Of a stretch of DNA of 64,000 nucleotides, positions 1 through 64,000 are shown piece by piece. The stretch's first letter is position 1; each line of letters opens with the position of its first letter. Under the pieces are notes generated by a model. The model saw nothing but the letters and a program-made list of their open reading frames with translations, made no database searches and was not told where the DNA came from. The position numbers and the translations under genes were made by a program. The stretch covers positions 1 to 64,000 of the forward strand of contig JAVCCE010000023.1 in the NCBI GenBank assembly GCA_030765645.1. The letters are read 5' to 3'. This DNA comes from Candidatus Hinthialibacter antarcticus. Lineage in GTDB: Bacteria; Hinthialibacterota; Hinthialibacteria; Hinthialibacterales; Hinthialibacteraceae.

Positions 1-117
1 CGTACCCTCAAACGGCGTGACCTTCCCGTTGTCGACACCGTCGTGGATGCATTACAATCCATCGCCTCCGGTCATGCACTCCCTCTATTTCCCGGCAAAC
101 TTGCTTCAGGCGGCTAA
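1..117 (+). CDS. C-terminal end of an unrecognised protein (partial)
   Basis: Frame 1 is open from the window edge to a TAA at 115-117 and gives the last 38 residues of a protein, ending in LPLFPGKLASGG. The codon use and GC content match the bulk of the window rather than the AT-rich gene that follows on the other strand. The fragment is too short and lacks a motif I know, so no function is assigned. It is convergent with the next gene, with only four bases between the two stop codons. Confidence 0.55.
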   Translation, partial: RTLKRRDLPVVDTVVDALQSIASGHALPLFPGKLASGG

Positions 118-121
118 AGTG

Positions 122-673
122 TTACAATTTTTCTATTAACTCATCTCTTACTGATGTTTTTCTCAAACTATGACTTCTTTGACGCAATAATTTCCGCCTA
201 TCTCTTTGCAATTCTGCAATCTTTTCAAACTCTTTGTCATTTTCAATTGATTCCCTGATTCTAATACTTCTCTCTCTTGAGAAAAGTAAGTATTCAGAAT
301 AGTTTTTCGCGTTACCATATATTGCAGTACCAAATGGGTTGTATGGATTTCTTGTATTCTTAATTACCCATAGTGAAACTTGATCTAATGTTTGAATTGA
401 TACATTGAGATCAATCAAGATTTTAAATAGCCATATTGAACCTGCCACTGACCCGCCGTACCAATTCAATTCTTTTTCTGCAAAGACTAAACCTTTAATT
501 AGGAATACTAATTCTTGAGTTGATAATCCTGATACTTCTTTTTCCCAATCATTCTTGTTTATTCTATTAATATGTCCATAGCCATTCATATGCAATAGGC
601 TTATGTGAGTCTTGAGATTATCAAGATCAGTCCCCACTTTTATTAATTGATTTATGATTGATTTATTATCCAT
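122..673 (-). CDS. AT-rich hypothetical protein
   Basis: A 183-residue soluble protein with no signal peptide or membrane segment. I do not recognise a family. The N-terminal half is mixed and Trp/Tyr-containing (ELNWYGGSVAGSIWLFK). The C-terminal third is highly charged and probably helical (KIAELQRDRRKLLRQRSHS), which could bind nucleic acid or a partner. ATG at 673 is chosen; a TTG two codons upstream is also open. The gene is much richer in A and T than its neighbours and lies between a gene end and a family A palindromic repeat, which suggests acquisition by transfer. It is a plausible accessory or defence-type gene, but nothing in the sequence proves that. Confidence 0.6.
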   Translation of the reverse strand: MDNKSIINQLIKVGTDLDNLKTHISLLHMNGYGHINRINKNDWEKEVSGLSTQELVFLIKGLVFAEKELNWYGGSVAGSIWLFKILIDLNVSIQTLDQVSLWVIKNTRNPYNPFGTAIYGNAKNYSEYLLFSRERSIRIRESIENDKEFEKIAELQRDRRKLLRQRSHSLRKTSVRDELIEKL

Positions 674-730
674 TTTCAACTAGTTCAATTTATAAACTTT
701 CTCAAAAATGCTTGATCGTTCGCTGCGAAA

Positions 731-810
731 GGCATGGGTGCAGATCTGGGAGCGCCTGTGCAAAAGGGCCAGAAAGCCCGCATTGAAGCAAGCAGAGATG
801 TACCCATGCC
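731..810 (-). repeat. Family A palindromic repeat, copy 1
   Basis: An 80-bp copy of the dispersed palindrome that recurs at 2873, 21480, 31446, 43048 and (half) 54127. It runs in the opposite orientation to the others. On the minus strand it begins GGCATGGGTACATCTCTG and ends in CACCCATGCC, so the outer arms pair with a few mismatches. The inner part contains the shared GCGGGCTTTC...GGCCCTTTTGCAC hairpin. The flank TTCGCTGCG seen left of other copies is also present here. No long terminal inverted repeats were found around this copy. Confidence 0.85.
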
Positions 811-951
811 AATTAAAGAAATTCTATCTTGTGACTGACTTGCCTTATAAAAACCTTTCTATCGCTTTCTAATATACTCCGCCTGCTTGCGAAATCAATT
901 CACTTTGTTTATTGTGATAAAAGCGCATTATCCTGATTGGTGGAGAGAACC

Positions 952-2796
952 ATGACCACGTTTGAACTATCCCGCAGGCGGTTTAACGCATCCCTCATCG
1001 CAGCCGCAGCGGCGCCCGCATTAGCGACGACCGCATCGGCGCAGTCACAACTCAAAGACTGGCAGCGCGAATCGCTCGAAATGGCGCTTAAAAAAGCCGA
1101 AGACAATTACGACCCAGAAGTTCAACTCGTGCGCGGCACGGTCGGCAACATCGGCTACCACACAACACTCAAACAAGGAACGCCCATTCACCATACCCGC
1201 TCGTCGTCCGTCTATGCTGCGGCGCTGCTTGATTCAGGCAGAGAGGCCGACCTGCAACGCGCCCAAGATATCCTACGAAAAATCATCAGCCTGCAAGACC
1301 AGAACCCCGACAACAAAACCTATGGCATCTGGTCATGGTATTACGAAGAGCCGCTTAAGATGATGTCGCCGCCCGATTGGAACTGGGCTGACTTCAACGG
1401 CGTCCAGCTGTTACACGCATGGATCTACCACCGAGACCGCCTTGACGACGGCCTGCGCGAGGCGCTGCGCGAGTCGATCCTTCACGCCGCCCGCTCGATC
1501 CGCAAGCGTAACGTCGGCCCGGGCTACACCAACATCGCCATCATGGGGACCTATGTCACTATGGTTGCGGGCGAGCAAATGGACGACGACGGCCTGCGCG
1601 ACTATGCGAAGAAACGCCTGCGCCGTTTTCACGAAGCCACCATGAAGACCGGGTCGTTCAATGAATACAACAGCCCCACCTACACCGTGGTGGCGCTATC
1701 GGAAATCACCCGCATGATGATGCACTTCGAGGACGCTGACGACCGCAAACTGGTCGAAGAGTTGAACCACACCGCCTGGAAACACACCGCCGTGCGCTTT
1801 CACCCGCCGACCGGGCAATGGGCCGGGCCGCATAGCCGCAGTTATCGAACGCTGCTCAATGATGACAGCCGCGTTTTTCAAGTGGTTGAAGTCGCGACCG
1901 GATTGCGAAAGAAGATTTCGGACAAACGCCCGCTTGACTTGGGGCTGGATGAATATCGGCTTGATTTCAAATGCCCAGATGAATTACTTACTCATTTTTT
2001 AGAACTCAAAGAGCCGAAGAGCATCATCGAAACCTTTCAAATCAACACGAAAGGCGATGTTGTCGGCACAACCTATTTACATCCCAACTACTGCATCGGC
2101 TCGGTTAATCGCGGCGACTTCTGGGTGCAGCGCCGCCCCATCATTGCCTATTGGGGAGACCGCGAAAATCCCCGATACTTACAGGTACGGTTTTTACACG
2201 ACGGCTATGACTTTTGTTCGGCGCTTCCCTTCACCGTTCAAGACAAAAATTCACTGCTCTGTCATGTGGCTTTCGCGAACGACTATGGAGACACTCACGT
2301 CAGCCTCGACCGCATTCAAAACGGAACCATCAAAGCCAAAGACCTGCGCCTGCGCTTTGAATTCGGCGGCGCCGTCGACGGCTTAACGACCAAAATAGCA
2401 GGTTCACCAAGACGCACGGTTGGATTCAATGCAGATGACGGCGATATTTTGATTGACATGAAAACCGGGCAGAACTCCTTTGGCGACGGGCAGGATACGG
2501 TCCCTTGGGAAACTGGCGAAGGCGACGGTAAGAAGTGGGTGGACGCGGTCGCATTTCATTCAGACACAGAGCAGGAGATTATTCTTGATCGGCTGATTTC
2601 CGCGAATTTCGTCTTCGGGCTTACAGTTCGATTGAATACTGAACACCCAACAGGAAAAGGACGGCGCACCGACCAAAGCGGCGGGAGAATTAAAACGCAT
2701 TGGCAGACAGAGAGCGGCGGCTTTTATCTGGAAACGCTTGACAGCCCGCGCCCGGTTAATGATGTAAAAAACGCGGTGGTCATCAAGACGCCGTAG
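952..2796 (+). CDS. Tat-exported protein, probable alpha/alpha-toroid (heparinase/lyase-like)
   Basis: A 614-residue protein. ATG 952 is chosen because GGAGAG lies five bases upstream; a TTG at 937 is also open. The N-terminus carries a twin-arginine signal (SRRRFNASLIAAAAAPALA), so export to the periplasm in folded form is expected. Residues about 30-350 are helix-rich with regular aromatic residues (GIWSWYYEEP, WNWADFNGVQLLHAW, FNEYNSPTYT), which resembles the (alpha/alpha) toroid of heparinase II/III and related polysaccharide lyases. The C-terminal 250 residues look beta-rich. This reading is inference from composition and motif style. No catalytic residues can be assigned with confidence. 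It stands alone, flanked by family A repeats on both sides. Confidence 0.7.
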   Translation: MTTFELSRRRFNASLIAAAAAPALATTASAQSQLKDWQRESLEMALKKAEDNYDPEVQLVRGTVGNIGYHTTLKQGTPIHHTRSSSVYAAALLDSGREADLQRAQDILRKIISLQDQNPDNKTYGIWSWYYEEPLKMMSPPDWNWADFNGVQLLHAWIYHRDRLDDGLREALRESILHAARSIRKRNVGPGYTNIAIMGTYVTMVAGEQMDDDGLRDYAKKRLRRFHEATMKTGSFNEYNSPTYTVVALSEITRMMMHFEDADDRKLVEELNHTAWKHTAVRFHPPTGQWAGPHSRSYRTLLNDDSRVFQVVEVATGLRKKISDKRPLDLGLDEYRLDFKCPDELLTHFLELKEPKSIIETFQINTKGDVVGTTYLHPNYCIGSVNRGDFWVQRRPIIAYWGDRENPRYLQVRFLHDGYDFCSALPFTVQDKNSLLCHVAFANDYGDTHVSLDRIQNGTIKAKDLRLRFEFGGAVDGLTTKIAGSPRRTVGFNADDGDILIDMKTGQNSFGDGQDTVPWETGEGDGKKWVDAVAFHSDTEQEIILDRLISANFVFGLTVRLNTEHPTGKGRRTDQSGGRIKTHWQTESGGFYLETLDSPRPVNDVKNAVVIKTP

Positions 2797-2837
2797 AGAA
2801 AATGGAACCGAATAAATCAGGCTTTGGATTACTAAAT

Positions 2838-3017
2838 GCTAACTCAAAAATACTTAAAAAACCGCTTAAATAGGCATGGTTACAACTCTGCTCGCTTCGG
2901 TGTGGGCTTTCAGGCCCTTTTGCACAGGCGCTCCCAGAGTTACACCCATGCCAAAATTGGCTTCTTAGTCTTTGATATGTTGGAAAGTATTTTCGTAATC
3001 AGTATTTTTGAGTTGGC
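2838..3017 (+). repeat. Family A element, copy 2, with 17-bp inverted arms
   Basis: The 80-bp palindromic core lies at 2873-2952. It is enclosed by arms GCTAACTCAAAAATACT (2838-2854) and its near-perfect reverse complement at 3001-3017, so the whole element is about 180 bp. The arm sequence differs from that of copies 3 and 5. The right-hand flank (AAAATTGGCTTCTTAGTC) is a diverged form of the flank in copies 3, 5 and 6. A 64-codon open frame across it is not a gene. Confidence 0.75.
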
Positions 3018-3040
3018 TTCTAATAAATGACTGATTCAAT

Positions 3041-4537
3041 TTACCCTAAACGATAATTGGGCGCTTCTTTGGTGATGAAGACGTCGTGGGGATGGCTCTC
3101 CTGCAAACTCGCTTGAGTCACCTGAGTGAACTGCGCTTTTTGGTGGAGTTCTTCGATGGTTGGAGTTCCACAATAGCCCATACCAGCGCGAACGCCGCCG
3201 ATCAGTTGAAAGATGATGCCAGAGAGGCTGCCTTTATAGGGAACACGTCCTTCGATTCCCTCAGGCACCAATTTCTGATCTTCGGTGACTTCCGTTTGGC
3301 CGTAACGGTCTTTGCTGCCCTCTTTCATGGCGCCGACCGACCCCATACCGCGATAAATCTTAAAGGTACGCCCGCCATAGAAGATAGTTTCGCCAGGCGC
3401 TTCTTCGGCCCCGGCGAACAATCCGCCGATCATCACGGAATGAGCGCCCGCCGCCAACGCCTTGACTGCGTCGCCGGAAAACTTAACGCCGCCGTCTGCA
3501 ATTAATTTGACGCCAGGGTATTTCTCGATTTCACATGCGCAATCAAATACCGCCGAAATTTGCGGAACGCCCGCGCCGCTGACCACTCGCGTCGTGCAGA
3601 TCGAACCTGGCCCCATGCCGACTTTGACGGCGTCCACGCCCCGGTCGCATAAGAACGACACACCGTCTTTGGTCGCGATATTACCCGCAACGATGATCGC
3701 TTTTGGGTAATTCTGTTTAGCGCGCTGTACCGCATCGCCCACCCGCTTGGTGTAACCATGCGCGGTGTCAATGACGAGCGCATCAACGCCCGCTTCAAGC
3801 AAAGCGCCGGCGCGTTCATCGGTATCTTGCTCACTCACGCCAATGGCGGCAGCCACCCGCAATCGCCCCAGATCATCTTTAGACGCATTCGGGAACTTAC
3901 GCTTTTTTTCAATATCTTTAATGGTAATCAGGCCTTTTAAACGGCCTTCGGCGTCAACAACGGGGAGTTTTTCTATGCGGTGTTTTTGTAAGACCGCTTG
4001 AGCCTGTTCTAAGGTAGTTCCCTCCGACGCGGTCACCAGGTTGTCTTTTGTCATATAGGTATGAATCGGCGCACTGGTTTCGTCCTCCGACAAAAAGCGC
4101 AAGTCACGGTTGGTCAAAATACCGACGAGTTTATCATCTTCCGTGATGGGGACGCCGGAGATGCGAAAACGCGCCATCAGTTCCAGCGCGTGCGCAATGG
4201 TTTCATTTGGCCCCAAGGTAAAGGGGTCGATTATCATCCCGCTCTCTGAACGCTTAACATGGTCGACTTCAGAGGCTTGGCGTTCAATCGTCATGTTTTT
4301 GTGAATTACGCCGATGCCTCCCTCTTGAGCGATGGCAATCGCCAGCCGGGATTCAGTCACGGTGTCCATTGCTGATGAGCAGAATGGACTGGAGATGCGA
4401 ATGTTTCCCGCAAAGATCGTTGAAACATCGACCTCGTTGGGCACGAGTTCTGAATAGCCCGGCAAAAGCAGGACGTCATCGAAGGTGAGCGATACAGTGA
4501 CGAATTTTTGGTCCCGGTCAATCATTGAAACGTTCAC
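3041..4537 (-). CDS. guaB: Inosine-5'-monophosphate dehydrogenase
   Basis: Catalyses NAD-dependent oxidation of IMP to XMP, the committed step of guanine nucleotide synthesis, in the cytosol. The 498-residue length is normal. The barrel start ([19 protein letters not shown]) is followed by a CBS-domain pair (about residues 98-215) and then the active-site loop [18 protein letters not shown] with its catalytic cysteine. The phosphate-binding [10 protein letters not shown] and the flap [19 protein letters not shown] are intact. The start may be GTG 4537, two bases after an AGGAG, or the ATG four codons later (MIDRDQKF). The latter has the better spacing to that site but gives a shorter N-terminus. 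It lies downstream of the giant secreted protein gene on the same strand, with a terminator hairpin between, so it is probably transcribed separately. Confidence 0.97.
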
Positions 4538-4627
4538 GGCTCCTATTTGTGTTTTGTTTGAAGCAAATCGGCCCGGCGATGCGCCAACCCAGGTGGTGAT
4601 GATAATAGTGTAGCAGTCAGAAATAAA

Positions 4628-4654
4628 TCAGGCCGACGAAAACCGTCGGCCTGA
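4628..4654 (-). terminator. Rho-independent terminator after the giant secreted protein gene
   Basis: A perfect inverted repeat, TCAGGCCGACG / CGTCGGCCTGA, with a short A-rich loop. Read on the minus strand it is followed by TTTATTTCT. It lies 44 bases beyond the stop of the 4698-9239 gene and before guaB, so it should end that transcript. Confidence 0.75.
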
Positions 4655-4697
4655 AGTGTGCATTCGTATGATAAAAAACGCAAGCGCGGCGTACAGG

Positions 4698-7600
4698 TTA
4701 TCCTAATGGAACCGATGTACTGCCGCCGCCAGGAACAGCAATTTCATCAATTAAACGAAACGTGTTGATCGTCGTATTTAATTGTGCTGTACCACCAGTC
4801 GTATCCAAGACGGTAAAGGTAACGGTAAACAACGTCACATTACCCGTAGCGTCTGTTTCTTGAGTAGATTGGACGGTTACGCGGCCTTGGCTATTGATAA
4901 TATCTGTGGTTGGCGTACCAAAGTTTGCGCCTTGGCTGACCGAATCCGCCCGTAATAACGCCGGATTGTAATCAACCGACACGTTGTATTCAACTAAACC
5001 AGTGGTATTTTTGTCAACAGCAACCACCGCAGTAAACGTTTCGTTGACATTGTAAGGCCCGCCTGCCACTGTAACGCCGAAGTTTTCAACCGGCCCGGGA
5101 GTCGCCGTCGGCGCTGGAGTCGCGGTTGGATCTACGAGTACAGGTGTTGCAGTCGGCTCTATCACTGGCGTCGCTGTTGCATCGACTGGAACAGGAGTTA
5201 CGGTCGCGTCTACAGGAACCGGAGTTACGGTCGCATCCACAGGAACAGGGGTTACAGTTGAGTCAGCAGAAACAGGAGTCGCAGTTGCGTCAACCGAAAC
5301 CGGGGTCACCGTAGCATCCACAGGAACAGGGGTTGCTGTGGGATCAGCCACTACTGGTGTTGCAGTCGGGGTTGCGTCGCCAATTACTGGCGTAGCGGTC
5401 GGATCAGTTATCACTGGCGTAGCAGTTGGTGTCGCATCACCGATCACCGGCGTAGCAGTTGGTGTCGCATCACCGATCACCGGAGTGGCAGTCGGAGTCG
5501 CGTCGCCAATTACTGGCGTTGCTGTCGGAGTTGCATCACCAATCACCGGAGTAGCGGTCGGGTCGGCTGGGACAGGAGTCGGCGTCGGAATTTCGGCGCC
5601 AGTTCCACTTTGAATGATTACGTTATCAATCGCCCACCACCAGTCATTGCCTGCTTCAAACATGATGAATGAAACAACCATTTCGCTGGCGCTGGTCGGG
5701 TTATTGATACTCAGAGCAACGGCTTCGTTGACCATATCGTCATGGAAGTTTGGATCTTCAGGATCAGACGTCCAACGCAACAACTCAACAGGCGCGCCGC
5801 CGTCGAATGAAACTTCAACGCGCACCTTTTGGGCGTCTTCGTCTCTCCAACTTGAATCAAACGACAGGTTCACTGTATTTTCAGTTACTCCCGCCAGAGA
5901 AATCGGAGGCGTACGCAATACGGCCAAATAACCGCCCAGCGATTCGGGATCACCCTTGTCATCCCATTCATCCGGGTCAACGATTGCGACGTTACCAACG
6001 CCCGACGTAAAGCCGGAGCGTTCTTGATCGCCCGCAACTTCCACCCATGCGTCTTTATTCGCAAACGCCCAGCCTTGCCATTCGGTCACACCTTGTTCTG
6101 GGTCAAATAAACCCGGAACGCCGCTACTGTCTACAGCCCAACCAAATGGGGGAACATTTGTCCAATCGGTTCCGTCACCGCCGACTTCGTCGACGAACGG
6201 CCCTAATATAACGCTTTCAAAATCTTCCGTTACTGGCATTGTCAGCGCAGGAATGGGGGTCGCCGTCGGCGGCAGCGGTGTGGCTGTCGGCGGAACCGGC
6301 GTTGATGTCGGCTCCGGCGTCGGCGTAATGGTCGCCGTCGGGATCGGAGTCACAGTCGGCGTCGGCGTCTTGGTCGGGGTTATATCAGCCTTCGCCTGGA
6401 AGGGTGAAAATTCGAGATCAAGCGCTTGCCATTTTTTAAGATCGCCGCTGGGGCCGGTGGGCAAGAACAAAGAGCTGCCCGGCAATGCGGGAACTTCACC
6501 ATATTTATGGACTGTACCGAAGCGGTCTAACATATAGACGCCAACGATTTTTCCTTCGTCGTTGCCGACCAAGGTCAAGTCGCGGGCAAGATCAAATCCG
6601 AAGAACGGTTGATCGTCTAGAATGGTCGGATCAACAAAGTTGTCCGCCATGGTCGTACCAATGGAATTCACGATTTCGATGGCGCCCAAGCGGGTCAACA
6701 ACGCATAGCCTTGACCGTTCGGGAAAATTTCGAGATCAACCGCAATGTTGAAGTTGAAGTACGGCGCATCCACCGAAGCGTCCATCAAACCGCTTGCGGG
6801 GCTTTCCCACGGAGCAGGAACGGGAACGCCCGCTTCTTCAACCATGGTATGAACCGCGCCGAATGCGTCTAAGACCGCATAGCCTTTGGTAACGAGAACG
6901 CGCTTGGTGTATTTGGTCGAAGCAATATTCAAGCGTTCGCTTGGAATCGCGATGGGGGAGAACAGTTTTGATTCATCGACGCCGCTGCCGGAGGCAATGG
7001 CGCTGCGGTTGTTTGAATCATCGACCAATGCCTGGTCCATGTCAACAAAGTCGCTGATAACTTCGAGGTCGCGAGCAACCGGGAAGTTAGCGAAGTAAGG
7101 CGCCGTCTTTTTGAAGGCGGAATCCGTACCGGCATAGTCTTGCATGTAAACAGGCTTGAAGCCAACGATGTTTTGGAACTGGTCGATGCCAGCCGTGCTC
7201 AATGCAAGTGAAACCGGCGTTTGTGATTCGTAATTTTTGACTTGTGCGACATTGGTCGGCGCGGTGTTCTTTTGGTACACAGCCAACAGGTCGCCGTTAT
7301 TGATATAGTGAACGCCGCCGAATGCATCCAAGACATAAAGACCCTGGAAGCCATAGGTGGTTTGGCGCCAGTCAACCGCGATTTCGAGGTCGCGGGCGAT
7401 AGCGTCGTCGCCGCCAGCGAATTTCACTGAGTCAGGCGCGATATCCGTTAATGTGAACGGGAAGTAAGGCAAACCGACTTGGTCGGCTTGTGCGCGGGTC
7501 GAGTTAAATTCAAGCACGGAATTGAAGTAATCAACTTGCGGGCCGTTGCCCGGCGTTGAGACGCCGATGCCTGGTTCGATCAATGCGCTGCCCAGGCTGG

Positions 7601-9239
7601 GGCCGGTAACAATGTTCCCGGGGCCTTGGACGGCTAAAGAGTGTGAACCCGCGAATTTATCTAAGGCGTACACGCCTGTCAAACGACCATTTTCGTTTGC
7701 CACGGTTTCGATGTCGCGCATCGAATCAAAGCCCAGATAGAACAGGCTCAGGGTTACGGGCATTCCATTGCGGTCAACTTCAAACAATTTGTTCAAACCA
7801 ATCGGAAGCGAAGGATCGCTGACCGTCTTGGCGAGACCCATACTGTCAAAGCCGATTGCGCCGTCAACCAAATCGGGATTCAACTTGGCCGATTGTGAGC
7901 CGCCGCCGTCAAAACGCCCAGCAGGCGTTTCGGGGCCGAAGCCGATGGGCCAGGCATTGCCGAATTTCATCGCGATCCAGTCATAAGCCAAGGCTTGAGG
8001 ACTGCCGCCGGATGTACGGCGAAAAGCGGTTTCAAAGAACTGACCAACGCCAATATCATCGGTGCGTTCGGATTCGTAAACTTTGACGCCGTCTTGCCAA
8101 CCTTGGATCAACGACATGCCGTCGGCCGGGTCATCATCAATAATGACGATGCGAATCACGACCCATTCACCAGAAGCGCCGGTGCGGGTGTCGTTCTTGG
8201 TTCCATTGCCGTTGCGACTGTCATTGGTTTGACCAAATTCCCAACCAGCGGGGCCGTCGCCGCTTTCAGCGACATGGCCTAGCGTCCAATAAGGAACGCC
8301 GTCTGCGGCTGCGCCGTCATCAAGGCGAATATCCAAGACGGATTTTTCGCTGGTGGTGCCGAGGTCTTTAATGCGCATCACCAAAGTCATGCGCCCGTTC
8401 CAGTTGTTATAAATATCGTTAGCAAACGTATAGCCAGGCGCACTGTTTGAAGGACCGGAGTTGTCATCAATCCGGTTCCAAACGCCGCCGACCTGGGCGC
8501 CTAACGAAAAGTCGATGCTTTCGTATTCCAGGTTGCCTGCTTCCTGCCCCATCCAATCAACGCCGCCATTGGCGATGATGGTTTCAGGCAGCACATCGCC
8601 GTTGTAGACAAAGTCCCAACCAGCGGTGTCCGACAGGCCGTTTGGCGTCGCAGGGCCCTCGCCGGGGCCATAGGCTGACGACAAAGAGAAACGCAACCAA
8701 CTGAATTGGTAGGTATTGACCGGGCTGGCGGAAAGAATGGTCCCGCTTTCGGGAACCACAGGGCCGTCAGCGCCCGCGAGTTGAATGCGGGAGTCATAGA
8801 CCTTGGCGCCGTCGCGGTAACCGATGATTCGCAGGTTGGAATCAGCGGTATTTTGGTCTACCACAACAAGGCGAAGCACGGTCGATTCATTGACGCCGCC
8901 CGTCGCAACTGTTCCAGCGATACTGGAATAGCCCGACTCTTCGGCGTCATTCGCCGCAAACGTCCACCCTTGCGAGGTTTGCCCCAAAACCCAGGGAATG
9001 CTGACGCCGCCCTTATTAAAGGTCAACGTCACGGTAGACGTGGCGTCGGCGACCCCAAGATCGGTGGCCTTCAACACCATGGTCATTTGACCGTTCCAAC
9101 TTGCGAGACCAGTCGGAACCGTCAAATCCCCAGCCGGAGGATCGTTAAGAGATAGATCCCAATCCTGGGCCAATGCGGGGAAAGCAAAACTGCAAACTAA
9201 CAGCAACGGAAGTACACACGCTACGATCCAATTCTTCAT
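4698..9239 (-). CDS. Giant secreted modular protein with C-terminal cohesin-like domain
   Basis: A protein of 1513 residues from ATG 9239, which begins a clear Sec signal peptide (MKNWIVACVLPLLLVCSF... cut near ALA-Q). An upstream ATG at 9335 with a strong GAGGGGG site would add 32 charged residues before the signal, so the start is open. In order: two related beta-sandwich, LamG-like repeats (residues about 25-420, each with an NGQMTMVLK/NGRMTLVMR strand); a series of repeats with the pattern ARDLE...GLYVLDAFGGVH (about 480-940) suggesting a propeller-like domain; a Thr/Pro linker; a jelly-roll-type domain with a WAFANKDAWVEV segment; a long PTATPV-repeat linker; and a C-terminal cohesin-type domain (VDYNPALLRADSV). 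Cohesin domains bind dockerins, so a cell-surface or extracellular scaffold role is inferred. No dockerin gene is visible nearby. Confidence 0.85.
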   Translation of the reverse strand: MKNWIVACVLPLLLVCSFAFPALAQDWDLSLNDPPAGDLTVPTGLASWNGQMTMVLKATDLGVADATSTVTLTFNKGGVSIPWVLGQTSQGWTFAANDAEESGYSSIAGTVATGGVNESTVLRLVVVDQNTADSNLRIIGYRDGAKVYDSRIQLAGADGPVVPESGTILSASPVNTYQFSWLRFSLSSAYGPGEGPATPNGLSDTAGWDFVYNGDVLPETIIANGGVDWMGQEAGNLEYESIDFSLGAQVGGVWNRIDDNSGPSNSAPGYTFANDIYNNWNGRMTLVMRIKDLGTTSEKSVLDIRLDDGAAADGVPYWTLGHVAESGDGPAGWEFGQTNDSRNGNGTKNDTRTGASGEWVVIRIVIIDDDPADGMSLIQGWQDGVKVYESERTDDIGVGQFFETAFRRTSGGSPQALAYDWIAMKFGNAWPIGFGPETPAGRFDGGGSQSAKLNPDLVDGAIGFDSMGLAKTVSDPSLPIGLNKLFEVDRNGMPVTLSLFYLGFDSMRDIETVANENGRLTGVYALDKFAGSHSLAVQGPGNIVTGPSLGSALIEPGIGVSTPGNGPQVDYFNSVLEFNSTRAQADQVGLPYFPFTLTDIAPDSVKFAGGDDAIARDLEIAVDWRQTTYGFQGLYVLDAFGGVHYINNGDLLAVYQKNTAPTNVAQVKNYESQTPVSLALSTAGIDQFQNIVGFKPVYMQDYAGTDSAFKKTAPYFANFPVARDLEVISDFVDMDQALVDDSNNRSAIASGSGVDESKLFSPIAIPSERLNIASTKYTKRVLVTKGYAVLDAFGAVHTMVEEAGVPVPAPWESPASGLMDASVDAPYFNFNIAVDLEIFPNGQGYALLTRLGAIEIVNSIGTTMADNFVDPTILDDQPFFGFDLARDLTLVGNDEGKIVGVYMLDRFGTVHKYGEVPALPGSSLFLPTGPSGDLKKWQALDLEFSPFQAKADITPTKTPTPTVTPIPTATITPTPEPTSTPVPPTATPLPPTATPIPALTMPVTEDFESVILGPFVDEVGGDGTDWTNVPPFGWAVDSSGVPGLFDPEQGVTEWQGWAFANKDAWVEVAGDQERSGFTSGVGNVAIVDPDEWDDKGDPESLGGYLAVLRTPPISLAGVTENTVNLSFDSSWRDEDAQKVRVEVSFDGGAPVELLRWTSDPEDPNFHDDMVNEAVALSINNPTSASEMVVSFIMFEAGNDWWWAIDNVIIQSGTGAEIPTPTPVPADPTATPVIGDATPTATPVIGDATPTATPVIGDATPTATPVIGDATPTATPVITDPTATPVIGDATPTATPVVADPTATPVPVDATVTPVSVDATATPVSADSTVTPVPVDATVTPVPVDATVTPVPVDATATPVIEPTATPVLVDPTATPAPTATPGPVENFGVTVAGGPYNVNETFTAVVAVDKNTTGLVEYNVSVDYNPALLRADSVSQGANFGTPTTDIINSQGRVTVQSTQETDATGNVTLFTVTFTVLDTTGGTAQLNTTINTFRLIDEIAVPGGGSTSVPLG
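5100..5600 (-). repeat. Intragenic tandem repeat encoding PTATPV-type linker
   Basis: Inside the giant gene, DNA units of about 33 bp (protein unit GDATPTATPVI) and shorter units (VDATVTPVP type) repeat at least a dozen times. The central units at 5360-5560 are nearly identical at DNA level, which allows slippage, so linker length may vary between strains or be misassembled. The predicted linker is extended and probably O-glycosylated by analogy with Thr/Pro linkers of secreted enzymes. Confidence 0.85.
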
Positions 9240-9335
9240 GGGGCTATTTTCACCTCTTTTGAAGTCGTCCGCTCGAACCCAACGCATCCACGAGGAGTCG
9301 TAATCTTTTCGAATCGTTGAGACCAGATTGTTCAT

Positions 9336-9979
9336 TTGGCCCCCCTCTGTGAAGCAGCCAGTTCTACGCCAAAACGGGCGCATCGTTTGTGTTAAACAAA
9401 AGAATGGACAATTATAATACTAGATTAAGGAATTTGACGCCAATGTCAAGAAAAAAAAGGGACTTATCCACATTTTTTCGTCATGTGCAGCCTATCAAGG
9501 CTCGTACCTAATCATTCTTTTGCTTCATAAAAATCTCTTCTTATAAAGCGTTGTCGTCAAAGCCCCTGCTTATTCACTACGATTTTCCTGTTGATTTTAT
9601 CGAACACTCCGCCGCGACTGCTACGCACAAATGGCTGCTGCGCAACAAGTTGCTTGAGAGGCGTCAGTAAAATCTACGGGTACTTCCAAACCACACACTT
9701 TGCCAGTGCTCCGGCAGGGTAATTAAAGCGTTACTATAATAAACCCAAAATGATAAGAAGCAAGTTCTATTCCCTGGGCGCATTCAGTTCTATACTTTGC
9801 GCTCCGTCCCTACAAGGTTCGGTTCAAATAAAAGAATCTCAAGCAATTTCTTAACATTTTCACTGTTTATCGTGCATTATAAGGCGCGAAGAACATGCAA
9901 CTTATTGCAAAAACTCGCTGGACTTTTTTTTAAAATTCGGCAATATTGTCCCATCACTTACCAATAAAAGGGGAAAACC
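9336..9979. other. Long intergenic region between divergent genes
   Basis: About 640 bases without a convincing gene. It must hold the promoters for the giant secreted gene (minus) and the GT-C gene (plus). On the minus strand a TATTATAAT stretch near 9413-9421 and a TTGAC/GTCAA dyad (9433-9448) could be promoter and operator, but spacing is not ideal. A single perfect DnaA-box sequence TTATCCACA lies at 9464-9472. No cluster of boxes or AT-rich unwinding element was seen with it. No tRNA or known small RNA was recognised. Confidence 0.4.
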
Positions 9980-11824
9980 GTGCAGCAGTCGCCCGAAGAT
10001 GAAAAGCCCGATTTGTTAAATTCAGAGCCAGAACCTGAAAAGCGCTCGAATCTGTTCGACGAAGAAGACGAGAAAACTGAAGAGGACGCTGCGCTCGAAA
10101 AAGCCGCAGAAGAGGTGGAAGATGAGTATATTCCGACCACTGAACCAGGCGGCGTCTGGCCGTTAACTTTTTTCATTGGAGCCACATTGCTGTACCTGAT
10201 GTTAGCGATCGGCAGCATTAGCGAAAAGTACGTCGACTTCGGCGACGGCAACTATCTATATATATCGTGGCGGGTTATGTTGGGCGAATTGCTATACAGC
10301 GACTTGCCCAGCCCTCAACCTCCGTTGTTGTTATTTCTCGGCTCGATTTTGATGGGGCTGGGTGGGGGCGAGGACATTTTTATTCGCCTCTGGCAGGTCA
10401 TTCAACACGCGCTAACCGCCTGTTGCGTGGTCGCCATCGGCCACCGCATGTTCGCCCAAAACCTGGTTTCCTACCTGGCGGGGGCGATTTATCTCTTCCT
10501 GCCCGAGGGGGTTTGGTGGTCGGCGGGCTTTCAATCTGAGCCGCTGCTTATCTTACTGCAAGCGCTGAACTTGCTTTTATTTCTGACCGCTGTTCGAGAA
10601 AAGCAGGCGGGAAAAGCGCTCTATGCGTCTGCGCTGGTTTCGGTTTTATGCTGTTACGTCAACATGACAGCGCTGCCGTATGTCGTGCTGCAATGGTTCT
10701 TTGTCTGGCTGCATTTCCGCCCCATGATAAAAGAATACGCGCTGGCATTTTTAGCGCCCGCCATTCTGATGCTGACGTTTATGCTCTGGTACAGCAACGG
10801 GCAATATATTGACCACGTGTTTTTCCGCCAGGTGGGCACCTACCCCACTGAGTCGATGCAAGGCACGCTTTCTTACTTTATTTCTAAACTCGTAACAGAC
10901 GGCGGCGACATCCTGCATTGGGAAGGCGGATGGGTTTTCGCCTCAATGGCGGGCATTCTTCTCTTCGCGGGCGACGACAGTACCAAAACCTTCCGGGCGA
11001 AACCTTATATTATCTGGTGGGCGATTTTTTCGCTGGGCTCGATTATTTTCGTCACCAAAGGCGGGACGGTCGAATATATATTCACTCTCGGCGAGCCAGC
11101 CGTCGCGTTGTTCGCTTCGTTTTTCATCTGCACATTTTTCATGGCGACCGGGGTCCCGGCGCCGTTTGGGACGGGCTTGCAGCCTGCGATTCAACTGGGC
11201 AAATGGGTATTGCTGATCTTTTTAGTGGTTCCGGCATTGGTGATGAAGCCCATACAGTTGAATTACTACACGTTTACCAATTCACCGGTTGTGTTTGAAC
11301 TCTCACATGATGAGATGATTGCCATTCAGCGGCTCATTCAATCAAAGGCGGATGAAGACGATGAAATCCTGGCGCCGCCTTATTTCGCCTATCACGCCAA
11401 ACGCAAAATAGTTGGAAATATGTCTTCGCTGTTTATCTTGCTGCACGCCTACTACACCGAGTGGGAGCAGCTCATCGAAGATCGCGATCTTCCGTTTGCG
11501 AATGAACTGCCCACCCGCAGCGGCTCGATCATCAGTTCGCCGCTGAGGCCGAGTTACGAACCTTCGGCGGTCCTGCAACTGGCCGCTCTGTTTGGCCGCG
11601 AGCCGAAACTGGCGGAAAGTTATCCAGCCATTGCGCTGTTTTTAGACGTTCGGAGCAAAATTCTTTCCGGCGACGTACCTATTATTATTGCGAACACCAA
11701 TCACCCGTTTTTCCATGTACCGCCGCTGGACGACGCCATCCGCAAGGGCATGGTGCGCTCGCAAAACCAGCTCAGCCTCGCCAATCGCGAAGAAAACCTG
11801 ATAATCTATGAATCGAGGAGATGA
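9980..11824 (+). CDS. GT-C-type polytopic membrane glycosyltransferase, putative
   Basis: A 614-residue protein starting at GTG 9980 behind an AAGGGG site. The first 50 residues are very acidic and cytoplasmic (EEDEKTEEDAALEKAAEE). About ten or eleven hydrophobic segments follow, then a soluble C-terminal part of about 170 residues. The first extracytoplasmic loop reads DFGDGNYLYISWRVMLGE followed by SPQPPLLLFLGS, which matches the Asp-containing first loop of GT-C enzymes of the ArnT/PMT/GT39 group that use lipid-linked sugars. Family membership is therefore well supported, while donor and acceptor are unknown. It stands alone, followed by a hairpin and a convergent small gene. Confidence 0.75.
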   Translation: MQQSPEDEKPDLLNSEPEPEKRSNLFDEEDEKTEEDAALEKAAEEVEDEYIPTTEPGGVWPLTFFIGATLLYLMLAIGSISEKYVDFGDGNYLYISWRVMLGELLYSDLPSPQPPLLLFLGSILMGLGGGEDIFIRLWQVIQHALTACCVVAIGHRMFAQNLVSYLAGAIYLFLPEGVWWSAGFQSEPLLILLQALNLLLFLTAVREKQAGKALYASALVSVLCCYVNMTALPYVVLQWFFVWLHFRPMIKEYALAFLAPAILMLTFMLWYSNGQYIDHVFFRQVGTYPTESMQGTLSYFISKLVTDGGDILHWEGGWVFASMAGILLFAGDDSTKTFRAKPYIIWWAIFSLGSIIFVTKGGTVEYIFTLGEPAVALFASFFICTFFMATGVPAPFGTGLQPAIQLGKWVLLIFLVVPALVMKPIQLNYYTFTNSPVVFELSHDEMIAIQRLIQSKADEDDEILAPPYFAYHAKRKIVGNMSSLFILLHAYYTEWEQLIEDRDLPFANELPTRSGSIISSPLRPSYEPSAVLQLAALFGREPKLAESYPAIALFLDVRSKILSGDVPIIIANTNHPFFHVPPLDDAIRKGMVRSQNQLSLANREENLIIYESRR

Positions 11825-11843
11825 GGGAGGGGTAGGAATAGTC

Positions 11844-11863
11844 GGGCGCAGCACGCTGCGCCC
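11844..11863. repeat. Short GC-rich hairpin after the GT-C gene
   Basis: GGGCGCAGC and GCTGCGCCC pair perfectly with a two-base spacer, 20 bases after the stop codon. There is no T-run, so it is more likely a small dispersed palindrome or mRNA 3' end stabiliser than a classical terminator. The CCCCTAC that follows recurs in the hairpin at 18870-18906. Confidence 0.6.
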
Positions 11864-11877
11864 CTACTGGGGAAAAT

Positions 11878-12090
11878 TTATATCTTGTCTTTACCTGAAC
11901 AAGACTGGCGTTCCTCACTACAGTTTTCGACTGGCGTTTTCAGCCCTTCCTGGATGGATACCCGCATGCCTTTAATTGAAAGAAGATAATCTGAATCATT
12001 CATCTTTTTGGGTAGTTCGGCGCTCTGTTGTTTCAATTTTTTTGCATAAGGATTCTTGCCTGATTTCTTAAAATCGTAGTTATCTTTCAT
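11878..12090 (-). CDS. Small orphan antitoxin-like protein (BrnA/Phd-like mosaic)
   Basis: A 70-residue protein from ATG 12090; the frame is open further upstream, but that part has no coding character. The first 20 residues (MKDNYDFKKSGKNPYAKKLK) match the conserved N-terminus of BrnA-type antitoxins. The following part (DYLLSIKGMRVSIQEGLKTP) resembles the C-terminal toxin-binding tail of Phd/YefM antitoxins instead. No toxin gene lies on either side: upstream is the rpsB leader and downstream the end of the GT-C gene. It is probably a decayed or recombined antitoxin, and expression is uncertain. Confidence 0.4.
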   Translation of the reverse strand: MKDNYDFKKSGKNPYAKKLKQQSAELPKKMNDSDYLLSIKGMRVSIQEGLKTPVENCSEERQSCSGKDKI

Positions 12091-12371
12091 AACGACAACC
12101 TTTTTCACGGTGAGATTTTCATTCCATACTTTATAATGAGCAATTATAGCCTTCGGAAATTTACACGGACATAAAATATTCGTTATCTTGAGAGGCTTCA
12201 CCCGCCCCGCCAACCTTGAAAAAACGCGGGGGGCGGGCATACTATTCAACTGGCCTGGAGGCTTGCCTTTTTGTCGCTCCCGTGAATTCCATTCGCAATG
12301 AGCCAAACAAATCGAGTTCTGCCCCGTAAGCGCTATATCTTACCCCAAACAGGGTACTTAAGGAGTCTGAC

Positions 12372-13274
12372 ATGACAACTGTCAGCATGAAACAGCTCCT
12401 GGAATCTGGCGTCCACTTCGGCCACCAGACCCGTCGCTGGAACCCCAAGATGGCCAAATACATTTTTGGTCAACGCAACGGCATCTATATTATCGACCTC
12501 AAAAAGACGGTCCGCCTTCTGAAAGAAGCCTGCCGTTTTGTGCGCGATCTGTCGCAAGAAGGCGGCAAGATCATCTTCGTCGGCACCAAAAAGCAAGCGC
12601 AAGACACCGTCCGTGAAGAAGCCAAGCGCTGCGACCAATTTTACGTCAACCAACGCTGGTTGGGCGGTATGCTCACCAACTACCAAACCCTGCGCAAAAG
12701 CATCGACAAACTCAAATCGCTCGAAGAAATCCTCAGCGACGAAGCCAAGATGCACCACTTGAAAAAACGCGAGCGTCTCGAAATGTCGCGCCAGCGCGAC
12801 CGCATCGACAAGTACCTCGCAGGCATTAAAGATATGGGCGGGATGCCGGACGCCGTGTTCGTCACCGATACCCGCAAAGACCGCATCGCCGTGCTCGAAG
12901 CGAGACGCTTGAAAATTCCGGTCATCGCCATCGTCGATACCAATTGCGACCCGGACATGATTGACTATGTGATTCCCGGCAACGACGACGCCATCCGCGC
13001 AGTGCGCCTGATCTCGTCGCGCATCGCCGAATCCGTCTTAGAAGGCCGTATGGCCGCAGCCGAAGGTCAAGACGATAAGACAGGCGAAGAAGACAATTCC
13101 GACACGCCCGTCAATTTGACCGCAGACGATAGCCCAGCCGCCAGTGCGCCAGCGGTTGAAACCGCCGCGCCTGCGCCTGCGCCTGCTGCTCCAGTCGCCG
13201 CCGCGCCCGTACAAGAAAGCGCACCCGTTGAAGCCGCTCCGGCGGTACAAACTGAACCCGGAAAAACTGAATAA
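12372..13274 (+). CDS. rpsB: 30S ribosomal protein S2
   Basis: A core component of the small ribosomal subunit. ATG 12372 follows AAGGAG by six bases. The conserved N-terminus ([20 protein letters not shown]), the [13 protein letters not shown] segment, RWLGGMLTN and the C-terminal [14 protein letters not shown] segment are all present. At 300 residues it is about 60 longer than Escherichia coli S2. The excess is an Ala/Pro-rich tail after residue 230 that is probably disordered. It heads the conserved order rpsB-tsf-pyrH-frr, with 19 bases to tsf. Upstream, 12209-12238 can form a GC-rich stem-loop that may be part of the leader. Confidence 0.98.
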
Positions 13275-13293
13275 TCATAAGGATATAAGTACG

Positions 13294-13893
13294 ATGGCTG
13301 AGATTAAAGCAACTTTAGTGAAGGACCTTCGTGAGAAAACCGGCGCTGGCATGATGGATTGCAAGAAAGCGCTGATAGAATGTGACGGCGATTTTGAAAA
13401 AGCAGAAAAATATCTGCGCGAAAAAGGCATCGCCGCCGCCTCGAAACGCAGCGGACGCCAAACCAAAGAAGGCGTCGTTTATTCGTACATTCACCCCGGC
13501 AACCGCATCGGCGTGTTGGTCGAAGTGAATTGCGAAACCGACTTCGTAGCGCGGACTGACGATTTCCAGACGTTCGCCAAAGACATCGCCATGCACATCG
13601 CCGCCTCCAGCCCTGCTTATTTGCAGCGCGATGAGGTTGCAGCCGACGAACTTGAGGCCGAGCGCGACCTCTTCCGCACCCAGGCCAAAGAAGCCGGTAA
13701 GCCCGACAACGTCATTGAAAAAATGATCGAAGGGCGCATCAACAAGTTCTATTCGCAAATCTGCCTTATGGAACAACCCTTCATCAAAGACATGAATGTT
13801 TCGATTGAAGATTTTCTAAAAGAAACCATGTCGAAAGTCGGCGAAAACATTCAAATCCGCCGTTTTGTTCGGTTCCAACTCGGCGAAGAGTAA
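13294..13893 (+). CDS. tsf: Translation elongation factor Ts
   Basis: Guanine-nucleotide exchange factor for EF-Tu in the cytosol. ATG 13294 lies nine bases after AAGGA. A longer upstream frame is only the Ala-rich end of rpsB in another phase. The hallmark N-terminal motif (VKDLREKTGAGMMDCKKAL) and the VEVNCETDFVARTDDF core are intact. At 199 residues it is the short form, as in Thermus and cyanobacteria-like lineages, and lacks the extended coiled-coil region of the E. coli protein. It is co-transcribed with rpsB. Confidence 0.97.
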   Translation: MAEIKATLVKDLREKTGAGMMDCKKALIECDGDFEKAEKYLREKGIAAASKRSGRQTKEGVVYSYIHPGNRIGVLVEVNCETDFVARTDDFQTFAKDIAMHIAASSPAYLQRDEVAADELEAERDLFRTQAKEAGKPDNVIEKMIEGRINKFYSQICLMEQPFIKDMNVSIEDFLKETMSKVGENIQIRRFVRFQLGEE

Positions 13894-13953
13894 TCTTCAT
13901 CGTGAATGACGACGCGGGGCGCGCCGTTCGGCGTCCCGCCAGAGCGAGACGCC

Positions 13954-14673
13954 ATGGCAAAGCCACGCAGAGTACTCCTCAAGATTAGCGGAGAAGCCCT
14001 AGCCGGCGAAAAAGGCTACGGCGTCAATTTCCCCACTTTACAAACTGTTTCTCAAGAGATCGCCGCCGCCCATCAAGGCGGCGGTCTTGAGTTGACCCTG
14101 GTGGTCGGCGGCGGCAATATCTGGCGCGGCGCAGACGCAGGCGTCGCCTATATTGAAGAATCCTCCGCCCACTACATGGGCATGCTCGCCACTGTCATCA
14201 ACGCGCTCGCGTTTCAAGCCAGCCTCGAACACGAAGGCGTATTTACCCGCGTTCAATCGGCGTTCCGCATGGAAGAACTCTGCGAACCCTATATCCGGCG
14301 TCGCGCCATTCGCCATATCGAAAAAGGCCGCGTCGTTATTTTTGCGGGCGGAACCGGCAATCCCTATTTCACCACAGACACCGCCGCCGCGTTGCGCGCC
14401 ATTGAAATCGGCGCTGATATCGTTTATAAAGCGACCAAAGTCGACGGCGTCTATTCGTCTGACCCTCTGAAGAATCCAGACGCAAAGCGCTATGATGAAC
14501 TGACTTACAAAGAGGTCTTAGCGAAAGGCCTGCGCGTGATGGACTCGACCGCCATCTCGTTATGTATGGAAAACAATCTGCCCATCGCCATTTTCAACAT
14601 GAACAAACCTGGCGAAATTACCCGGGCGTTGCGCGGGGAACCCGTCGGCACGGTGGTGAAGGCTGAAGACTAA
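13954..14673 (+). CDS. pyrH: Uridylate kinase (UMP kinase)
   Basis: Phosphorylates UMP to UDP with ATP. It belongs to the amino-acid-kinase fold, typical of bacterial PyrH. The start [16 protein letters not shown] at ATG 13954 gives 239 residues, the usual length; an upstream ATG at 13906 would add an atypical 16-residue leader. Motifs: LKISGEAL for phosphate binding, [29 protein letters not shown] and the lysine-bearing [13 protein letters not shown]. It lies 60 bases after tsf in the conserved operon. Confidence 0.97.
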
Positions 14674-14691
14674 CACGTTGGATGGATAGCA

Positions 14692-15249
14692 ATGGATAAC
14701 GAATTTTTAGAAGAATGCCAACTCGAATTTGAAGACGCCGTCGATTGGACGCGCCGCGAACTCTCTCACTTACGCACCGGACGCGCCACCCCGGCGCTGC
14801 TCGACAGCGTGATGGTTGAAGCCTATGGCACCAAGACGCCGCTCAAGCAAATGGCCAATATCAGCGTCCCCGAAGCGCGCATGTTGGTGGTCCAGCCTTG
14901 GGACAAAAGCCAGATCGGCGAAATTGAAAAGGCCATCCTGCAAGCCGACGTCGGCATTACCCCCAACAATGACGGCAAGATCATCCGCCTGCCGATTCCG
15001 GCTCTGACCGAAGAACGTCGGCGGGATTTAGTCAAAGTCTCAAAAAAATTCGGCGAAGAAGGCAAAATTCGCATCCGCCACAAACGCCGTGAGAGCGTCG
15101 AGTCGTTAAAGAAATCGCAAAAAGACGGCCTCATCCCTGAAGACGACGCCAAAAAGATGGAAGACGACGTTCAAAAACTCACCGAGCAATACACCAAAAA
15201 AGTCGACGACGTGCTCGACGCCAAAGAAAAAGAAATCATGGAATTTTAG
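14692..15249 (+). CDS. frr: Ribosome recycling factor
   Basis: Splits post-termination ribosomes together with EF-G. A 185-residue protein of typical size that starts at ATG 14692. The conserved LRTGRATPALLD, VQPWDKSQIGEIEKAI and GEEGKIRIRHKRRES segments are present. The C-terminal helix is unusually rich in Lys, Glu and Asp. It is the last gene of the rpsB operon and is followed at once by a terminator hairpin that overlaps its stop codon. Confidence 0.97.
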   Translation: MDNEFLEECQLEFEDAVDWTRRELSHLRTGRATPALLDSVMVEAYGTKTPLKQMANISVPEARMLVVQPWDKSQIGEIEKAILQADVGITPNNDGKIIRLPIPALTEERRRDLVKVSKKFGEEGKIRIRHKRRESVESLKKSQKDGLIPEDDAKKMEDDVQKLTEQYTKKVDDVLDAKEKEIMEF

Positions 15250-15266
15250 GCGGCCTCGCCGCCTTT
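15248..15266 (+). terminator. Terminator hairpin of the rpsB-tsf-pyrH-frr operon
   Basis: AGGCGGC and GCCGCCT pair around a CTC loop, beginning inside the frr stop codon, and are followed by TTTCGTGTTG. The stem is strong and the T-run weak, so it is a likely but not ideal intrinsic terminator. Confidence 0.65.
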
Positions 15267-15269
15267 CGT

Positions 15270-15669
15270 GTTGTATTTATTCATCTGTACTTTTCGAAAT
15301 GCTTTCTATATTTATCGCTTGGCTACGCTACGCTGACGCTCAGTGATACACTCCGGCCTAATTCACGATTCAATAAACATAAAATCTATCCCCTCTCCCC
15401 CTGGGAGAGGGCTAGGGTGAGGGCTTCGCCTTACTGATTGGCGCTGACGAATTAAGTTTTACTGCTCCCTCATCCTCACTTTCTCCCAAAGGGAGAAGGA
15501 ACAAGCGGCGGCGTTTTCAAAACCGCGTCTCATCAATTGAATGGATACATAATTATCAACATTCTGTCCCCTCTCCCCCCTGGGAAAGCCTGCCTGCCGC
15601 AGGCTGTTTGCTTCACGAGACCAGAGTCCCGCCCTTAAAATAACATGCTTCGATTGGAAGGAACGTAAC
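15270..15669. other. Intergenic region with low-complexity repeat debris
   Basis: About 400 bases with no gene. It holds two copies of a CCCTCTCCCCC-type motif with its partial complement (GGGAGAGGGCTAGGGTGAGG near 15401-15421, CTCATCCTCACTTTCTCCC near 15468-15486) and a CCTGCCTGCCGCAGGC palindrome near 15588. These are short dispersed palindromes. TATTTATCGCTTGGC near 15308 weakly resembles part of repeat family B but is too short to call. Confidence 0.5.
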
Positions 15670-15672
15670 GTG

Positions 15673-16179
15673 ATGAAAAATCGGATTCGCTTAATACTGT
15701 TGCTGCTATGTTTGTCGATGATCTGGGCGCCGTTTCTGTTATTCACGAATTCCTATCGTTTTTTTCAGTTTGAATTTTTTTTGAGCTACATTGATATCCC
15801 TTCGATGTTTTGCGTCTTTTTTCCGTCAATGATTCATCTATTGTTGTTGCACCATCCAAGGCAGATCATCCGCGCCGTCAAGAATTTGATCAATAACGAT
15901 GAGAGTGATGTTGAGTCGTTAGAACTTTCAATGAGCATTTGGAGACACTGGGGATTATTGTTCGTTTCTTGGGGCGTGGTTATGACTTGTTGGAATGTAT
16001 GGCAAATGATGCAATATTTTAGTGATTCCAACAGTATTTTTTCATGGTTGCAGCCAGCGTTCCTTTCAATGCAGTATGGTTCTTTACTTGCCATCGTCTT
16101 TGCCTTCCCCGCCTATTTAATCATCGAAAAGCGCCTGATCGCTGCGAGGATATCGTCAAATGGCTTGAAAGAGATATAA
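15673..16179 (+). CDS. Small MotA-like integral membrane protein
   Basis: A 168-residue protein, with a GTG one codon upstream as an alternative start. GGAAGGA lies just before. There are four hydrophobic segments: residues about 5-25, 35-60, 95-115 and 130-155. The order (YIDIPSMFCVFFPSMIHLLL, then a charged cytoplasmic stretch, then two further helices with a PAFLSMQYGSLLA turn) resembles the MotA/TolQ proton-channel stator fold (FIDIPSLIIVLGG and LLTTLYGALLAN in MotA). The large cytoplasmic domain of MotA is missing. A proton-channel relationship is inference from this pattern. It is followed 19 bases later by a gene of unknown function, probably its partner. Confidence 0.6.
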   Translation: MKNRIRLILLLLCLSMIWAPFLLFTNSYRFFQFEFFLSYIDIPSMFCVFFPSMIHLLLLHHPRQIIRAVKNLINNDESDVESLELSMSIWRHWGLLFVSWGVVMTCWNVWQMMQYFSDSNSIFSWLQPAFLSMQYGSLLAIVFAFPAYLIIEKRLIAARISSNGLKEI

Positions 16180-16198
16180 TAAAAACAGGGGAGACATT

Positions 16199-16669
16199 AT
16201 GAGCAAAAACCTGTTTTTGTTATACCTCAAAGCCTTGATCTGGTCGGTGTTTGTTTCGTATAGCCAATCGACCTTAAACGCCATCGTGCATTGCCTGCGC
16301 GAAGGGCGTATTCTCGACGATTACCCCGAATTCAACGATAGCCATCTGGGCGAATGCCTGCGCTATATCCTCAATGAAATGCCCGACGCTGAATGCCGCG
16401 AGGCGCTGGCTGAGGCGCTGCTGAAAGTCAAAGACGGCGCCGCGTCGACCATCTATCAAAATATGGTGATCGAAGTTGGCCATTACGTCACCGCCGGGGA
16501 TTGCCTCACCGACCTGCCCGCCGGATGCCACGGCGTGGTCTCCCGCATCGAAGGCCAAATGATCGACGTGCTGTTTCGTCTGCCCGAAAAGCGTCTGACG
16601 GCAAAACGCGTCCATTCGTTTGAGGTGATGCCGGTTTATACCTTGACCGTTTCCGACGACAACGCCTAA
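16199..16669 (+). CDS. Conserved-looking hypothetical protein paired with the MotA-like gene
   Basis: A 156-residue protein starting at ATG 16199 behind GGGGAGA. I do not recognise the family. The N-terminus has a moderately hydrophobic stretch (LFLLYLKALIWSVFVSY). The middle is Cys-containing and acidic (ECLRYILNEMPDAECREAL). The C-terminal half is beta-rich (GHYVTAGDCLTDLPAGCHGV and MIDVLFRLPEKRL) and could be a small beta-barrel. Tight spacing to the preceding membrane protein suggests the two act together. Confidence 0.6.
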   Translation: MSKNLFLLYLKALIWSVFVSYSQSTLNAIVHCLREGRILDDYPEFNDSHLGECLRYILNEMPDAECREALAEALLKVKDGAASTIYQNMVIEVGHYVTAGDCLTDLPAGCHGVVSRIEGQMIDVLFRLPEKRLTAKRVHSFEVMPVYTLTVSDDNA

Positions 16670-16784
16670 CATTTTTGAGCAATCAGCCCCTATTCAAATG
16701 CAGCGGAGAATGCGAACCTATGCGAAAGCGGCGTGCGCTGAAAAGAGACGACGCCGTGTTTGCGTGCTCAAGGGAGATAACTGA

Positions 16785-17612
16785 ATGAAATTTGCGATCT
16801 GCAACGAGACGTTTCAAAACGCCGACTTTCAAACCGTGTGTGAATGCGCGTCAAAAGTCGGCTATGACGGCGTCGAAATCGCCCCGTTCACCTTCGGAAA
16901 ACTGGCGACCGAACTTTCGCCCGGCGAGAAAAAAACCATCAAACAAATCGCCGATGACAACGGCCTCGACATCATCGGCTTGCACTGGCTGTTGGTGTTG
17001 CCGAAAGGCGTCGAAAATAGAATGCACATCAATTGCCCTGACGCGTCCGTGCGGAAAGAAACGCAGGACTACTACAGAGAGCTCATTCGCCTGTGCGCCG
17101 AATGGGGCGGCAAGGTGATGGTGCACGGCTCGCCCGGCGCCCGCAATTGGAGCGAAGGCGATAAGTATTACGACGTGTTCCAACGCGCGGTCGATTTCTT
17201 CGGCGGCTGTATGGACCTCGCGGCGGAAAGTGGCGTGACGATTTGTTTCGAGCCCCTGACTCATGCGGAAACCAATTTTATCAACCGCGCCCAGGACGGC
17301 CTCGATCTCATCAACGCCGTCAATCATAAAAATTTTCAATTGCATCTCGATATTAAAGCGATGTGCGGCGGCGAATACGCCTCGCCGGCTGATACGCTCA
17401 AACAATTTAAAGACGTCACCCGCCACATTCACGCCAACGACCCCAACAAGCGCGGCCCCGGCATGGGCGACGTGAAATATGAACCCATCGTCGCGGCGCT
17501 GAACGAAACCGGCTACGACGGCTACGTTTCTGTCGAAGTGTTCGATTACACGCCCGACGGCGAGACCATCGCCCGCGAAAGCATTGATTTTCTAAAATCA
17601 GTATTTAACTAA
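16785..17612 (+). CDS. Sugar phosphate isomerase/epimerase (TIM-barrel, AP endonuclease 2 fold)
   Basis: A 275-residue protein starting at ATG 16785, preceded by AGGGAGATAA. It has the fold and metal-site spacing of the xylose isomerase-like TIM-barrel family: the N-terminal MKFAICNETF strand, a VMVHGSPGAR strand, the metal-binding Glu in CFEPLTHAETNF, Asp/His in LHLDIKAM and HIHANDPNKRGPGMGD, and the final Glu in YVSVEVFDYTPDG. The family includes hydroxypyruvate isomerase and sugar 3-epimerases, and the substrate cannot be read from sequence. The DUF6807 gene follows after 15 bases, so the pair probably works in sugar or sugar-derivative degradation. Confidence 0.88.
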   Translation: MKFAICNETFQNADFQTVCECASKVGYDGVEIAPFTFGKLATELSPGEKKTIKQIADDNGLDIIGLHWLLVLPKGVENRMHINCPDASVRKETQDYYRELIRLCAEWGGKVMVHGSPGARNWSEGDKYYDVFQRAVDFFGGCMDLAAESGVTICFEPLTHAETNFINRAQDGLDLINAVNHKNFQLHLDIKAMCGGEYASPADTLKQFKDVTRHIHANDPNKRGPGMGDVKYEPIVAALNETGYDGYVSVEVFDYTPDGETIARESIDFLKSVFN

Positions 17613-17627
17613 TTGGGGAGAACTGCC

Positions 17628-18845
17628 ATGAAACAATTTGTACAAGGTCTCTATGTCTTCATTGCGTTGTCTATCGTTGCGCCCGTTCATTCATTTGAAA
17701 TCGAAGTTTTCGCCGGATCCAACGCCCGCGATTTGTGTCCGGTCGTCGCCGAAGCGCCAGCGATGGACGCAGGGCTGATCTGGCTTCAAGCCGAGGGGTC
17801 AGACGAAGCGGTTGCCTGTCAGGTTGTGCAACAAGCGGGCAAGTCGCTGCTTCATTTTATTGTGAATGATTTAAAGCCGTTTGAAAAACGCGTCTATCAC
17901 AAAGCCGATGGCAAAGGCAAAACGGCTGACGCGGTTTCGATAGAAGAAAACGGCGCGACCCTTAAAATCAACATTGACGGTAAGCCGTTTACGGAATACC
18001 GGACTGAGACCTCAAAGAAACAACCGCTGCAAATTTTTTATCCGTTGTTCGGGCCGCAAGGCGTCCGTATGACCCGCGGCTTTCCGATGGAGAAATTTGA
18101 CGGCGAATCGGAAGACCACCCTCATCATCAATCGTTATGGGTATCTCACGGCGACGTGAACGGCGTCAATTTCTGGCATCTCGGCGATAACCAGGGCTAC
18201 CAGCGCCATCAAAAATTCGCGTCCGTTGCCGACGGCCCCGTTTGTGGACGCATCGAACAGGCGATCACTTGGGAAAATGAGGACGGCAAGAAATTATTAA
18301 ATGAAACGCGCACCATCACCATTTGGGGAACCGGTGACGACGCCCGCATGATGGACTTCGATATTGTGTTGACTCCAGCCGACGGCGACGTGACCTTTGG
18401 CGACACCAAAGAGGGCGGGCTGCTTTCGCTGCGCACCGCCTATACCATGCGCGAAGTCTTGCCTGACAAGAAAAAAGGGACGGGCCTCATCACCAACGCG
18501 GAAGATGCGACGACCGCCAAAAATACTTGGGGCAAACCTTCACCCTGGTGCGACTATAGCGGCCCGGTGGGCGGAACCACCGCAGGATTGACCATTATGG
18601 ATAATCCCGAAAACGTGTTTTACCCGACCCGCTACCACGTGCGCGACTATGGTTTGTTTACTGCAAACCCGTTTGGCCTGTCGCACTTTATCGGCAAAGA
18701 CCATGACGGGACGCGCGTGTTAAAGTCAGGCGAGACCTGGCGTCAGCAATATCGCCTATACATTCACGCGGGCGACGTCAATCAATCGAACGTCAAAGCG
18801 ATGTATGTGAATTACGCCGACGGCCCGAGGGTTGTTGTGAAATAG
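17628..18845 (+). CDS. DUF6807 (PmoA-like) exported protein
   Basis: A 405-residue protein from ATG 17628 behind GGGGAG, with a Sec signal peptide (MKQFVQGLYVFIALSIV, cut near HSFE). The body matches the DUF6807 or PmoA family: FYPLFGPQGVRMTRGFPME, then the hallmark DHPHHQSLWVSHGDVNGVNF, and GLTIMDNPENVFYPTRYHVR near the end. The name PmoA in databases is historical, and there is no evidence for methane oxidation here. Members are often encoded beside sugar dehydrogenases and isomerases in carbohydrate-degrading bacteria, as with the preceding isomerase gene. The function is unknown, and the conserved histidines suggest a metal or ligand site. Confidence 0.85.
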   Translation: MKQFVQGLYVFIALSIVAPVHSFEIEVFAGSNARDLCPVVAEAPAMDAGLIWLQAEGSDEAVACQVVQQAGKSLLHFIVNDLKPFEKRVYHKADGKGKTADAVSIEENGATLKINIDGKPFTEYRTETSKKQPLQIFYPLFGPQGVRMTRGFPMEKFDGESEDHPHHQSLWVSHGDVNGVNFWHLGDNQGYQRHQKFASVADGPVCGRIEQAITWENEDGKKLLNETRTITIWGTGDDARMMDFDIVLTPADGDVTFGDTKEGGLLSLRTAYTMREVLPDKKKGTGLITNAEDATTAKNTWGKPSPWCDYSGPVGGTTAGLTIMDNPENVFYPTRYHVRDYGLFTANPFGLSHFIGKDHDGTRVLKSGETWRQQYRLYIHAGDVNQSNVKAMYVNYADGPRVVVK

Positions 18846-18869
18846 GAAGAAACGCAATTGGTTCATTTT

Positions 18870-18906
18870 GTAGGGGCACAGCGCGTCACGGCGAATGTGC
18901 CCCTAC
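18870..18906. repeat. Inverted repeat after the DUF6807 gene
   Basis: GTAGGGGCAC and GTGCCCCTAC, ten perfect base pairs, enclose a 17-base loop. It lies 25 bases beyond the stop. The GGGGCAC/GTGCCCC type is a common intergenic palindrome, and a small relative occurs at 11844. It may act as a transcript end, though no T-run follows. Confidence 0.55.
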
Positions 18907-19060
18907 TTGTGTTAAGCGCCCGGCTTTGTTGTTACGATGGGTTAAGAACTCGCCGTACGATTTGTTAATCCTCAACATCACAACGCCTATCTTATTTTTT
19001 TCGCTGGAGAGATACACTGAGAGGTTGTCTCCTGCGTTATTATTTGTGTGGAGAAATTTT

Positions 19061-19170
19061 TGTAGTGGTAGCCAGAATTCTGTGCGGATTGAGTTTTCAT
19101 CGCTGTATCTATCGCTGAGCCCTACGGGCGCGCTTTTCGTTCATACTTTTGACAAACGCTCTAGAACAGA
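19061..19170 (+). repeat. Repeat family B, copy 1 (upstream of GT2 gene)
   Basis: A stretch of about 110 bp that recurs at 31234-31380 in reverse orientation. Shared blocks include CTGTGCGGATTRAGTTTTC, CTGTATCTATCGCTG, GGGCGCGCTTT and TGACAAACSCTCTAG. It ends about 20 bases before the GTG start of the GT2 gene at 19189. The other full copy also ends directly before a GT2 gene, in the same relative orientation. A short open frame across it (18926-19192) is not considered real. Confidence 0.75.
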
Positions 19171-19188
19171 TTTGAAATTGGTGAGAAT

Positions 19189-20100
19189 GTGATTGACGTA
19201 ATCATTGTGAACTATAACGCATCGTCGTATCTGCAATCACTTCTCGATGCGCTGCTCAGCAAAGACGCGCTGGTCAAAAGCCGCCGCTTGCAGATCAGCG
19301 TCACGGTGGTCGATAACGCCTCCAGCGACGGCTCCGCCTCGATGGTGGAGACGCGTTTTCCGCAGGCGAAATTGATTCAACGCGAGGCGAACGACGGCTA
19401 CGCTGCTGCGGTCAATGAAGGCGTCGCGGCGACCGACAACCGTGTCATCTTGTTGTTGAACAGCGACGTGTTTGTCACCATCGACCAGGTCGCCGCCTTG
19501 CAGCGTATCTGGGAACGGCTCGATTTTCCCGGCGTGCTGGCGCCGCTTCATCTCGAAGAAGACGACTTCCCTCAACAGACCTGGGGCGGTTTTCCAACAC
19601 CGCAAGCGGAACTTAAACGCAAACGCCTCGAACAAGGCCTCAATCAGCGCGAACCCTGGGCGCGGCGCGAGGCGATGAACGAGGCCTCCCGCACACGCGA
19701 GGTCGATTGGGTTTCTGGCTCGTGCATGTTGTTTCCCCGCCTGACGCTGGAAGAAGCCGGGCCGTGGGACCAGAACTTTTTTCTCTATTTTGAAGACATC
19801 GACTGGTGTTTGCGCGTGAAAGAAAAAGGGCTTTCGGTTTTCCATACGCCCGAAGTGAGGGTTGTGCATGCGCACGGCGCCAGTATGGAACAAGACCCGG
19901 AATCAAGCGAAATCGAATATCGTCTCAGCCAGTGTTACTTTACGTTGAAACATTTTGGCGGTTGGGCATTATGGAAGTTGCGCTTCTATCTGACCTTGAA
20001 ACAACTGGGGCGCTTTTTGCTCGGCGGGCGTTCGGGGTTCTCCCGCGGGACGTCGTGGGAAATTCTACGCAACCTCTGGCGAAACCCCATGAACCAATAA
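19189..20100 (+). CDS. Family 2 glycosyltransferase (rhamnosyltransferase-like)
   Basis: A 303-residue cytoplasmic protein starting at GTG 19189. The GT-A fold is clear: IDVIIVNYNASSYL, the VVDNASSDGSA nucleotide-binding segment, VILLLNSDVFVT (metal-binding Asp), VDWVSGSCMLFPR and the acceptor-side FFLYFEDIDWCLRVKEKG. This last motif is typical of WbbL-type rhamnosyl or other deoxysugar transferases of polysaccharide synthesis. It is followed after 13 bases by a GT4 gene, and the two probably act on the same glycan. Immediately upstream lies a family B repeat. Confidence 0.9.
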   Translation: MIDVIIVNYNASSYLQSLLDALLSKDALVKSRRLQISVTVVDNASSDGSASMVETRFPQAKLIQREANDGYAAAVNEGVAATDNRVILLLNSDVFVTIDQVAALQRIWERLDFPGVLAPLHLEEDDFPQQTWGGFPTPQAELKRKRLEQGLNQREPWARREAMNEASRTREVDWVSGSCMLFPRLTLEEAGPWDQNFFLYFEDIDWCLRVKEKGLSVFHTPEVRVVHAHGASMEQDPESSEIEYRLSQCYFTLKHFGGWALWKLRFYLTLKQLGRFLLGGRSGFSRGTSWEILRNLWRNPMNQ

Positions 20101-20113
20101 CGGAGACGGAACC

Positions 20114-21244
20114 ATGGCAGAGCCGCCGCGCGTTTTGCAGGTTGTTGCTTCGTTGCACGGGGGGGCGGCGCGGCATGTGTTGCATCTCTCCAAGGGATTA
20201 ATCGCAACGGGTTGGAAGGTCACTGTCGCGTCTCCCTGCGATGACAACGCGTTTCTTCAAACACTGACGCAAGCAGGCTGCGAGGTAAACCATTGGGGCG
20301 GATTTCAACGTCTGCCGATTGTTGCCTATCAACGTCTACGAAGTTGGCTGCAATCGGGCGAATTTGACCTCGTCCATGTTCACGGCCATCGCGCTGCGAT
20401 TTTAACGCGCGCGGCGGCGATACGGCTCAAACAGCGCCCGCCGATTGTGTATACCGTCCACGGCTACCACCCGCCCTATTATCCAAAAGCGCGCTCGCGC
20501 ATCATCGTCAATTCGCTGGAGCGAATGCAGTGCGGTCTCACGGATGAATACATTTGCGTCTCGCCGAGTACGCAAGCCGACCTGGCGCGGGCCGTTCCCA
20601 AAGCGGAAGCCAAGTCGCAGGTGATCGCCAATGCGGTTCCCGTCAAAGAGACTCCACTTGCGGTGCGCCGCGAAAACCGCAACCGCATCCGTGAGGCGTT
20701 GGGCGTATCGAACGAAGCGTTTGTTTTGGGAACCGTGGCGCGGTTGCAATGGCAGAAGGGCGTTGACCGGCTGCTGCAAGCGTTTCAATGGGCCGGGCGC
20801 GAATCTGACGTGTTGCTCATCGTCGGCGACGGGCCTGACCGAAACGCGCTGCAAACCCAGGCGCGCCGGATGGGGTATGGCAAGCGCTGCTTATTTATTG
20901 GAGCGCAGAACGACGCAAGGCCCTTGTATCATGCGATGGATTTGTTCGTATTGCCGTCGTTATGGGAAGGCTTACCGTTGACGGTGCTCGAAGCCTGGGC
21001 GAATAGCGTTCCAGTGGTTGCGACGGACGTTGCCGGTTCGCGCGACTTGATTATCGACGGGGTGAATGGGCTGCTGGCGCAAAACCACCCCGATGGAATC
21101 GCCGCCGCGATCCACCGCTTCCATAAAGACAACACGCTCGACTCGACGCTGATCCGCAACGGCCTCGAAAGCCTCGAACGCGACTATTCGCTGGAAGGAA
21201 TGATCGAAAAGACGGAAGCCGCGTATCGAGAATGTTTAAAATAA
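20114..21244 (+). CDS. Family 4 glycosyltransferase
   Basis: A 376-residue GT-B enzyme. ATG 20114 follows GGAGACGGAACC. The N-terminal domain has the glycine-rich LHGGAARHVLHLSKGL loop and the DLVHVHGHRAA strand. The C-terminal donor domain has GTVARLQWQKGVDRLLQAF, LLIVGDGPDRNAL and the E-x7-E motif region (PSLWEGLPLTVLEAWA). Donor and acceptor are unknown. It pairs with the preceding GT2 gene, and tRNA-His follows downstream. Confidence 0.92.
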   Translation: MAEPPRVLQVVASLHGGAARHVLHLSKGLIATGWKVTVASPCDDNAFLQTLTQAGCEVNHWGGFQRLPIVAYQRLRSWLQSGEFDLVHVHGHRAAILTRAAAIRLKQRPPIVYTVHGYHPPYYPKARSRIIVNSLERMQCGLTDEYICVSPSTQADLARAVPKAEAKSQVIANAVPVKETPLAVRRENRNRIREALGVSNEAFVLGTVARLQWQKGVDRLLQAFQWAGRESDVLLIVGDGPDRNALQTQARRMGYGKRCLFIGAQNDARPLYHAMDLFVLPSLWEGLPLTVLEAWANSVPVVATDVAGSRDLIIDGVNGLLAQNHPDGIAAAIHRFHKDNTLDSTLIRNGLESLERDYSLEGMIEKTEAAYRECLK

Positions 21245-21326
21245 TGCTGTTCAGCCCGTCTTGTTGATTTGGGGGATTGAAGTTAGGATACTTATTCGTC
21301 ACAGCAGCACGAAAAATGAAATTTAT

Positions 21327-21402
21327 GGTGGCTGTAGCTCAGGGGCAGAGCATCGGATTGTGGCTCCGAATGTCGTGGGTTCAAATCCCATCAGCCACCC
21401 CA
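21327..21402 (+). tRNA. trnH: tRNA-His (anticodon GTG)
   Basis: A full cloverleaf. The acceptor stem is GTGGCTG/CAGCCAC, with the extra G at position -1 (21327) facing discriminator C73, the identity signal of histidine tRNA. The D arm contains AGCTCAGGGGCAGAGC, the anticodon loop reads TTGTGGC on a TCGGA/TCCGA stem, and the T arm contains GGGTTCAAATCCC. CCA is encoded at 21400-21402. A family A element is inserted 28 bases downstream. Confidence 0.97.
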
Positions 21403-21430
21403 TTTTCCCCTACCAATACCTTCTAATTTA

Positions 21431-21654
21431 GGTTCTTCCGAAAACTGGGTACTTTTTTATAAACTGATTCGCTGCACGCGGCATGGGTACAACTCTGCTC
21501 GCTTCAGTGCGGGCTATCAGGCCCGTTTGCACAGGCGCTTCCAGAGTTGCACCCATGCCTCATTTGGTTTGTCCGTTTTTGACAAGCCGGAATACGTTTT
21601 CCTAAACAAAATCATTGCATTCATCAATGTAGGTACTCACTTACCGGATGAACC
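21431..21654 (+). mobile_element. Family A MITE-like element, copy 3, with 8-bp target duplication
   Basis: A 224-bp element. The ends GGTTCTTCCGAAAACTGGGT (left) and the reverse complement of the right end (GGTTCATCCGGTAAGTGAGT) match at 17 of the first 22 positions, forming terminal inverted repeats. The palindromic core lies at 21480-21559. The element is flanked by perfect direct repeats CTAATTTA at 21423-21430 and 21655-21662, as left by transposition. It contains no gene, so it must be moved by a transposase encoded elsewhere. Copy 5 at 42990 shares both ends and the interior. Confidence 0.85.
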
Positions 21655-21787
21655 CTAATTTAATTTCTCAAATCAAAATGCTTCGGGGTTAGGTTGCGCT
21701 TGTCTCTGTCGCGGCTTATTGCCGCTGGCTCCGAAAGCCGCTCCACCCAATCCCCTGCGACATTTCTTATCTGCATTGGTGAAACGA

Positions 21788-23533
21788 TTACGTCCGCATT
21801 GATTCCGCGATCAGCCAGACGCACTGATAGGGTTGCAGCGTGATTTCGTTGGTTTGCATGGATTGCCCGCTGATGAGGTCGAACGCCTCTTTGCGGCTGT
21901 GCAGCGTCGGCAGTTTGTATTGCGCATCTAGCGTGACGGTTTTGTTGGTCACGTTATGCAGCGCCGCGACCGCGCTGGCTTCACTGGCGGAGACGCGCTC
22001 CAAGATAAACACGTCATCGCTGAGCGAGTGGACGGTCTGATCGCTGTCGGGGTGAAATGCGCAATGCTGTTTGCGAATATTGAGACGGCGGATGTATTCG
22101 TCAAACACCTGCGCCGTCGGGGTTTCTTTGTCGCGCAGCAGGGTCTCGAGTTCGTCTTCTTTCCATTTGCGGCGGTTGATGGTGCGGGCGCGGCAGGTCT
22201 CAGCGACGCCGTCCTGCCAGTTGGGCGTCGCGGTCAGGCTATGGAAATAAATCGCCGGAACGCCCTTGAAACTCAGCGGGATGGTCTGCGAACACAAAAA
22301 GCGCTGAATGTGTTCTGCGCCGGGCGCTTTCATCGGCTCCGACAACGCATCGAAGTAGGTGATGTTGAGTTCGTACGGGCTCATGGAGCCGTCTGGATTG
22401 CTCTTGCTTGACACGCGTCCGCCGCGCGCTTTGACGGCTTCGACCAGCGCGTGGACTTCTTCGTCAGGAACCAGGCCTTCCAACGGACGTACGCCGACGC
22501 CGTCATGCGAGGCGGTGAAATTGAGAAACGTACAGCCGATGGGCGGCGCCTCGAGTTGCATGGCCCATTGGGTTAAATAGCACGCATTGCCGTTCAGCAG
22601 GGCGTGTAAAACCAGCGGCGGCATACTGAATTGATAGACAATATGGGCTTCGTCGCCGTCGCCGAAATAACTGACGTTTTCCTTATGCGGCACGTTGGTT
22701 TCGGTCAGCAACACCACCTCAGGCGCAACCAGGTCCAACACATCGCGGATAATCTTGACCACTTCATGAGTTTCACGCAGGTGGATGCACGGCCCGCCCA
22801 GTTTCTTCCATAAAAAAGCAATCGCATCCAGCCGGATGATTTTTGCGCCCATCGAAATGTAGTAAAACAAAATGTCGAGATATTCAAACAACACGTCAGG
22901 GTTTTCAAAGTTGACGTCAATCTGATCGTCGCTGAAGGTGGTCCATACATAGCGCTCGCCAGAACGGGTATGAACAGGCGTGAGCAATGGGCTGGTGCGC
23001 GGCCTGACCACGGTGCGTACGTCGGTGTCCGGCGGCAGTTCGATGAAGTAGTTGCAGGCGGGCGCGACGTTGATGGTGAAATCTTTGAACCATGAGCTCT
23101 GGCGCGAGACGTGATTGATGACCAGGTCCGCCATAAAGCGGTAGTCGGTGCTGAGTCCGCGAATGTCAGTCCAGGTTCCCAATTCAGGATCAACCGTACG
23201 ATAGTCGATGACTGAGAAACCGTCGTCAGACGAATAGGGCGTGAAAGGCAAGACATGCACCGACTGAATGGCGTCGCGCACATGGCGTAGCAGAAAATGC
23301 CGCAAGGTGTAGAGCGGCGTGTCGTGCTTGGAGCGCACCATGTCGCCGTAGGTAATCAGTAGGCTGGAAGTTTCATCCCAAAGAGATTGTGAACGATTTG
23401 GATTCAAGCCGACGCCGTAGCGCCCGACCATCATATTCAACCGGGCGAGGCAGCGCGCCGACAGGTCGCCGTAGAGACTTTCAAAGCGTTGTTCGAGTTC
23501 GCTGAGCCGGTCGCGTGCGATGCTTTTAAGCAT
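21788..23533 (-). CDS. GH13 sucrose-phosphorylase-like enzyme, probable glucosylglycerate phosphorylase
   Basis: A 581-residue cytosolic protein of the GH13_18 type, starting at ATG 23533 (MLKSIARDRLSELEQRFESL). It keeps HVLPFTPYSSDDGFSV, DLVINHVSRQSSWF, the nucleophile Asp in IIRLDAIAFLWKKLG, the acid/base Glu in VLLTETNVPHKENVSYFG and TASHDGVGVRP. Enzymes of this subfamily cleave an alpha-glucoside with phosphate to give glucose-1-phosphate. Sucrose, glucosylglycerol and glucosylglycerate are known substrates. Glucosyl-3-phosphoglycerate synthase is encoded in the same locus, so glucosylglycerate is the most likely substrate (inference). It is downstream of, and two bases from, a GT4 gene on the same strand, so they form an operon. 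Confidence 0.85.
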   Translation of the reverse strand: MLKSIARDRLSELEQRFESLYGDLSARCLARLNMMVGRYGVGLNPNRSQSLWDETSSLLITYGDMVRSKHDTPLYTLRHFLLRHVRDAIQSVHVLPFTPYSSDDGFSVIDYRTVDPELGTWTDIRGLSTDYRFMADLVINHVSRQSSWFKDFTINVAPACNYFIELPPDTDVRTVVRPRTSPLLTPVHTRSGERYVWTTFSDDQIDVNFENPDVLFEYLDILFYYISMGAKIIRLDAIAFLWKKLGGPCIHLRETHEVVKIIRDVLDLVAPEVVLLTETNVPHKENVSYFGDGDEAHIVYQFSMPPLVLHALLNGNACYLTQWAMQLEAPPIGCTFLNFTASHDGVGVRPLEGLVPDEEVHALVEAVKARGGRVSSKSNPDGSMSPYELNITYFDALSEPMKAPGAEHIQRFLCSQTIPLSFKGVPAIYFHSLTATPNWQDGVAETCRARTINRRKWKEDELETLLRDKETPTAQVFDEYIRRLNIRKQHCAFHPDSDQTVHSLSDDVFILERVSASEASAVAALHNVTNKTVTLDAQYKLPTLHSRKEAFDLISGQSMQTNEITLQPYQCVWLIAESMRT

Positions 23534-23535
23534 GA

Positions 23536-24798
23536 TTAGACTCCCCGCAGGTTGGCGACGAGCGAGTTGAGTTTTCGCTGCAAGACTTCGTAACTGTAAA
23601 AACGCCGCGCGAGTTTGTAATTATGGTTAATGACGTGGTTGCGGTGGTTTTCGTCTTCAATCAACCGCCGCACTTCATCGACGAAGCGCCGGGTGATGTA
23701 GCCGTCGATGGCGGGAACCAAAAAGCCTTTCGGTTCGATGTCGCGCGCGTAGATCGAATAACGGTTGACGATGATGGGCTTCTTGAAATAAAAGCCTTCG
23801 AGCAGCGCGTTGCCGAAGCCTTCGTAAAGGCTGAGATAGGTTACGAGGTCGGCGTGGGGGTAGAGGTCCCACAGCGTGTATATTTTTTTGCCCTGGCTAT
23901 CGAGCTGACGGTATTCGCCGATGCGGGTGGCGATGAAGCGCAGGTCGACGCCTTCTTCAGCGGCGTATTCAGCCAGCATGTTGCGGTATTCAAAGCCTTC
24001 GTCGCCCGCCTCGTGTGAAACGACTAATTTATATTTGGGGTCTTCCAACATCGCCACCATGTGGATGGCGTGTTCGATGCCTTTGCGCGGCACGATGCGG
24101 GTTGGCTGCAAGATCATTACGTCGTCGGGCGTCAGGCCGATCTCCGCGCGGATGTCAGAGGTGTATTCGTCTGGCAGCATGGGCGGCGGCGAATCGAAAT
24201 CAAACACATTCGGCACCAACATCGCGGGTACGCCTTTGCGCCACGAGAGTTCTTCCTGGGCGGACTGATTGATAACCACGTGCTGAACGCTATGGCTGCG
24301 CGGTGGAAACGCCATGTCGAGATAATCCTGCACCGCGCTGACTAAAAAGCGGCTGCGCTCCCAATAGAAATCATGATGATGCCCAATGGAAGGCATTTGC
24401 GTTTCCGACAAAAATTCCGTAACGGCGATGCCCAAGGGGACGTGCATCGGAATGCTGAGCACGTTTTCTAAGACCAGAATGGTGATGTCATACGACCCGA
24501 CAAATTCGTAGATGGTTTCTTTGAGATAGTCTGCGAGATCGCGAATGCGCTTGGTGATGATGGAGGAGCGGGTGCCGTAGCCCCAGATTTGTTTGTTGAT
24601 CCATTCATTCTCAGGGAAACCGAAATGCGCTTCGGGGACGCAAAAACTGATCTCCGCCGGCTTGTCGATGCGTCCGGCGTACCAGAAGGTTTTGTGGTTT
24701 AGCTTGGCCTCAAACACATGCGACCATTTATTGGTCTCAAGCGAGACGCCGTCAGTACCAGCGAAGCGGGTGGATAAAAATCCGATGCGCTCTTTCAT
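23536..24798 (-). CDS. Family 4 glycosyltransferase, probable mannosylglucosylglycerate synthase type
   Basis: A 420-residue GT-B protein starting at ATG 24798. The N-terminus (IGFLSTRFAGTDGVSLETNK) is the typical opening of the GT4 subgroup found in glucosylglycerate/mannosylglucosylglycerate loci. Other parts: VPLGIAVTEFLSE, HHHDFYWERSRF, the donor-binding ILQPTRIVPRKGIEHAI and the final YEGFGNALLEGFYFKKPIIV with the E-x7-E motif. It is probably the enzyme that adds mannose to glucosylglycerate or its phosphorylated form (inference from context). It is divergent from the M20-like gene across 135 bases, which should hold two promoters. Confidence 0.8.
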   Translation of the reverse strand: MKERIGFLSTRFAGTDGVSLETNKWSHVFEAKLNHKTFWYAGRIDKPAEISFCVPEAHFGFPENEWINKQIWGYGTRSSIITKRIRDLADYLKETIYEFVGSYDITILVLENVLSIPMHVPLGIAVTEFLSETQMPSIGHHHDFYWERSRFLVSAVQDYLDMAFPPRSHSVQHVVINQSAQEELSWRKGVPAMLVPNVFDFDSPPPMLPDEYTSDIRAEIGLTPDDVMILQPTRIVPRKGIEHAIHMVAMLEDPKYKLVVSHEAGDEGFEYRNMLAEYAAEEGVDLRFIATRIGEYRQLDSQGKKIYTLWDLYPHADLVTYLSLYEGFGNALLEGFYFKKPIIVNRYSIYARDIEPKGFLVPAIDGYITRRFVDEVRRLIEDENHRNHVINHNYKLARRFYSYEVLQRKLNSLVANLRGV

Positions 24799-24933
24799 AG
24801 GGTGTGTTTGAACTCCCAGACGGCCCAGCCGCTCATAGCGAATTATTTTCGACCAATTGATGAAGAGCGGTGCGCGTATTGCATTGAATGACGTATGAAG
24901 CGATTATAAGCATAAAACCACAATTTGGGTGAG

Positions 24934-26136
24934 ATGGAAGCAGAAAAAGTGAAAAAACTATCGAACGGTTTACCGACGATGGAGGAAATTCTCCAACAGT
25001 TGCCCGATATGCAAAACGGTCTCGAAGAAATGCGCGAAGTCGTTTTGGCGAACCTGGTCATGCTGGGCGAGATTCCATCGCCGACGTTTCAAGAAGCAGA
25101 CCGGGTTCAATTTTTGGTAAACCGTTTTAGCGAATGCGGCCTGGCGAGCATCTCCACCGACGAAGCGGGCAACGGTTTGGCGGTCCACCCCGGGACCAAG
25201 GGCGACCGGAATATTTTATTGGTCGCGCATACCGACACCGTATTTCCGCGCACGGTCGATCATTCGATGAGCGTCGAAAAAGAATGCGTCACCGGGCCGG
25301 GCGTCGCCGACAACAGTTTGGGCGTTGCGGTATTGGCTTCGCTGCCGACGATTTTAGAGCATTTGAATATCAATCTGAGTTCTAACCTGATTTTGATGGG
25401 CGCCACCCGCAGCCTGGGGCGCGGCAATTTAAGCGGCCTGCGTTTTTTTCTCAGCAACTCTGAGATGCCGGTGCATTGCGGGGTTTGCGTGGAAGGGATG
25501 GAACTGGGGCGGCTGAGCTTTAACTCCATCGGTATGATTCGCGGCGAGATCCAATGTGAAGTGCCCGAAAATTACGACTGGACCGGCATCGCCGCCTCGG
25601 GCGCCATTAGCGTCATCAACGAAACCATCAATCAAATCTGCGCGATCCCGCTGCCCAAGAAGCCGTACAGCACCATTATTCTCGGCTCGGTCGAAGGCGG
25701 CAATTCATTCAACACCATCGCCACCGAAGCGCGGCTGCGCTTTGAGGCCCGCAGCGACTCGGTCGAAATCGTCGCCCAAATTGATGAACTACTCAACGAC
25801 ATCGTGGCGGAAATGAAATACCGCTCCAAGGCGAAAGTCACGCTGGAGACGCTGGCGCTGCGCCAGCCGGGCGGCATCGGTTTTCGCCACCCGCTGGTGA
25901 GGAACGTGCGCAATATCATGCAAGCGCTCGACATTCAGCCGCACGTCTCGCCCAGTCTGTCAGAACTTTCGGCCTTTATCGACCATAAAATTCCCGCCGT
26001 GACCATCGGCATTACCCACGGCGAGCGGCACAACCAGGAAGATGAATCCATCCAGATCGAGCCGATCTACAAAGGCCTCGCGCAATTGATCGGGTCGCTG
26101 ATGGCGATTGACGGAGGGTATTGTGACAAAGATTAA
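24934..26136 (+). CDS. M20-family metallopeptidase-like protein lacking the catalytic Glu pair
   Basis: A 400-residue protein with the M20 two-domain fold. Seen: LLVAHTDTVFP (metal-binding His and catalytic Asp), GPGVADNSLGVAVL (bridging Asp), a VEGMELGRL segment and the C-terminal HGERHNQEDESIQI. Active M20 enzymes have a Glu-Glu pair in the next strand (GxxxEEGLGDLxG). Here the equivalent is MGATRSLGRGNLSG with neither Glu. A hydrolase that lacks its general base should be inactive or altered. ATG 24934 is only weakly supported; GTG 24949 behind GGAAG is an equally good start. It overlaps the glucosyl-3-phosphoglycerate synthase gene by 14 bases, so it belongs to that operon. Confidence 0.85.
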   Translation: MEAEKVKKLSNGLPTMEEILQQLPDMQNGLEEMREVVLANLVMLGEIPSPTFQEADRVQFLVNRFSECGLASISTDEAGNGLAVHPGTKGDRNILLVAHTDTVFPRTVDHSMSVEKECVTGPGVADNSLGVAVLASLPTILEHLNINLSSNLILMGATRSLGRGNLSGLRFFLSNSEMPVHCGVCVEGMELGRLSFNSIGMIRGEIQCEVPENYDWTGIAASGAISVINETINQICAIPLPKKPYSTIILGSVEGGNSFNTIATEARLRFEARSDSVEIVAQIDELLNDIVAEMKYRSKAKVTLETLALRQPGGIGFRHPLVRNVRNIMQALDIQPHVSPSLSELSAFIDHKIPAVTIGITHGERHNQEDESIQIEPIYKGLAQLIGSLMAIDGGYCDKD

Positions 26137-27103
26137 TGAATGGCTCGCCAGCAATACCTTTCATCACTCCCAGTATTGGGACCTGCTCAAGTTGGTGGAA
26201 GAAAAAGAGAAGCAAAACCTGACTATCTCGCTGTGCATCCCCACGCTGAATGAAGAAACGACCATAGGCAAAGAGGTCATCATCTTTATTTCAGAACTGA
26301 TGAAGCGCTATCCATTGTTGGATGAGATCGCCGTGATTGATTCGGGTTCGACCGACAAGACGCTCGACGTGGCTTCGACCTTCGGCGCCGACGTTTATCT
26401 CTCAGCTGACATCCTGCCTGAATACGGCGAGAAGAAGGGCAAGGGCGAAAACCTGTGGAAAGCGATTTACCAACTCAAAGGCGACATCATTGTCTACGTC
26501 GATGCTGATATCAAAAACATTCACCCGCGTTTTGTGTATGGCCTGGTGGCGCCGCTGATCTACCGGCCTGAGATCAAGTACGTCAAAGCGTTTTATGACC
26601 GTCCGCTGGCTTTTTCGCAGGGGGTGCGTCCCTCCGGCGGCGGGCGGGTGACGGAAATTTTAACGCGGCCGATGTTCTCGTTGTTTTTCCCTGAACTGAC
26701 GGCGATCATTCAACCGCTGTCGGGCGAATACGCCGTCCGTCGCGAGGTGTTAGAGCGCATCCCGTTCCCGATTGGCTACGGCGTCGAGACTTCGCACCTG
26801 ATCGACGTGTATCATCAATGGGGCATGGACGCATTTGGTCAGACCGATCTCGACCAGCGCGTCCACCGCAACCAGGCTACGCGCTCGCTGGGCAAAATGT
26901 CGTTCGGTATCATGCAGACGTTTTTAAACCGCTGCGAGTCGCTGGGCGTCATCAACGAGATGCCTGATTTGGGCAAGGTGTTGTATCAGTTCCAGGCGCA
27001 TGACAAAACCTACGAGCCGATTGAACACGCCATCGTCGAAGAAGAACGGCCTCCCATGATGGAGATCGCCGAGTATCGCGAAAAATTTCATCCCAATGAC
27101 TGA
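26123..27103 (+). CDS. gpgS: Glucosyl-3-phosphoglycerate synthase (GT81)
   Basis: Transfers glucose from NDP-glucose to 3-phosphoglycerate, the first step of glucosylglycerate synthesis. GTG 26123 is chosen because GGAGGG lies five bases before; it gives 326 residues, normal for the family. Motifs: SLCIPTLNEETTIGKEVI, the nucleotide-binding VIDSGSTDKTLD, the metal-binding DADIKN, the VRPSGGGRVTEIL loop that faces the phosphate of 3-phosphoglycerate, the PLSGEYAVRREVLE segment and GYGVETSHLID. The gene overlaps both the M20-like gene before it and the GT4 gene after it, so the operon is translationally coupled. Confidence 0.9.
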   Translation: MTKINEWLASNTFHHSQYWDLLKLVEEKEKQNLTISLCIPTLNEETTIGKEVIIFISELMKRYPLLDEIAVIDSGSTDKTLDVASTFGADVYLSADILPEYGEKKGKGENLWKAIYQLKGDIIVYVDADIKNIHPRFVYGLVAPLIYRPEIKYVKAFYDRPLAFSQGVRPSGGGRVTEILTRPMFSLFFPELTAIIQPLSGEYAVRREVLERIPFPIGYGVETSHLIDVYHQWGMDAFGQTDLDQRVHRNQATRSLGKMSFGIMQTFLNRCESLGVINEMPDLGKVLYQFQAHDKTYEPIEHAIVEEERPPMMEIAEYREKFHPND

Positions 27104-28565
27104 CGAGAGAATGCGGGTTGCGATTGTTCACTACCATCTTCGTCCCGGCGGCGTGACCCGGGTGATTGAGAACGCCGTCGCGTCGCTCAAAGAGCGGGTT
27201 GCGGCGGTCGCGATATCCGGCCCCAACGGCCCGACCTTCGAGCGCAAACGCTTTCCATGCCCGATCGTGGAGTTGCCTGCTCTCGCGTACGAAGAGGGAG
27301 CGCCCGCTTGTTCGCCGGACGAGCTCGCAATACAACTGCGCGAGGCGGCGACTCATGCGTTGGGCGGCGCGCCCGACGTGTGGCATATTCACAACCATTC
27401 ACTCGGTAAAAACGCGACCTTGACCGCCGCCGTCCATCGACTGGCGCAACGCGGTGAACGGCTGTTGTTGCAGATTCACGACTTCGCCGAAGACGGGCGT
27501 CCGTCGAATTACCGCTTTTTGACAGAGCGGCTATCGCATTCAAACCCGGGCGGATTCTCTGAACAATTGTATCCCGACGCGGCCCATATTCACTACGCCG
27601 CATTGAACGCCCGCGACTTGAATATACTCGCAACCGCAGGCGCGCCAACGCAACGCTTGCACGCCCTCGCGAACCCGGTTGCGTTAGATGACAGCGAAGT
27701 TGACGTCATTGCCAGCGATCAGCGTTTCTTTTTGTATCCAACCCGCGCCATTCGTCGTAAGAACATCGGCGAGTTGTTGCTGTGGGCGGCTGCATCCAGG
27801 CCCGGCGACCGCTTCGGCGTCACGCTTGCACCAAACAACCCGACCGCGAAGCCAATCTATGACCGCTGGGTGCAATTCGCCCAAGAATTGAATCTGCCAG
27901 TTGAATTTGAGGTCGGCGCCAAATCGCCGCTGCCGTTTCCCGCGTTGATGCGCAGCGCTCATGCGCTGATGACCACCAGCGTCGCCGAGGGCTTTGGCCT
28001 GGCGTTTTTGGAACCCTGGCTGGCGGGACGGCCGTTGCTTGGGCGCAACCTGGCGGACATTACCTCCGACTTTGTTCAAGAAGGCGTCAACCTGAGCGGG
28101 ATGTACGAACGCGTAGAGGTTCCGCTCGACTGGGTCGGCGAACGCGACTTTCGCCGGACGTTGGACCGGGGCCTCAAAACCGCATGGAGCGATTATGGGC
28201 GCGTTCCGGCGCCGGGCGATCAAGAGCAGGCTTTCGCCGCTAGCGTGACAGGCGGGCGGGTTGAATTTGGCCGCTTGCCCGAAGCCATGCAGGAAACGGT
28301 GATTGAACGCATTGCGAAATCCCAACAAGCCAAGTCAGAAATCTCGCCCGCATCGCTCGACGCCGCCATCGCCGACGCCCGCGTGGTACAAGACAACCGC
28401 CGCCGCATCCAAGACGCCTACAACCTGCGGCAATACGGCGACCGCTTATTCTCCATCTATCATTCCATCGCGCAGAGCGAACCGGCGCCGCTGGCTTCAC
28501 TCGATGCAGGCGCTTTGTTAAACGCCTTCATGTCGCCGCAACGATTTTGTTTATTGAGGACCTGA
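27096..28565 (+). CDS. Second family 4 glycosyltransferase of the compatible-solute locus
   Basis: A 489-residue protein whose ATG 27096 overlaps the end of gpgS by 8 bases. The N-terminal domain starts MRVAIVHYHLRPGGVTRVIE and contains DVWHIHNHSLGKNATL and LLLQIHDFAEDGRPSNY. The donor domain has FFLYPTRAIRRKNIGELLLW and a VAEGFGLAFLEPWLAGRPLL segment with the E-x7-E motif. A C-terminal extension of about 100 residues is helical and charged. The target sugar and acceptor are unknown. Its place between gpgS and a HAD gene suggests it works on glucosylglycerate derivatives or on regulation of the pool. Confidence 0.8.
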   Translation: MTDERMRVAIVHYHLRPGGVTRVIENAVASLKERVAAVAISGPNGPTFERKRFPCPIVELPALAYEEGAPACSPDELAIQLREAATHALGGAPDVWHIHNHSLGKNATLTAAVHRLAQRGERLLLQIHDFAEDGRPSNYRFLTERLSHSNPGGFSEQLYPDAAHIHYAALNARDLNILATAGAPTQRLHALANPVALDDSEVDVIASDQRFFLYPTRAIRRKNIGELLLWAAASRPGDRFGVTLAPNNPTAKPIYDRWVQFAQELNLPVEFEVGAKSPLPFPALMRSAHALMTTSVAEGFGLAFLEPWLAGRPLLGRNLADITSDFVQEGVNLSGMYERVEVPLDWVGERDFRRTLDRGLKTAWSDYGRVPAPGDQEQAFAASVTGGRVEFGRLPEAMQETVIERIAKSQQAKSEISPASLDAAIADARVVQDNRRRIQDAYNLRQYGDRLFSIYHSIAQSEPAPLASLDAGALLNAFMSPQRFCLLRT

Positions 28566-29458
28566 TGAACAACGCTCTTATTCAACGCATCCGCGCATTA
28601 AGCGCTCCGCTCGACCCGTTGCCAACGGGTTTAACGGCAACGGTCGCGCCCATGCCGGGGCTGCGCGCCGCAATTTTTGACGTATACGGGACCCTGATCG
28701 TCTCCGGCGTCGGCGACATCAGCCTCAGTCAGGAACACGCCCGCGACGAGGGTATACGCGAGGCGCTGCACGCCTGCGGTTTTACCGTGCGCAACGAATG
28801 GGCCGACGCGGCGTTTGGTCGCCAGCTGCTCAACTTGATTCATTCACATCAACAAATACAGCGCGACACAGGAACCGAATTTCCCGAAGTTGATATTCGC
28901 GCCGTATGGAAAGATTTGTTAATGGATTGGCGGCGGGCGGAGATCATCGAAGGCGAAGCCGTTGAAGCGGAGATATTAGCCATCGAATATGAAGCCCGCG
29001 TGAATCCCGCCTGGCCCATGCCCAGATTAAAAGAAACGCTTGACGAATTGCGCGAGCGCGGCGTGATTTTAGGCATCGTATCCAACGCGCAATTTTTTAC
29101 TCCACTTTTGTTTGAAGCCTTTTTGGAGCAATCGCTCGACAAATTGGGGTTTGATTTGGATTTGTGTATATGGTCGTATGAGCATCTGCAAGGCAAGCCC
29201 TCGACCCAATTGTATGAACTCGCAGCGCAGCGCTTGCATGAAAAATATTCGATCTCGCCGCAACAAGCGGTGTTTGTCGGCAACGACAGGCGCAATGACG
29301 TCTGGCCCGCGCAGCAGGTCGGATTTCAGACGGCGTTGTACGCGGGAGACCAGCGTTCGCTGCGCTTACGCGAAGATGATCCCAACTGCTCTCGTGTACA
29401 AGCCGATGCGGTGTTGACCTCGGTCGATCAAATTCTCAGCCTGTTTCCCGCCGTCTAA
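28565..29458 (+). CDS. HAD-superfamily hydrolase with DxY motif I
   Basis: A 297-residue protein starting at ATG 28565, which overlaps the previous stop codon by one base and has TGAGG upstream. HAD motifs: I, AAIFDVYGTLIVSG; II, GIVSNAQFF; III, HLQGKPSTQLY; IV, VFVGNDRRNDVWPAQ. Phosphatases of the family normally have DxD in motif I. Here it is DVY, the form seen in haloacid dehalogenases and in some poorly characterised members. In this operon a phosphatase acting on glucosyl-3-phosphoglycerate would be expected, but the residue that protonates the leaving group is absent, so that role is doubtful. Confidence 0.8.
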   Translation: MNNALIQRIRALSAPLDPLPTGLTATVAPMPGLRAAIFDVYGTLIVSGVGDISLSQEHARDEGIREALHACGFTVRNEWADAAFGRQLLNLIHSHQQIQRDTGTEFPEVDIRAVWKDLLMDWRRAEIIEGEAVEAEILAIEYEARVNPAWPMPRLKETLDELRERGVILGIVSNAQFFTPLLFEAFLEQSLDKLGFDLDLCIWSYEHLQGKPSTQLYELAAQRLHEKYSISPQQAVFVGNDRRNDVWPAQQVGFQTALYAGDQRSLRLREDDPNCSRVQADAVLTSVDQILSLFPAV

Positions 29459-29526
29459 TTCGACGAACAGTTCTTTTTTTTGAAAGTTAATCGAGGCGCT
29501 TCCGTAGTATAATGAAAGGCGCCTTT

Positions 29527-29592
29527 TATCGCTGGTACGCCACGGCGGATTCGAGTGCGCTTTCCGCACACGGTTTTGATAAACGCTCCAGC
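29527..29592 (+). repeat. Repeat family B, partial copy 3
   Basis: About 65 bp with TATCGCTGG...GTGCGCTTTCCGCAC...TTTTGATAAACGCTCCAGC, which lines up with the 3' half of copies 1 and 2. It lies in the same orientation as, and about 70 bases upstream of, the DUF4097 lipoprotein gene. Confidence 0.5.
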
Positions 29593-29662
29593 AGGCGCGG
29601 GGGCGTCTGCTAGGTCGTATGGTTCTTAAACGATGGTCTATTTTGGCAACACGGAGAACGAA

Positions 29663-30517
29663 ATGAATACGCGATTTAGGACGGCGGGTTTTCACCTGGC
29701 CTTGGCTGCATTGGTTTTGTTGAGTATCGCCGGGTGCGGTTTGAATGGAAAATATGAAGAAGAAGTTAGCCTGTCGGTCAACGCCGAAGGCGCCCGGACG
29801 ATCAAGGTCGATACGGTAAACGGAAAAATCGACCTCAAAGCCGTCGATGGCGATGAAGTCAAAGTCTTCGCGATCAAAACCATCCGTGCTCGCACTGATT
29901 CCTCCGCCGAGGCGTTTTCTCAATCGGTTGAGATCAAGGCGGAGGTCGTGGGCGACGAGGTGCGAATTTACGCCAAGCACCCAAGAGCGACGTTCGGCAA
30001 ATCGGTGTCGGTGTTGCTCGAAGTCGAATGTCCGCCCGATTTGGCGGCGAAGTTGAACACGGTCAACGGACAAGTGAAAGCCAATGGCATGACCAACGGC
30101 GTCGAGGCGAGCACCACCAACGGGCGTGTTGACTTGCTGGACGTTTCGGGCGGGGTGGTTGCCAACACAACCAACGGTCGCATTGAAGCGCGGCTTGGCA
30201 CAATGGAAACGGCGGGCAAATTCAACACCGTTAACGGTTCCGTCGATGTTTCGGTGATGAATTGCCTGGCGGATATTGAGGCTGGTACGGTAAACGGTTC
30301 GGTCAAAGTCATGCTCCCGGCACACTTCAACGGATCATTGGATGCGTCGACCGTAAACGGAAGGGCTTCATGCGATTTAGAGATCAATGCCGAAATCAAT
30401 AAGAAAAAACACGTCAAAGGAACCATCGGCGACGGACAAGGACCGAGCATTCGTCTCAATGCCGTGAACGGCTCCACAAAAGTGGAAGAATTACAGATAG
30501 AAGAAGTCCCGGTTTAA
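29663..30517 (+). CDS. DUF4097-type lipoprotein with repeated TVNG motif
   Basis: A 284-residue protein starting at ATG 29663 behind GGAGAACGAA. The N-terminus is a lipoprotein signal with lipobox LSIAGC. The rest is built from about eight short beta repeats, each with a TVNG, TTNG or AVNG turn (KVDTVNGKIDLKAV, LNTVNGQVKAN, ASTTNGRVDLLD, TVNGSVKVML). This is the solenoid pattern of DUF4097/putative auto-transporter adhesin domains. It should be an anchored periplasmic or outer-membrane beta-solenoid. The role is not known. The last base of its stop codon abuts the stop of the convergent GT2 gene. Confidence 0.82.
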   Translation: MNTRFRTAGFHLALAALVLLSIAGCGLNGKYEEEVSLSVNAEGARTIKVDTVNGKIDLKAVDGDEVKVFAIKTIRARTDSSAEAFSQSVEIKAEVVGDEVRIYAKHPRATFGKSVSVLLEVECPPDLAAKLNTVNGQVKANGMTNGVEASTTNGRVDLLDVSGGVVANTTNGRIEARLGTMETAGKFNTVNGSVDVSVMNCLADIEAGTVNGSVKVMLPAHFNGSLDASTVNGRASCDLEINAEINKKKHVKGTIGDGQGPSIRLNAVNGSTKVEELQIEEVPV

Positions 30518-31228
30518 TTATTGAGAGGACTTGTTGCGGCGTTCGTACCAGACGTGGAGCTTATCGCGGTTTTTTAGCGTACGTCCGGGCGAAAGTGAAA
30601 TTGCAAATAACATTTTGGCGATTTCCCACCCGCTGAATTCGTGCACTTTTCGCGGCGAAGTTTGAATGGGCGCTTTGACGACAGTCAGGCGCCCAAGCCG
30701 TTTTAATTCTTTGCCCAAATGCAACTCTTCGGTAGCGAAATAAGTTTCGTCGAACCCGCCCGCCTGCTCAAAGGCCCGTTTGTGCACGAAAAAAAACGAA
30801 CCCGCCGGCATGTGAAATAACCGCGAGGCAGTGTTCCAACCGATGAGGCATAGGTTAGCGAAAAACCCGGCGCGGCTGCTCCATTCGATGGTTGCGCCGC
30901 CGCCGATGGCGCCCTCTTCTAATGCGCGGCCCATTTGGACTACCGTCTGCGGCGAGATAAAACTGTCAGCGTCTACAAAAATCAGCGTTTCGCCGTTCGC
31001 CGCTTTTGCGCCGACGTTGCGAGTCGCGCCGATGTTGCGTTTGCCGGACGCGACCACGCGCGCGCCCAGTCGCTCAGCGATTTTCGCGGTGTCGTCGTCG
31101 GATGCGTCATCCGCGACGATGATCTCATATTCACGCGGCAGCGCCTGCATCGACTCTTGAATCGACTCGATGCAACGGGCGACGCGTCGCTCTTCGTTGT
31201 ATGCGGGGATGACGAATGAATAGTCCAT
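30518..31228 (-). CDS. Family 2 glycosyltransferase
   Basis: A 236-residue GT-A protein starting at ATG 31228 with AGGA six bases before; the AGGA lies inside a family B repeat. Motifs: FVIPAYNEERRVARCIESI, IIVADDASDDDTAKIAERL, ARNVGAK-like GATRNVGAKAANGE, LIFVDADSFISP (metal-binding DAD) and the acceptor region FDETYFATEELHLGKELKR. It lacks membrane segments. The length and the EELHLGKE motif place it among small GT2 enzymes of unknown acceptor. It is transcribed away from the DUF1223 region. Confidence 0.88.
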   Translation of the reverse strand: MDYSFVIPAYNEERRVARCIESIQESMQALPREYEIIVADDASDDDTAKIAERLGARVVASGKRNIGATRNVGAKAANGETLIFVDADSFISPQTVVQMGRALEEGAIGGGATIEWSSRAGFFANLCLIGWNTASRLFHMPAGSFFFVHKRAFEQAGGFDETYFATEELHLGKELKRLGRLTVVKAPIQTSPRKVHEFSGWEIAKMLFAISLSPGRTLKNRDKLHVWYERRNKSSQ

Positions 31229-31233
31229 GAAGT

Positions 31234-31380
31234 ATCCTAGAGGGTTTGTCATAAATATGTGCGTAAAGCGCGCCCGCAGCCGACCTAGCCTACGGCTAAC
31301 AGGCTGCCGCAGGCAGGGGCCCAGCGATAGATACAGTTACGAAAACTTAATCCGCACAGTATTTTGGCAACCACTATTAT
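31234..31380 (-). repeat. Repeat family B, copy 2 (upstream of GT2 gene), with internal insertion
   Basis: On the minus strand it reads TAGTGGTTGCC...CTGTGCGGATTAAGTTTTC...CTGTATCTATCGCTG, then about 45 bases with a CCTGCCTGCGGCAG palindrome, then GGGCGCGCTTTACG...TGACAAACCCTCTAGGA. Apart from the 45-base insertion it matches copy 1 closely. It ends six bases before the ATG of the GT2 gene at 31228 and supplies its ribosome-binding site. Confidence 0.75.
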
Positions 31381-31411
31381 AAACCTTTTCGCAGAATCAG
31401 TTTACTAGAAT

Positions 31412-31660
31412 CTATCTCATATATACATGATCTTTCGCTGCGTGTGGCATGGGTATAACTCTGCTCGCTTCAGTGCAGCTCCGCCCTTTTGCACAGGCGC
31501 TCCCAGAGTTGCACCCATGCCTGAATAGAGACTTTACGACTGGAGCCCGGGGAGGGAGAATCCTGCCTGCCGCAGGCACGGCTCCCGACGAGCCGCGTAA
31601 TATCGAAACGTTTTCAAATTATCACGGCTCCTCGCTATGACACAGATGTTTATGAGATAG
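31412..31660 (+). repeat. Family A element, copy 4, with 10-bp perfect outer arms
   Basis: The core at 31446-31521 is four bases shorter than other copies because the inner hairpin reads GCAGCTCCGCCC. The outer stem is nearly perfect. Arms CTATCTCATA (31412-31421) and TATGAGATAG (31651-31660) pair exactly but differ in sequence from the ends of copies 3 and 5. Between the core and the right arm lies another CCTGCCTGCCGCAGGCA palindrome. The right arm stops three bases before the end of the DUF1223 gene. Confidence 0.65.
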
Positions 31661-31663
31661 GTA

Positions 31664-32479
31664 TTATTCATACAACGGGTTTGAAGCCGCCGTGGTATCG
31701 CCTGCCAAGCGCTTTGAGGCGGCGCCGATAATGGCGCCGTTGGTCAGGTTTTGAATAAAGACCACAGCCCTTAAGTTGTTACGCTGCCAGCCGGGTTTGA
31801 TTGACAATGAAACTTGTTTGGCGACGGGGGCGTTTTGTTTGGTTGAGATTTGGTTTATGCGCTTTATCGTGCGGACGACGGCGTGATGTTTGAGTACGCG
31901 GCCTTGGTTTTCGCCTCGCGTAACGTCGCTGGCGAGTTTGTCTTCCGTCGCTGCAACAAACAGCGCCAATTCGCCGGGGCCGAAGGCTTCATGCAGCGTG
32001 TATGTAATTTTCAGCGTCAATGTTGGCGAGTGAATTTCGTTGCTGATATTGCTGAACTGAATTTTCGCCGCGTCCGTTTTTTGCCAAGCGTCTTGGATGG
32101 TTTGTTTGGCGAGCGTCTGGTTTGATCCAAGAAATTGCTTGGTTCCATTCACAATCATCTGCGGCGTATAGACCTGGCTGGCGCGATAGAGGCGGGCGTA
32201 GTTCCACTGCCGCTGCGTACAATATTTATGAGAAAAGGGATCGGTCCAGCCGATGTCGTTCCAATAATCAACATGATAAGACAGAGGAATCACTTGTTCG
32301 TCGCTGAATCCCAAGTCCGATAAATGGGCAAGCACCTCGTCAGCGGGCGGGCAACTGGAACAGCCTTCTGAAGTAAAAAGTTCCACAATCACTGGAGCGC
32401 GATATCCATCGGGCGCGTCTTGGGCGAGCGCGCCCATGAGGGGAACCAGACAGGCCAGTGTTAATAAGAATCGTTTCAT
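31664..32479 (-). CDS. DUF1223 thioredoxin-like exported protein
   Basis: A 271-residue protein starting at ATG 32479, with GGAGACTGTG before it; an upstream GTG at 32497 is less likely. A Sec signal peptide (MKRFLLTLACLVPLMGALA) is followed by VIVELFTSEGCSSCPPADEV, the CxxC thioredoxin-like motif typical of DUF1223, and later SYHVDYWNDIGWTDPFSH and YTPQMIVNG. The protein is expected in the periplasm. A disulfide- or metal-related role is inferred from the fold, with no defined reaction. It is divergent from the nitroreductase operon. Confidence 0.85.
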   Translation of the reverse strand: MKRFLLTLACLVPLMGALAQDAPDGYRAPVIVELFTSEGCSSCPPADEVLAHLSDLGFSDEQVIPLSYHVDYWNDIGWTDPFSHKYCTQRQWNYARLYRASQVYTPQMIVNGTKQFLGSNQTLAKQTIQDAWQKTDAAKIQFSNISNEIHSPTLTLKITYTLHEAFGPGELALFVAATEDKLASDVTRGENQGRVLKHHAVVRTIKRINQISTKQNAPVAKQVSLSIKPGWQRNNLRAVVFIQNLTNGAIIGAASKRLAGDTTAASNPLYE

Positions 32480-32570
32480 CACAGTCTCCACGTTCACATT
32501 CTCGCCGTGTGCATTATCATTTCACCATACCGCCGCATTGCGTCGGCGCCAAAATGATTTGGAGATGACA

Positions 32571-33278
32571 ATGGACCTTGAAGCCTTTGAGCGCCTGGTG
32601 CGCGAACGCCGCGCCGTACGCCATTTTAAACCGGACCCGTTGCCCGAAGGCTTGTTAGACCGCCTGTTAGATGCGGCCCATTGGGCGCCCAGCGGCTATA
32701 ATTTGCAACCTACACATTTTGCGGTCGCGACCGACCCCGAACTTCGACAACGGCTGTTGCCTTCGTGCATGGGGCAAAAGCAAATTTGCGAAGCGCCCGC
32801 CGTGGTCGTCTTTCTCGGCGACCGCGCTGTGGTCAAAAATAATTTTGAAAAAATGATTCAGGCCGAAAAAGACGCAGGCGTCATCAATGAGGGCTACGAA
32901 CAAATGCTGCGCAAGATGGTGCCGTTGGCGTTCGACAAAGGGCCGATGCGGACGCATTGGTTATGGAAAAAATTCTTGTTGCCGATTGTGCGCCAGGTGA
33001 AGCCAGTGCCAAGGCTGCCTGCGGTCGAAGAAGAATACTGGCTGACCAAACAGGTGATGTTGTCGGCGATGGTATTTATGTTGGCCGCCAGCGCGGCGGG
33101 GCTGTCCACTGTGCCGATGGAAGGCTTTGACGAAACCAAAGTGAAAAAGATATTAAAAATCCCCAAGCGTTTTGTGGCGCCGCTACTGTTGCCGGTTGGG
33201 TACGCCGTCGATGGAGAATTGAAAAAAACGCGGCTGCCGATTGATAGCCTGGTACATTACAACGAGTGGTCAGCATGA
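32571..33278 (+). CDS. Nitroreductase-family flavoprotein
   Basis: A 235-residue protein. ATG 32571 is chosen because GGAG lies six bases before; two in-frame residues upstream are possible. The FMN-binding opening RRAVRHFKPDPLPEGLLDRL, AAHWAPSGYNLQPTHFAV and the CEAPAVVVFLGD strand fit the NfsB/FRase fold. Residues in the middle (YWLTKQVMLSAMVFMLAA, GLSTVPMEGFDETKVKKIL) are typical. The physiological substrate is not evident. Its stop overlaps the ATG of the SDR gene, so it belongs to a pterin/folate-like operon and might reduce a pterin or quinone. Confidence 0.88.
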   Translation: MDLEAFERLVRERRAVRHFKPDPLPEGLLDRLLDAAHWAPSGYNLQPTHFAVATDPELRQRLLPSCMGQKQICEAPAVVVFLGDRAVVKNNFEKMIQAEKDAGVINEGYEQMLRKMVPLAFDKGPMRTHWLWKKFLLPIVRQVKPVPRLPAVEEEYWLTKQVMLSAMVFMLAASAAGLSTVPMEGFDETKVKKILKIPKRFVAPLLLPVGYAVDGELKKTRLPIDSLVHYNEWSA

Positions 33279-33997
33279 ACCAACAGGGAACGGCCCTCAT
33301 CACTGGCGGATCGCGCCGTATTGGTCGCGAAATCGCGTTGACGCTGGCGCGGCAGGGCTGGCGTATCGCCCTGCATTACAACCATTCGTGCAATGACGCC
33401 GAACAACTCGCAAGCGAGATTCAAAAAAACGGCGGCGAATGCGAGCTATTTTGCGCTGACCTCAGCGAGGTGAAATCCGCGACGGCGTTGATTACTGAAA
33501 CCTTTGAGCGCTGCCCCGACTGTAATGTGTTAATCAACAACGCTTCGATTTTTGAACGGGCGCCATTGCTTGAAACCGATGAAGATTTTTTTGACCGGCA
33601 TTTCAATATTAATTTCAAGACGCCGTTTTTTCTGACTCGCGACTTTGCGCGGCGATGTAAACAAGGCAGCGTGATCAACCTGCTTGATACAAAAATCACC
33701 CAGAAATTCTCCAACTATTTCGCCTACACGCTGTCCAAGAAGGCGCTGTTTGAATTCACCCGCATGGCCGCGAAAGAGCTCGCGCCCGCCATTCGCGTCA
33801 ACGGCGTGTGTCCTGGCTTGATTCTACCGCCGCCGGGCGACGACGAAGCCTACATCGAGCGTATGCAAAACCGCGTACCCATGAAGACGCGCGGGCGCCC
33901 GCAAGACATCGCCAGCGCGGTATTGTTTTTATTAGAGAATGAATTCATCACCGGAGACTGCATTTTTATCGACGGCGGCGAGCACCTTTTGAAGTGA
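33275..33997 (+). CDS. Short-chain dehydrogenase, FolM/pteridine-reductase-like
   Basis: A 240-residue protein whose ATG 33275 overlaps the previous stop (ATGA). The NADPH site ALITGGSRRIGREIALTLA has the two arginines seen in pteridine reductases. LINNASIFERAPL, the catalytic Tyr and Lys in YFAYTLSKKALFEFTR, and VNGVCPGLILPPPGDDEAY with RGRPQDIA match FolM and PTR1-type enzymes. It probably reduces a dihydropterin (dihydromonapterin or dihydrofolate). FolB follows after 18 bases, as folM and folX do in enterobacteria. Confidence 0.82.
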   Translation: MNQQGTALITGGSRRIGREIALTLARQGWRIALHYNHSCNDAEQLASEIQKNGGECELFCADLSEVKSATALITETFERCPDCNVLINNASIFERAPLLETDEDFFDRHFNINFKTPFFLTRDFARRCKQGSVINLLDTKITQKFSNYFAYTLSKKALFEFTRMAAKELAPAIRVNGVCPGLILPPPGDDEAYIERMQNRVPMKTRGRPQDIASAVLFLLENEFITGDCIFIDGGEHLLK

Positions 33998-34015
33998 CGT
34001 TTATAGGAGCCGAAT

Positions 34016-34363
34016 GTGATTATCCGCATCAAGAATTTACGCATCCCCGCCGAAGTCGGCGTCCACGCTTGGGAACATGGCGCGCCCCAACTGGTCGTCA
34101 TAAATGTGCTGCTTGAATACGACGCAAGCGACGCCGCGAAAAGTGATGCGCTCAAGCACTCGGTCGATTATCAACTGATGACGCAGAAAATTTCCGAAGC
34201 GGTGCGCGCTGTCCATTTTCATTTATTGGAACGCATGGCGGAGCACGTATTGCAAATCATGATGGAAGACGAACGCATCATTCTGGCGGAAGTCGAGATC
34301 GACAAACCCGATGCGCTTACGCTGGCCGATTCAGTGTCGGTGTCAGCAAGAGCGCACCGCTAA
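34016..34363 (+). CDS. folB: Dihydroneopterin aldolase/epimerase
   Basis: A 115-residue protein starting at GTG 34016 behind AGGAGCCGAAT. It has the small tunnel-fold pattern: IIRIKNLRIPAEVGVHAWE at the N-terminus, SVDYQLMTQKISEAV and the catalytic-region LLERMAEHVLQIMM. FolB makes 6-hydroxymethyl-dihydropterin for folate. The paralogue FolX epimerises dihydroneopterin triphosphate for monapterin. With a FolM-like gene beside it either activity is possible. Its stop overlaps that of the convergent permease gene by three bases. Confidence 0.88.
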   Translation: MIIRIKNLRIPAEVGVHAWEHGAPQLVVINVLLEYDASDAAKSDALKHSVDYQLMTQKISEAVRAVHFHLLERMAEHVLQIMMEDERIILAEVEIDKPDALTLADSVSVSARAHR

Positions 34364-35574
34364 TTCTTCTTCGCCCAGGTTTCGAGTTCGTCGAAGACCA
34401 CGTCTTTCATTAGAATCTTGATGCAAGACGCAATCGGAATCGCCAGCAGTAGTCCGTAAAATCCTGCGACCGCCGCGCCTACCATCATCACAATAATGAC
34501 CTCGATGGCGTTGAGGTTTGAATCCTGGCTTTGGATGTAAGGCGTCAGAATCCACGCCTCTAAAAACTGCCCGCCCTGAAAGACCAGCGTCGGCCAAATC
34601 ACCACCGCCAGCCATGAAAACTCAATGGTCGGGTCGCCGATCACTTCGAGATACTTAAACAGCATCGCCAGCGGCCAGATCAATCCCGACGCGAAGGGGA
34701 CAATATTAAGAAAGCCCGCGATCATGCCCAGCAGCAACCAATAGGGTACGCCGACAAACCACCAGCCAATGGAAAGCATCGCGCCTAATATCACGGCGAT
34801 GATGAGCCGTCCGCGAATGAAACTGCTGACCGATTTGTCCATCTTTTTGACGGTGCTGACCATGCGCTCGCGCTGGCTGGCGGGGATATAAATCTCGACG
34901 CCGCGCATCATCGGATAAAAATGCCATGCAAAATAAAAGAAATAAATCGGGATCAAGATCGCCGCAAGCAGCAGGTAGGTCGTAGTCCCGACGATGTCGC
35001 CGACGAAGCCGAGCGTGCCCTTGAGTGCGCCGGCGGTGCCTTTGAAGAGGGTTGATACGGTGGCGCTGATGGCGCCAAGATATGACCCTGCGTTTTCTTG
35101 CGCTCGTTCGGGCAGGCCTTGAAGGTGCTCGCGAATTTTTTCTTCCAGTTGATATTCTTCAATAAAATAACTGATGGATTGCAAAATATCTTTGAGGATG
35201 GTATCGCCTTGCTCGTTTTTCAGTGAATTGATATAGCCTTTGATGTTGAAGATCAAATCTTTGGCTTGTTGAAATAATACGGGGACGAGTATCGCGATTG
35301 AAATAATCAACACCAATATCAACACCGTAAACAATATGCTGATGATAAAAGGCCGCGACAAGCGAAAGCGTTGTTCGGCGTAATCAATAATCGGGTTGAA
35401 TAGATACGCCATGCCCAGCGCGAGCAGCACCGGCATGAATACGCTTTGCAGATAATAGCCGAACCAGATCACCGCGACGAACAGCGTCATCCAGATCAAA
35501 TCGCGCACCGGGCGCAACTGCCAAATGTGCCGGTCCGCCCAGACTGGCTTGGGGTTGTTTTCAGGCTGGTTCAT
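34360..35574 (-). CDS. AI-2E (PerM/YdbO)-family transporter
   Basis: A 404-residue inner-membrane protein starting at ATG 35574. It has eight predicted helices arranged as in the family: VAVIWFGYYLQSVFMPVLLAL, FIISILFTVLILVLI, a long amphipathic periplasmic/cytoplasmic region (SYFIEEYQLEEKIREHL), then GFVGDIVGTTTYLLLAAILI, the SSFIRGRLIIAVILG motif and the final GAAVAGFYGLLLAIPIA. Members export small molecules, ions or signals, and the substrate here is unknown. It stands alone and is convergent with folB. Confidence 0.9.
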   Translation of the reverse strand: MNQPENNPKPVWADRHIWQLRPVRDLIWMTLFVAVIWFGYYLQSVFMPVLLALGMAYLFNPIIDYAEQRFRLSRPFIISILFTVLILVLIISIAILVPVLFQQAKDLIFNIKGYINSLKNEQGDTILKDILQSISYFIEEYQLEEKIREHLQGLPERAQENAGSYLGAISATVSTLFKGTAGALKGTLGFVGDIVGTTTYLLLAAILIPIYFFYFAWHFYPMMRGVEIYIPASQRERMVSTVKKMDKSVSSFIRGRLIIAVILGAMLSIGWWFVGVPYWLLLGMIAGFLNIVPFASGLIWPLAMLFKYLEVIGDPTIEFSWLAVVIWPTLVFQGGQFLEAWILTPYIQSQDSNLNAIEVIIVMMVGAAVAGFYGLLLAIPIASCIKILMKDVVFDELETWAKKN

Positions 35575-35816
35575 GGCCGCTTCCTCAATGGCGATTTTTG
35601 TTGGCTTGTCTTTGCAATGATGAAACTCTAGTCAATCGAAATCATTGAAACTTGTCAAGCAATTCTCGTGTTTAATTTATGTACGAAGCGCGTGAAATAT
35701 TATTTCAATCAATTCCGGGCGGCTTGAGATTTGATTCAATCGTGAGAAACGCTCGCCTGCGCTGGCGATGATTGCTAAGATGACAAAAACATAAATGCGC
35801 TGAGGAACCCCCTACT

Positions 35817-36578
35817 ATGAAAGAACTATATGACTTCGCCTTGCAACTTGCCGACCAGGCGGGCAAAAATACGCTGAACTATTTCCGCCAATCGTTTGAA
35901 ATCGAAACCAAGGCCGACTCGTCGCCTGTTACGATTGCGGATAAATCGACCGAAGAACTGATGCGCGTGGAAATTGAGAAGCGTTTTCCTGATGACGGCA
36001 TCGTTGGCGAAGAGTTCGGCGTCAAAGAGGGCAAGACCGGGCGCCGCTGGATTCTTGACCCCATCGACGGCACCAAATCGTTTGTGCGCGGCTTCCCCGC
36101 TTACGGCAACCTGATCGGCGTGGTCGAAGGCGAGCAATCCATCGTCGGCGTGGTGAATATCCCGGCGATGGGTGAAATGGTATCGGCGTTTCAGGGCGGC
36201 GGCTGTTTTTATAACGGCGAACGTTGTCAGGTTTCGAAGGTCGCCGCCGCCGACAAAGCCACGGCGTTGAGTTCAGATTTTCGCGACTGCGCCGAGCGCT
36301 GGGGCGACAAGGCGCTGCTACGCTTGTTTGCTGAGACTAAGTTGCAACGCTCCTGGGGCGATTGTTACGGCTATTTGATGGTCGCGACCGGACGCGCCGA
36401 AATTATGGTTGACGCGTACCTGCATATCTGGGACGTCGCCGCGCTGGCCCCGGTGATACAAGAAGCGGGCGGGACTTGCACGGGCGTGGATGGCGCCTTC
36501 GACGTGAACGTCGATCACTTGGTCGCAACCAACGGCGCCTTCCACGAACAGGCGCTCCAAATTTTCCGGGGTGAATGA
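35817..36578 (+). CDS. hisN: Inositol monophosphatase family, HisN-like histidinol-phosphatase
   Basis: A 253-residue cytosolic phosphatase starting at ATG 35817. The metal-binding motifs are intact: GIVGEEFGVKEG (Glu), ILDPIDGTKSFVRGFPAYGN (Asp-x-x-Asp) and the final HIWDVAALAPVIQEAGG (Asp). The motif IDGTKSFVRG with a following short loop is typical of the HisN subgroup, which dephosphorylates histidinol phosphate, rather than inositol monophosphatase proper (DGTxNFxHG). No other his genes are nearby, so the assignment stays at subgroup level. A 52-codon frame overlaps its stop. Confidence 0.85.
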   Translation: MKELYDFALQLADQAGKNTLNYFRQSFEIETKADSSPVTIADKSTEELMRVEIEKRFPDDGIVGEEFGVKEGKTGRRWILDPIDGTKSFVRGFPAYGNLIGVVEGEQSIVGVVNIPAMGEMVSAFQGGGCFYNGERCQVSKVAAADKATALSSDFRDCAERWGDKALLRLFAETKLQRSWGDCYGYLMVATGRAEIMVDAYLHIWDVAALAPVIQEAGGTCTGVDGAFDVNVDHLVATNGAFHEQALQIFRGE

Positions 36579-36733
36579 TTCCGTTCGGTTATAATCTGAC
36601 CAAGGAAGATTACGATCGTTTCGAGCGCTATGCGTACGTCACCCGGACAAATTTAGGGGAGAAAACCAGCGAAATTTTGGTCAACGAGTCGTTAAAATTC
36701 GTCGCCCAATGCCCCAGACCTGAACTCGAATAG
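36575..36733 (+). CDS. Small 52-residue protein coupled to hisN-like gene
   Basis: ATG 36575 overlaps the hisN stop as ATGA, the usual arrangement for translational coupling, and the frame runs to TAG 36731-36733. It begins MIPFGYNLTKEDYDRFERYA and ends CPRPELE. The composition is that of a folded small protein, with no hydrophobic segment. I do not recognise it. It could also be a decayed N-terminus of a longer gene, since the AT-rich NYN gene starts just beyond on the opposite strand. Confidence 0.45.
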   Translation: MIPFGYNLTKEDYDRFERYAYVTRTNLGEKTSEILVNESLKFVAQCPRPELE

Positions 36734-36756
36734 AAAAAGAGAATGTAATTGGATTA

Positions 36757-37429
36757 TTACTTTGATTTGTGATTAAAAATCGGTTTCGGACAATAACTCA
36801 TAAGTCCATCAATGTGTTCCTTTAAGTCAGGTGAGATATGGTTCCACATCGGGTCGAGGATGAAATCAATTCCTTCTCTTCTAGCAAGTTTTGCAGCGGG
36901 GACGAAATCACTATCTCCTGCGACAAGAACAATTTTGCTAACTTGCTGCTTAAATGAAACAGAAGCAATATCGACCCCTAGTTTCATATCAATTTGTTTT
37001 TGCTTTATGTCCAAAGCAAAATCACCATCAACAAGATTCTCAAATTTGACCTTACCATTGATCAATTGCCGCATAACCTCTTTTTTGGGATACCATGTTG
37101 GCTGAGTGTCGTTTACTTTCCCAAGACGAAGCGCAACTTTTCTTTTTTGTTTTAATTGTTCGTATAATTCTAAACGGAATTGAGCAACAGGTGATTTTGA
37201 TAAATCATACGTTTTTTTAGAAATTGGAAGTTGCACTTTTTTCTTCGAAGGAGGGCAATCATAAAAGAAAATACGATAAAGATGCTCTTTATCCTTTTTA
37301 GCATGGGTTACAGCATGAGCAAAGACTGCTTTCGCTACAACAATAGGGGTCTCTCGAATCGTATTTTGTGTAAACATGTGGGAAGCGTTTTAAGAAAAAA
37401 CCACCGTCAATGAAAATCGCTGTTTTCAT
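36757..37429 (-). pseudogene. NYN-domain (PIN-like) nuclease gene with a frameshift
   Basis: Two overlapping frames together make one NYN protein of about 223 residues. Frame 1 starts at ATG 37429 behind GGAGGGGGGAT and gives MKTAIFIDGGFFLKRF, the classical first strand of NYN/LabA-type proteins with its catalytic Asp. Frame 2 continues from about 37378 (HMFTQNTIRETPIV) through YRIFFYDCPPSKKK to DMKLGVDIASVSF and IVLVAGDSDFVPAAKLA, which carry the remaining metal-binding Asp residues. A change of one base near the CCC at 37380-37383 joins them. It may be a true inactivating mutation, a programmed shift or a sequencing error. The gene is strongly AT-rich compared with its neighbours. Confidence 0.75.
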
Positions 37430-37450
37430 ATCCCCCCTCCAAATGAAAAA

Positions 37451-37504
37451 CTCCTTGGGATCGGCGCTCCTGTAATAATTCTAGGAACGCGTACTGCCAA
37501 GGAG
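37451..37504. repeat. Imperfect palindrome upstream of the NYN gene
   Basis: CTCCTTGG at 37451-37458 and CCAAGGAG at 37497-37504 pair perfectly. Inside, GGCGCTCCT and AGGAACGCG-type halves can extend the stem. It begins 22 bases upstream of the NYN start codon, between that gene and hsp20. It may be an operator, a leader hairpin or a transposon remnant. Confidence 0.5.
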
Positions 37505-37567
37505 CTAATTGTTTATAAAAAAACAACACTACCTATTTAACAAAAGATGGCAATGATGTCAAGCTAT

Positions 37568-38008
37568 TTATTCGACAAATGCAACCGGGATGCGCTGTAA
37601 GGGGGCGGATTCGTTTTTGGGCACCGTCAGGGTCAAGACCCCGTTACTCAAAGCGCATTCAGCCAGATCAACCGCCGCCAATGCCGGCAGCAAGACCCGT
37701 CTCGAAAACGAAACAGAATCGTCCTCCCATGACATGGTCTGAGTAGAAAATTCGTCAACGCTAAAGCGCCGCTTGCCACGGACTGCCACCGCGTCTTCAT
37801 AGACATCTATATCGAGGTCGTCTTGATGGACGCCGGGCATTTCAAACTGGAGAACAAATTTGCGGTCATCCTCAAACAAATCGACCGAAGGGCTCCAAGC
37901 CGTCTGTTGGGAGGTAAAATCAGCCATCTGTCCCCAAATTTTTAGCGGCTGCAGATGAGAATTTCGATGGCCGCGCGAGCGGGACGTAATCGAATTCAGC
38001 GGAGTCAT
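37568..38008 (-). CDS. hsp20: Hsp20/alpha-crystallin small heat shock protein
   Basis: A 146-residue chaperone starting at ATG 38008 with AAGGACA before it. After a variable N-terminal 35 residues the alpha-crystallin domain runs from PSVDLFEDDRKFVLQFEMPG to the end, including GKRRFSVDE, SFSRRVLLPALAAVD and the hallmark ALSNGVLTLTVPK. The C-terminal IxI-type motif is RIPVAFVE. It forms oligomers that hold unfolding proteins in the cytosol. The upstream 130 bases contain an AT-rich palindrome that may be its control site. Confidence 0.95.
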   Translation of the reverse strand: MTPLNSITSRSRGHRNSHLQPLKIWGQMADFTSQQTAWSPSVDLFEDDRKFVLQFEMPGVHQDDLDIDVYEDAVAVRGKRRFSVDEFSTQTMSWEDDSVSFSRRVLLPALAAVDLAECALSNGVLTLTVPKNESAPLQRIPVAFVE

Positions 38009-38474
38009 TGTCCTTTTTCTCCTTGTATTTCTGTTCCGTGCTGAAAATCCGCTGTTGCATAGAATGAACTACCCCATAACAGTAGCAAAAAACAATCCAA
38101 ATAACAATAAAAATATAGAAATCCTAAACATCCCTGCAAATACGTAGTTTACGTATTATAGTATGTATAATTTAAAATCAAAAATCAATCGGTTTTTTGC
38201 AGATTTAGAAACAAATGTGTCTCTTTTTGTGTAACTCTGGCCCAGTTTCTCAAAAACGGGATACCGAAACCTGGTCAATTTGACAGAGCGAGGCCCGCTG
38301 GGGCTTTATCAAATACCCGTGACTTCTATCCGCGCCGGATTGCTTGACTTCCAATGTTGACAGGCTATGCTTTTTCTTTCCAACACTGTTGAATAAAGAT
38401 TCAACTTTCGTTTTGAATCGAGATGCATTTTTAAATGCAAAACGAAAATTATCCGAGAAGATTAAGAAGAGACA
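38009..38474. other. Intergenic region between hsp20 and rpmH with an AATACGTA palindrome
   Basis: About 465 bases that hold no gene. The clearest signal is the perfect palindrome AATACGTA-GTT-TACGTATT at 38139-38157, followed by TATAGTATGTATAAT, in position to control divergent transcription of hsp20 and rpmH. In many bacteria dnaA and oriC lie upstream of rpmH. Here there is no dnaA and no cluster of DnaA boxes. An 81-codon antisense frame at 38250-38495 is rejected. Confidence 0.5.
38139..38157. promoter_or_regulatory. Palindromic operator candidate
   Basis: Eight-base arms AATACGTA and TACGTATT with a GTT spacer form a perfect dyad in an AT-rich region 131 bases upstream of the hsp20 start. 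The symmetry suggests a dimeric repressor or activator site. The binding protein is not known. Confidence 0.4.
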
Positions 38475-38621
38475 ATGGTAAAACGTACCTATCAACCCAG
38501 CAAAATCAAACGCAAACGTTCACACGGTTTCCGTGCGCGAATGAAAACACGCGGCGGCCGCGACGTAATTAGACGTCGTCGCCAAAAAGGACGCCACCGT
38601 CTGACAGTGTCTGATAAATAA
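38475..38621 (+). CDS. rpmH: 50S ribosomal protein L34
   Basis: A 48-residue, highly basic protein, [19 protein letters not shown] at the start, [19 protein letters not shown] in the middle and HRLTVSDK at the end. This is the full L34 sequence. ATG 38475 follows AAGAAGAGACA. It opens the widely conserved block rpmH-rnpA-yidD-yidC-jag, with 52 bases to rnpA. It is too short for most automatic frame lists. Confidence 0.97.
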
Positions 38622-38673
38622 GCGCTGACGGGTTCTCATTACACTAAACCAAACAGGATCCGTCTGGAACTCG

Positions 38674-39039
38674 TTGAACGAGCGATTTCAAACTAAAGAA
38701 CGGCTGCGAAAAAACAGCGAAATCCGCGAGGTTTTAAAACAACCGGGTACGCGGGGCCGCTTTATGACGGTTCATTTCAAGAACGGCCTGAGCGGCTGTT
38801 CGCGATTCGCTGTTGTAGCCGGACGCGTTGTGGGAAACGCAGTAACGCGAAACCGGGCGAAACGACGCTTGCGCGAATTATTCAGGCGCAACAAAAACGA
38901 TTTCGCCCAGGCGGTTGACTTGGTGGTTCGGGTAAAACCGGCAATTCGTAACGCCGGATTTGAAGAGATTGAGCACGATTTTTTACGCATCTTAGACCAA
39001 CGCAACGTGCGAAACCGCCCATCGCCCCCTCAGCCGTAA
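38674..39039 (+). CDS. rnpA: Ribonuclease P protein component
   Basis: A 121-residue basic protein that binds RNase P RNA for tRNA 5' processing. The start is TTG 38674 (MNERFQTKERLRKNSEIREV), and no ATG fits better. The RNR signature appears as VVGNAVTRNRAKRRLRELFR, preceded by RFAVVAGR. The C-terminal 12 residues are Pro- and Arg-rich. yidD follows ten bases later. Confidence 0.95.
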   Translation: MNERFQTKERLRKNSEIREVLKQPGTRGRFMTVHFKNGLSGCSRFAVVAGRVVGNAVTRNRAKRRLRELFRRNKNDFAQAVDLVVRVKPAIRNAGFEEIEHDFLRILDQRNVRNRPSPPQP

Positions 39040-39048
39040 CAAAGGCAA

Positions 39049-39336
39049 ATGGCGCATTTTTTGGGGAAAACCTTTCACGACGCCGCACAATGGCCCCGGT
39101 GGTTCGCCGCCGCAATCATTCGGGCCTATAAGGGTTTCGTTTCTCCGTGGCTTGGGCCGCGGTGCCGGTTTACCCCGACTTGTTCTGAGTATGCAATTGA
39201 AGTCATCCAGTCGTTCGGCGTGTTGTATGGCGGATGGTTGACTCTTAAGCGCCTCGTTAAATGCCAGCCTTTGCATCCAGGGGGAGTTGATCTCCCCCCG
39301 CGCCCGAACGCCCCACAAGTGCGCCCGACAAAATAA
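39049..39336 (+). CDS. yidD: Membrane protein insertion efficiency factor
   Basis: A 95-residue protein of the YidD (UPF0161) family: [18 protein letters not shown], the triple-Cys motif [14 protein letters not shown] and [17 protein letters not shown]. It helps YidC-dependent membrane insertion, peripherally at the inner membrane. It starts at ATG 39049, ten bases after rnpA, and is 57 bases before yidC, the usual order. Confidence 0.95.
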
Positions 39337-39393
39337 TGTTGCGGACTGACCTCAAACTCAGCCGCCCAAGTCACAACTGGATGCGACGCATCA

Positions 39394-41367
39394 ATGGATA
39401 ACGAAAAACGCCTCTTTCTAGCCTTCGCGCTTTCCATGTTGGTCATATTGGCCTTTAGTTGGAACAACGCAAAGAACGCGCCTCCGCGCAAACCACAAAC
39501 GGAAACGCAACAGAACGCTGCCGCTCCCGGCCCGATTTCGTCTGCGTCGCCGACTGCGACCCAATCTCCAGCGCCAAACGCCCCCGTAAACCGTACGCAA
39601 GACCGTACGCAGTCATCTCAGGTCGCGAATGGGTGGGGTTGGTTAGAAACCTCCTCTGATTCGGTTGATAGCGGCGAAGTCGTGGTCGAGTCGGAACGCT
39701 ACCAAATTCGCTTCTCTAAACAAGGCGCTTCCCCTGTCTCATGGAAACTGCTGAGTTACCCCCAATTATTCTCCAAAAAGCGATACCTCAAACTCGAACA
39801 GCAATATGGTTCACCCGTCGATAAAGAAATCGCCCAGTTAGAAATACAACTTTTAGAGCAAACCAAACAGACAGAAGACGAACAACAGCCCGTCAACGCC
39901 ATCAACCCACTATTTGACGCAGGCCGCGCAGGCATGGTGGTGCGTTGGGGGCAAGACCGCTTTGATCGCGACGTTACATATACCTGCGACGCTGAATCGG
40001 TCACCGTATCCGGCGAGACCGAAATCGTCTTTCGCTCCGTTCACCAGGATATCGTTCTTGAAAAACGCTACCAGTTTTATCCCGACAGTTACAAAGTTGA
40101 TCTAGAGATTCGCCTCATCAATCAATCAGACCAGCCGCTTGCGTTCCAACAGCAGGCTTTTTATGACATCAATTGGCAGGGCGGGTTTGGCTTTACGTCC
40201 CTGCGAACCGACGCCGCGAACAACGCGCACGTCCAAATGGGCGGGTCGGTCACAACAACGCTTCATCCCGCGTTACAGAAAACATTTGGGGTGTCAGGCG
40301 TCAGCGCGCCAGTATTTTTAGGTAGCCAGTTGGCTGGTTATCGCAACCCGACATCGTTGATTCCAAATGATGACGGCGAGCAAGTCGGTTGGGTGGGCGT
40401 GAGCCAAAAGTATTTTCTAGCGGCGATTATTAACCACACGCCGACCGAAGCCGCCATCCAAGGCTTAATCAGCCCGACCGATGACGAATTGCGCTTCAAT
40501 AAACCGATGATGGGCGTACGTATGCGGATGGCCCCGTCGCTCCCAGCCGGCGCCTCGCACATCGACCGCTTCACGCTCTATGTCGGCCCCAAAGACGTCA
40601 AAGATATGGCGATGGCCGACGCCACCCTCGAAGACGCGCGACAGCTGTTTTTGTTTAGCAGTCTGACAGGCCCCATCGCATCATGGATGTTGTGGCTGTT
40701 GCAGTCCTTCTATTCTCTGGTACCCAACTACGGCGTTTGTATCATTTTGTTGACGCTGCTGATTAAGTTATTGATGTTCCCGGTCATGCAAAAGCAAATG
40801 CACTCCATGCGTAAAATGCAGGCGCTGCAGCCGCACATCAACCAACTCAAAGAGCAACACAAAGACGATGCACAGAAGATGCAGAAGGAACAGATGGAAC
40901 TGTTCCGCAAGCACAAGGTGAACCCGTTGGGCGGGTGTTTGCCGATTTTTATTACCATTCCGATTTTTGTCGCGCTCTATTCGACCTTTAGTTTATCGGT
41001 CGAGTTGCGCGGTGCGCCGTTTTTTGGGTGGATCACCGACTTGTCTCAACCTGACGCCGCGTTTTACATTCCATTGGCGTCATACATCATTGACATCAAC
41101 ATCTTGCCGATTGCCTATACGCTGCTGATGTTTATCAGCATGAGTATGCAGAAAATGGAAGGCCCAAACGCCGCCGCCATGAAGATCATGCCGTTCGTCT
41201 TCGTCTTTATCTTCTGGCAAATCGCTTCCGGCGTCATTCTCTATTTTGTTATCAGCATGCTCATTGACGTGATTCAACGAATTATCATCGAAAAGACGAA
41301 CAAAGAGGACCTGCTCGCGCCGCCTCCAACAGAAAAGAAGCGATCTGCGGCGCGCAAAAAAGCCTGA
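39394..41367 (+). CDS. yidC: Membrane protein insertase YidC
   Basis: A 657-residue protein of the Gram-negative type. It has an N-terminal membrane anchor (RLFLAFALSMLVILAFSW), a Gln/Pro/Thr-rich linker, a large periplasmic beta-supersandwich domain (about residues 85-410), then the conserved five-helix insertase core: YGVCIILLTLLIKLLMFPVM with its essential positively charged groove region, the coiled QKQMHSMRKMQALQPHI loop, NPLGGCLPIFITIPIFVALY and FWQIASGVILYFVISM. A basic tail (KKRSAARKKA) should contact the ribosome. It is co-encoded with yidD and jag. Confidence 0.97.
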   Translation: MDNEKRLFLAFALSMLVILAFSWNNAKNAPPRKPQTETQQNAAAPGPISSASPTATQSPAPNAPVNRTQDRTQSSQVANGWGWLETSSDSVDSGEVVVESERYQIRFSKQGASPVSWKLLSYPQLFSKKRYLKLEQQYGSPVDKEIAQLEIQLLEQTKQTEDEQQPVNAINPLFDAGRAGMVVRWGQDRFDRDVTYTCDAESVTVSGETEIVFRSVHQDIVLEKRYQFYPDSYKVDLEIRLINQSDQPLAFQQQAFYDINWQGGFGFTSLRTDAANNAHVQMGGSVTTTLHPALQKTFGVSGVSAPVFLGSQLAGYRNPTSLIPNDDGEQVGWVGVSQKYFLAAIINHTPTEAAIQGLISPTDDELRFNKPMMGVRMRMAPSLPAGASHIDRFTLYVGPKDVKDMAMADATLEDARQLFLFSSLTGPIASWMLWLLQSFYSLVPNYGVCIILLTLLIKLLMFPVMQKQMHSMRKMQALQPHINQLKEQHKDDAQKMQKEQMELFRKHKVNPLGGCLPIFITIPIFVALYSTFSLSVELRGAPFFGWITDLSQPDAAFYIPLASYIIDINILPIAYTLLMFISMSMQKMEGPNAAAMKIMPFVFVFIFWQIASGVILYFVISMLIDVIQRIIIEKTNKEDLLAPPPTEKKRSAARKKA

Positions 41368-41422
41368 CAGCGGCTCCTCACACAATGGGTTTCTTCCCGA
41401 ACCCGGGAGGTGGAAAGATAGA

Positions 41423-42361
41423 ATGAAAGAAATTACGTGCAAAGGATCAAGTATAGACCTCGCAACTGACGAAGCGCTGAAACAACTGGGCGCCTCACGC
41501 GACGAAGTCGCCGTCGAACCAATCTCGGCTGGCTCATCAGGTTTCTTAGGATTATTTGGCGGCAAGCCTGCGGTTGTTCGCGTCTCACTGCGGCCCGATG
41601 AGAAGATTCAAGCGCTCGTCTTCATGCGCAACATTCTGCGCATGATGAGCGTTGAATCGGAAATGGACGTCCAAAAAGTAGACGGCGAAGTCCTCATCAC
41701 ATTGGGCGAGAGCGCATCGTCGCTGATTGGCTCACGCGGCCAAACGCTCGACTCGCTGCAGTATCTTGTCTCGCGCTTTCTCAGCGGCGACAAAGACCGC
41801 GATGATTTCAGCAAAGTCGTCATCGACATCGACAACTACCGCGACAAACGCGAAGACGACCTCAAAGACATGGCGCTGCGCATGGCGGAGCAAGTAGCAA
41901 GCACCAAACGCGATATGCGCACCGATCCGCTTACGGCTCCTGAGCGGCGCATCGTTCACATGACATTGAAAGAAAACCCCGACGTGACCACGTTCAGCAT
42001 CGGCGACGGCTCACGCAAACGCATCGTCATCGCCACCACCGACAAAGACGCGCAACGCGCCCGACGTAACGACAGTCGCAGCGGAAGCGGAGAACGTCGC
42101 AGCAGCGGAGGCCGTTCCGGCGGACGCTCCAGCGGTGGTCGCTCAAGCAGCAATCGCTCCGGCGGACGCCCAAGCAATAACGGTGGAAACAGCGGCGGCG
42201 AAGGCGAACGCAAAGGCGGCAACAGCGGAAATTCGCGCGGCTCGCGCGGCGGCAGCGGACGCCGTCGCGGCGGCAGTGGACGCGGACGCCGTCCCCAAGG
42301 CAGCGGCGGAAGCGAAGGCGGCGGCGCCCCGCAAGGCAATAGCGGCGGCGGTGACAGCTAA
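41423..42361 (+). CDS. jag: Jag/KhpB RNA-binding protein with long RGG-like tail
   Basis: A 312-residue protein starting at ATG 41423 behind GGGAGGTGG. Domains in order: the Jag N-terminal domain (EITCKGSSIDLATDEALKQL, FLGLFGGKPAVVRV), a KH domain (LITLGESASSLIGSRGQTLD) and an R3H domain (LTAPERRIVHMTLKENPDV, with the R-x-x-x-H signature). From about residue 205 on comes a tail of roughly 105 residues made almost only of Gly, Ser, Arg and Asn, probably disordered and RNA-binding. Partners of Jag include KhpA. A strong terminator follows. Confidence 0.93.
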   Translation: MKEITCKGSSIDLATDEALKQLGASRDEVAVEPISAGSSGFLGLFGGKPAVVRVSLRPDEKIQALVFMRNILRMMSVESEMDVQKVDGEVLITLGESASSLIGSRGQTLDSLQYLVSRFLSGDKDRDDFSKVVIDIDNYRDKREDDLKDMALRMAEQVASTKRDMRTDPLTAPERRIVHMTLKENPDVTTFSIGDGSRKRIVIATTDKDAQRARRNDSRSGSGERRSSGGRSGGRSSGGRSSSNRSGGRPSNNGGNSGGEGERKGGNSGNSRGSRGGSGRRRGGSGRGRRPQGSGGSEGGGAPQGNSGGGDS

Positions 42362-42391
42362 ACGCAACGCAGAGTCCAACTCAGCATATCA

Positions 42392-42422
42392 AACCGCCCG
42401 GAACGTTCCGGGTGGTTTTTTT
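42392..42422 (+). terminator. Strong intrinsic terminator after jag
   Basis: ACCGCCCGGAAC and GTTCCGGGTGGT form a 12-bp stem with a tight loop, preceded by A residues and followed by seven T residues. It ends the rpmH-jag operon 31 bases after the jag stop. The A-run on the other side means it could also serve the minus-strand DUF6933 gene. Confidence 0.92.
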
Positions 42423-42463
42423 GTATCAGAATTCGATACAAAATTTAAATATCCATTTATTCT

Positions 42464-42983
42464 CTAGGGTTGATTCAGCATTTTACGCATTCGATCAATT
42501 GAAAAATCATATTTGATGTAACTCATCGGCATCCGGTTGATTTTTTGTGAGATTGATACAATTAACCATGGTTCTGTACGCCTTAAATCAAAGTAGTAAT
42601 CTTCGAAAAAATACCGATAATCATTCATGGACCCTGTAACATGCCGATTATTTGTTTTCTTTATTGCGACGAACTTTTCCGTATCGGCTTCCATATCTGA
42701 ATACGCTTTAATATCCAATCCATCCGCCTCAAAGTGCATTTCCAAATTCGTCCAAAACGTATCCCCGATGTTGACAATATCCTTTTTAAGAACGCCAAAA
42801 ACAAAAACTGCGTAAAGAGTTGTTGTGTGAGTAAATAAAAGGCATTTTTTTCGATCAAGAAAAAAAAAGATTCACATGCCATTCATATCGGGAATCGATT
42901 TCGATTTCTGATAATGGCATGTGAAACCGCTTGAATTCATCAAGCAATTTCTTTGTACAACGCAAAGAAATAGGTGGATTCAT
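42464..42983 (-). pseudogene. DUF6933-family gene split by a homopolymer frameshift
   Basis: From ATG 42983 one frame reads MNPPISLRCTKKLLDEFKRF up to SRYEWHVNL, then enters a run of nine A's (42860-42868; nine T's on the coding strand). The next frame continues DRKKCLLFTHTTTLYAVF, GVLKKDIVNIGDTFWTNLEM and TNNRHVTGSMNDYRYFFED to MLNQP and a stop. Removing one T makes a single reading frame of 172 residues that matches the DUF6933 pattern (RCTKKLL at the start, LxDRKKCLLFTH, GSMND). The gene is therefore either a recent pseudogene, phase-variable, or misread. It is AT-rich, and a family A mobile element ends seven bases upstream of its start codon. Confidence 0.75.
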
Positions 42984-42989
42984 TTTTTT

Positions 42990-43221
42990 GGTTCTTCCGT
43001 AAATTGGATACTTTTTTTATAAATTGAATTAAGATTTCGCTGCATGTGGCATGGGTACAACTCTGCTCGCTTCAGTGCGGGCTTTCAGGCCCTTATGCAC
43101 AGGCGCTCCCAGAGTTCCACCCATACCTGATTGGTTTGTCAATTTTTGAAATACCGGAGCCTGTTTCTGAATAAATATTATGGCCATCCATCAATGTAAG
43201 TACTCACTTACCGGATGAACC
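42990..43221 (+). mobile_element. Family A MITE-like element, copy 5
   Basis: A 232-bp element with the palindromic core at 43048-43127. Left end GGTTCTTCCGTAAATTGGAT and right end (reverse complement GGTTCATCCGGTAAGTGAGT) match at 18 of 24 positions. The interior flanks match copy 3 (GATTGGTTTGTC and ATCAATGTAAGTACTCACTT). No 8-bp direct repeat is seen at the ends: left flank ATTTTTTT and right flank CAAAAAAA are complementary instead. It carries no gene. Its left end provides GGAAG ten bases before the DUF6933 start on the minus strand. Confidence 0.8.
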
Positions 43222-43229
43222 CAAAAAAA

Positions 43230-43424
43230 TCACCGGTACAACTCCATCCCTTCAATCTTTGATTGATTTTGCAGGATTTCGTCGAGCCGCCAGGAGCGAA
43301 TGGTTCCAATAAAACTGAATTCTCTGAGGGAAGTGATACCATGCTACAGCATCATAAATGTCATCGCAATGTGACTTGACGTTATAGAAATCAAGGGCTG
43401 CCCGCTTCGCGGTCTTGACTCACC
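43230..43424 (-). pseudogene. Possible decayed coding remnant
   Basis: On the minus strand two overlapping short frames have coding character. One reads LDFYNVKSHCDDIYDAVAWY and the other, in the next phase, ITSLREFSFIGTIRSWRLDE continuing to EGMELYR and a TGA at 43230-43232. They could be the end of one gene broken by a frameshift. I do not recognise the protein, and the case rests on composition only. It begins nine bases from the right end of the copy 5 element. Confidence 0.25.
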
Positions 43425-43541
43425 ACCCTGCCCTGCCGCATGGATTCAAATATTTTCAACCCTCTATTCCCCAGGCGCATAGGCATTGGAAATCGGCTTC
43501 GGCTATAATAAACAAGCAAAACAAGTGCGAGGCGGTTGTCG

Positions 43542-45767
43542 ATGGTATTGAAGCAGTCAGAAGTTGATTCCAGGGCCAATTTACCGTTCGAGGATGATTT
43601 CCCCATTCTCGAACTGCTGCTGCGTAATTACCTCTCCGGCGATGATATCCAACGAGTGCGTAAGGCCTACGATTTCGCGTTTGAAGCCCACCGCGACCAA
43701 AAGCGCGCCAGCGGCGAACCCTATATCAACCACCCCATCGCCGTCGCCGAAATTCTGGGCGAATACCAGATGGACGCTGACGCCGTCTGCGCGGGCCTGC
43801 TGCATGACGTGCTGGAAGACACGCCTTATACGCTTGAAGACCTCAAGCAACGCTTCGGCGAAAAAGTCGCCAGCCTGGTGCAGGGCGTCACCAAAGTGGG
43901 GCGCATCGGCCACGCCTACCGCAGCGAGAACGAAGTTGAAAACCTGCGGCGGATGTTGATGGCCACCGCTGAAGACATTCAGGTCATCGTGGTCAAGCTG
44001 GCCGACCGCCTTCACAATATGAAGACGCTGCATTTTCTGCCGCGCCCCAAACAGCGCCTGATCGCCCAACAGACGGTCGATATCTATGCGCCCCTCGCTC
44101 ACCGCCTCGGCTTCGGGCGCTTTAAATGGCAGCTCGAAGACATGTGTCTGCTGTTTTTGCACCCCGAAGCCTACGACGTCATCAAAAACAGCGTCTCGCT
44201 CAAACGCCGCGAGCGCGAACAATATATCATCCAGGCGGTCCATGATCTCGAAGACGGCCTCGAAGAGAAGAAGATCACCGCCACTGTCGAAGGCCGCGCC
44301 AAACACTTCTATAGCATCTATATGAAGATGCAGCGCGACAACAAAACCTTTGAAGAGATTTACGACTTGATCGCGTTGCGGGTCATCTGTGATTCCATCA
44401 GCGATTGCTATGCGGTGTTGGGCGAGGTGCACACCATGTGGCGCCAGGTCGGGGGGCGTTTTAAAGACTACATTTCAAATCCCAAACCCAATAATTACCG
44501 TTCGATTCACACCACCGTGCTCGGCCCGCACGGGCGCCTGATCGAGATTCAGATCCGCACGCTCGACATGCACTTGATCGCCGAACAAGGCGTCGCAGCG
44601 CATTGGCGTTACAAAGAAGAAAAAAAGCGCCGTCCCAACAAAGCCGACGGCAAATGGATGGACGTTCTCACTCAGGAACTGCCCGACACCAACGATCCAG
44701 AAGATTTTCTGCGCTCCATCCGCACCGACTTTTTTTCCGACGAAGTGTTCGTCTACACGCCCAAGGGCGACCTGGTGCGCTTGCCGGTCGATTCGACCCC
44801 GATTGATTTCGCCTATCGAATCCACACCGAGCTGGGGCATATTTGTCACGGCGCTAAGGTAAACCAGCGGTTGGTGCCGCTCAATCATCCATTAAAAACC
44901 GGGGATGTGGTCGCAGTCTTGACCAGCGCCAACAGCCACCCGTCGCCCGCATGGCTCGACATCGTCAAGACCGCGTCGGCGCGCAACAAAATCCGCCGCT
45001 ATTTGTTGGAATCCCGCTGGGACGAGTTGAAAGACACCGGGCAAAATAAACTGACGAAGGAACTTAAAAAGGCGGGCTTCAACGCGCTGGAATTTTATAA
45101 TTCTGATAAAGCCCAATCCATCGCCAAGTCATTGAAAGCCAAATCGCTGGAAGAAATGTTTGTCAACATCGGCTTTGGGCGCATCTCGATCAAACAAGTG
45201 TTGGCGCGACTGCTTCAACCAAAAGCCAAACCGAAAACGCCCAAAAAAGAGCCGAAACAATCCGACCAAGGCTCGCTGGTCAAACTCGGCGATATTGACA
45301 ACATCATGTACCGCCTGGCGTTGTGCTGCAATCCGCTGCCGGGTGACAACATCACCGGGTTCGTCACGCGCGGGCGCGGCGTCACCATCCATAAATCATC
45401 CTGCCGCAACATCCAACATCACAATGGCGAAGCCAACCGCATCCTGCCGCTGTTTTGGGAAGGAAACCGCAGCGACCGCCATTTGATTTCTATCGAAGTT
45501 CGCTCCATCGACCGCCGCAACCTGCTGAGTGAATTATCACAAACCGTCGGCTCAACCGGGACCGACATTCTCTCGTGCCACAGTGAGTCGGTGGGAGAGT
45601 TGGCGGTATTTCGTTTCAAGATTGAGATTCGCTCGACCAGCCATCTCAACTCGGTCATGCAACAATTATTGGGCGTCGCCGGCGTCAAAACCGTTCGCCG
45701 AATGAAGGACGAACCTGTGAACCATACAAATGCGCAACAAACAAAAATAGACGAAAAACCGTCATGA
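43542..45767 (+). CDS. rel: Bifunctional (p)ppGpp synthetase/hydrolase
   Basis: A 741-residue Rel/SpoT protein that makes and degrades the alarmone (p)ppGpp. ATG 43542 is chosen (GAGG nine bases before); a TTG two codons upstream is possible. The hydrolase HD domain is intact (YINHPIAVAEILGE, LLHDVLEDTPYTLEDL and VVKLADRLHNMKTL). The synthetase domain has ICDSISDCYAVLG and FKDYISNPKPNNYRSIHTTV. Next come a TGS domain (VFVYTPKGDLVRLPVDST), a Cys-containing zinc-finger region (LALCCNPLPGDNITGFVTRG) and a C-terminal ACT domain. Both catalytic halves look functional. It stands alone, with a long upstream region and no close partner. Confidence 0.96.
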   Translation: MVLKQSEVDSRANLPFEDDFPILELLLRNYLSGDDIQRVRKAYDFAFEAHRDQKRASGEPYINHPIAVAEILGEYQMDADAVCAGLLHDVLEDTPYTLEDLKQRFGEKVASLVQGVTKVGRIGHAYRSENEVENLRRMLMATAEDIQVIVVKLADRLHNMKTLHFLPRPKQRLIAQQTVDIYAPLAHRLGFGRFKWQLEDMCLLFLHPEAYDVIKNSVSLKRREREQYIIQAVHDLEDGLEEKKITATVEGRAKHFYSIYMKMQRDNKTFEEIYDLIALRVICDSISDCYAVLGEVHTMWRQVGGRFKDYISNPKPNNYRSIHTTVLGPHGRLIEIQIRTLDMHLIAEQGVAAHWRYKEEKKRRPNKADGKWMDVLTQELPDTNDPEDFLRSIRTDFFSDEVFVYTPKGDLVRLPVDSTPIDFAYRIHTELGHICHGAKVNQRLVPLNHPLKTGDVVAVLTSANSHPSPAWLDIVKTASARNKIRRYLLESRWDELKDTGQNKLTKELKKAGFNALEFYNSDKAQSIAKSLKAKSLEEMFVNIGFGRISIKQVLARLLQPKAKPKTPKKEPKQSDQGSLVKLGDIDNIMYRLALCCNPLPGDNITGFVTRGRGVTIHKSSCRNIQHHNGEANRILPLFWEGNRSDRHLISIEVRSIDRRNLLSELSQTVGSTGTDILSCHSESVGELAVFRFKIEIRSTSHLNSVMQQLLGVAGVKTVRRMKDEPVNHTNAQQTKIDEKPS

Positions 45768-45886
45768 TTTTTGACCATTCATTTTCGATTAAACGAACTA
45801 TAATGCGGTCGCTGTCCCGGCTGCGGTACTCACTTCACCGGAAACTCCACCTGGCGGAATTTTGAACTTTTTTTTGAGGTGCGCTA

Positions 45887-46510
45887 ATGAGACAAAACGC
45901 CCAAGGCGGATTCACGCTGATTGAGTTATTAATCGTCGTCGCCATTATTGGAATATTGGCCGCGATTGCCGTGCCGAATTTTTTAAGCGCACAAATCCGC
46001 GCCAAGGTCGCGCGAGTAAAGACCGATATTAGCGCACTCGCCAAAGCGCAGGAAATGTATTTTCTTGATAACAACAGTTATCCGCCCGAATCAGAAGACG
46101 ATATCTTCACCGGACGCAGGCCTCCGCAATCACGCGGCCTGTTTTTTTTAACGACGCCGATTTCCTATATGAATTCTCTGCCCAGCGATCCGTTTCAAGA
46201 CACGGCGGAAAAACGCTTTAACCATGCACAAGCCGCCTATGAAACCGGCGTCTATAAAAAAGGCAAAAATAACGTCGCGTATGCGATGTTTTCACAGGGG
46301 CCTGACATTGCTGAGAACGGCATCTATTCAGGCCAAGCCTTCACCGGCCCTCAACGCAACAACGGACAGGGAAACAGTTACGCCACCTCCAACGGCATCA
46401 CCAGCGCTGGCGACATATTCTGGTACGGCGGCGACCCCGGCGTAACCAGGGGCCTCATTGTTGACGGCAGAACCTACAACGGAGGGTTCCCTCCAAACCT
46501 GGGCGGATAA
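45887..46510 (+). CDS. Type IV pilin-like pseudopilin (GspG-like)
   Basis: A 207-residue protein starting at ATG 45887 behind TTGAGGTGC. The N-terminus has the prepilin peptidase site: short basic leader MRQNAQGG, then FTLIELLIVVAIIGILAA with Glu at +5. The globular part has the pattern LTTPISYMNSLPSDPFQD and DIFWYGGDPGVTRGLIVDG, which I know from families of single pseudopilins scattered in planctomycete-like and candidate-phylum genomes, often many per genome. It would assemble in a type II secretion or type IV pilus-like fibre. No secretion machinery genes are in the window. Confidence 0.88.
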   Translation: MRQNAQGGFTLIELLIVVAIIGILAAIAVPNFLSAQIRAKVARVKTDISALAKAQEMYFLDNNSYPPESEDDIFTGRRPPQSRGLFFLTTPISYMNSLPSDPFQDTAEKRFNHAQAAYETGVYKKGKNNVAYAMFSQGPDIAENGIYSGQAFTGPQRNNGQGNSYATSNGITSAGDIFWYGGDPGVTRGLIVDGRTYNGGFPPNLGG

Positions 46511-46536
46511 TTCGCCTCTTCGTCTTGCGCTCGCAG

Positions 46537-46569
46537 GCGCTGTCCGCAACAATAGGGCAGCGCTTTTTT
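46537..46569 (+). terminator. Intrinsic terminator after the pseudopilin gene
   Basis: GCGCTGTCC and GGGCAGCGC pair with one G-T position around an eight-base loop and are followed by six T residues. It lies 27 bases after the stop codon. Confidence 0.75.
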
Positions 46570-46835
46570 GTTTTGGTGGGCTGCTTCGCGAGCCCACCCT
46601 ACCTTGGTTTATGTACAATATCAGATCGTAGGGTGGGTTCTTAACCCACCAGATGAAACCGGGGAAATCGCATGCGTTTTCCATACCTTGGTTAATGTAC
46701 AATATCAGCGTGCCGGAACCTGCCTGCCGCAGGCAGGCAGGTCAGTGATAGCCGAAATCCCCCCTAGCCCCCCTTAATAAGGGGGGTGGCGCAAAGCGCC
46801 GGGGGGATAAAAGGTTTGCGGAAGAGAATAGTAAA
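46570..46835. repeat. Intergenic region made of small palindromes and a direct repeat
   Basis: Contains GTGGGCT...AGCCCAC-type palindromes, a 24-bp direct repeat (ACCTTGGTTWATGTACAATA plus TCAG) at 46601-46624 and 46685-46708, the perfect palindrome CCTGCCTGCCGCAGGCAGG near 46720, and a CCCCCCTTAATAAGGGGGG stem near 46775. A TGGTGGGTCAAGAACCCACC relative lies at 47767. The region looks like a landing area of several short repeat families. No gene is present. Confidence 0.6.
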
Positions 46836-47762
46836 ATGGACTTCTCAAAGTTAAAACGCACATCACTATTCGACCGCAAGAGCCTTGTCGAAGAAGCCAA
46901 GACCTCGCGCCCGGCTGACAGCCCGGCCTCGTTTCAAGATTTTTGGAACGCCCTGCCGCAATTTTTGAAAGTCAACGACCTGCGCAAACTGGTCGCCGCC
47001 ATACAATCCGCGCGCGAAAAAAAGAAACCCATCATTTGGATGATGGGCGCCCACGTGATTAAAGTCGGACTCGGCCCCTGGATCATCGACGCCATCGAAA
47101 ATGGGTTTATCACCGCCGTCGCCATGAACGGCGCGGGCATCGTGCATGACTTTGAACTGGCGCTGGCAGGCTCGACCTCAGAAGACGTGGCGGAATCTCT
47201 CGTCAACGGCAGTTTCGGCATGACCGAAGAGACAGGGAAAATCATTAACGAATGGATCGTTGCAGGCGCTGCGCAAAACCAGGGACTCGGCGCCGCGATT
47301 GGACAGCGAATCGCCGGATCAGATTTCAAACATAAATCATTGAGCATCCTCGCGGCGGCGCATGAGAACGGCGTCCCGGTCACGGTGCACGTCGCTATCG
47401 GGACGGACGTGATTCACCATCACCCGGAGGCGTCAGGCGAAGCCATCGGCAAGACCTCGCTAGCGGATTTCCATAACCTATGCGAGACCGTATCGCAACT
47501 GGGCGAGGGCGGGGCCGCGATCAATGCAGGCTCGAACGTCATTCTGCCGGAAGTATTTTTGAAGGCGCTGACCACGGCGCGTAACCTCTGCGGGCCGATC
47601 CACAACTTCACCACCGCAAATTTTGATATGGTCCAACACTACCGCCCCAATACCAATGTAGTGAACCGTCCCATCATCGGCGGCGGGCAGGGGTTCACCT
47701 TCACCGGACATCACGAAATCATGCTGCCCCTGCTGTTTACAGCGCTGAAAGAAATTGAGTAG
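46836..47762 (+). CDS. Deoxyhypusine synthase-like protein
   Basis: A 308-residue protein starting at ATG 46836. It has the Rossmann-like fold of the deoxyhypusine/homospermidine synthase family: PIIWMMGAHVIKVGLGPWII, AMNGAGIVHDFELALAGSTSEDV, VPVTVHVAIGTDVIHHHPEA, and the C-terminal GGGQGFTFTGHHEIMLPLL. The lysine that forms the enzyme-imine intermediate in true deoxyhypusine synthase is not evident (the segment is GPIHNFTTANFDM). Bacteria also lack the eIF5A substrate, so another reaction, perhaps on polyamines, is expected. This reading is from memory of family motifs, and the biological role is unknown. It is monocistronic. Confidence 0.82.
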   Translation: MDFSKLKRTSLFDRKSLVEEAKTSRPADSPASFQDFWNALPQFLKVNDLRKLVAAIQSAREKKKPIIWMMGAHVIKVGLGPWIIDAIENGFITAVAMNGAGIVHDFELALAGSTSEDVAESLVNGSFGMTEETGKIINEWIVAGAAQNQGLGAAIGQRIAGSDFKHKSLSILAAAHENGVPVTVHVAIGTDVIHHHPEASGEAIGKTSLADFHNLCETVSQLGEGGAAINAGSNVILPEVFLKALTTARNLCGPIHNFTTANFDMVQHYRPNTNVVNRPIIGGGQGFTFTGHHEIMLPLLFTALKEIE

Positions 47763-47909
47763 TGAAATGGTGGGTCAAGAACCCACCCTACAACTGCTGC
47801 GCTGAAGGAAATATAGACAAGGACAACCAATTGATCTCTTTTATGCTCCATGATCGAAATCGGCTAGAATGATGTTGATCTATAAAACTTCGAAAACGCG
47901 AGGTGAATA

Positions 47910-48116
47910 ATGAGCGCTCGTGAACTTCTCATACAAGCATTGAAACTTGAGCCGGAAGATCGATTCTCCATAGTGGAAGGACTCATACAAAGTCTGGATG
48001 CGCCGAATAAACATATTGATGATCTATGGGCCCACGAAGCAGAACAACGTCTTCTTGCGTATCGGGAAGGCAAACTTGGAGGTATTGCGATAGAGGACGT
48101 ATTCAAGGAAGACTAA
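47910..48116 (+). CDS. Antitoxin of the addiction-module (Unstab_antitox) family
   Basis: A 68-residue acidic, helical protein starting at ATG 47910 behind GAGGTGAATA. The pattern LLIQALKLEPEDRFSIVEGL then SLDAPNKHIDDLWAHEAEQR and YREGKLGGIAIEDVF is that of the TIGR02574/PF09720 addiction-module component, including the C-terminal tail that wraps the toxin. Its stop codon overlaps the toxin start (TAATG), so the two are translationally coupled. The complex probably represses its own promoter. Confidence 0.9.
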   Translation: MSARELLIQALKLEPEDRFSIVEGLIQSLDAPNKHIDDLWAHEAEQRLLAYREGKLGGIAIEDVFKED

Positions 48117-48412
48117 TGCGCGTCGTTTTTACTGAATTTGCAAAACAAGAGTTAGACAATGCGGTTGATTTTTATAATCAAGAATCTTCCGATCTTGGAA
48201 AAAAATTTAGCAACGAAGTAAAAATGGCGGTTCACCGTATCACCCACTATCCACACGCATGGTCCTTGCTCCGGGGTGAAGTTAGAAAATGTCTATTGCA
48301 TGCGTTTCCTTATAACGTGCTGTACTCCGTTGAAAAAGATCATATCCTCATCATTGCGATTGCGCATCAACATAGAGAACCCGATTACTGGATTGATCGC
48401 AACGCCACTTAG
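48116..48412 (+). CDS. RelE/ParE-type toxin
   Basis: A 98-residue protein in the frame that begins at ATG 48116, overlapping the antitoxin stop, with AAGGAAGA upstream. The RelE/ParE fold is recognisable: VVFTEFAKQELDNAVDFYNQ, NEVKMAVHRITHYPHAWSLL, VRKCLLHAFPYNVLYSVEKD and IIAIAHQHREPDYW. The conserved core (RxFPYxVxY, then IxIxAIAHxxRxPxYW) is the standard plasmid-stabilisation toxin signature. Whether it cleaves mRNA on the ribosome or poisons gyrase cannot be told from sequence. Three tandem repeats follow. Confidence 0.92.
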   Translation: MRVVFTEFAKQELDNAVDFYNQESSDLGKKFSNEVKMAVHRITHYPHAWSLLRGEVRKCLLHAFPYNVLYSVEKDHILIIAIAHQHREPDYWIDRNAT

Positions 48413-48436
48413 ACTGCAGGGGTTCGATCAAACCTA

Positions 48437-48967
48437 CCCCCTGGCGCTTGAGGCGCCTTCCCCCCTTAAAAAAAGGGGGGCTTTTCCGCAATGTGTTTTA
48501 TATAAAACATCCTGTACTTCATCCGCCTAAAAGTTACCAAAATACAAATATAACAAAATTTCTCTACTTTAATGGCTGGGTGGCAAGGGCAAGGCGGCGC
48601 AAAGCGACGGCAGCCCTTGAGTAAATCATGATCCCCCCTGGCGCTTGCAGCGCCTTCCCCCCTTAAAAAAAGGGGGGCTTTTCCGCAATGTGTTTTATAT
48701 AAAACATCCTGTGATTCAGCCGCCTAAAAGCTACCAAAATACAAATAGAACAAAAATTCTCTACTTTAATGGCTGGGTGGTAAGGGGAAGGCGGCGCAAA
48801 GCGACGACAACCCTTGAGTAAATCATGACCCCCCTGGCGCTTGAGGCGCCTTCCCCCCTTAAAAAAAGGGGGGCTTTTCCGCAATGTGTTTTATATAAAA
48901 TATCCTGTGTTTCAGCCACCTAAAAGCTACCAAAATACAAATATAACAAAAATTCTCTACTTTAATG
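48437..48967. repeat. Tandem array of ~196-bp repeats (2.7 copies)
   Basis: The unit starts with a CCCCTGGCGCTTGAGGCGCC palindrome, a CCCCCCTTAAAAAAAGGGGGG hairpin and CTTTTCCGCAATGTGTTTT, and continues through TACCAAAATACAAATA and TTCTCTACTTTAATGGC to a GAGTAAATCATGA end. Starts of the CTTTTCCGC block at 48481, 48678 and 48874 give periods of 197 and 196 bp. The third copy stops after about 138 bp. Copies differ at only a few positions, so duplication is recent. It lies between the toxin gene and the Fe/Mn-SOD gene and contains no gene. Confidence 0.9.
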
Positions 48968-49094
48968 TTGACATTTACTGTTAAATAAAGGAAAATATTT
49001 ATAAAGTAGCGGGGACCAAACGCCTCACCCTAAGCGGAAACACATCCCCGCCTCTCTCAGATCAGAAAATCAAACACTTTTTGGAGGACATACC

Positions 49095-49697
<603 letters not shown>

Positions 49698-49750
49698 AAT
49701 GTTCAGAATAACTTTCCAATTGGAAACTTAACAAAATATGTATAGTATCT

Positions 49751-49802
49751 AGGCGGCTGCGTGAGGCGTGATTGCGTCAAACAAGGCCGCCTCGTTTCTT
49801 TT
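49751..49802 (+). terminator. Probable terminator after Fe/Mn-SOD
   Basis: AGGCGGC (49751-49757) and GCCGCCT (49786-49792) pair, with an inner stem-loop GAGGCG...CGTC-type filling the spacer, followed by CGTTTCTTTTC. The loop is long, so the call is tentative. If right, sodN has its own promoter. Confidence 0.4.
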
Positions 49803-49865
49803 CGTTGTTTTGTAAGCAACGAACTGCGCCTCATAATTCGCTCATTTTACCAAGGAGAATGATTG

Positions 49866-50354
49866 ATGAAAAAACGCACCCTACTCGCAATTGCCGCTGT
49901 TTTTGGATTGATGATCGCAGCAGGCGCTATATTAAACGCGCCCCAAACCGTTATGGCTCACTGCCAGATTCCCTGTGGAATCTATGGCGACGACGGACGC
50001 TTCGCCACCTTGGCGGAACATATCACAACGATGGAAAAGTCAATTACATTAATCAATGAATTGGCCGAAAAAGAAGGCGCCCAAAACGCGAACCAGCTGA
50101 CCCGCTGGATCATCAACAAAGAAGCCCACGCTGACGAGTTCGCTGATATCATCACCAAATACTTCTTGCAACAACGCCTGAAACCAGCGGAATCAAAATC
50201 GGGCGCCGCGTATGACGCCTACATCAAAAAATTGACCTTGTGCCATGAGATGTTAGTGGGTTCGATGAAGGTCAAACAAAATTCCGACGTTGCGCATACC
50301 AAACAACTTAGTGAATTGCTTGAAGCGTTCCATACGGCCTACGCCGCTAAGTAA
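49866..50354 (+). CDS. sodN: Nickel superoxide dismutase with Sec signal peptide
   Basis: A 162-residue precursor. ATG 49866 follows AAGGAG; a TTG one codon earlier is possible. Residues 1-31 are a typical Sec signal (basic MKKR, hydrophobic core LAIAAVFGLMIAAGAIL, then PQTVMA). Cleavage after VMA leaves HCQIPCGIY as the mature N-terminus, which is exactly the nickel-hook motif (His1, Cys2, Cys6) of Ni-SOD. The rest is a four-helix bundle of the expected length (about 131 residues), ending YIKKLTLCHEMLVG and LLEAFHTAYAAK. In Streptomyces a dedicated peptidase SodX trims the leader; none is seen here, and signal peptidase could do it. The enzyme would work outside the cytoplasm, complementing the Fe/Mn-SOD next door. 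Confidence 0.93.
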   Translation: MKKRTLLAIAAVFGLMIAAGAILNAPQTVMAHCQIPCGIYGDDGRFATLAEHITTMEKSITLINELAEKEGAQNANQLTRWIINKEAHADEFADIITKYFLQQRLKPAESKSGAAYDAYIKKLTLCHEMLVGSMKVKQNSDVAHTKQLSELLEAFHTAYAAK

Positions 50355-50382
50355 TTCAAAATATTCAACCCTGTAATAAAAT

Positions 50383-50414
50383 GCGGTCAGGATGTCAAAA
50401 AACATTCTGGCCGC
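50383..50414 (+). terminator. Intrinsic terminator of sodN
   Basis: GCGGTCAGGATGT and ACATTCTGGCCGC pair along 13 positions with two G-T pairs around a CAAAAA loop. TTGTATTTTATA follows. It lies 29 bases after the stop codon. Confidence 0.85.
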
Positions 50415-50486
50415 TTGTATTTTATATGTTGTTTTTGATTCTGGCGGCTATACTTTGGAGAGAAGAAAGTTAAAGTTAAGTTAACT

Positions 50487-50846
50487 ATGGCAATCTGGCA
50501 CCAACATACAAACGACTGTTTTATCATTCACATTGATGAACTTCACCTCTCCGAAGAAATCATTGATCGTGTTCGGCAAGTATTGACTGTTGCGTTTTTA
50601 AACAAAAATTTTCAAGTGATTCTTAACTTGGAAGGCTGCACGATGATTGATTCATTTTTCATCGGCCTCATTATTCAAACCTACCGGGAATTACGCGAAT
50701 TGGGCGGAAACCTCCGCTGCGCCGCCGTCAACGACAACGTCAACCATGCGTTTGAAGTGATCCGTCTTAATCAAGTTATTGATATTTGCGAAACGGTTGA
50801 AGACGCCATCCAAAAATTTGAGTCTGAAAAAAACGCCCAAGTCTAG
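50487..50846 (+). CDS. STAS-domain protein (anti-sigma factor antagonist-like)
   Basis: A 119-residue single-domain protein starting at ATG 50487. The order of strands and the conserved loop (NFQVILNLEGCTMIDSFFIG, then LIIQTYRELRELGGNLRCAA and FEVIRLNQVIDI) match the STAS fold of SpoIIAA/RsbV. The regulatory serine that is phosphorylated in RsbV (DSSGLG) corresponds to Ser in MIDSFFIG. No anti-sigma factor kinase or phosphatase is nearby, so the partner is unknown. It may act in a partner-switching pathway. A hairpin terminator follows. Confidence 0.82.
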   Translation: MAIWHQHTNDCFIIHIDELHLSEEIIDRVRQVLTVAFLNKNFQVILNLEGCTMIDSFFIGLIIQTYRELRELGGNLRCAAVNDNVNHAFEVIRLNQVIDICETVEDAIQKFESEKNAQV

Positions 50847-50867
50847 CCAACGATTTTCTATCGACGC

Positions 50868-50900
50868 AAAAAAGCCGCTTTTAACCAAAGCGGCTTTTTT
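50868..50900. terminator. Bidirectional terminator between STAS and DUF2961 genes
   Basis: AAAAAAGCCGCTTT and AAAGCGGCTTTTTT pair around TAACC. A-run on one side and T-run on the other allow function for both convergent genes. Confidence 0.9.
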
Positions 50901-50951
50901 AATCGAGACCATTTACAAACAGACCCATCAAAACAAGGCAGCGACATTCAC

Positions 50952-52739
50952 CTAATCGGTCGCGCCCACATTTTTTTCAATATGGTTAACTTGATTGATG
51001 TCCCAAATCGGCGCGTAGTGGATCCACCAATCGCCGGGCTGCATTTTAATATATAACAAGTCGCCAATTACCAGAGGGCTGTCGAGGCTCGGCCGGTCGG
51101 ATTTATTTTGAGAAACGCTGAAATGAAACAGTTGTTCGTTTCGCTGCGCAAATGACGCGCCTGGAACGCCATACCAATAATGCACCCACTCAAAGTGGAC
51201 ATTACTATCACTGGGAAGGTCAGCGGCAGACGCTTGGACGGGACAACCCATTTCTTGAATTCGGACCAATGAAGTCTGAAACGGGACCGAGTCGAGATAG
51301 TGATAGCGGAAGCAAAAAGAACGTCCGCCTTTAAAATCATCTTTCATCCGGCAGCCATGCGTCGGCCCCCAAAACTGGACCGCGCCTTTGATGCGATTGT
51401 AGCCATTGATGTAATGGTCAAGCCCCGTCCCTTGAATCGAGGCTTGAGGCTCTCCATCAATGAACATATAGTCGTCGCCTTCAAAATAATAATGTTTTTC
51501 GTCGCCGTATTCGTCTGATATGGTTTTGACGCTGCATCCCATATAACGGCCTTTGCCGTCATACTCAAACACGGGGTAGATATACCCAAGGTATCCATCA
51601 CGTTTTTGGGCTTGGGCGTAAAAATACATTGCGTCTTTATTGATTTCATCGAGAGCGAGCCGGTATTCAAAATTCAATTGCACAGGCGCGGCGTTTGTTG
51701 ATTCGATAAAAATCTGGGCTTCTTCATGAAACGGCATATACACTTGCGTCACCAGCATTTTTTTATGCGGCAAGTAACCATAGGCGGGAATGCTCCACCC
51801 AGCGCTGGCATCCACCACATTAAAAAATTCCGCGAAGGTGCATTCTACGGCAGGTTCCACCATTGAATCCCAATAGATTGTGAGTTTGAGATTCATAAAC
51901 ACGTCCATGGTGAAATCAGGCGTGGTGAATTGGAGATATTGAATCGCCGCCGGGCCTTTTAAAGACGCCACCAACGTCCTCGAATCGGGGGCGAGAGACA
52001 AACTGCCGGAGCGCTTATTTAAGTCTTCAAAATGCTGGTCTGCGGTTGATGAAATATATTTAAATAAATCGGCCTTGGCTTGCTGGGTGGTTTCATCAAA
52101 CATCGGGGAGAAGGTTTTGGTTTGGACGCCGTCGCCCCACCGCACCGCCTGCACTTGGTATTGAACGCCGCTGTTGCTGTTTTCGATTGCGATGCGGCAA
52201 CGCTTTTCGTAGGGCATGGGCATATAACATACATTGCCGCCGCCGCTGTTTTGAGGATGGTAGACGAACAAGGTTGTGAAAGGCTCGACTTTTTCAGAAA
52301 AGAAGTCGCGAACCGGAGCATCAATTCGCGGTTCAGGTTCATCATCAAAATAGACGCGGATCGCGCCGCTCACGTTGCCTGAAAGCCATAAGCGGGTAAT
52401 GCAGCCCGGGCCTTCGCCGTTGAATAAGACGTTCCATTGTTTGCCGTCGTCTTCAAAGTTTCCTTGAAACACATCGGCGTCAAATAATTCGCCGGTATTA
52501 TGGCTTGAGGTATATTCCACGGTTTCAGAAGAATACAAAATCGCCATCGCGGCGGGATTAGCCATGCGCTTCATCATGTAAGCAACGTCGCGTAGGTTCG
52601 ACGCCGCCGCGACTGTAACCGGCGTCTTGACTGGCGCAGCGGCTGCGCCCGGATTATCGGGCGGCGGCGGGCTGCAAGCGCAGAATACGCTTAGAAGAAA
52701 ACCCAAAATAACGAACGGCGCGACGGACGCCTTAGGCAT
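50952..52739 (-). CDS. DUF2961 lipoprotein
   Basis: A 595-residue protein from ATG 52739, which overlaps the queC stop by 8 bases; ATG 52778 inside queC is the alternative. The N-terminus [19 protein letters not shown] ends in a lipobox-like FCAC, so it is a lipoprotein with Pro- and Ala-rich linker. Two DUF2961 features are visible: the first jelly-roll ([36 protein letters not shown]) and the second ([20 protein letters not shown], then [14 protein letters not shown]). Characterised relatives of DUF2961 include alpha-D-fructofuranosidases and difructose-anhydride enzymes, so a periplasmic or surface sugar-active enzyme is plausible. Its position behind queC looks like chance co-transcription. 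Confidence 0.85.
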
Positions 52740-53436
52740 GTGACGAATAGGATGTGGGATCAGGGACGCCAGATTCATGAAACCCTTTCTTTCGCAATTG
52801 GCAGCTGTCGCACAAGCCGCAATGTTCGCCCGCGCTTGTAGGATCATAACAACTGTGCGTGTGTTCATAGGGAACGCCCAACGCATGGCCCCGTTGAACG
52901 ATCTCGGCTTTGCTCCACTCAATCAATGGCGTATGAAAATGGACCGGACGGCCTTCTACGCCGGTTTTCAGCCCCTGACGCGCCATTTCTGCATACGCTT
53001 TCATAAACGCAGGGCGGCAGTCAGGGTAACCGCTATAATCCAGCGCATTCACGCCAATGAATATATGATGGCGTTCGCAGACTTCCGCATGCGCCAACGC
53101 AAACGATAAAAAGATGATATTGCGCGCCGGGACATAAGTCACGGGGATGGCGCCCGCCATTTCATCCACCGAGCGCCCTTTGGGGACGTCGATCTCGTCT
53201 GTCAGGGCCGAATGCCCGAACTGCCGCAAGTCGATATTCACAATCCGATGGTCGCTAACGCCGTAATGTTGCGCCAAGCGCTCCGCTGCTTCGAGTTCAA
53301 TCGCATGGCGCTGACCATAGCGAAAACTCAGCGCGGCGCAGTCATACCCCTGGTCGCGGGCAATCGCCAGCGTGGTCGCGGAATCCAACCCGCCGCTTAA
53401 TAAAACCACCGCCCGTTTTGGTTGCGTTTCATTCAT
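52732..53436 (-). CDS. queC: 7-cyano-7-deazaguanine synthase
   Basis: A 234-residue ATP-dependent enzyme that converts 7-carboxy-7-deazaguanine to preQ0 for queuosine synthesis. The PP-loop [17 protein letters not shown] is at the N-terminus, followed by [18 protein letters not shown] and [17 protein letters not shown]. The zinc site near the C-terminus has four Cys ([20 protein letters not shown]). It starts at ATG 53436, eight bases after the queE stop. queE-queC form an operon; queD, queF and tgt are not in the window. Confidence 0.96.
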
Positions 53437-53444
53437 TGGATTTC

Positions 53445-54086
53445 TTATACGCCTTTCGCATCCGGCGCCCAGATATATTTATGGAGTTGCAGTTGCAATC
53501 GCGCTTCAATGCCGTCGTCGAGAATCCACTGCGCCAATTTAACAGAATCGAGCACGCCGAACGACGGCGAAAAATAGATGATATAGTTTCCAAACAGGGC
53601 ATGGTCATTACAAACGGCGACCGACCAGTCGTAATCTTCACGATTGGCGATGACGAATTTCAACTCGTCCCGTTCAGACAACAATTTTAGGTTGTCCCAA
53701 TGATTGCGACGCGCCATGCGGCTGGAAGGCGTTTTGACGTCCATAATCTTGATGACTTGCGCCGGGAGGACATCAATCGCAAAGGCGCCGCTGGTTTCGA
53801 CGAGCACGGTTGCGCCCAGATCAAGCAAGCGCTGGCACAGTTCGGGCGTATTGGGTTCTTCGAGCGGCTCGCCGCCGGTAATTTCGACCAAATCCGCGCC
53901 CAGTTGTTGGATTTGAGCAATCACGCTTTCGATTGCCTGTTCAGTCCCTGACTCAAAACTGAGCGCATAACCGGTATCGCAATAGGCGCACCGCAACGAA
54001 CAGCCCGCTGTACGCACAAACGTGCAGGGACGCCCGGCGTAAGAAGACTCGCCCTGGATGCTGCGGTAGATTTCTGAAATTCTCAT
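53445..54086 (-). CDS. queE: 7-carboxy-7-deazaguanine synthase
   Basis: A 213-residue radical-SAM enzyme that makes the 7-deazaguanine ring from 6-carboxytetrahydropterin. It starts at ATG 54086 ([18 protein letters not shown]). The [4Fe-4S] motif is [13 protein letters not shown] (C-x3-C-x2-C), and [17 protein letters not shown] is the SAM-binding GGEP segment. The C-terminal part ([18 protein letters not shown]) fits the family. Radical-SAM position 1 is Cys in GCSLRC, and no residue is missing. It is the first gene of the queE-queC operon, and no preQ1 riboswitch was recognised in its leader. Confidence 0.95.
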
Positions 54087-54126
54087 TGGTATCGCTCTTT
54101 AACTATCTGAAGTCTTCTCAAAAAAG

Positions 54127-54159
54127 ATGCACAGGCGCTCCCAGAGTTGCACCCATGCC
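54127..54159 (+). repeat. Family A repeat, right half only (copy 6)
   Basis: Only TGCACAGGCGCTCCCAGAGT through CACCCATGCC remains, the right arm of the palindrome, followed by the conserved flank GAATTGGTTTTCAATTTTTA. The left half is missing, so the copy is truncated. It lies between the divergent queE and miaB genes. Confidence 0.8.
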
Positions 54160-54376
54160 AGAATTGGTTTTCAATTTTTAATGAATGTTAATACCATTAT
54201 CGCAATCATTGTTATTGAGATGGTTTTTAACTTTCACCATTTTGGCGTGTCAGTCAAAGCAAGGCAAGCGTAAGCCCGCTCCCTCGCGTTATGGACGAAA
54301 GGACATTATTATAATAGTTTCTGCACCGAATCGGCATCCAAGCGATCTAAATCAAATTGAATAAAAAAGCGAAAAT

Positions 54377-55729
54377 ATGAAGTATCACATTCAAACCTTT
54401 GGCTGCCAGATGAACGTCTACGATACCGAGTCGCTGGCGGGGCTTTTAAACCGCGCCGGACACGAGTCGACCGAAAATCTCGAAGAAGCCGAAATGATTC
54501 TGCTCAACACCTGTTCGATTCGCGAAGGCGCCGAAGAGCGCGTCCGCGGGCGCACCGGGCAACTGAAACAATATAAAGATATCGCCAAACTCAAATACCT
54601 GGGCATCTGCGGCTGTATGGCGCAAAAAGAAGGCGAACGCCTGCTCGAAAAAATCCCCTATCTGGATTTGGTGATGGGGCCGGGCGCCATCGGTTCGGTA
54701 TCGCGGCTGGTGGATGAAATGCAAAGCAGCAAAGGCCCGGTGTTAGACCTGCACGGCCTCGAAGACGACTACGACGAAGTCTTCCCGGTTTCAAATGATG
54801 AAGTGGCGTACCCGCGTTTTGTGTCGGTCATGAAAGGCTGCGACAAGAAGTGCACCTTCTGCGTTGTGCCCTTTACGCGCGGACCGGAACGCTCGCGGGC
54901 GCCGCATATTATTCTGCAAGAAGTTGAAAACCTGGTCAAAATGGGCCACAAAGAAGTCACCCTGATCGGCCAGACCATCAATGCGTATCAGTGGAACGAA
55001 ATTGATTTCGCCAAACTGTTAGAGATGGTCGACGCCGTGCCCGGTTTGGAGCGTTTGCGGTTTACCACCTCTCATCCCAAAGACGCAACCCAGCCCATGC
55101 TGCGGGCGATGGCGGAACTGCCCAGCCTGTGCGAGCAATTGCACTTGCCGGTGCAATGCGGCTCCAACCGCATCCTGCGCCGCATGAAGCGCTTATATAC
55201 CAAAGAAGAATATCTCGACATTATCAGCGACTACCGCCGCCGTTTTACGGGGGCCGAGATTCCACCGTCTCTCACCACCGACCTGATTGTCGGCTTTCCC
55301 GGCGAGACCGAAGAAGACTTTGAGATGACGCTCGATCTGATGCGCGAAGTGCGCTATGACGCGGCGTTTATGTTTAAATATTCGCCCCGGCGCAGCACCG
55401 CTGCGCTCAAACTCGATGGGCAGGTCGATGAATTCACCAAGGCGCGACGGCTCGATAAGTTGATCAAATTACAAAATGAAATCGCCCGCGAACTCAGCGA
55501 CGCCATGGTCGGCAAGACAGTCGAAGTTATGGTGGAACAAGTTCACCCAGAACCGCAAAAGGGCATGACCTACGGGACCCGGATGCGTACCGGGCGCATC
55601 GTCATGCTTCCAAAAGAACACGGCCCGTTTGACATTGGAGATATTGTTGCCGTTACGATTACTTCGGCGGCCTACTTCACGTTATATGGAGACCCCGTCA
55701 GTAAACAGGTGAAAACCATTGTGGCGTAA
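54377..55729 (+). CDS. miaB: tRNA-2-methylthio-N6-dimethylallyladenosine synthase
   Basis: A 450-residue methylthiotransferase that modifies A37 of tRNAs reading UNN codons. It starts at ATG 54377 with a poor upstream site. The UPF0004 domain has its three cluster cysteines (HIQTFGCQMN, LLNTCSIREGAEE, GICGCMAQKEGE). The radical-SAM motif is GCDKKCTFCVVPFTRG, and the barrel includes LTTDLIVGFPGETEEDF. A C-terminal TRAM domain follows (VEVMVEQVHPEP and GRIVMLPKEHGPF). The next gene overlaps its stop by 11 bases. Confidence 0.96.
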   Translation: MKYHIQTFGCQMNVYDTESLAGLLNRAGHESTENLEEAEMILLNTCSIREGAEERVRGRTGQLKQYKDIAKLKYLGICGCMAQKEGERLLEKIPYLDLVMGPGAIGSVSRLVDEMQSSKGPVLDLHGLEDDYDEVFPVSNDEVAYPRFVSVMKGCDKKCTFCVVPFTRGPERSRAPHIILQEVENLVKMGHKEVTLIGQTINAYQWNEIDFAKLLEMVDAVPGLERLRFTTSHPKDATQPMLRAMAELPSLCEQLHLPVQCGSNRILRRMKRLYTKEEYLDIISDYRRRFTGAEIPPSLTTDLIVGFPGETEEDFEMTLDLMREVRYDAAFMFKYSPRRSTAALKLDGQVDEFTKARRLDKLIKLQNEIARELSDAMVGKTVEVMVEQVHPEPQKGMTYGTRMRTGRIVMLPKEHGPFDIGDIVAVTITSAAYFTLYGDPVSKQVKTIVA

Positions 55730-56567
55730 ACGGTTTCTTATTTTTGCACTGACCCTGACGTGTCTCGCTTGGCCTGGTTCAAGCATGGCGCAGATGGCGC
55801 AGATATTGAATCCCGCCTCGAATGCGCTCGACCCGATTACCCAGCGGGCGCTGGATGAACTCAACCGCCTGACCTTAATGGGCACACCAGAGCAAGTGCA
55901 GGAACAATTGCTGCGCGTCATCAACAGTTCAGGCTACATCAAGCCGCTGGCGCGGGTGTTTTATCAGCTGGCGGCGCAAAATGAAGGCGACGCCACCCAA
56001 GCAGCGCAACATTATTACAACGTGATTGATAAATGGCCCGAGTCGGCCTGGGCGCAAAAGTCGCTCACCGAACTGGTCCCATTGATTTTGATGAGCGAGG
56101 GCGAGATCGGTTCCGCCTATATTCAATCTCTTTGGGAAAAACAAGAACCGCTATTGGCCGAAGCAGACGACGCCATGCAAGTTGGAGAAAATTCGCAAAC
56201 GCTTCGCGCCGACGTCTTCCTTAATCTGGTGTATCTCGCCAACCAACAAGATCAGAGCGGGCGCCTGGAAGCCTTGTCTCAACACCCTCTCGCCCAACAA
56301 CCCGCGACCGCCGAAACGGTGGCGTTGGCGCGCGCTTCCTCGTCGATTCATTCGGGGCGTTCTGAGTTGGCGCAAGCGCGCCTGCAAGCCTGGTTGTCAG
56401 ACTGGCCCCATTCGCCCTTGCGGGCGTATGCTTATGTTTTATTTTATGAGTCGTCCGCTGATCCTGCCAGCAGAGATGAGTCGGTCGTTCGGGTCAGGGA
56501 AGATTATGCGGAAACTTTAGAAGCGAAGTTGCTCGAGAGGGTCTTGTCGAGCAGCGGCCGATTTTAA
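55719..56567 (+). CDS. Exported helical-repeat protein of unknown function
   Basis: A 282-residue protein. The start is TTG 55719 with AGGTG upstream, overlapping miaB by 11 bases. The first 25 residues are a Sec signal peptide (MWRKRFLIFALTLTCLAWPG, cut near SMAQ). The rest is almost all helical with TPR-like spacing (RVFYQLAAQNEGDATQAAQH, SLWEKQEPLLAEADDAMQV, RSELAQARLQAWLSDWPHS), so it is probably a periplasmic TPR/Sel1-type scaffold. I do not recognise a specific family. Confidence 0.65.
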   Translation: MWRKRFLIFALTLTCLAWPGSSMAQMAQILNPASNALDPITQRALDELNRLTLMGTPEQVQEQLLRVINSSGYIKPLARVFYQLAAQNEGDATQAAQHYYNVIDKWPESAWAQKSLTELVPLILMSEGEIGSAYIQSLWEKQEPLLAEADDAMQVGENSQTLRADVFLNLVYLANQQDQSGRLEALSQHPLAQQPATAETVALARASSSIHSGRSELAQARLQAWLSDWPHSPLRAYAYVLFYESSADPASRDESVVRVREDYAETLEAKLLERVLSSSGRF

Positions 56568-56613
56568 AGTAATACCAAAATACACAACAACATAAAACAG
56601 AAGTTGAATTCTG

Positions 56614-58347
56614 TTAGCCGCCAGCGTTGACCATTTCTTCGACTGGCTCAGGCTTAACCATGTCTATGCCCGCCGTCTCATCGGTGATTGCATCTTCATT
56701 GGCTAACTCTCCGGTCTCTGGCCCTGCCTCGGGCTCCTCCGGAGATGAGGTCCCCGGGGGCGAGTCACCGCCGAGTCCACCGCCTAATCCACCACCGCTT
56801 AACTGACTGAGCGCTTTCAGCACCGTTGGGAGAAACTCGTTGCGCTTCTTCTTGGCCAAGGTGCTGTTACTTTGCAAGTCGACTTCAATTTCAGGCGTAC
56901 ATTCATACATCACAAATTCAACAAATTTGCCGGATTTCAGTTCGCGGTATTCATCGGGCCTCAGGTCTTTCCCCAACGGAATATCAATAATCCAACCGTG
57001 AGATTCTGCGACGGCTTGGTCGATCTGTCGTTCAAACGCGCTGTATTGCTTTCGCTTGTCGATGATGCGGGTCAAATATTCCCGGTCAATGGTGACTTCT
57101 TTTCGTTTGCTGGGCGGCAGGGTTTGTAATTCCGCCATACGCTCATCGACTTCTTTACGCGCTTTATAGATATCATCTAACGTGATGGCGATAATCTCCG
57201 GCCCATTCAACGAATCCTTATTGGATACGGCGAACACATTAATCAGCGCTTTGAGATGGGCTTGATACATCTTGGTGGTGTAGGTCCGCACCTCATAATT
57301 GTCGCCATAAAAAATCACGTCTCGCGGATACACCTTCAACATTGATCGCGCTGACGACGTATTCGATTGTAATTTTCTGACGATGCCCTCACGAAAAGCC
57401 GGGCACAGTTCTTTGGTCACCATAAATTGGCGATATTTTTTGTGGTCATACTCAGAGAACGCCATCTTTTCAGTAAATTGCCACGTGAAGAGCAGGCTTT
57501 CTGAATTTTCAATTTCATCTGGAGTCAGATTAATTTCTAAATCCTGGAGTTGTTGTTCGATGTTGCTGCGGTAACTCAATGAACTCTTATAATCGTCTTC
57601 GAGAGAACGTAAGAGCTTATCGAGAATGATCTGTTGAAGAGCGCGTCCCACAATATGGCTGCGCAATCCTTTATTTTTTTCTAATTGTTGTTTGAGTTCG
57701 CTTTTTAATTTAGACAGCCAATAACACCAGCTCTCAAACCCCCGCAAGACAAACGACTCTTGTTCGGTCTTGCCTTCAATTTTCAGCCCCTTCGCAAGCG
57801 GGCTAAACATTTGCAGCCCGGCGTGGCGAATAAAGCGTTTAAATTCTATCGACGTAAGTTTTCCCAACGCAGGTGTATTTTCAGGCTCAATCTTCATTTC
57901 TTTGAGAAATTTAACGGCTTCTTCTTCAGTCGCAGAAAAGAGACGATCCACTAACAGCCTGATTTGCTGAGAAATTGACCCGGAAATGGTATCCGTCCGT
58001 TTAACGACCAGTTCCACCCGTTCCATGATGGATTTATCGTTCATCGATTTCCCTGAAGTATTTTCTTCACATTTCCGCTGAAAGAAATTGAGGTCATCCG
58101 GCGACAGCCAAATTCCGGCCTCACGAAACGCTTTTTTGACAATGCGCTCGCCCCAGACCCGGTCGCTGCTGGTTTTCTTCCAGCCCCATTTATAGAAAGG
58201 AGAGGTTTTTTCGCCAGACCATTTGTTGGTCAAGCCTAATTCTGCCAATAAGGACTTTTGCTCTCCCCCGCCTGATGAAGAGAACATAACGATCAGCAGA
58301 ACGAGAAGAATAATGACGATTATGGTGACGGCTGCAATAATCAACAT
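56614..58347 (-). CDS. Large membrane-anchored protein of unknown function
   Basis: A 577-residue protein starting at ATG 58347. A single N-terminal membrane helix (LIIAAVTIIVIILLVLLIV) is followed by a mostly helical charged domain of about 470 residues (for example KWGWKKTSSDRVWGERIVKK, RKEVDERMAELQTLPPSKRK) and a Gly-rich then acidic C-terminal tail (DSPPGTSSPEEPEAGPETGE). The layout is that of a bitopic scaffold whose domain faces either side. I do not recognise a family. It is convergent with the TPR-like protein gene. Confidence 0.6.
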   Translation of the reverse strand: MLIIAAVTIIVIILLVLLIVMFSSSGGGEQKSLLAELGLTNKWSGEKTSPFYKWGWKKTSSDRVWGERIVKKAFREAGIWLSPDDLNFFQRKCEENTSGKSMNDKSIMERVELVVKRTDTISGSISQQIRLLVDRLFSATEEEAVKFLKEMKIEPENTPALGKLTSIEFKRFIRHAGLQMFSPLAKGLKIEGKTEQESFVLRGFESWCYWLSKLKSELKQQLEKNKGLRSHIVGRALQQIILDKLLRSLEDDYKSSLSYRSNIEQQLQDLEINLTPDEIENSESLLFTWQFTEKMAFSEYDHKKYRQFMVTKELCPAFREGIVRKLQSNTSSARSMLKVYPRDVIFYGDNYEVRTYTTKMYQAHLKALINVFAVSNKDSLNGPEIIAITLDDIYKARKEVDERMAELQTLPPSKRKEVTIDREYLTRIIDKRKQYSAFERQIDQAVAESHGWIIDIPLGKDLRPDEYRELKSGKFVEFVMYECTPEIEVDLQSNSTLAKKKRNEFLPTVLKALSQLSGGGLGGGLGGDSPPGTSSPEEPEAGPETGELANEDAITDETAGIDMVKPEPVEEMVNAGG

Positions 58348-58581
58348 AATGATTCCGGTACTTGAGTTTTTGTCTAATTATATAGAAATAGGCAAAAAAC
58401 GGGCTAGTTTTATCTGATTACCAACAAAACCTGTAAAAGTATATAAACATTACAGAATCAGTCAATTAAAGGAAGCATTGTCAAAAGCACACTACAACAT
58501 TCTTTAACAATTACCAGCTATATTATAGCACAATTTGGAAAACAATAATATCAAAATGTGATTTTATCGTTTTGATAATTC
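58348..58581. other. AT-rich intergenic gap
   Basis: About 230 AT-rich bases between the unknown membrane-anchored protein gene and purN, both on the minus strand. It must hold a purN terminator and the promoter of the upstream gene. No hairpin with T-run was clear, and no gene was seen. Confidence 0.5.
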
Positions 58582-59217
58582 TCATAATGATAAAACCTTA
58601 ACTCGCTTGTTTTCGATTTGCAGGCGGTTCTGGACAAACAAATTGACCGCTTCGGGATAAATTTGCCGCTCAACTTCTTGAACGCGCTCCGCCAAAGTAT
58701 CAGGCGTATCGTCATCGTAAACCTCAATGGCCCGTTGCAAAATGATTGGCCCGGTGTCGTATTGCCCATCCACAAAATGCACGGTGCAGCCCGTAATTTT
58801 CGCGCCGGTTTCAATCACGGCTTCATGGATGTGATGACCATACATGCCTTTTCCACAAAAAGCGGGAATCAACGCGGGATGGACGTTCATAATGCGCCCC
58901 GAATAAGATTCACCCGGCCAAAACAACGACATAAAGCCCGCAAACAAGACTAAATCGGGCTGCTCTTCGTTTACGGCGTCTGTTAAAGCCTGGTTATAGT
59001 CAGCCCAATCGTTGAACTTTTTGCGTGAAACGACAACGGTTGGGATGTTATGGTTTTGGGCGCGTTGCAGGCCATAGGCGTCGCCCCGGCTGGATATGAC
59101 CTTGGTAATATGAATGGGCAGGCGCCCGGACTCGCTCAGGTCAATAAAATTTTGCAGGGTGGAGCCGCTGCCTGACAACATCACAACAACGCGTATGGTT
59201 GATAATCCAGCGTTCAC
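58582..59217 (-). CDS. purN: Phosphoribosylglycinamide formyltransferase (GART)
   Basis: A 211-residue enzyme of purine synthesis that transfers a formyl group from 10-formyl-tetrahydrofolate to GAR. GTG 59217 is chosen: AGGAG lies nine bases before, and the protein then starts MNAGLSTIRVVVMLSGSGS. A longer upstream frame is hydrophobic and has no site. The GAR-binding SGSGSTLQNFIDLSESG, the catalytic triad region (SGRIMNVHPALIPAFCGKG with Asn and His, ITGCTVHFVDGQYDTGPII with Asp) are intact. The gene is divergent from marR across about 160 bases. Confidence 0.95.
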   Translation of the reverse strand: MNAGLSTIRVVVMLSGSGSTLQNFIDLSESGRLPIHITKVISSRGDAYGLQRAQNHNIPTVVVSRKKFNDWADYNQALTDAVNEEQPDLVLFAGFMSLFWPGESYSGRIMNVHPALIPAFCGKGMYGHHIHEAVIETGAKITGCTVHFVDGQYDTGPIILQRAIEVYDDDTPDTLAERVQEVERQIYPEAVNLFVQNRLQIENKRVKVLSL

Positions 59218-59306
59218 TCGAAGAGGCTCCTCATCGTAGGCTGATGGTATTGTACCGAAAACCAAACCAAGATTGCAGAAGCAGAAAACAAAAAAAAGAA
59301 AACAAG

Positions 59307-59335
59307 TTGACAAAATTACTTAGCCGCCTTACTAT
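59307..59335 (+). promoter_or_regulatory. Near-consensus sigma-70 promoter of the efflux operon
   Basis: TTGACA (59307-59312), a 17-base spacer and TACTAT (59330-59335). This is the best promoter in the window by consensus. It lies 45 bases upstream of the marR start. Operator repeats overlap the spacer and the -10 box, see next entry. Confidence 0.75.
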
Positions 59336-59364
59336 GTGATTAGCCGCCTAATTATAAGGAGGCT
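59320..59364 (+). promoter_or_regulatory. MarR-type operator repeats over the promoter
   Basis: TTAGCCGCCTTA (59320-59331) and TTAGCCGCCTAA (59340-59351) are direct repeats exactly 20 bases apart, about two helix turns. The second also begins an inverted repeat, AGCCGCCT...AGGAGGCT (59342-59364). They lie over the -10 box and the transcription start of the promoter. Repression by the MarR protein encoded next, released by a substrate of the pump, is the natural reading (inference). Confidence 0.65.
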
Positions 59365-59379
59365 TATTAACTTTGTTCG

Positions 59380-59916
59380 ATGGAGCCAGTTGTGTCTGAG
59401 CCGATCCTGTTTCGTAAAGTCCCCAATATTGAAGCGCTGCATTCCTGTGCGCAACAACACGCTGACGTTGACCCAGGATTTATCGAAGCGTTTTTGATAT
59501 TGGTGTATACCTCAAGCGAGTTGCTCAACGCTGGAGTTGAATATTTTCAAGAATATGGAACCTCGCCAGCCCGCTTCGGTTTAATGATGCAACTTAATAT
59601 GAATAAAGAACACACGCTCAGCCCGTCTGACCTGGCCGAACTGACTGGCGTAACCCGCGCCACCATCACCGGGCTGTTAGACGGCTTAGAGCGAGACGGG
59701 TTCATCCAGCGACAACCTGACCCCAATGATAGACGGTCGCAAACCGTCCATCTTACGGAGAAAGCCCAAACCTTTCTCGATGGCTTTTTACCGGGCCACT
59801 TCAAGCGCATCCAGGGGTTGATGAGCAATGTATCCGTTAAAGAAAAAAAACAGCTGGTTTCAACGCTAACAAAAATCCTAGACAATCTAACCGTACTTGG
59901 CCATAAAAAGCCATGA
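59380..59916 (+). CDS. MarR-family transcriptional regulator
   Basis: A 178-residue winged-helix regulator starting at ATG 59380. AAGGAGG lies 16 bases before, which is far, but no other start fits. The N-terminal 50 residues are longer than in most MarR proteins. The DNA-binding part is typical: LSPSDLAELTGVTRATITGL (helix-turn-helix), LERDGFIQRQPDPNDRRSQT (wing with the conserved DxRS) and VHLTEKAQTFLDG. It is the first gene of an operon with the tripartite RND pump and probably represses it. Confidence 0.93.
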   Translation: MEPVVSEPILFRKVPNIEALHSCAQQHADVDPGFIEAFLILVYTSSELLNAGVEYFQEYGTSPARFGLMMQLNMNKEHTLSPSDLAELTGVTRATITGLLDGLERDGFIQRQPDPNDRRSQTVHLTEKAQTFLDGFLPGHFKRIQGLMSNVSVKEKKQLVSTLTKILDNLTVLGHKKP

Positions 59917-59967
59917 TTCGTTCAATCGAATGTTAAACAGTCAAAACGACAATACAGTGAAAGCAGA

Positions 59968-61389
59968 ATGATTATGCAGAAGCATCTCATCGCAGCCGTG
60001 GTTTTACTTTCGCTCACATCGTGCGCGGTACATCAAGTTCATGAAGACGTCCCAGTTTCTTTTATTGTCCCTGATGAATTTCGCGCTGAGGGCGAAGCCG
60101 CCGCGCCCGACCGCTGGTGGGAATCGTTTGATGACTCCGCCTTGCAGAATTTGATCGACGAAGGCCTATCGAAAAACTTGACTCTGAGGCAAGCCTGGGC
60201 GCGGTTGGCGCAAGCGCGCGCCATCTGGACGCAGGCGTCAACGGAGCTGTTCCCCCAGGCGACGCTTGACCTGGGCGCCACCCGTTTTCGCAATGAGGTT
60301 GGCAACGCAGCCAACGTCAGCGGCAATTACTCGGCCTCGATCATTACTTCGTATGAAGTGGATTTATGGAAGCGCATTGATTCGCAGCAACGGGCCGCCG
60401 AACTCGACATCCAGGCCAGCCGGTCGGACATCGAAGCCACGGCGCTGTCGCTTAGCGCCAGCATTGCTTCGGTGTGGTATTCCATCATCGAACAACAAGC
60501 GAAACTCACACTGCTTAATGAGCAGATTGAAGTCAGCAAGACGTTTCTTGAACTGATCGAATTGCGTTTCAGCCAGGGCCGCACCAGCGCGGTTGAAGTG
60601 TACCAGCAACGCGCTCAACTCGCCGCGATTGATGTTGAAGTTCCAGGCGCGGAGTCGCTGTTGCGCGTCTATGAAAACCAGTTGGCGGTGTTGTTGGGCG
60701 AACCGCCGATGCGTTTCACCGTTGACGAACCGAAAGCGTTTCCTGAATTAGATGCGCCGCCCGCAGCCGGGGCGCCCGCAGCGCTGCTATTACGGCGGCC
60801 TGACATTCGCGCCGCGCTCACGCGGGTGTATGCGGCGGATTATCGCATTGGCGCCGCCATCGCCGATCAATACCCCGCACTGCGTTTGTCGGCGCAGTCG
60901 GAATTTCGTAACAATGATCTCGCGGACTTGTTTCAAAACTGGCTGTTGAATCTCGCCAGCAATCTGACCACACCCATTCTCGACGGCGGGCGCCGCAAGG
61001 CCGAAATCGAACGCACCCGCGCGGTGAAAGACGAACGCATCGCGGCGTTTGAACAATCCATGCTGATCGCGTTTCAGGAAGTAGAAAACGCCTGGACGCA
61101 GGAAGACCGCCAGCGGGAATTGATCAAGCGGCTCCAACATGAATTAGAGCAAGACCGCAGCGCGTTTGAAGAATCACGCAACCGCTTCCGCCAGGGCATC
61201 GGCGAATATCTGTCCGTACTGACTTCGCTGCAATCCATGCAACGCGTCGAGCGCACTTTGATTTCCGCGCAACGAAATTTGATTGGTTTTCGTATTGACC
61301 TATACGCCGCATTGGGCGGCGATTGGATGTCTGAACTACAACCGCCTGACCCTGCGGCGCGGCCCGATAACGAGGAGAATGATTCATGA
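59968..61389 (+). CDS. Outer-membrane efflux channel lipoprotein (OprM/NodT family)
   Basis: A 473-residue protein starting at ATG 59968 or 59974. The lipobox is LSLTSC, so it is anchored by a lipid at Cys. The rest is a TolC-fold: WWESFDDSALQNLIDEGLSKN at the start, coiled-coil helices such as TLLNEQIEVSKTFLELIELR and SALEVY-like TSAVEVYQQRAQLAAI, and the repeated second half beginning LLLRRPDIRAALTRVYAADY. The trimeric channel spans the outer membrane and periplasm. The stop overlaps the adaptor start (ATGA). Confidence 0.93.
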   Translation: MIMQKHLIAAVVLLSLTSCAVHQVHEDVPVSFIVPDEFRAEGEAAAPDRWWESFDDSALQNLIDEGLSKNLTLRQAWARLAQARAIWTQASTELFPQATLDLGATRFRNEVGNAANVSGNYSASIITSYEVDLWKRIDSQQRAAELDIQASRSDIEATALSLSASIASVWYSIIEQQAKLTLLNEQIEVSKTFLELIELRFSQGRTSAVEVYQQRAQLAAIDVEVPGAESLLRVYENQLAVLLGEPPMRFTVDEPKAFPELDAPPAAGAPAALLLRRPDIRAALTRVYAADYRIGAAIADQYPALRLSAQSEFRNNDLADLFQNWLLNLASNLTTPILDGGRRKAEIERTRAVKDERIAAFEQSMLIAFQEVENAWTQEDRQRELIKRLQHELEQDRSAFEESRNRFRQGIGEYLSVLTSLQSMQRVERTLISAQRNLIGFRIDLYAALGGDWMSELQPPDPAARPDNEENDS

Positions 61390-62645
61390 TTCGGATTATA
61401 CGGACCTTCATTCATATCTTAACTCCACTGGTGGTGATCGCGGTCGGCGCTGCGGTTGCTTATTGGTTAATTACCCATCGGCCTCACGCTCAAAAAACAC
61501 TGGTTGAACCACCGCCCACGTTAGTAGACGTTTTCACCGCCCATCCCTCGGATGAAACAGTCGTCATCGAAGTTTCGGGAACCGTCATCCCCGCGCAAGA
61601 AGTTGACCTTCGTCCGCAGGTTACCGGAAAGATCATCGAACAAAGCAGCGAGTTGATGCCGGGGGGGCGCTTCCGTAAAGACGACGTAATGTTGCGCATC
61701 GAACCAGAGGATTATGAGTACATCATCGAGCAACAAAAAGCGCGGGTCGAACTAGCGCAGTTAAACCTGCTCGAAGAACAAGGCCGTCAAACCATCGCAG
61801 AGCGCGAATGGAAACTACTCGGCAATGACGTTCCGCAAGACGACGTTGGCCGCGACCTGGCGTTGCGCAAGCCGCACATCAAAAACGCCAAAGCGGCGCT
61901 GTTGTCGGCGCAGAGCAGCCTGAACGACGCCAAACTGCAACTGAAGCGAACGGTGATCCGGGCGCCGTTTAATGCGTTTGTGAAAAATGAATTCGTCGAC
62001 ATCGGGCAATTGGCAAATTCACAAACCCGAATCGCAACCCTCATCGGCACCGATGAAGTCTGGGTCGAGGCGTCGGTCCCGGTCACCTATTTGCCTTGGA
62101 TCAAACTGCCGGAACGGGACGGCAGCGGTTCAACCGTCACCGTCGTTCATGACGCGGGCGCCCTGCGCGCCAGTTGGCAAGGGCGCGTGATTCGCCTCAT
62201 GGGCGCACTGTCTGAAGTTGGTCGTACCGCGAAAGTATTAATCTCCGTGAATGATCCGCTCAACTTAGCGCCGGACGCCGACAACGAAAAAATGCCGCTG
62301 CTTGTTGATACCTACGTGCAAATACAAATTGAAGGCAAACAAACGCAGAATGTATTCGCGCTTCCAGAAATTGCCATTCGCCAAGACGACCAGGGCGGTG
62401 ACAGCGTATGGGTGATGGACGCCAACAATCGTCTTTCGATTCGCAAAATCCACATTCTGCTGAAACAAGAAAAATACAACCTTGTCCGCGAAGGGCTGCA
62501 AGACGGCGACCGCATTATCATCAGCCGTTTAGGGACGCCGTTGCCGGGAATGAAACTGCGTACGCAAGAGATGAAACTGGAAGGCGACGCGCCGCCCATT
62601 GCGGACGTGAACCAAGACGTTGACGCGCAGGAGGCAGGCCAATGA
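61386..62645 (+). CDS. RND periplasmic adaptor (membrane fusion protein)
   Basis: A 419-residue protein whose ATG 61386 overlaps the channel gene's stop. An N-terminal anchor helix (FIHILTPLVVIAVGAAVAYW) is followed by the lipoyl half-motif GTVIPAQEVDLRPQVTGKII, a helical hairpin (YIIEQQKARVELAQLNLLEE) and the second lipoyl half LKRTVIRAPFNAFVKNEFVD. The beta-barrel and membrane-proximal domains come next (IATLIGTDEVWVEASVPVTY, VFALPEIAIRQDDQGGDSVW). It joins the inner-membrane pump to the outer-membrane channel. Confidence 0.94.
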   Translation: MIRIIRTFIHILTPLVVIAVGAAVAYWLITHRPHAQKTLVEPPPTLVDVFTAHPSDETVVIEVSGTVIPAQEVDLRPQVTGKIIEQSSELMPGGRFRKDDVMLRIEPEDYEYIIEQQKARVELAQLNLLEEQGRQTIAEREWKLLGNDVPQDDVGRDLALRKPHIKNAKAALLSAQSSLNDAKLQLKRTVIRAPFNAFVKNEFVDIGQLANSQTRIATLIGTDEVWVEASVPVTYLPWIKLPERDGSGSTVTVVHDAGALRASWQGRVIRLMGALSEVGRTAKVLISVNDPLNLAPDADNEKMPLLVDTYVQIQIEGKQTQNVFALPEIAIRQDDQGGDSVWVMDANNRLSIRKIHILLKQEKYNLVREGLQDGDRIIISRLGTPLPGMKLRTQEMKLEGDAPPIADVNQDVDAQEAGQ

Positions 62646-64000
62646 CTTCGTCTCTCCCCAAAGGCCCCATCGCCTGGATGGCGCGTAACGCCGTCGCGTC
62701 CAATTTGCTGATGATCTGTTTGCTGGTCGGCGGCGTGTTGTTCGCGTTCAACGTCAAGCAGGAAGTCATGCCCGAGTTTCAACTGGACTTGATTTTGGTG
62801 CAGGTCGCGTATCCCGGCGCCAGCCCGTCGGAAGTAGAGAAAGGCATCATCCAAGCGCTCGAAGAAGAAGTGCGTGGGCTCGACGGCATCAAAGAAGTCA
62901 CATCGACAGCCAACGAAGGCATGGGTTCGGTCGTCATTGAATTGATGCTGGGCGTCAACAGCAACAAAGCGCTGCAAGACGTGAAAGTCGCCGTCGACAG
63001 CATCCAGTCTTTCCCGCAGGACGCCGAGCGCCCCATCGTCAGTTTGCTCACCACGCGCTCAGAAGTGATTTCGCTGGTGTTGTATGGCGACGTCGAAGAA
63101 TACGTCCTGCGCGATCTGGCGGATGACGTTCGCGAACGCTTGCTGAATTTCCCCAACATTACTCAGGTTGATTTATCGGGCGTACGTCCACGCGAAATCA
63201 GCATTGAAGTCCCGCAGGAAAAGCTGCGCGCTTATAACTTGACCTTGGATGAAATCGCCCAGCGGGTGAGGATGCACGCAGTCGAAATTCCCGCAGGCGG
63301 CGTTAAAGCGGAAGGCGGCGAGATTTTATTGCGCACCATGGAGCGGCGCGATTACGGGTCTCAGTTTAATAACGTCCCCGTCATCAGCCGTCCCGACGGA
63401 ACGCAAGTCTTACTCGGCGACATAGCGACCATCATCGACGGCTTTCGTGAAACCGATCAGGCTACGTATTTTGACGGCAAACCCGCCGTGCGGTTGGTGG
63501 TATTTCGTTTAGGCAATCAACGCCCGGTTGAAATTGCCAAAGCAGTCATGAATTTCGTCGAAGAGTTAAAAGTCGAGTTGCCGCCGGGCGTTGGCGTTGC
63601 GACCTGGATTGACGTGTCGGAACTCTTTTCTGACCGCATCAGTCTCTTGATGCGCAACGCAGGCCTCGGGCTGGCGCTGGTGTTGATCGTCCTGGGCATG
63701 TTCCTCGAAATCCGGCTGGCGTTTTGGGTCATGATGGGCATTCCCATTTCCGTGTTGGGATCATTTTTGTTGTTCCCCAATACCGGGGCGTCGATCAACA
63801 TGATTTCGCTGTTCGCGTTTATCGTCACGCTGGGAATCATCGTCGATGACGCCATTGTCGTTGGCGAAAACATCTATGAATACCGACAGCGCGGCATGGG
63901 CTATTTAGAGGCCGCCGTCCGCGGGGCCAAAGCCGTCGCGATGCCGGTGACCTTTGCGGTGTTATCTAATGTCGCGGCGTTCATGCCGCTGCTATTTGTA
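62642..64000 (+). CDS. RND efflux permease (partial, runs off the window)
   Basis: The first 453 codons of an AcrB/MexB-like transporter. ATG 62642 overlaps the adaptor's stop as ATGA. The opening is GPIAWMARNAVASNLLMICL, the first membrane helix of the AcrB/HME/HAE3-like group. The periplasmic porter domain follows with VAYPGASPSEVEKGIIQALE and NITQVDLSGVRPREISIEV. In the fourth membrane helix the proton-relay pair is intact (LGIIVDDAIVVGENIYEYRQ). The short porter loops resemble the HAE3/unclassified group rather than AcrB itself. Substrates are unknown. The frame is still open at base 64000. Confidence 0.94.
   Translation, partial: MTSSLPKGPIAWMARNAVASNLLMICLLVGGVLFAFNVKQEVMPEFQLDLILVQVAYPGASPSEVEKGIIQALEEEVRGLDGIKEVTSTANEGMGSVVIELMLGVNSNKALQDVKVAVDSIQSFPQDAERPIVSLLTTRSEVISLVLYGDVEEYVLRDLADDVRERLLNFPNITQVDLSGVRPREISIEVPQEKLRAYNLTLDEIAQRVRMHAVEIPAGGVKAEGGEILLRTMERRDYGSQFNNVPVISRPDGTQVLLGDIATIIDGFRETDQATYFDGKPAVRLVVFRLGNQRPVEIAKAVMNFVEELKVELPPGVGVATWIDVSELFSDRISLLMRNAGLGLALVLIVLGMFLEIRLAFWVMMGIPISVLGSFLLFPNTGASINMISLFAFIVTLGIIVDDAIVVGENIYEYRQRGMGYLEAAVRGAKAVAMPVTFAVLSNVAAFMPLLFV

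Follow-up and report, generated by a model that had tools for sequence, protein, structure and literature searches.

Among MITEs linked to the ISL3 family, a 179-bp MITE of ISMac21 has been described in Methanosarcina acetivorans (table row 179, 6, 22, 7, where the first two values are length and copy number; PMC3852290), and Tn7546, a transposon of the ISL3 family, carries GGGTCTTCGGA as its inverted repeat, with AAAATAAG as an 8-bp duplication (PMC9782665). Here we analyse a short element from Candidatus Hinthialibacter antarcticus, found in a 64,000-nucleotide window (the whole stretch of DNA studied) on contig C23 of a 5.15-Mb assembly of 78 contigs, together with the family to which it belongs, hereafter class A. 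Like the ISMac21 MITE, it is a short element that can be assigned to an ISL3 partner, but its family has an estimated ~150 copies instead of 6, shows 8-bp duplications and has a mosaic interior that appears to come from another MITE (PMC3852290). Its ends (GGTTCTTCCG) are similar to those of Tn7546, and both have AT-rich 8-bp duplications (PMC9782665), whereas class A, unlike ISL3 insertion sequences (IS) and transposons such as Tn7546, lacks a transposase gene. The hairpin that it contains recalls REP/BIME/REPIN sequences in that palindromic repeats number in the hundreds per genome, with some of them in tandem pairs and one pair near a Y1 gene (PMC3116915, PMC2817692); by contrast, the core is here 80 bp long, class A has DDE-type ends and duplications, and the proximity to Y1 holds at one gene only. 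TIMEs are likewise non-autonomous and mosaic in make-up, but they derive from Tn3, whereas class A seems to consist of ISL3 ends around a MITE of another kind (PMC4133298). ISL3-linked MITEs as such are on record, but its copy number and nested anatomy are less usual in the open-access literature, itself a weak guide to absence.

Two perfect 8-bp copies of CTAATTTA bracket a 224-bp element whose ends, GGTTCTTCCGAAAACTGGGTAC and the reverse-complemented GGTTCATCCGGTAAGTGAGTAC, are identical at 17 of 22 positions; direct reading of the sequence thereby bears out the original prediction of a perfect target-site duplication around an element with inverted ends. A tRNA-His gene (21328-21402), the only match in an Rfam search of the window, ends ~30 bp upstream. 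Open reading frames of at least 150 aa are absent from the element, which at 224 bp is too short for a transposase gene, and a search of a plasmid collection gave no match. Immediately to its right, positions 21680-21760 belong to another repeat (TTCGGGGTTAGGTTGCGC...CCGCTCCACCCAATCCCCTGCG) that occurs at ~25 places in the genome and also flanks the MITE at C11:245681. The element and its parts are as follows:

21423-21430, no strand: left target-site duplication CTAATTTA, from the sequence; the 8-bp length is a property of the family.
21431-21654, plus strand: ISL3-type MITE of class A, 224 bp, from the sequence and family comparison.
21431-21456, plus strand: left end, comprising the terminal inverted repeat and the ISL3-like left end (IS left end GGTTCTTCCGGTATTTGAGTACTTTT), from comparison with the IS ends.
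21461-21602, plus strand: interior common to class B MITEs, including the hairpin core; bounds approximate.
21480-21559, plus strand: 80-bp near-palindromic hairpin core, GGCATGGGT...GCACCCATGCC, from the fold of the whole element (z = -7.7) and covariation across diverse cores.
21603-21654, plus strand: right end from the ISL3 right end, comprising the last transposase codons and the terminal repeat.
21633-21654, minus strand: right terminal inverted repeat (GGTTCATCCGGTAAGTGAGTAC).
21655-21662, no strand: right target-site duplication CTAATTTA, from the sequence.

We searched for further copies in 1.59 Mb, or 31% of the genome, in stretches partly chosen around known copies and hence not random. 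This partly selected sample contains 161 cores and, among class A copies, 41 in which both ends are present. Genome-wide, the whole element gave at least 44 scored matches plus many unscored candidates, and a pattern for ISL3-type ends gave 322 matches against 22 for its control, which suggests ~150 class A copies in this genome. Class A copies range from 191 to 263 bp, with a median of 234. Among the 39 full-length copies with both flanks, the 8-bp duplication is perfect in 17 and has at most one mismatch in 24, whereas perfect flanking repeats of 4-7 or 9-13 bp occur in none; when the left flank of one copy is compared with the right flank of another, only 7 of 1482 combinations match. The 8-bp duplications are not due to chance, and they are AT-rich (88% A+T versus 59% in the flanking DNA). 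Short, gene-less, with terminal inverted repeats and a duplication of fixed length, class A has the hallmarks of a MITE, and the prediction that DNA transposition had moved a non-autonomous element extends well beyond the single copy for which it was made. More than one mismatch separates the duplications of 15 of the 39 copies, which implies that these are old or recombined. The window holds a second full copy:

42990-43221, plus strand: second full class A copy; its flanking 8-mers match at 0 of 8 positions.

This copy was possibly rearranged after insertion. Its flanks, ATTTTTTT and CAAAAAAA, come close to being inverted repeats of each other instead of direct ones, which an inversion between MITE copies may explain.

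The family is almost certainly a set of MITEs mobilised in trans by the ISL3-family DDE transposase of a multi-copy IS in the same genome, with ISL3 ends that enclose an older, hairpin-bearing MITE of class B. What we observed comprises ends common to MITE and IS, duplications of 8 bp, an empty site at a paralogous position, matching duplications around the IS itself and, in several class A copies, the remnant of a class B end. A profile search of the genome with PF01610 (DDE_Tnp_ISL3) detected a transposase C-terminus at C37:4-216 with 76.6 bits, over the cut-off, as well as shorter pieces at the edges of contigs C30 and C77 and a separate, diverged fragment on C11; NF033550 also matched the transposase piece, but truncation of the gene at the contig edge kept the score under the cut-off of this profile. 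The transposase C-terminus on C37 continues without a gap into CATCCATCAATGTAGGTACTCATTTACCGGATGAACC, the right end of the MITE, and its stop codon lies within the terminal repeat. IS and MITE right ends have a mean identity of 84% over the last 50 bp (39 copies), while at the left end the agreement extends over ~25 bp only, with 77% identity over 22 bp and variation inside the repeat. Three identical IS left ends occur at the edges of contigs C68, C6 and C66 (GGTTCTTCCGGTATTTGAGTAC...ATGTCCACGAGTTTACTATATCATG), and the reading frame in ATGTCCACGAGTTTACTATATCATG, MSTSLLYH, corresponds to the start of full-length ISL3 relatives. The duplications of the IS rejoin across assembly gaps as perfect, AT-rich 8-mers, ATAAATCT for C66/C37 and ATAATTTT for C6/C30, and because of these matching flanks the two contig pairs would each border one IS copy. 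No full IS was found in the assembly with PF01610 or NF033550: the transposase is seen in pieces only and ~1 kb from the middle is missing, as expected for an identical multi-copy repeat. The IS, despite this absent middle, would be autonomous, and its transposase would be currently active and act on the MITEs in trans.

ISL3 relatives in other bacteria share 60-70% identity with this transposase over its C-terminal 84 residues, measure ~1.25-1.37 kb and have ends that begin with GGTTCATCCG. Perfect 8-bp duplications flank three of them: L168 (ATAAATAG), where the transposase gene is interrupted by masked bases and stops, and L175 (AGATTTCC) and L180 (AGAATTGT), where it is open. An IS with GGTTCWTCCG ends and 8-bp duplications, which the original prediction proposed to look for, is thus present in relatives and, in this genome, can be pieced together from contig edges. 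The same prediction had named IS66 and IS1595 among the families that leave 8-bp duplications, with no choice of transposase. Target-site duplications of 8 bp are common to several IS families, and some IS6 ends begin with GGTTC, so that a mover from IS66, IS1595 or IS6 could be envisaged on these features; we give it hardly any credence, as both MITE ends match an IS of the same genome whose right end encodes an ISL3 transposase C-terminus, and the GGTTCATCCG start is common to the ISL3 relatives. The match of the ends, the PF01610 piece, the 8-bp duplications of the IS and its relatives and the ends of Tn7546 all lead us to assign the mover to ISL3. In the mechanism that we propose, the transposase would recognise the ends common to MITE and IS, starting with GGTTCWTCCG, the MITE would insert into an AT-rich 8-bp target, and gap repair would duplicate these 8 bp.

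An uninserted state of the target is available for one class A copy, C27:56942-57176, which sits inside another repeat of the same genome. Paralogues of this repeat on C63, C64 and C35 lack the insertion and have the target TTTATTTG once; others, including those on C14 and C29, have a one-base variant of it at the uninserted site. The expectation of an empty site with a single target copy thus holds at a paralogous site, whereas no orthologous empty allele was found for the copy at 21423-21662, around which relatives match over the tRNA-His gene only. For class B and for bare cores, we found no empty sites in the partly selected 1.59 Mb. Open frames of at least 150 codons span only 10 of 38 reconstructed empty sites, as against 89% of random positions, and surviving copies are therefore mostly intergenic. 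Several copies lie in the T-tracts of intrinsic terminators, yet a preference for terminators was rejected, the frequency (6/39) showing no clear excess over AT-rich intergenic controls (20/200). The repeat that hosts the MITE at C27:56942 forms a class of its own, class D, with ends CAATGTCATTGACTTAAG..., present on contigs C14, C63, C64, C35, C29 and others (e.g. L126, L108) and also found inserted within hairpin cores.

Class A is a mosaic in which similarity to the IS covers ~25 bp at the left end and ~50 bp at the right end, while the interior, including the hairpin, is common to class B. Class B MITEs measure ~160-190 bp and have different ends, GAAGCCATCTCAAAA, of which there are 63 genome-wide versus 1 in the control. 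Many class B copies have TA on both sides, which is compatible with a 2-bp TA duplication and equally with TA being part of the inverted repeat, as TA is its own reverse complement. We looked in the partly selected 1.59 Mb for class B ends that lack a counterpart and run into a transposase gene, as those of a partner IS would, and saw none. The original prediction had treated the repeats as one family; instead, MITEs of two types, each with its own ends, carry the same core, which also occurs bare. The window contains, besides the class A copies:

2834-3020, plus strand: class B copy with the same core and ends (G)CTAACTCAAAA / TTTTGAGTTGGCTTC; left bound approximate.
54109-54250, plus strand: partial class B copy lacking the left half of the hairpin; bounds approximate.
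730-811, minus strand: hairpin core with a left end of class B at its other side; either an inverted core or a rearranged copy.
31446-31521, plus strand: variant hairpin core with no recognisable right end.

How the two classes are related can be read from copies that preserve both kinds of ends. In four class A copies from the 1.59 Mb and in two more at the edges of contigs, a left end of class B (TAGAAGC[C/T]...) is still present precisely 40 bp ahead of the core, the spacing found in class B; C11:322832, a class B copy, is not one of these four. Both MITE ends do come from the IS, as they would if class A had arisen from the IS by a simple internal deletion and diverged later, but the interior shared with differently ended MITEs and the class B left end kept 40 bp from the core in several copies make such an origin very unlikely. 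On these sequence comparisons, class A appears to be not simply an internally deleted IS but ISL3 ends enclosing an older class B MITE. The simplest order would be hairpin, then class B, then class A: a class B MITE would have acquired ISL3 ends on its outside, and the inner class B end would later have disappeared from most copies.

The 80-bp hairpin is found in class A, in class B and also bare, without MITE ends. A half-core pattern matched 220 times forward and 216 times in reverse genome-wide (0 in the control), which is not a copy count because both arms of one hairpin can match; a central-core pattern gave 260 matches in the genome. Across 17 diverse but related cores, 92% of cells have standard pairs, and two-sided change affects 12 pairs against a shuffled mean of 6.7, with none of 500 shuffles as high. 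In the outer helix, 44 cells changed on both sides and only 2 on one side, with hardly any G-U intermediates, a pattern that resembles the copying of palindrome arms from a template more than it does gradual RNA compensation, although the choice between the two is beyond 17 related sequences. A pattern search of 13 further genomes of the class, including five from the same family, detected no core, nor did a DNA search of 40 relatives, and at present sampling the hairpin burst appears lineage-specific.

A different view would make this core the spreading unit, REP/BIME-like and moved by a Y1 (RAYT-type) transposase, with the ISL3 ends being incidental. Cores do occur bare, lacking MITE ends, they fold into a hairpin whose arms covary, and the genome has three Y1_Tnp genes, one of which, apparently frameshifted, is followed by two bare cores. 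However, class A copies have ends and duplications of their own, explained by ISL3 transposition, at about one core per 10-12 kb, chance could place two of them beside a single Y1 gene out of three, and there are none within 1.5 kb of the other two. As an account of the family, this is improbable, although Y1 may move the bare copies. More tentatively, the hairpin, whose centre is conserved and whose arms compensate each other's changes, could be a module in its own right, present bare and in two MITE families with unrelated ends, and shaped by copying of palindromes at the DNA level or by some unknown form of mobility directed by the hairpin, and not by RNA selection; this is possible, but we consider it doubtful.

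Other repeats accompany these elements. An apparently frameshifted Y1 gene is flanked by a repeat, GGGGAGGGCGAACCCTGCCTGC...GAGCCGCATTAG (L264, C1:146500-147350), also present near 31560 in the window and apparently another MITE-like family. Within the window, positions 48437-49026 contain a 197-bp unit three times in tandem (93% and 74% identity to the first), and 19063-19164 and 31237-31376 form an inverted pair of ~100 bp, 84-87% complementary and 12 kb apart, from yet another repeat family. The 27/33-bp repeats at 5116-5588, within a 1561-aa minus-strand ORF (4698-9383), have lengths divisible by three and probably encode a repetitive protein stretch.

With the assignment to ISL3, the mover of the element is settled, and what was one observation becomes a family whose many insertion sites can be checked. 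The nested build suggests how one MITE may become the cargo of another by gaining new ends, which would offer a route out of dependence on one transposase. The hairpin common to both classes is a case in which the spread of palindromic repeats, and the way in which their arms stay complementary, can be tested.
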